From positions 1-15,529 of the forward strand of contig JABXJV010000510.1 in NCBI GenBank assembly GCA_013375355.1: a DNA stretch of 15,529 bases. The letters are read 5' to 3'. This document shows, piece by piece, positions 1 through 15,529 of this stretch. The notes under the pieces were generated by a model. The model was not told the DNA's origin and ran no database searches. It worked only from the letters and a program-made list of their open reading frames with translations. The DNA is from Candidatus Helarchaeota archaeon. Its GTDB lineage: Archaea; Asgardarchaeota; Lokiarchaeia; Helarchaeales; JABXJV01. The number at the start of each line of letters is the position of its first letter. The first letter of the stretch is position 1. The position numbers and the translations under genes were made by a program.

Positions 1-352
1 AGATTGAATTTTGATTTGTTTCATTGCGTAAATTCAATACTGTAATATTAAGAGTGATGTTGTATCCAGCTGTGCCTGATTGTGTCATTAGTGAGTTATT
101 AGTACAACCAGGATAATACCACATCCGGTTCCATTGTTCCTCTAAAATGCTTGTAAAATTAAAATTAGAATCATTTGCTCCTGATAATTTTTGTAAATTA
201 TAATCATTAAATGGTATGGAATGTTCATGAGACTGGTTTAGGTTTAATGCATTGGATGTTTTAGATTCTTTATTTAAAGGCATAATTGAGATAATAATAG
301 AAATATTTACTATTGTTATTAAAAAAATCAAAAAAATTACTTTTTTACTCAT
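1..352 (-). CDS. Secreted or membrane-anchored sequon-rich protein, 3' end beyond window
   Basis: An open frame starts at ATG 352 and runs without a stop to the left edge (117 codons visible), so the gene is incomplete only because of the window. The first ~25 residues are a short Lys-containing head (MSKKV) followed by an unbroken hydrophobic Ile/Leu/Phe stretch, which is a signal peptide or N-terminal anchor. The remaining ~90 residues are polar, Asn/Ser/Thr-rich, with one visible Cys in a YYPGCTNN context. Seven N-x-S/T sequons follow the hydrophobic segment (NQS, NDS, NFT, NNS, NIT, NIT, NET), as expected of an N-glycosylated archaeal surface protein. It is divergent from the corrinoid protein gene. 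I do not recognise the family; the role (surface protein, lipoprotein or secreted hydrolase) is unknown. The gene call is well supported, the function is not. Confidence 0.8.
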   Translation of the reverse strand, partial: MSKKVIFLIFLITIVNISIIISIMPLNKESKTSNALNLNQSHEHSIPFNDYNLQKLSGANDSNFNFTSILEEQWNRMWYYPGCTNNSLMTQSGTAGYNITLNITVLNLRNETNQNSI

Positions 353-600
353 AAAAAATCCTCTAAACATTAAATTAGGCAAATTTTTACTGTTTTTTCT
401 CATCAAAATGTTGACTTTAGTTAATCTATAAAATTCGTTAAACAATCTTAAGTATTATCATTGATTTCCTAATTTTTAAATAGTTGATAATTAATAGAAT
501 TGATTCAATAATTAGAGCAAGTTCAAAAATGTCAGAATAAATAATTGAAGATTTAATTTAATAGTTAATTATAATTTTAGATATCACATTATTTTTCAAA
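353..600. promoter_or_regulatory. Divergent intergenic region, likely two promoters
   Basis: This 248-bp AT-rich gap separates the minus-strand secreted protein from the plus-strand methyl-transfer genes. It must hold the promoters of both. TATA-like stretches include TTTAATTTAATA and TTAATTATAATTTTA (about 551-577) for the plus-strand genes and ATTTTTAAATAG (about 472-482) read on the other strand. In sequence this AT-rich such matches are weak evidence. No clear operator palindrome or RNA structure was seen. Confidence 0.35.
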
Positions 601-1266
601 GTGAAAAAAGAAATGTCGATTGAAGAGAAAATTAAAGAATTAATCTTAAATTGGGATGAAACTGGATTAAAAGAATTTTGTAGAACGTCGATTGATAATA
701 ATGAAGCATCACCAGAGAGTATTATTAAGATCATTGGGGAAGTTATGAAATTAGTGGGAATTAAATTTGAAAAGGAAGAATACTATGTTCCTGAATTAAT
801 AATGGCTTCTAACGTAGTTAAAGCTACTATGGGTGAGGTTATCGACCCTGCAATTAAGAAGTTAGGGATGGATGAAAGAAAAACAAAGGGAAAAGTGGTA
901 ATTGGAACTGTGGAAGGAGATATTCATTCTATAGGTAAAGATCTTGTAGGATCATTTCTATTTTCTAATGGATTTGAAGTATTTAACCTTGGAGTAGACG
1001 TTTCTGCTCAAATGTTCATTGAAAAAGCGGAAGAAGTTGGAGCTCAAATAATAGGTCTTTCGGCTCTTATAACTATGTCAATGGATGCTCAGCGCCAAGT
1101 GATAGAAGAATTAAAATCTAGGGGTATTCGTGAAAAGTATAAAGTTATTGTGGGGGGTAGTCCTACATCTGAAGATTGGGCGGAACAAATTGGTGCAGAT
1201 GGATGGGCAGATGATGCCATAGAGGCTGTATCACTTGCTAAAAAATTATTAAACATTCAAGATTAA
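601..1266 (+). CDS. Corrinoid (B12-binding) methyltransferase protein, MttC/MtbC type
   Basis: This is a cobalamin carrier that accepts a methyl group from a substrate methyltransferase and passes it to a second methyltransferase (tetrahydromethanopterin/folate or CoM) in the cytoplasm. Residues ~6-90 form the helical cap domain of methionine-synthase-type corrinoid proteins, with the conserved YYVPELIMAS segment (61-70). Residues ~97-221 are the Rossmann B12 domain. It has the DxHxxG motif GDIHSIG, with His109 as predicted lower cobalt ligand, the GLSAL loop (152-156) and the VGGSPTS loop (184-190). Length (221 aa) is normal for the family. The start is GTG 601 or the in-frame ATG at 613; neither has a clear ribosome site, so a leaderless or near-leaderless message is possible. 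The methyltransferase gene begins 26 bp downstream, indicating an operon and a dedicated partner. The substrate cannot be read from this protein. Confidence 0.93.
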   Translation: MKKEMSIEEKIKELILNWDETGLKEFCRTSIDNNEASPESIIKIIGEVMKLVGIKFEKEEYYVPELIMASNVVKATMGEVIDPAIKKLGMDERKTKGKVVIGTVEGDIHSIGKDLVGSFLFSNGFEVFNLGVDVSAQMFIEKAEEVGAQIIGLSALITMSMDAQRQVIEELKSRGIREKYKVIVGGSPTSEDWAEQIGADGWADDAIEAVSLAKKLLNIQD

Positions 1267-1292
1267 ATTATTATTATCTGAGATGAAACCAT

Positions 1293-2813
1293 ATGAGAAT
1301 GAAAAAAATTGAGATTCTTTCTAAAGATGAGATTGAAACAATCCACAGTTCAACTATGACTTTATTAGAATCTGTAGGTATCCAGATCGAAGATCCTGAA
1401 ACTCGTAAATTACTTAAAAGTAAGGGTGCAGAAACCGATGAAAATTCGGCATTTGTTAAATTCTCTGAATCGTTCATAAAGGAACAATTAAAATTAGTTC
1501 CGAATTCATTCAAACTGCATGGTCCTGATGGATCTTTTAATTTTGAAGTGAATACAGTAGCTACTCAATTTGCCACAATAGGTACGCCCGTGAAAATTTA
1601 CGACCCTTCAAAGAAAACCAAAGTAAGAAAAACAATTCTAGAAGATACAATTCAACAAATTCGAGTAGTTGATTCTTTAAAGCATATTAATTGTTCTCAT
1701 GTAGATGTATGGCCAAATGATGTTCAATTTACCTCAATTCATGCTCAATGTATATATCAATGGTCAAAAAATACTCGAAAACCCTATGGATTAGGATGTT
1801 ATGGAAAGGTTGCAAGTCAAGATATGATGAATATGGTATCTATTATTGTAGGTGGTGAAGAGGAACTTATAAAGAAACCTAGACTTGTAGGATTCGTGAA
1901 TCCAACTAGTCCCTTACAACTTCCTCAAATAATGACAAACGGTCTTCAAATCTTTGCTAAATATAAACAACCTACAATCATTGCACCTGAAGCTCTTGCA
2001 GGTAGTACAGCACCTGTTACATTAGCAGGATTATTAGTACAAACCAATGCTGAAATTATTGGCGGAATTATTTTAGCACAAATATATGATCCAAAAAGCC
2101 CGGTATTTTTCGGAACCGTGTCATGTGTAACCGATATGCGTTCAGGAAATACTGGATTAGGAGCTCTTGAAACAGGTTTAATTACTACAGGAATAGCTCA
2201 ATTAGCACGATTTTATAAGATTCCATCTCGGGGAGTTGGAGGAGTTACAGATTCGAAATGTTTAGATATTCAAAATGGAATTGAGCGGTTACAAACACTT
2301 TTATTAGCTGCTCAAGCAGGAATTAATTATATTACCTGTGCAGGCACTTACGAATCAACTTTAACTGAAGCTCTTGAACTTTTAGTGATTGATGATGAAT
2401 TAGTAGGAATTGTAAAGAGAGCACTTGAAGGCATAACAGTTAATGATGAAACTATCGCATTGGATGTTATTAAAAAGATAGCAACGAGTACTGAAAAAGG
2501 TGTTTCATTTTTAGGTGAGATACACACATTAAAACATATGAAAAAGGAATTATATATTCCTAAATTAATGGATCGTAAACGCCGAACTAGATGGCGTAAA
2601 GAAGGTTCTAGGGATTTAATTGAAATAGCAAAAGAAAAAATTGATGAAATTATTAAATCATACATTCCTCCTGAATTACCATCAGATGTTGATCAGAAAT
2701 TACAGGAATATTTAAAAAAAGTAGAAAAAAGAACAATTGAAGAGTATAAAAAAGCAGAAGGTATTACTACTGCAGCTGCACCTGTTGCAGAGATTGATTT
2801 TGAAATTCAATAA
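1293..2813 (+). CDS. Trimethylamine methyltransferase (MttB) superfamily protein, non-pyrrolysine
   Basis: This protein is predicted to transfer a methyl group from a methylated compound (quaternary amine, betaine or similar) to the adjacent corrinoid protein. The 506-aa product has the TIM-barrel signatures of the family: APEALAGSTAPVTLAGLL (231-248), the NTGLGALETGLITTGIAQ segment (286-303) and the TDSKCLDIQNG region (319-329) followed by the ELLVIDDELVG stretch. True trimethylamine MttB reads an in-frame TAG as pyrrolysine near residue 334; here the frame contains no TAG, so this is the non-Pyl branch, which includes glycine betaine and related demethylases. The C-terminus (from ~490) is a low-complexity Ala-rich tail. 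ATG 1293 is preceded by GAGATGA at 1280-1286, a fair Shine-Dalgarno; ATG 1299 is an alternative. The substrate is undetermined. Confidence 0.92.
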   Translation: MRMKKIEILSKDEIETIHSSTMTLLESVGIQIEDPETRKLLKSKGAETDENSAFVKFSESFIKEQLKLVPNSFKLHGPDGSFNFEVNTVATQFATIGTPVKIYDPSKKTKVRKTILEDTIQQIRVVDSLKHINCSHVDVWPNDVQFTSIHAQCIYQWSKNTRKPYGLGCYGKVASQDMMNMVSIIVGGEEELIKKPRLVGFVNPTSPLQLPQIMTNGLQIFAKYKQPTIIAPEALAGSTAPVTLAGLLVQTNAEIIGGIILAQIYDPKSPVFFGTVSCVTDMRSGNTGLGALETGLITTGIAQLARFYKIPSRGVGGVTDSKCLDIQNGIERLQTLLLAAQAGINYITCAGTYESTLTEALELLVIDDELVGIVKRALEGITVNDETIALDVIKKIATSTEKGVSFLGEIHTLKHMKKELYIPKLMDRKRRTRWRKEGSRDLIEIAKEKIDEIIKSYIPPELPSDVDQKLQEYLKKVEKRTIEEYKKAEGITTAAAPVAEIDFEIQ

Positions 2814-2861
2814 ATATATAATTAATACTTTTTTATTTACCTCCTCTATTAGGTTATAAAT
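2814..2861 (+). promoter_or_regulatory. Terminator-like T tract and putative TATA box ahead of the acetyltransferase
   Basis: The 48-bp gap starts with AATATATAATTAATA (about 2813-2827), a TATA-like element about 40 bp before the next ATG. A T6 run (2829-2834) could end the methyltransferase transcript. The arrangement would allow the acetyltransferase to be transcribed on its own with a very short leader. This is inference from composition and spacing. Confidence 0.3.
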
Positions 2862-3356
2862 ATGGATATAAAAATTCAGAAGATGGAAGATGGCGACTGG
2901 GCTTCGGTTATATCAATTTTTAATGAGGGAATTGAGACTGGATATTCCACACTTATTACTGAATGTCCAAGTTGGGAAGAATGGGATAGAAGATATTTGA
3001 AAAATTGTAGATTTGTAGTAAAAAGTAATAATCAAATTATAGGTTGGGCGGCTTTAACTCCTTTTTCAAGTATCCCTGCTTATTCTGGCGTTGCTGAAGT
3101 AAGTATCTATTTGACTTCTTCCGCAAGAAGTAAAGGAATAGGAAAAAGTCTTCTAAAAACTGTTATTAAAGAATCTGAAAAGAATGGTATTTGGATGTTG
3201 CAAGCTAAGATATTTTCTGAAAATATTGCAAGCATATCACTTCATAAAGCTTGTGGATTTAGAGAAGTAGGTATAAGAGAACGGATTGGTCAACTAAAGG
3301 GTAAATGGAGAGATATTGTTTTAATGGAAAGAAGAAGCTCCACCGTAGGAATTTAA
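2862..3356 (+). CDS. GNAT N-acetyltransferase, phosphinothricin/L-amino-acid acetyltransferase-like
   Basis: This is an acetyl-CoA-dependent N-acetyltransferase of 164 aa, the usual length of the PAT/MnaT group that acetylates small amino-acid-like amines. Visible motifs are the N-terminal strand with DWASVISIFNEGIETG (12-27), the AEVSIYL strand (78-84), and the acetyl-CoA pyrophosphate loop R-S-K-G-I-G (89-94). The NIASISLHKACGFREVG segment (121-137) is typical of PAT-like enzymes. The tail ends with KWRDIVLMERR. It lies on the same strand as the methyltransferase genes but has its own 48-bp spacer, so cotranscription is uncertain. The substrate is unknown; resistance or detoxification of an amino-acid analogue is one possibility, metabolic acetylation another. 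Confidence 0.88.
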   Translation: MDIKIQKMEDGDWASVISIFNEGIETGYSTLITECPSWEEWDRRYLKNCRFVVKSNNQIIGWAALTPFSSIPAYSGVAEVSIYLTSSARSKGIGKSLLKTVIKESEKNGIWMLQAKIFSENIASISLHKACGFREVGIRERIGQLKGKWRDIVLMERRSSTVGI

Positions 3357-3484
3357 TCAATAAGTAAACTAAAAGTAATAATATTAAGAAATTAGTTTCA
3401 CAATTTTTATTAAATTATAAATTTAATTAATATTGAAATATTTTTTCAAAAAATCTATGTATTATTTCGAAGGATTGGAGAGAT

Positions 3485-4492
3485 ATGAAAGATAGAAATA
3501 CTGGTTATTATAGAAAAAGTCAAGTTACAAAGCCTTTGAAAGATTTAAAAGAAAAACAATGGAAAGATTTTAAATGGATTTTAAATCAGGCGTTTCAGAA
3601 TTCTCAATATTATAAAAATAAATTGAAAGAAGTAAATTTAACCCCTGAAGATATAAGTGATAAGGAAAAAATATCAAAGATTCCGCTAACAACCAAGGAG
3701 GAGTTCTTAAATGCACAACGAGAAAATCCTCCTTGGGGTGGTTTATTAATGCTTCCAATCAATAAAATAGGAACTATTTTAGTATCTATAATTAATAACA
3801 AACCTTTTCTTATTCCAACATCGCTAAAAGAAGCATCTGCTTCAGGAAATATTTCTTCTAAAGCTTTATTTTCAGCTGGTTTACGGAAAGGGGATATTAT
3901 TGATATAGCAGTTTCGTTGGCAGCGGGTGGTGCTAGAGGGTTTGGGATATTTCAATCTATGTTGACATTTGGTTGTTGTGCTGTGCCATTAGGGTCCACT
4001 GGTCATAAATCACAAATTCAGACAATTAAACAATTAGGCATTAATGGGATTATTAGTGATATAATGTTTTTTCAGACATTAACGGAAACATGTGAAAAAG
4101 AAGGTATAAATCCAAAAGATCTAAAAATCGATGTTGGGTGCGTAGTTGGGTCGCCTTTAGGTGATGAAATTAGAAAAGAATTAATAAACAAATGGGATAT
4201 GGTATTAAGAGGTTTAATTGTTCATGATGAAGTAGGTGTTGTAGGCAGAGAATGCCCTCAAATGGATGGATTCCACTTATCTGAAGAATTATTTGTTGAA
4301 ATCCTGGATACTAGCTCCTCGGAACCTGTTAATGTTGGAGATGAGGGAGAAATAATTGTGACAATCCCTTTTCGTGATACTTTACCTTACGTTAGATTCC
4401 GCATAGGAGCAAAGGGATCAATAACTGAAGAAACTTGTGAATGTGGAAGAACATCTCCAAGATTGGTCAATTATCCAAGGAGGTTAGATTAA
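3485..4492 (+). CDS. Short, degenerate phenylacetate-CoA-ligase-like protein (probable pseudoenzyme)
   Basis: The 335-aa protein aligns by eye with the N-terminal domain of the next gene product. Shared segments include the QNSQYYKNKL start (39-47), NPPWGGLLMLP (81-91), LRKGDII (133-139), DVGCVVGSPL, GRECPQMDGFHL and CECGRTSPRL (318-327). Three things argue against normal ligase activity. The P-loop position reads SIINNKPFLIPTS instead of a Ser/Thr/Gly-rich loop. The conserved Asp of the (R)TGD motif is Ala309 (RIGA). The ~100-residue C-terminal lid with the catalytic Lys is absent, the protein stopping just after the Cys motif. The stop TAA is followed at once by the ATG of the full-length paralogue, so the two are translationally coupled. 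ATG 3485 has GGAG at 3477-3480. A regulatory or structural subunit of a heteromer is the simplest reading; decay is the alternative, although the frame is intact. Confidence 0.85.
   Translation: MKDRNTGYYRKSQVTKPLKDLKEKQWKDFKWILNQAFQNSQYYKNKLKEVNLTPEDISDKEKISKIPLTTKEEFLNAQRENPPWGGLLMLPINKIGTILVSIINNKPFLIPTSLKEASASGNISSKALFSAGLRKGDIIDIAVSLAAGGARGFGIFQSMLTFGCCAVPLGSTGHKSQIQTIKQLGINGIISDIMFFQTLTETCEKEGINPKDLKIDVGCVVGSPLGDEIRKELINKWDMVLRGLIVHDEVGVVGRECPQMDGFHLSEELFVEILDTSSSEPVNVGDEGEIIVTIPFRDTLPYVRFRIGAKGSITEETCECGRTSPRLVNYPRRLD
4477..4484 (+). promoter_or_regulatory. Strong Shine-Dalgarno inside the preceding gene
   Basis: AAGGAGGT lies inside the last codons of the short ligase gene, 8 nt before ATG 4493. 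It fixes the start of the full-length ligase and supports translation of both genes from one message in a defined ratio. Confidence 0.85.
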
Positions 4493-5785
4493 ATGGTATC
4501 TCGAGAAGAAAGAATGAAAGGTTTTTATGATGAAAAACATGAAACTATGCCTAGAAAAGAACAAAAGGAATTTCAAGAGAAATTAATTCGTGAATTTTGT
4601 GAATATGCTTACAATAACACAAAATATTATCACGACAAATTCGATGTAGCTGGGATTAAACCGATTGATATTAAGACACTTGAAGATTTCCATAATGTTC
4701 CTCTCACCCAGAAATCAGAATTAGTCGAAATTCAAAAAAATAATCCCCCATTTGGAGGGTTATTAGCAATCCCATTAAATGATATAAATGTAGTTTTTAG
4801 ATCTCCGGGTCCATTATTAGAAGGGTTTAGCATAAAAGCTGCTACTTCGATTGGAAATTCGCTCTGTAAAGCTCTTTATAGCAATGGATTTCGCAAAGGA
4901 GATATAGTTAATGTTACTTTTTCTTTCGCCGGTGTTCCTGCTGGTTTAGGTTTTACTCAAGGTGTAAATTTATTAGGTGCGATCTCAATTCCGATGGGGA
5001 CTGGAAAAACCGATATCCAAATTGAATTAATGAAACAATTAAATGTTACTGGATTTATCGGAACTCCTAGTTTTCTTGGCAAGCTAGGCAAAAAAGCTAC
5101 CAAAAAAGGAGTAAAAACAAGAGAAGAATTGTCAATTGATGTTGGTTGTTTCACAGCTGAGCCATTGCCTGAATCTTTACGAAAAAATCTTGAAGATACA
5201 TTTGACATGATGGCTAGACAAGTTTATGGAATTGCTGATTTGGGAATTATTGGGAGAGAATGCGGTTTGGCACAAGGTATGCATTTAGAAGAATCAATGG
5301 TTACGGAGATTGTAGATCCAAATACCAAAGAAACACTTCCTCCAGGGGAACGTGGAGAAGTAATTGTAACAGTTCCATACAGACGTGCTATTCCTTTCAT
5401 CAGATTCTGCACTGGCGATGCATCCAGAGTTATGGATGAAGCTATTTGTGGTTGTGGTAGAACATCTCCTAAACTAGAAAGATGGTTAGGTCGAGTAAAT
5501 CAAATAATTAAAGTAAAAGGTCAGTTTCTGCATCCTAAACAAGTAAAAAATGTTCTTAAAAAACACGGATTAAAGAAATTCCAAGTTGTTGTTACTCGTC
5601 CAGACAATATCAGTGATGTATTCGTTATCAAGGTAGAATATGAGGGAGATCCAAGCTCTTTACCTATTGATGATATTAATAAAGAATTAGCGGATGCGAT
5701 TATACTAAAACCAAATATAGAGTTTGTTAAACCTGGAGAAATTAAGGGAAAAGAAGAAATAGTAGACCTACGAAAATTTGATTAA
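4493..5785 (+). CDS. Phenylacetate-CoA ligase (PaaK) family adenylate-forming enzyme
   Basis: The 430-aa product has full PaaK-family length and order: the N-terminal AYNNTKYYHDKF (39-50), NPPFGGLLAIPL (84-95), GFRKGDIVN (132-140) and FIGTPSF (188-194). These are followed by AEPLPESLR, YGIADLG (245-251, place of the usual YG-x-[ST]E), RFCTGD with Asp309 kept, and CGCGRTSPKL (319-328). The C-terminal lid (~331-430) has GRVNQIIKVKG and a terminal EIKGKEEIVDLR in which Lys420 is the likely catalytic lysine. The family makes acyl-CoA from a carboxylate, ATP and CoA. The P-loop, normally SSGTTG-like, is SPGPLLEG (104-111), so nucleotide handling or substrate may differ from true PaaK. It abuts the short paralogue and lies downstream of methyl-transfer genes. 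An aryl or small-acid substrate cannot be chosen from sequence. Confidence 0.9.
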   Translation: MVSREERMKGFYDEKHETMPRKEQKEFQEKLIREFCEYAYNNTKYYHDKFDVAGIKPIDIKTLEDFHNVPLTQKSELVEIQKNNPPFGGLLAIPLNDINVVFRSPGPLLEGFSIKAATSIGNSLCKALYSNGFRKGDIVNVTFSFAGVPAGLGFTQGVNLLGAISIPMGTGKTDIQIELMKQLNVTGFIGTPSFLGKLGKKATKKGVKTREELSIDVGCFTAEPLPESLRKNLEDTFDMMARQVYGIADLGIIGRECGLAQGMHLEESMVTEIVDPNTKETLPPGERGEVIVTVPYRRAIPFIRFCTGDASRVMDEAICGCGRTSPKLERWLGRVNQIIKVKGQFLHPKQVKNVLKKHGLKKFQVVVTRPDNISDVFVIKVEYEGDPSSLPIDDINKELADAIILKPNIEFVKPGEIKGKEEIVDLRKFD

Positions 5786-5928
5786 AGACTTCAAAATTAC
5801 CTATTTTTTATCGTGCCAATAAAAGATCTAGAGTTTAATTTAATATGTAATAATAAAAATAACGAATATATGAAAAAAAAAATTCGATGTGAAAAAAAAT
5901 AGTTGTCAGATATTTTATAAAAAAAATT

Positions 5929-6984
5929 ATGAAAAGAATAATGATAGGTAAAGAAAAAAAAGGCTCTGATACAAAACTTTCACTTCGTAAGGGTGTAGGT
6001 ATTGCATTTTTAATTATTGGAATCTTTTTAGTTATCTTTTTCTGGAGTTTTACTGATACCACTAATCCTATGAAATTTTTCTGGAGTTTTACTGATACCA
6101 CTAATCCTATGAAATATATATTTCTTATAGCAGGGATTGTCTGTATAATAATATCCATTGTATCATTTTCAAATAAATTGCCAAATATGAATACTGCCAT
6201 GAAATTTTCAAAAGTCCCATTAATTAAACGAATTTTTATGAAGATCTTTTCTCCGAGTACCGGAGACGGAATAACCCTCCCGATTAATCTATCTTTGACT
6301 TATGAAAATCAAACTATGCCAATTATAGTGTTGGAGCATTTTTTCAACAAGGCAAGCCATATCTTTCTAATGGCAAGATGCGGATGTCGTGCATTTCGCA
6401 ATTGTCAAAATCACGATCAAAACATAGGATGCACTTGGGTGGGAAGCGCCACAACGCGAATAGATGTTCCTCCTGAAATTGGTGGTTTTATAACAAAGGA
6501 TGAAGCATTGGAGCATGCTAGGATGGCTATTGAAAATGGATTGGTTCCTACGATTGGTAGACTTAGGGGTGAATCATGGATAATGGATGCGTTGCCTGAT
6601 GAAGGACATTTCCTGAGTTTATGTTATTGTTGTCCCTGTTGTTGCATCTTAGGTTCGATTCAGTATGCCAATAAGGATATTAGGGGCATATTTAAGAGAA
6701 TGGAAGGTATAAGTGTTGAAGTTGATAGAGATCTATGTGTGGGATGTGAGGCGTGCACCGAATTATGTATTTGGGGTGCAGTGGAAGTTATTGAAGGAAA
6801 AGCAGAGATTGATCGAGACAAATGCATGGGTTGCGGCAGGTGCGAAAGAAAGTGTGCGAAAAAAGCGATTACGATTAAATTAGAAGATCCCAGTTATATT
6901 GACAAGGTGATTAAACGCATAGAATCTCATGTTGATGTAACTGGTCTAAAAAAGCAGAATCGTTTTTCCTTCTTCTATCCGTAG
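5929..6984 (+). CDS. Membrane-anchored Cys-rich 2[4Fe-4S] ferredoxin-domain protein
   Basis: Two hydrophobic helices (about 22-38 and 63-80) flank a loop made of a perfect 13-residue repeat. The soluble part begins with a Cys-rich module: C151, C153, C159, C168, then the CYCCPCCC cluster (232-239), with the ITKDEALEHARMAIENGLV helix between them. The C-terminus is a bacterial-type ferredoxin domain, CX2CX2CX3C at 270-280 and again at 299-309. The Cys-rich module plus ferredoxin layout is a recognisable family of Fe-S proteins seen in anaerobes, function unsettled; the N-terminal two-helix anchor ties it to the membrane. It could bring electrons to a membrane partner, or serve reductive activation of the corrinoid protein upstream, but the latter is only a guess. 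ATG 5929 or ATG 5941 may start it; no clear ribosome site is seen. The stop is TAG. Confidence 0.85.
   Translation: MKRIMIGKEKKGSDTKLSLRKGVGIAFLIIGIFLVIFFWSFTDTTNPMKFFWSFTDTTNPMKYIFLIAGIVCIIISIVSFSNKLPNMNTAMKFSKVPLIKRIFMKIFSPSTGDGITLPINLSLTYENQTMPIIVLEHFFNKASHIFLMARCGCRAFRNCQNHDQNIGCTWVGSATTRIDVPPEIGGFITKDEALEHARMAIENGLVPTIGRLRGESWIMDALPDEGHFLSLCYCCPCCCILGSIQYANKDIRGIFKRMEGISVEVDRDLCVGCEACTELCIWGAVEVIEGKAEIDRDKCMGCGRCERKCAKKAITIKLEDPSYIDKVIKRIESHVDVTGLKKQNRFSFFYP
6037..6114 (+). repeat. Perfect 39-bp tandem duplication within a coding region
   Basis: Two identical 39-bp units, 6037-6075 and 6076-6114, lie in frame and encode FFWSFTDTTNPMK twice (residues 37-49 and 50-62). Identity at every base including third positions points to a very recent duplication, or an assembly error. 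Removing one copy would leave a short loop joining the two membrane helices. Confidence 0.95.
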
Positions 6985-7139
6985 TATGAAAATAAAAAAA
7001 AGGAAAAGAGCTAAAAATTTTATAAATTTTCCAGCGCATTTTTGAAATTAAGGAAGCCCATATTGCTTGTTATTCGCTTTTCCTCACTATATCATTATTA
7101 TTATTTTTAATTTTTATAGATACAAAAAAAATTTCATCC
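6985..7139. terminator. Convergent intergenic region with T tracts on both strands
   Basis: The gap lies between the convergent Fe-S protein and SAM methyltransferase genes. T-rich runs on the plus strand (about 7105-7117) and an A8 run at about 7124-7131 (T8 on the minus strand, straight after the methyltransferase stop) match archaeal oligo-T termination. No strong hairpin was found. Confidence 0.45.
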
Positions 7140-7778
7140 TCATTTTTTCTCTCCAAATGCATAAATTGCAAAATGAGGGCTAGTTTTACCTCTTATTTCT
7201 ATGGTTTTTAATTCTATTATATTGAAATAAGGTTCTAAAAGATCCTTTATTTCATTTTCAGAAGAGAAATATAAAACAGTTCCAATTATTGTTTCTCTAT
7301 ATTTTCCTGAGCCTCCAAATTGAGGATCTTTCTCACTGAAACAAACACTGAGGTATTTTCCTTTTGGCTTAAGTAATTTATTCACATTCTCAATATATCC
7401 TTTTCTTTTATCTGGAAATATGTGGTGTAATAATTCCCAATCATAAGCGAAGTCAAAAGTTTCTTGGATTTGATTTAAATTTGAAAGAACATCAGCGACA
7501 AGAAAATTGCATTTGATTTTCTTGCTATTTGCGTTTTTTTTAGCAATCTCTATAGCTACTGGAGAAAAATCTACTCCCGTAACTTCAAATCCTTGACTGG
7601 CGAGGAATATGGCAGTATTTCCAGTCCCACAACCTAAATCAATAGCTTTGCAAGGCTTTAATATTCCATTCTCGATTAATTCAATTAAAAGATCAGGTGG
7701 AGTTTTAAAATTCCAAGGAATCTTATCTAAAGGTGCATTCATATATATTTCATCCATTTTGGAGGGCTCCATAGACAT
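7140..7778 (-). CDS. Class I SAM-dependent methyltransferase
   Basis: The 212-aa protein has motif I AIDLGCGTGNTAIFLA (45-60), motif II VTGVDFSPVAIEIAKKNA (66-83) with Asp70 as likely ribose ligand, VADVL (94-98) and DWELLHHI (113-120). It resembles the small-molecule branch (thiopurine S-methyltransferase/TehB-like), which starts with a MDEIYMNAPLDKIPWN-like segment and ends with a SPHFAIYAFG strand. The listed start is ATG 7778. ATG 7757, giving MDEIY..., fits the family better and has GGAG ahead of it, so the true product may be seven residues shorter. The substrate is unknown; a thiol, metalloid or small organic acceptor is plausible. It is followed by a short gap to the flavoprotein pair on the same strand (24 bp from the AfpA stop), so all three may form one transcript, this gene being last. 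Confidence 0.88.
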   Translation of the reverse strand: MSMEPSKMDEIYMNAPLDKIPWNFKTPPDLLIELIENGILKPCKAIDLGCGTGNTAIFLASQGFEVTGVDFSPVAIEIAKKNANSKKIKCNFLVADVLSNLNQIQETFDFAYDWELLHHIFPDKRKGYIENVNKLLKPKGKYLSVCFSEKDPQFGGSGKYRETIIGTVLYFSSENEIKDLLEPYFNIIELKTIEIRGKTSPHFAIYAFGEKK

Positions 7779-7802
7779 CTAAATCCTATTTAATAAGTGT
7801 TT

Positions 7803-8348
7803 TTAAATTAATTCCTCTACTACTTTTATAATTTCATTTGGATGGGATAAAATAAATATTCCTTCCATTTTTCTAAGCTTCTCTACTATTTCTAAATCAA
7901 GCTTCCTCGATTTTAAATTCAATTTTTTTCCATCAGGAAGAATTGTAGTGAATTCTCCGGCTTTTTGATCTACGGGATAGACATAAACTGGAATGCCCCC
8001 CTTCATTGTTTGGGCAATGGCATTAGTGATTAGACTGTCTGCAATCCCATAGGCTGCCTTAGCAGTTGAATTTCCAGATAATGGGGAAACAAAGAAAAAC
8101 TTATATGCTCCAGTTTGAAGTGGACCAACAATAAATGGAATATTTGGTCCTTTTTCAATTCTAACGTCTTCAAATTCGGTTTTTATATCATCTAACATCT
8201 TATACCATTTTAAGACAAAAACTCCTTGCTCTGATATGATTACTGTAATTTTTGCGTTAAATTTTTGTTTTACTTCTTTCATAACATTAAAAGTTTCTAA
8301 AAGGTAATCTCCCGCACCAGTTATTCCCCAACAGATTTTAAGTGCCAT
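7803..8348 (-). CDS. afpA: Archaeoflavoprotein AfpA-like FMN protein
   Basis: The 181-aa product is a flavoprotein-fold FMN protein matching AfpA by eye. Visible features are the N-terminal ICWGITGAGDYLLET, YKMLDDIKTEF, NIPFIVGPLQTGAYKFFFVSPLSGNS (the flavin phosphate region) and KAAYGIADSLITNAIAQTMKGGIPVYVYPVDQ. The C-terminus is KLRKMEGIFILSHPNEI. AfpA of Archaeoglobus is an FMN protein reduced through ferredoxin; DmrB-type dihydromethanopterin reductases are close relatives and the main alternative. The open frame can be extended to TTG 8366, overlapping the upstream gene, but ATG 8348 is preferred. It gives the family N-terminus and has AGAGGAA at 8360-8354, overlapping the upstream stop. 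Coupled translation with the iron-sulfur flavoprotein implies a working pair. Confidence 0.9.
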   Translation of the reverse strand: MALKICWGITGAGDYLLETFNVMKEVKQKFNAKITVIISEQGVFVLKWYKMLDDIKTEFEDVRIEKGPNIPFIVGPLQTGAYKFFFVSPLSGNSTAKAAYGIADSLITNAIAQTMKGGIPVYVYPVDQKAGEFTTILPDGKKLNLKSRKLDLEIVEKLRKMEGIFILSHPNEIIKVVEELI

Positions 8349-8358
8349 ATAAATTCCT

Positions 8359-8970
8359 CTACTCAATATTTTTAATCATTTTTACTGTACTAACTAATCT
8401 CTTAACCATTTTTCTTATACTTCTTTTCCCTTCTTCATCTTCTGCAGCACCTTGGGCTTTTTTATCTTTAGACCAGACAGTACCACCTAAATTAGCTCCA
8501 AATGAGCCTCCTCCTACAGGTATCATTTCATTTATAATATAAAAATTTAATATTGTCTGAATTGCGATTTCTTGCCCTCCCAAGCGGTCACCACCTATTC
8601 CAATTGCAGCTCCAACTTTATTTTCAAAAACTTTTAGATTCTTAGCAACAGGTGCTCTACAACGATCAAGAATTGCTTTTATTTGTGCCGAAACAGATCC
8701 CTGGTATATTGGAGTCCCAATAATCCAAGCATCCGCTTTTTCCATTAATGGATAAAGATCTTGCATGTCATCTTTATGTATACATCCCTTTTTATTTTTT
8801 ATACAATAATCACAGTGAATACAGAAATTAATTTTCTTTTTTGCTACAGAAAAGTAAAGAATCTCAGCTTTTTCCTTTTCTTTAATCAAATCTAAAGCAT
8901 AATTTATTACATAATCTGTTGCTGCAATACGTGGACTACCAGAAATGCCTAAAACAGTAAAGTTCTTCAT
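8359..8970 (-). CDS. Iron-sulfur flavoprotein (Isf-like), NADPH-dependent FMN reductase fold
   Basis: The 203-aa protein begins with the flavodoxin-like phosphate loop VLGISGSPRIAATDYVIN (6-23). It then carries the compact cysteine motif C50, C53, C56, C63 (CX2CX2CX6C), the hallmark of Isf proteins, which bind a [4Fe-4S] cluster beside FMN. Further conserved pieces are WIIGTPIYQGSVSAQIKAILDRC (82-104) and GGDRLGGQE (126-134). Isf proteins carry electrons from ferredoxin to acceptors such as oxygen, peroxide or quinone-like compounds in anaerobes. It is the first gene of the AfpA pair; its stop codon TAG overlaps the AfpA ribosome site. ATG 8970 lies about 25 bp after a TATA-like TTTTTAAATAAG on the minus strand, so the message may be nearly leaderless. 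Confidence 0.92.
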   Translation of the reverse strand: MKNFTVLGISGSPRIAATDYVINYALDLIKEKEKAEILYFSVAKKKINFCIHCDYCIKNKKGCIHKDDMQDLYPLMEKADAWIIGTPIYQGSVSAQIKAILDRCRAPVAKNLKVFENKVGAAIGIGGDRLGGQEIAIQTILNFYIINEMIPVGGGSFGANLGGTVWSKDKKAQGAAEDEEGKRSIRKMVKRLVSTVKMIKNIE

Positions 8971-9101
8971 GTTTATATTAGATGAAAGAACTTATTTAAA
9001 AATACAGATATAATTAAATAAATTGTGCAAATTTTGTTTTTTGAATAATTCAGCACGATTACAAATAATAACTGGCTATATTTTATTGATAAAGATTTAA
9101 A

Positions 9102-10055
9102 ATGATGAAGGATATTAGCGATTTTATAAGAGGCTCTATGTGGGGACTCGCTTTAGGCGATGCATTAGGTAAACCTATTGAATTTAAACAATTAATACAA
9201 ATTAAAGAATTTTATGGTCCTAAGGGAATTACAAAGATGCCAAGGAACGCAATTTGGACAGATGATACCGAAATGACGTTTGCTGTAGCAAGAACTCTGA
9301 TTAATACACACCATCTTAGTGTGGAAGAAATATCAACTCAAATAGCGGATGAATTTATAAACTGGTTAGATAATCCCGGATATGCACCTGGGAATACCTG
9401 TAGGATGGGTGTGTTTAAATATAAAAATGATCCGAATAAAAAATGGTGGGAGTCAGGTATTAAAAATAGTAAGGGGTGCGGGTCTGCTATGCGTGTAGCT
9501 CCTATAGGTCTGTATTTCTCGGATCTTGATAAATTATACAAAGTGGCATATAATTCTTCAATAATAACTCATGCCCATCCAACTGCTATAGCTGCTGCTG
9601 TAGGTGCTGCTTATTTAGTAAGACTGGCATTAAACAAAATTGAGGTTAATCTTTGGCCTGGAGAAGTTAAAAAATTTGTAAAAAATGTCCCTGAACCTGG
9701 AAGGACCGAGTTTTGTAATGCAATTGATACAGCAGTTAATGTTTTAAGAAAGGAAAATACGGAAGAAGCCATCAGGAGTATAGGGAAAGGATGGGTAGGT
9801 GAAGAAGCTGTGGGAATCGCACTCTATTGCTGTTTGAAATACCCCGAACCCACAGAATTTAAAAAAATGTTAATACTATCCGTCAATCATGATGGAGACA
9901 GTGACTCTACAGGTTGCATTGCAGGTGGTATTATGGGAACTTTTCATGGATATAATGCACTTGGTAAAGAAATTCATGAATGGACAGAGAGATTTATGGA
10001 AAAGGAAAGAATGGATAAAATAATTAATAATATGATTAGTTCACTTAAAAATTAA
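9102..10055 (+). CDS. ADP-ribosylglycohydrolase (DraG family)
   Basis: The 317-aa all-helical enzyme removes ADP-ribose from proteins or small molecules using two magnesium ions. Both metal-binding acidic motifs are present: WTDDTEM (52-58) and the C-terminal NHDGDSDSTGCIAGGIMG (262-279). Other family segments are RGSMWGLALGDALGKPIEF (10-28), SKGCGSAMRVAPIGL (123-137), ITHAHPTAIAAA (155-166) and EEAVGIALYC. The length is typical and no catalytic residue is missing, so it should be active. It is divergent from isf and convergent with the OsmC-family gene, hence probably a single-gene transcript. Start is ATG 9102 or ATG 9105. Targets could be ADP-ribosylated proteins (as in DraG/DraT control) or nucleic acid ends; no matching transferase gene lies in the window. 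Confidence 0.94.
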   Translation: MMKDISDFIRGSMWGLALGDALGKPIEFKQLIQIKEFYGPKGITKMPRNAIWTDDTEMTFAVARTLINTHHLSVEEISTQIADEFINWLDNPGYAPGNTCRMGVFKYKNDPNKKWWESGIKNSKGCGSAMRVAPIGLYFSDLDKLYKVAYNSSIITHAHPTAIAAAVGAAYLVRLALNKIEVNLWPGEVKKFVKNVPEPGRTEFCNAIDTAVNVLRKENTEEAIRSIGKGWVGEEAVGIALYCCLKYPEPTEFKKMLILSVNHDGDSDSTGCIAGGIMGTFHGYNALGKEIHEWTERFMEKERMDKIINNMISSLKN

Positions 10056-10061
10056 TCTTAA

Positions 10062-10502
10062 TTATATGTCAACATTCACATTAACTTTGATTCCTGCCCT
10101 AACTGATTGTGTAACCGTGCAAAATTGTTCGAAAACCTTTAGACATTTTTCCATTCTTCTTTGTACGTCTTCATTATCTGATTTAGGCATTAATTTAACG
10201 TTAATTTCTTTTACTCGTAAAAAGCCCTTTTCATTTCTACCACCAATAAGTTTAGCTTCAGCCTCGTAACTATCTAATACAAATTCTCTTTTTTTCAAAC
10301 AATAAATAAAGCTCGCTGAAAGACATCCCAAAATGGCTGTAGCTAATAATCTTGAAGGATTTGGACCCCACATATCTGCTTCATTTACATTGGTTTCATC
10401 AATATAACAATCTTTGACTTTTAAATCACCCATATCACATTTAAATATCATATCCTTCTCTAATTTTAGTTTAACTATATTAGTAAATTCATCACCTGAC
10501 AT
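10062..10502 (-). CDS. OsmC/Ohr family protein
   Basis: The 146-aa protein has the OsmC fold signatures: GPNPSRLLATAILGCLSASF (46-65) with Cys60 at the place of the first redox cysteine, RVKEINVKLMP (96-106) and FEQFCTVTQSVRAGI (124-138) with Cys128 at the second. If both cysteines pair, a thiol-dependent hydroperoxide reduction role is possible. Many archaeal members are uncharacterised, and two further cysteines (68, 120) are near the usual positions. ATG 10502 is firmly set by AAGGAGG at 10516-10510, 7 nt upstream. It ends 6 bp from the stop of the ADP-ribosylglycohydrolase (convergent). A stress role would fit its place near ferredoxin and flavoprotein genes but is inferred. Confidence 0.9.
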   Translation of the reverse strand: MSGDEFTNIVKLKLEKDMIFKCDMGDLKVKDCYIDETNVNEADMWGPNPSRLLATAILGCLSASFIYCLKKREFVLDSYEAEAKLIGGRNEKGFLRVKEINVKLMPKSDNEDVQRRMEKCLKVFEQFCTVTQSVRAGIKVNVNVDI

Positions 10503-10509
10503 TAAACAG

Positions 10510-10516
10510 CCTCCTT
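10510..10516 (-). promoter_or_regulatory. Shine-Dalgarno for the OsmC-family gene
   Basis: AAGGAGG on the minus strand, 7 nt before ATG 10502, fixes the start. With the site at 4477-4484 it shows that the host uses a standard CCTCC anti-Shine-Dalgarno for at least some genes. Confidence 0.8.
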
Positions 10517-10647
10517 AAATTTATTTTTTTTATTAATAAAAATAGAGAATAAGTTTAACTATTTTGTTTAAAATTCATAAATAAAAGTTGAAAATTGTGT
10601 ACAGGGATAAAAATCTATTTGCAATCATATATTTAATGGTTTAAGAC

Positions 10648-10836
10648 ATGAAGATAAAAGTCGATCCAGAAAAATGCGATGGCTGTGGCCTTTGTGAAGA
10701 TTTTTGTCTCAAATCTGTTTATAAAGTAAATGAAAAAACTAAAAAAGTAGAACGTATTCACAAAGATCAATGCGTGCATTGTTTTTTATGCGTAGAAAAA
10801 TGTCCTAATGACGCAATCTCAATAGAAATTGATTAG
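10648..10836 (+). CDS. Small 2[4Fe-4S] ferredoxin
   Basis: The 62-aa protein consists of two cluster motifs: C10, C13, C16, C20 and C42, C45, C48, C52. This is the classical low-potential electron carrier layout. The second motif ends in the usual CP; the first is followed by Leu instead of Pro (CLKSVYKV), a common archaeal variation. The linker (21-41) is longer and Lys-rich (NEKTKKVERIHKD) compared with clostridial ferredoxins. It is transcribed alone, downstream of a 145-bp gap with several TATA-like runs (for example ATATATTTAATGG just before the start). It could supply electrons to the Isf/AfpA pair nearby, though this is only proximity. The stop is TAG. Confidence 0.93.
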   Translation: MKIKVDPEKCDGCGLCEDFCLKSVYKVNEKTKKVERIHKDQCVHCFLCVEKCPNDAISIEID

Positions 10837-10857
10837 AATAGCGAAATCCTGTTTATA

Positions 10858-10977
10858 TTAAAGATAAATATGTGGTTTGAATATTAAATCAATGAATTCT
10901 AGAATTATGTTTATTTCTCTTTCTTTTAAACTTAAAAAAGTGTTGGCATACATCATATTTTCAATAGCTGTAATCAT
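10858..10977 (-). CDS. Candidate 39-residue small protein
   Basis: An ATG-started frame of 39 codons plus TAA begins at 10977. It has AAGGA about 9 nt ahead of it and an in-frame TAA immediately upstream, so it is not the tail of a longer frame in this reading. The product starts MITAIENMMYANTF and continues with LSLKEREINIILEFIDLIF, an amphipathic helix-like stretch, then KPHIYL. No family is recognised. The LSLKEREINIIL piece faintly recalls the first helix of a helix-turn-helix domain, so it may be a remnant of a regulator. The palindrome at 11014-11030 lies 37 bp upstream, close to a TATA-like TTATTATATAAC, which would place this ORF under the same control as the FAD oxidoreductase. It could also be a chance ORF. 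Confidence 0.35.
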   Translation of the reverse strand: MITAIENMMYANTFLSLKEREINIILEFIDLIFKPHIYL

Positions 10978-11013
10978 TTTAATACATCCTTAATTTTCAT
11001 TTTTCTTAAAAGA

Positions 11014-11030
11014 ATATAACAATGTTATAT
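11014..11030. promoter_or_regulatory. Palindromic operator-like site
   Basis: ATATAACAATGTTATAT has perfect 7-bp arms (ATATAAC/GTTATAT) around a 3-bp centre. The inner ten bases, ATAACAATGT (11016-11025), recur at 11116, 11178, 11191 and 11205 with at most one change. The size and symmetry suit a dimeric winged-helix repressor (MarR- or ArsR-like), inferred. On the minus strand it overlaps a TATA-like sequence upstream of the small ORF. Confidence 0.6.
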
Positions 11031-11170
11031 AATAAAATGCACCATCATATATAAAATATCGCATCATTTTTCTGAGATTGCTGTATATTTCAACAATTCG
11101 AATAATTAACAATAAATAACAATGAGTAATTTTTCCTTAATTTTCTGATCTGTAACAATAAAGAAAAAAC

Positions 11171-11180
11171 TTTTATAATA
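11171..11180 (+). promoter_or_regulatory. Putative TATA box of the FAD oxidoreductase gene
   Basis: TTTTATAATA sits about 51-60 bp before ATG 11231. With the usual archaeal TATA-to-start distance, transcription would begin near 11200, inside the operator cluster. Bound protein there would block initiation. Confidence 0.45.
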
Positions 11181-11217
11181 ACATTGTCATATAACATTGT
11201 GAATATAACAATGTAAT
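11178..11217. promoter_or_regulatory. Three iterated ATAACAWTGT elements overlapping the start site region
   Basis: ATAACATTGT occurs at 11178-11187 and 11191-11200, and ATAACAATGT at 11205-11214, at steps of 13 and 14 bp. The third extends to ACAATGTAAT, nearly the reverse complement of the first two, so the elements can be read as direct or inverted. They match the palindrome at 11014-11030 and a single copy with one change at 11116-11125. Position directly downstream of the TATA box suggests repression. Confidence 0.6.
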
Positions 11218-11230
11218 AAGAGGTTTAATT

Positions 11231-12520
11231 ATGAAATATGATGTAATTGTCGCTGGTGGAGGACCTGGTGGGGCAACATGTGCTGAATTTTTAGCTAAAA
11301 ATGATGTAGATGTCATTTTATTTGAAAAGGGTGGTAATGATCGATATAAGGCATGTGCTGGAGGTTTAATGTGGCATAACGAATTAGATTTCGGTCCTTT
11401 ACCCCCAGAAATCATCGAAAGAGACGTGGATCATCTATTATTACATGGTCCTACTAACTTTGTAGATTTACAAAGTGACAGTAATAATTCAACTAAAATT
11501 GGTCAACTTACATATCGAAATCGATTAGATTGTTATTTTAGAGAACAGGCGAATAGAAGTGGTGCAACTGTTGAAACTAATTCTGAGGTATTAAGTGTTA
11601 CCAATCATGAAGATTACGTTGAAATTGAAGTTAAATCAAATTCACATGAAAAGCGAGTGAAAGCTGATGCATTAGTTATTGCCACAGGTGTTCATGGCAA
11701 TAAATTACATCGAAAATTAAAAATTGATCGACCACTTGAAATACAGCAAGCAATTCAGGCAGAATTTTATTTGCCTAGTCATATAGTTGAAGAGAGATTT
11801 GGTGGTGGGGTATATGAATTGTTTTTTGACTCAAAAATTGCTTCGCATGGATACACTTGGATTTTTACCAAAAAAGAAGGTGTATCTGTAGGAATGTGCA
11901 ATAAAACTGTTGATATTAGTCATTTTCAAGATATTTTAAAATATCATCCGGTGATTAGCCAAAAACTTTCGGGAGCTAAACAGATCGAGTTTGAAGGAAG
12001 ACATATTTGGGCTGCTCCAATTCCAGATCGCATTCTTGAACATATATTCGGAGATAAAGTATTGTTAATAGGTGATGCTGCTGGTTTTATTGACCGTTTT
12101 ACATATGAGGGTATTTGGCATGCACGTATGAGTGGTAAACTTGCTGCAGAAACTCTAGTTAAAGCAAAAAAGCGGTCAGATTATACGGCTTCATTTTTGC
12201 TAAAATACCAAAAAAAATGTAATAGAATTTTTGAAATAATTAAGAATTCCCAAAAAATGCATCATCTAGTATATCATAGTGGATATATGAATTTATTTAT
12301 TGATACCATGGCTAAAATTCTCCAAGATAAGGATCTTAGTGATAGATATACCAAAAATATTCAGACTCTTCTAGAAGGGCTTTTAGAACCAGGGGATGAA
12401 ATTGCACAATTAAGCATAGAATTTCAACGTAGATTATTAGATGCTTTGCAGAAGAAGTTAGACAAGAGGACATTTAGAAAAATTAATAGATTAGTCGAAT
12501 ATGCATATTTTATCAAATAA
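11231..12520 (+). CDS. Geranylgeranyl reductase family FAD-dependent oxidoreductase
   Basis: The 429-aa flavoprotein opens with the FAD dinucleotide fold VIVAGGGPGGATCAEFLA (5-22) and FEKG (31-34). The family's ACAGGL motif (41-46, with Cys42) follows, then the ALVIATG strand (147-152), GYTWIFTKK (207-215) and GDAAGFIDRFTYEGIWHARMSG (281-302). Archaeal members reduce the double bonds of geranylgeranyl lipids, but the family is broad and several paralogues per genome with other substrates are common. The C-terminal ~110 residues are helical and poorly conserved. The upstream operator cluster means this gene is regulated, which is less expected for a housekeeping lipid enzyme and favours a specialised role. 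ATG 11231 has AAGAGG about 8 nt upstream. It is followed by a 104-bp gap and appears monocistronic. Confidence 0.88.
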   Translation: MKYDVIVAGGGPGGATCAEFLAKNDVDVILFEKGGNDRYKACAGGLMWHNELDFGPLPPEIIERDVDHLLLHGPTNFVDLQSDSNNSTKIGQLTYRNRLDCYFREQANRSGATVETNSEVLSVTNHEDYVEIEVKSNSHEKRVKADALVIATGVHGNKLHRKLKIDRPLEIQQAIQAEFYLPSHIVEERFGGGVYELFFDSKIASHGYTWIFTKKEGVSVGMCNKTVDISHFQDILKYHPVISQKLSGAKQIEFEGRHIWAAPIPDRILEHIFGDKVLLIGDAAGFIDRFTYEGIWHARMSGKLAAETLVKAKKRSDYTASFLLKYQKKCNRIFEIIKNSQKMHHLVYHSGYMNLFIDTMAKILQDKDLSDRYTKNIQTLLEGLLEPGDEIAQLSIEFQRRLLDALQKKLDKRTFRKINRLVEYAYFIK

Positions 12521-12624
12521 AAATTTAAAAGACATCAATAATTTGACTTAAAATTTGACAAATAAGAGAATAGTATTCGGGAAAAGAAATTAAGTTGTTA
12601 GTATGGAGTGATAAATCTAACGTA

Positions 12625-13731
12625 ATGGATTATAACGATAATCTAAGAACTATTGATTTCTCCAAGCAATATGAAGATGAATTTGGTTTTACACATTATG
12701 TTTTCACCAGTGAGATATTTTATAATCCAAAATACGTTATACCTGAGAATTCTTTAGAATTATTCCAAAAATTTTTGGGAGGGGGGTCAAGAGAGTACCC
12801 ATCAGATGGTAATGTGCCTGTCGATATTGCTGCTAATGAAGCAAAAATTATTTTAAATAAGATTAAAGAAATTTCTGAGAGTCCAACTAATAAATTTCAC
12901 CGAGTTGCTGCCGAATTATTAAAAGATAATAATCAACTTAACCTTTTGAGAGGTGCTATTAGATTATATTTAGAGGAATTAACTACTAGAGATTGGAGAC
13001 GAAAAAGAGCCACTGATGATATTGACTTTTGGATTCCAAGCCCTACATTATTAGAATATGTTTTAAAGAAAACTGGCTGGAAAAAAAATAAAAAAACAAG
13101 AGAATGGGAAAAGAAAGTCACATGGAAAGACCTTTGGGCTAATAAAAGAAAATCTACAATACTTATCGCATCTAATGATCTCCTCCAAAGTCTTAATTTT
13201 GGTTCAGGTGGGTATTTAGAGGGATCAAGCCTTAAAAATATAATTAAAAAGAAATTAAAGAGAGGTTTTGATGTTGATCTTAGTGATATAATAAATGTCG
13301 CAATAGTTAACAATATTCCAGAAAGTAAGGACCCAAATAGTCCTTGGATGGCTATTATAGAGTGTGCAAATATGAGGGATCCAAGAGTAACTTCAAATAT
13401 TATTAGTTTATCTAGATATGCTTATGGAATCGCTTATTATATAAAGAGAGTGGGGGTATCCTTAAACGTTTATAAAGATACCTTTAAAAACAAAAAATTA
13501 TTTTCTGATGAGGATGTTATAAAGGTTTGTAAAGTCTCCTCCCATTTGTTAGATGATCATAATTATGAGGCTGAATCTACAAGAAGAAGAATTTATGAAA
13601 ATTTAGTTATACATGAGCGCAGAAAGCTTCAATATTCTAAAAATTTATATAAATTTACAAGTAGAGTTCTTAATTTATTGAATTCAAAATATGAATACGC
13701 AAGAGTAATTTTTGAGATTAGTTTTTTTTAA
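12625..13731 (+). CDS. Uncharacterised protein with nucleotidyltransferase-like (AbiEii-like) motif
   Basis: The protein is 368 aa from ATG 12625; the frame can be extended to TTG 12595, but GGAGTGA at 12605-12611 precedes the ATG, which I prefer. Around residues 106-136 it reads LLRGAIRLYLEEL, then RATDDIDFWIP. This resembles the nucleotidyltransferase core of AbiEii-type proteins, where a small-residue turn is followed by a DxD metal motif (here DDID, 131-134). A WKDLWANKRKSTILIAS segment and an LSRYAYGIAYYIKR segment follow, and the C-terminal half is Lys- and helix-rich. No antitoxin-like gene adjoins it, so a toxin-antitoxin call is not supported. I do not recognise a precise family. It could be a nucleotidyltransferase-fold defence or RNA-modifying protein, or a conserved archaeal protein of unknown role. 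Confidence 0.7.
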   Translation: MDYNDNLRTIDFSKQYEDEFGFTHYVFTSEIFYNPKYVIPENSLELFQKFLGGGSREYPSDGNVPVDIAANEAKIILNKIKEISESPTNKFHRVAAELLKDNNQLNLLRGAIRLYLEELTTRDWRRKRATDDIDFWIPSPTLLEYVLKKTGWKKNKKTREWEKKVTWKDLWANKRKSTILIASNDLLQSLNFGSGGYLEGSSLKNIIKKKLKRGFDVDLSDIINVAIVNNIPESKDPNSPWMAIIECANMRDPRVTSNIISLSRYAYGIAYYIKRVGVSLNVYKDTFKNKKLFSDEDVIKVCKVSSHLLDDHNYEAESTRRRIYENLVIHERRKLQYSKNLYKFTSRVLNLLNSKYEYARVIFEISFF

Positions 13732-13818
13732 GGATTTTGGATTTTCTTTTTAATAAATAAATAAAGTTTAAAAGAAGAATATAACTTTATAATGACTATT
13801 TAACTCAATTTTTATATT

Positions 13819-14904
13819 TTAAAAATCAGAAATGATGCTACACGCACCACAACGTACACAACCTGCCTTACTTTTCCGAGGATTTAGATTGTGCTTTTTT
13901 AAATAATTTTTCACATCTTTAAAGAGATTATAAATGGGTTGAAAATCTTTTGGTTTGAGATTTTCAAAATTTGATTCTAAAATGGAACGTACTGGGACAA
14001 TGTATGGAATCACACCATGTTCAATAAGATATAGGGCTCCTTTTTGAAGAGATGAAAAAGATTCTCCTAATCCCAATAAAAGATATGAACTGACTTGGCC
14101 TTTTCCAAAAATTTCTACACAATAATTCCAAATTTCCTTGAACTTTTGTAATCCAATTTTTGATTTTCCTGGACAAATATTATGAAAAATCAAAGGATCT
14201 AAAGTTTCAGCATGAATTCCAATTGTATCTGCTCCACTTGAATATAATTCATCAATAAAAAATTTTTCTTCCGGAGGTTCAAGTTGAATATGAATAGGGA
14301 TGGTAAAATTATTTTTTAATTCTTTCAAGATCGGAACAAATCTTTTTGCACCTTTATCAAAATTATTGGGTGTGCCTGTAGTAAGGGTTATATGCTCACA
14401 AACTCCTTCTTCTATCCCAGCTTCAAGAACTTCGGATAATTGTCTGCCTGTTTTTTCTAATATAGTATCATTTGATTTAAGACTCAATTCAATTCCACAA
14501 AATGCGCAAGCTTTTCCTTGTGACCAATAAATACATTTTTGATAAATGGTTGATGCAAGACAATTTTCTCCATGTAACATAGCAATTTTATTCATCTGAA
14601 TATTATCTGAAGTGTATAAGTCATAAAATTTAGGTCGTGGGATTAATTTTAAGGTTGTGACAAAATTATTCTCCTCAAATAATTTAAATTTATTATTTTG
14701 ATTTTCAATTTTTTGGATCCAGAAATTAGAATCCTTCGTAGATTTAGTCCATAGTGGAATATTAACACATGAGCCATTTTCTAATAAAAAATATCTTCCA
14801 CCAGTAGGACCTGCACCACTTTTTCTTCCTACTAAATTCTCGTCCTTAGGATTTATTCCTTCAATTAATAATTGTAATTTTAATTTTGTAAAATCTAATG
14901 GCAT
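13819..14904 (-). CDS. Radical SAM protein, MSMEG_0568-like family
   Basis: The 361-aa protein (ATG 14904; TTG 14913 is possible) matches the pattern of the MSMEG_0568 radical SAM family. Visible segments are KSGAGPTGGRYFLLENG, RPKFYDLYT, KIAMLHGENCLASTIYQKC, the FCGIELSL core, LTTGT, the IQLEPPEE strand, GIHAETLDP, CPGKSKIGL, FGKGQVSSYLLLGLGES and GVIPYIVPVR. It ends with AGCVRCGACS. The cluster cysteines C124, C133, C136 are spaced CX8CX2C, not the usual CX3CX2C. A second motif, C349, C352, C355 near the C-terminus, could hold another Fe-S cluster. In bacteria this family sits in the Nit1 nitrilase cluster; here its neighbours are TusA and a DsrE-like protein, so sulfur chemistry is the contextual hint. 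The reaction is unknown. Confidence 0.88.
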   Translation of the reverse strand: MPLDFTKLKLQLLIEGINPKDENLVGRKSGAGPTGGRYFLLENGSCVNIPLWTKSTKDSNFWIQKIENQNNKFKLFEENNFVTTLKLIPRPKFYDLYTSDNIQMNKIAMLHGENCLASTIYQKCIYWSQGKACAFCGIELSLKSNDTILEKTGRQLSEVLEAGIEEGVCEHITLTTGTPNNFDKGAKRFVPILKELKNNFTIPIHIQLEPPEEKFFIDELYSSGADTIGIHAETLDPLIFHNICPGKSKIGLQKFKEIWNYCVEIFGKGQVSSYLLLGLGESFSSLQKGALYLIEHGVIPYIVPVRSILESNFENLKPKDFQPIYNLFKDVKNYLKKHNLNPRKSKAGCVRCGACSIISDF

Positions 14905-14958
14905 AGAACTCAATCAAAATTTGAATTAATTATATTCTATTAAAGCCATTTTTTTTAA

Positions 14959-15201
14959 TCAGGCTTTTTTTACATAAATATCAATTTTATCTCCGTGATT
15001 ATCTACTCTAACCAAGGTATTTCCAGTTACTTCGCACCATGAATCAACATTATCAGGACATATAGGGTCTGTTGTAATTAATTTTAATATTTCTCCAGAT
15101 GATAATTTCTTCATTGCTTTTTTTACTTCAATCAGAGGATAAGGACAGGTTTGTCCTTGAGAATCAATAATTAAATTTACATTAAAATCATTTTTAGACA
15201 T
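14959..15201 (-). CDS. tusA: TusA-family sulfur carrier protein
   Basis: The 80-aa protein carries the TusA signature CPYPLIEVKKAM (19-30), the CPxP motif whose Cys19 takes a persulfide. It continues with the expected GEILKLITTD strand and DSWCEVTGNTLV. Members relay sulfane sulfur for tRNA 2-thiolation, molybdenum cofactor, or dissimilatory sulfur metabolism. Two additional cysteines (48, 56) occupy positions often seen in archaeal members. It lies between the DsrE-like and radical SAM genes on the same strand, with 45-55 bp spacers, which suggests a sulfur-donor role for that unit. A 14-base T tract precedes it. Start ATG 15201 gives the family N-terminus. Confidence 0.93.
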   Translation of the reverse strand: MSKNDFNVNLIIDSQGQTCPYPLIEVKKAMKKLSSGEILKLITTDPICPDNVDSWCEVTGNTLVRVDNHGDKIDIYVKKA

Positions 15202-15214
15202 TCTTAATCAACTC

Positions 15215-15228
15215 AAAAAAAAAAAAAA
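15215..15228 (-). terminator. T14 tract after the DsrE-like gene
   Basis: A run of 14 T on the minus strand follows the TAA of the DsrE-like gene directly, with TusA starting 14 bp later. This is the strongest archaeal-type oligo-T terminator in the window and may uncouple DsrE from the genes after it, or cause partial read-through. Confidence 0.55.
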
Positions 15229-15529
15229 TTATATAATTAGAATTTGATCACTTTCAAGAATTTTGTCTGTTATTTGATCGATTGATAATTTCTCTATATC
15301 TTCAATAATTTCATCATCGTTTATCCCTCGTATATCTAAAGCTTCTTTGTGTACAAAAAATTGGATATCTAGTTCCTTAAAATCTTTGATTTTTAATTCA
15401 TGAGATGGAATGCCTAAATACTTTTTATCTAATTCGATGAAATTAGCAGTGTCTTGATTCTTAAGAGAATTTAAAACTCCTGCTTCTGAAAATATTACAC
15501 TTGTATCGTGGATGGTAGCCAAAGCTCCA
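15229..15529 (-). CDS. DsrE/TusD-like protein, 5' end beyond window
   Basis: The frame stays open to the right edge; the first in-frame start-like codon (TTG 15522) is preceded by in-frame GGA GCT, so the real start is probably outside. About 99 residues are visible: the ALATIHDTSVIFSEAGVLNSL segment matches the second strand of the DsrE fold (the family's ...V.iFLt..GV...). IQFFVHKEALDIRGINDDEI matches the region where catalytic members have their Cys, but here no Cys exists in the visible part. That is like the non-catalytic DsrF/TusC-type subunits or a degenerate member. With TusA next door it likely belongs to a sulfur-relay complex. The family call is by pattern, fairly confident; its role is inferred. 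Confidence 0.7.
   Translation of the reverse strand, partial: GALATIHDTSVIFSEAGVLNSLKNQDTANFIELDKKYLGIPSHELKIKDFKELDIQFFVHKEALDIRGINDDEIIEDIEKLSIDQITDKILESDQILII

Follow-up and report, generated by a model that had tools for sequence, protein, structure and literature searches.

A short, lid-less PaaK-like protein encoded directly ahead of its full-length paralogue in Asgard archaea: a candidate asymmetric acyl-CoA-ligase-like enzyme

Why would an archaeon keep, immediately ahead of a gene for a complete PaaK-like protein, a second PaaK-like gene whose product lacks the features by which active CoA ligases of the ANL superfamily are recognised? This question is raised by a 15,529-nucleotide stretch of Helarchaeota DNA, the whole of which is called the window here. 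It contains ORF1 (positions 3485-4492, + strand), an open frame for a short, lid-less PaaK-like protein of 335 aa, which we propose to be a pseudo-protomer, and ORF2 (4493-5785, + strand), an open frame for a full-length PaaK-like protein of 430 aa that includes the lid and that we propose to be the catalytic protomer. Our reading, to which we give a probability of about 60%, is that the two genes encode one asymmetric acyl- or aryl-CoA-ligase-like enzyme, in which the lid-less pseudo-protomer is dimerised to the catalytic one. The feature itself is real, conserved in close relatives, and repeated.

The ORF1 and ORF2 proteins share 36% identity over 336 columns (E 2e-76). The alignment shows ORF1 stopping at the hinge before the C-terminal lid, where full copies run on into the lid, and thereby confirms that the lid is missing, as a preliminary description of the locus had claimed. 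That description had also reported an intact frame for the short copy, abutting stop and start codons and an internal Shine-Dalgarno-like site, all of which stand: ORF1 is open over its 335 aa, and the junction elements are read directly in the window. The TAA of ORF1 (4490-4492) is followed with zero gap by the ATG of ORF2 (4493-4495; junction 4490-4495, + strand), and the two genes lie in one frame, 1008 nt apart. The Shine-Dalgarno-like site for the full copy, AAGGAGGT (4477-4484, + strand), ends 8 nt before the ATG of ORF2, within the last codons of ORF1 (PRRLD). The nearest named relatives of the pair are Helarchaeota, and the same pair is carried by L001 ('Candidatus Helarchaeota archaeon isolate LW55_61'), with the same TAA/ATG junction of zero gap and the same AAGGAGGT.

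The genome to which L001 belongs (G001) has two more tandem short/full PaaK-like pairs. We refer to the window and L001 pairs as class A, and to the other short+full loci as class B. When a short-copy profile (A3) was run on 227 genomes of the G001 phylum and the loci were followed up, at least 20 class B loci were found in five genomes (two in G001, seven in G031, seven in G039, one in G058 and three in G225), counts that are lower bounds because at most nine candidates were scored per genome, against 26-31 in the richest genomes. Including class A, there are at least 22 short+full loci, 21 of them with open frames, in five Asgard genomes and the window; G031 and G039 are closely related, with six modules of one matching six of the other at 90-98% identity. 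Truncated PaaK-like ORFs at L045 and L046, in which the Asp at the TGD position is kept, were left out of the class, as was L047, whose match is confined to the later portion of the profile. In a global protein search for class B, of which the best 120 of 1629 matches were listed, 24 short clusters (308-366 aa) outrank the listed full-length proteins (at least 431 aa), and the eight of these clusters that carry an organism name are all Asgard. As a bacterial control, 301 genomes of the L002 phylum (record titled Chloroflexi) were searched, with at most seven candidates scored per genome; 62 of them had a match at E<=1e-25. No comparable short protein was seen among the listed matches from these 301 genomes, which are open frames of at least 425 aa, bar one of 299 aa that is cut by a contig end.

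The idea that the two genes are always adjacent holds when viewed from the short gene but not when viewed from the full one, since some full-length relatives stand alone. Each of the 21 loci with open frames has a full paralogue immediately 3' of the short gene and on its strand. The spacing between the two runs from -17 to +65 nt everywhere but at L044, for which the full gene is listed with an over-extended start. The short-first order is retained even at L060, where both frames are broken, and at L013 the open stretch spans 337 codons, of which 280 remain when translation is taken from the first usual start codon. At six class B junctions (L036, L042, L053, L054, L056 and L057), the short gene terminates with a TAG that merges into GAGG, the probable ribosome-binding site for the full gene, so that the two elements overlap. 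Seen from the full gene, no short gene precedes five of the six distant class A full copies inspected (L065, L066, L067, L069 and L070), the sixth (L068) being too near a contig end to judge, or the class B-like full copies L061 and L062, which fall outside the paired clade; among 195 Asgard genomes, a class A short copy turned up in one. The existence of lone full copies indicates that the short gene depends on the full one, not the reverse, and that the class A family can manage without a short partner. The unpaired full relatives presumably work as they are.

A quick N-domain tree of 71 rows (LG+C20, 12 near-duplicates removed) unites the class A short copies in a single clade nested within the family of their partners, which is characterised by an SPGP motif (SH-aLRT 98); the class B short copies likewise group in a clade of their own, next to the class B full copies (SH-aLRT 99). 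The tree program warned of long branches, and the branches leading to both short groups are long; however, long-branch attraction would tend to join the short groups rather than part them. Judged from these sequences, the layout looks to have been reached by two separate evolutionary routes. A single common clade of all short copies was considered on the same 71-row tree and rejected, at a cost of 72 log-likelihood units (p-AU 0.0034). The trees of class B short and full copies mirror each other (r=0.89, with 0 of 20000 permutations as high) when 13 of the 19 class B modules are compared, six near-duplicates having been dropped, which suggests that the module duplicates as a unit; mirror trees are expected of any co-duplicating linked gene pair, so that linkage alone would explain them.

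The layout bears on a rival reading in which the short protein binds a ligand or regulates on its own, for instance as a sensor of acyl groups or CoA, and homodimerises separately from the full copy with which it is co-expressed. Such a protein needs no position directly 5' of the full paralogue, yet this position is found at 21 of 21 open-frame loci, and the same layout occurs in two lineages that are set apart on the tree. We consider a free regulator rather unlikely.

The PaaK-type fold, that is, the N-domain of the ANL superfamily, is present in the pair. ORF2 matches PF00501 (36.8 bits) and PF14535 (25.6 bits, cut-off 25) above the Pfam cut-offs, whereas a Pfam search with ORF1 gave no family match at E<=0.1. 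The scores against the PaaK equivalog models TIGR02155 and NF041878 are 115.7 and 139.6 bits for the short copy and 206.5 and 216.3 bits for the full copy, under the cut-offs of 646.3 and 700 bits. Measured against an active ANL CoA ligase, the full copy has the TGD motif and the lid, in which a Lys is aligned at A10, but lacks the P-loop (A3). The preliminary description had taken the missing P-loop to set the short copy apart; it is indeed absent from ORF1, but the contrast with the full copy falls, as ORF2 has SPGP rather than SSGTTG. Among 3201 matches the 120 best, all ORF2-type proteins, were listed, and every one of them has SPGP in place of the P-loop. Loss of the P-loop was thus rejected as a mark of the short copy in the window pair, where the full partner and its listed family are without it too. 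The ORF2 family (P0017-P0136) is a large archaeal and bacterial PaaK-like family with SPGP in place of the P-loop and TGD kept.

The absence of a standard P-loop makes the ligase activity of the window's full copy by itself uncertain. It also lends something to the alternative that the full copy is no CoA ligase at all and that the PaaK fold has been put to another use in the pair, for example binding or a transferase-like activity, as a canonical P-loop is found in 93 of 96 other PaaK-like proteins and in none of the 120 listed relatives of ORF2 (best 120 of 3201). Yet R[FYW]xTGD is retained in 118 of these 120 proteins and the lid is kept, and the usual P-loop is present in all 13 class B full rows of the 71-row alignment, so that the paired layout is independent of P-loop loss. 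We regard such a repurposing as unlikely.

The short copy lacks all three features of an active ANL CoA ligase, namely the P-loop (A3), the TGD aspartate (A7) and the lid with the A10 lysine. Reading and alignment place Ile-Gly-Ala at its TGD position (codons 307-309; 4403-4411, + strand), and the reported loss of the Asp (Ala309) is borne out, full copies having TGD where ORF1 has IGA. Residues 97-112 (3773-3820, + strand; located by alignment and AF2) span the P-loop position (SIINNK), and residues 97-103 and 106-112 are modelled as a beta-hairpin in the AF2 secondary structure. The 71-row alignment contains 26 distinct short rows, 6 of class A and 20 of class B (P0153, a class B row identical to L014, is not counted), none of which has Asp at the TGD position; the full rows, 4 of class A and 13 of class B, all have it. 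An Asp stands one residue earlier (such as in TDK, TDI or SDT) in 7 of these 20 class B short rows, and in no class A short row, and the statement that Asp is lost there depends on the ungapped alignment.

A further alternative is that both halves work, the short protein keeping an acyl/CoA site and being served in trans by its partner's lid, in a two-substrate or two-step enzyme. In line with it, the class A short proteins retain an A5-type Glu (HDE) and a CxCGR motif, and the PaaK relatives AjiA1 and NatL2 are reported to domain-swap by a C-terminal loop (PMC8388817). Against it, neither a P-loop nor an Asp at the TGD position is found in any of the 31 short database clusters, and the class B short copies show drift in the A5 region too, which makes two working halves decidedly unlikely.

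Is the short gene maintained? Seven database clusters match ORF1 at 75-100% identity; they are 335-342 aa long and end in YPRR[LS]D, and one of them (P0001) is the window's own. The other six, at 75-82% identity, have the same end-point, and the sameness of length and end-point across the seven is more than would be expected by chance. The next nine matches are longer proteins with 24-32% identity. In the window and L001 DNA, a portion of the conserved tail of ORF1 also encodes the AAGGAGG of ORF2; since these codons do double duty, conservation of the tail may serve translation of ORF2, not the ORF1 protein. Cognate full copies were not identified for P0002, P0005, P0006 and P0007, the contig of P0005 being 42.6 kb and the others less than 4 kb, and P0003/P0018 and P0004/P0019 are taken to be adjacent only because the contigs within each pair are equal in length (29059 and 7040).

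Between the window and L001, which are close Helarchaeota, dN/dS (Nei-Gojobori, calculated with our own script) is 0.075 for the short copy and 0.047 for the full copy. The value of the short copy is at the low end of those of seven neighbouring genes (0.059-0.194), and it denotes strong purifying selection rather than neutral drift. The short copy is also present and unbroken in close relatives, as the conserved clusters of 335-342 aa demonstrate, and two of the conditions that the preliminary description had named as fatal to its proposal, a neutral ratio and an absent or broken gene in relatives, do not apply. Active-site residues have been lost, then, in a gene that is under purifying selection. 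AlphaFold gives the short protein alone an intact PaaK N-domain fold with a pLDDT of 94.6. Among six comparisons between class B short copies, three gave higher dN/dS values, 0.31 and 0.23 (both at low dS) and 0.14 (at normal dS), and the other three gave 0.060-0.075. The dS of the short gene is well below that of the adjacent full gene in L035/L039 (0.07 vs 0.33) and in L038/L041 (0.13 vs 0.27), a deficit for which recombination or extra constraint could be responsible. The lost active-site motifs and the broken frames at one of the 22 loci (L060) might suggest that the short gene is a non-functional duplicate in decay; this is contradicted by the dN/dS of 0.075, by the length and end-point conserved in the six further clusters and by the well-formed predicted fold, and is highly improbable.

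The reading that the pair is one asymmetric enzyme builds on a peculiarity of PaaK, whose N-domain is without a subdomain of other ligases, a lack for which the homodimer compensates via an interface sheet, as described in published work (PMC4432964, PMC8388817, PMC4498308). Because the homodimer rebuilds the lost subdomain, a protomer can be needed for the fold alone. A duplicated copy could accordingly shed its lid and nucleotide site and would still be needed to complete the fold of its partner. The short protein would then be a dedicated dimerisation partner, the full copy would bring the lid and perform acyl activation, and translation coupled at 1:1 would favour heterodimers over homodimers, the heterodimer being asymmetric with one working site. 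We infer a physical association of the two proteins. An AF2 prediction of a fused chain, for which the short half was represented in just 4 of the 28 rows, was of low confidence (pLDDT 64.5, pTM 0.54) and carries no weight in this reading. The joint MAFFT alignment slid full relatives onto the short half, and the 28-row set was chosen by trial. Against the reading, some PaaK enzymes are tabulated as monomers in one of these papers (PMC8388817).

CoA-thioester enzymes are neighbours of several class B modules. A wider proposition, on which we are evenly divided, is that Asgard archaea at least twice made the PaaK homodimer asymmetric, with a duplicate that was stripped of the lid, the P-loop and the TGD aspartate and became purely structural, complementing the reduced N-domain of its partner, and that in some lineages the module then multiplied into a CoA-activating set with seven or more copies per genome.

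The surroundings of the pair have features of their own. Positions 601-2813 of the window encode a corrinoid protein and an MttB-like methyltransferase (an open 506-aa frame), which scores 404 bits on the pyrrolysine-type model, whose cut-off is 525 bits, and is perhaps a non-pyrrolysine quaternary-amine methyltransferase. A functional tie of the pair to these upstream genes is not supported, three opposite-strand ORFs intervening in L001. A gene of the nitronate-monooxygenase family (PF03060) lies within a few kb of three modules from both classes (L001:1236-2378, L013:3520-4686 and L041:1179-2243). Inside the ORF at 5929-6984 of the window, an exact 39-bp tandem duplication (6037-6115; 2.0 copies, 100%) puts FFWSFTDTTNPMK twice in frame into a 4Fe-4S-domain protein. 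The 378-aa ORF at 12595-13731 has no Pfam match at E<=1e-5 and is overlapped by an antisense ORF (12933-13313), the close counterpart of which at 16390-16770 in L001 indicates that this stretch is common to the window and L001.

If our reading is true, the pairs represent a repeated case in which a homodimeric metabolic enzyme has turned into one working and one structural subunit. The need of PaaK for a partner to complete its fold would be directly testable in them, as the partner seems to be left with nothing else to do. The modules, which reach at least seven per genome, would bear on carbon activation in Asgard archaea, and the genes annotated here as 'phenylacetate--CoA ligase family protein' would include halves that look inactive, which is a warning for annotation.

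How does the pair compare with known systems? The phenylacetate-CoA ligases PaaK1 and PaaK2 (2y27, 2y4n, 2y4o) and BT_0428 (4r1l, 4r1m, 4rvn, 4rvo) are homodimers of complete chains, whereas the short chain described here is the product of a separate gene and is without the lid, the Asp at the TGD position and the P-loop. Likewise unlike the pair, 2-hydroxyisobutyryl-CoA ligase (6hdw, 6he0, 6he2) has a single kind of chain, complete with lid. The phenazine antibiotic biosynthesis protein (3hgu, 3hgv, 3l2k) is without a lid and has 12-13% identity; we know of no full-length paralogue paired with it. The DVU_1553 family is represented by a PaaK-like NCBIfam model of only 331 positions (NF045666), which the short copy matches at 86.9 bits, far below the cut-off of 300 bits, and the full copy at a higher but likewise insufficient 123.8 bits. 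Plant 4-coumarate:CoA ligases, which belong to the same superfamily, have been reported to form hetero-oligomers of paralogues in which both subunits are complete and active, and to our knowledge none of these has a lid-less partner. NDP-dependent acyl-CoA synthetases differ from the PaaK-type pair in fold and chemistry. Heterotetrameric members from archaea (PMC3942289) resemble the pair in being archaeal and CoA-activating and in having two kinds of subunit. In agreement with the preliminary description, which knew of no such layout, no description of it was found in open-licence PMC papers. Dimers of PaaK-type ligases are known, and the proposed asymmetric pair of a short and a full copy appears to be new.
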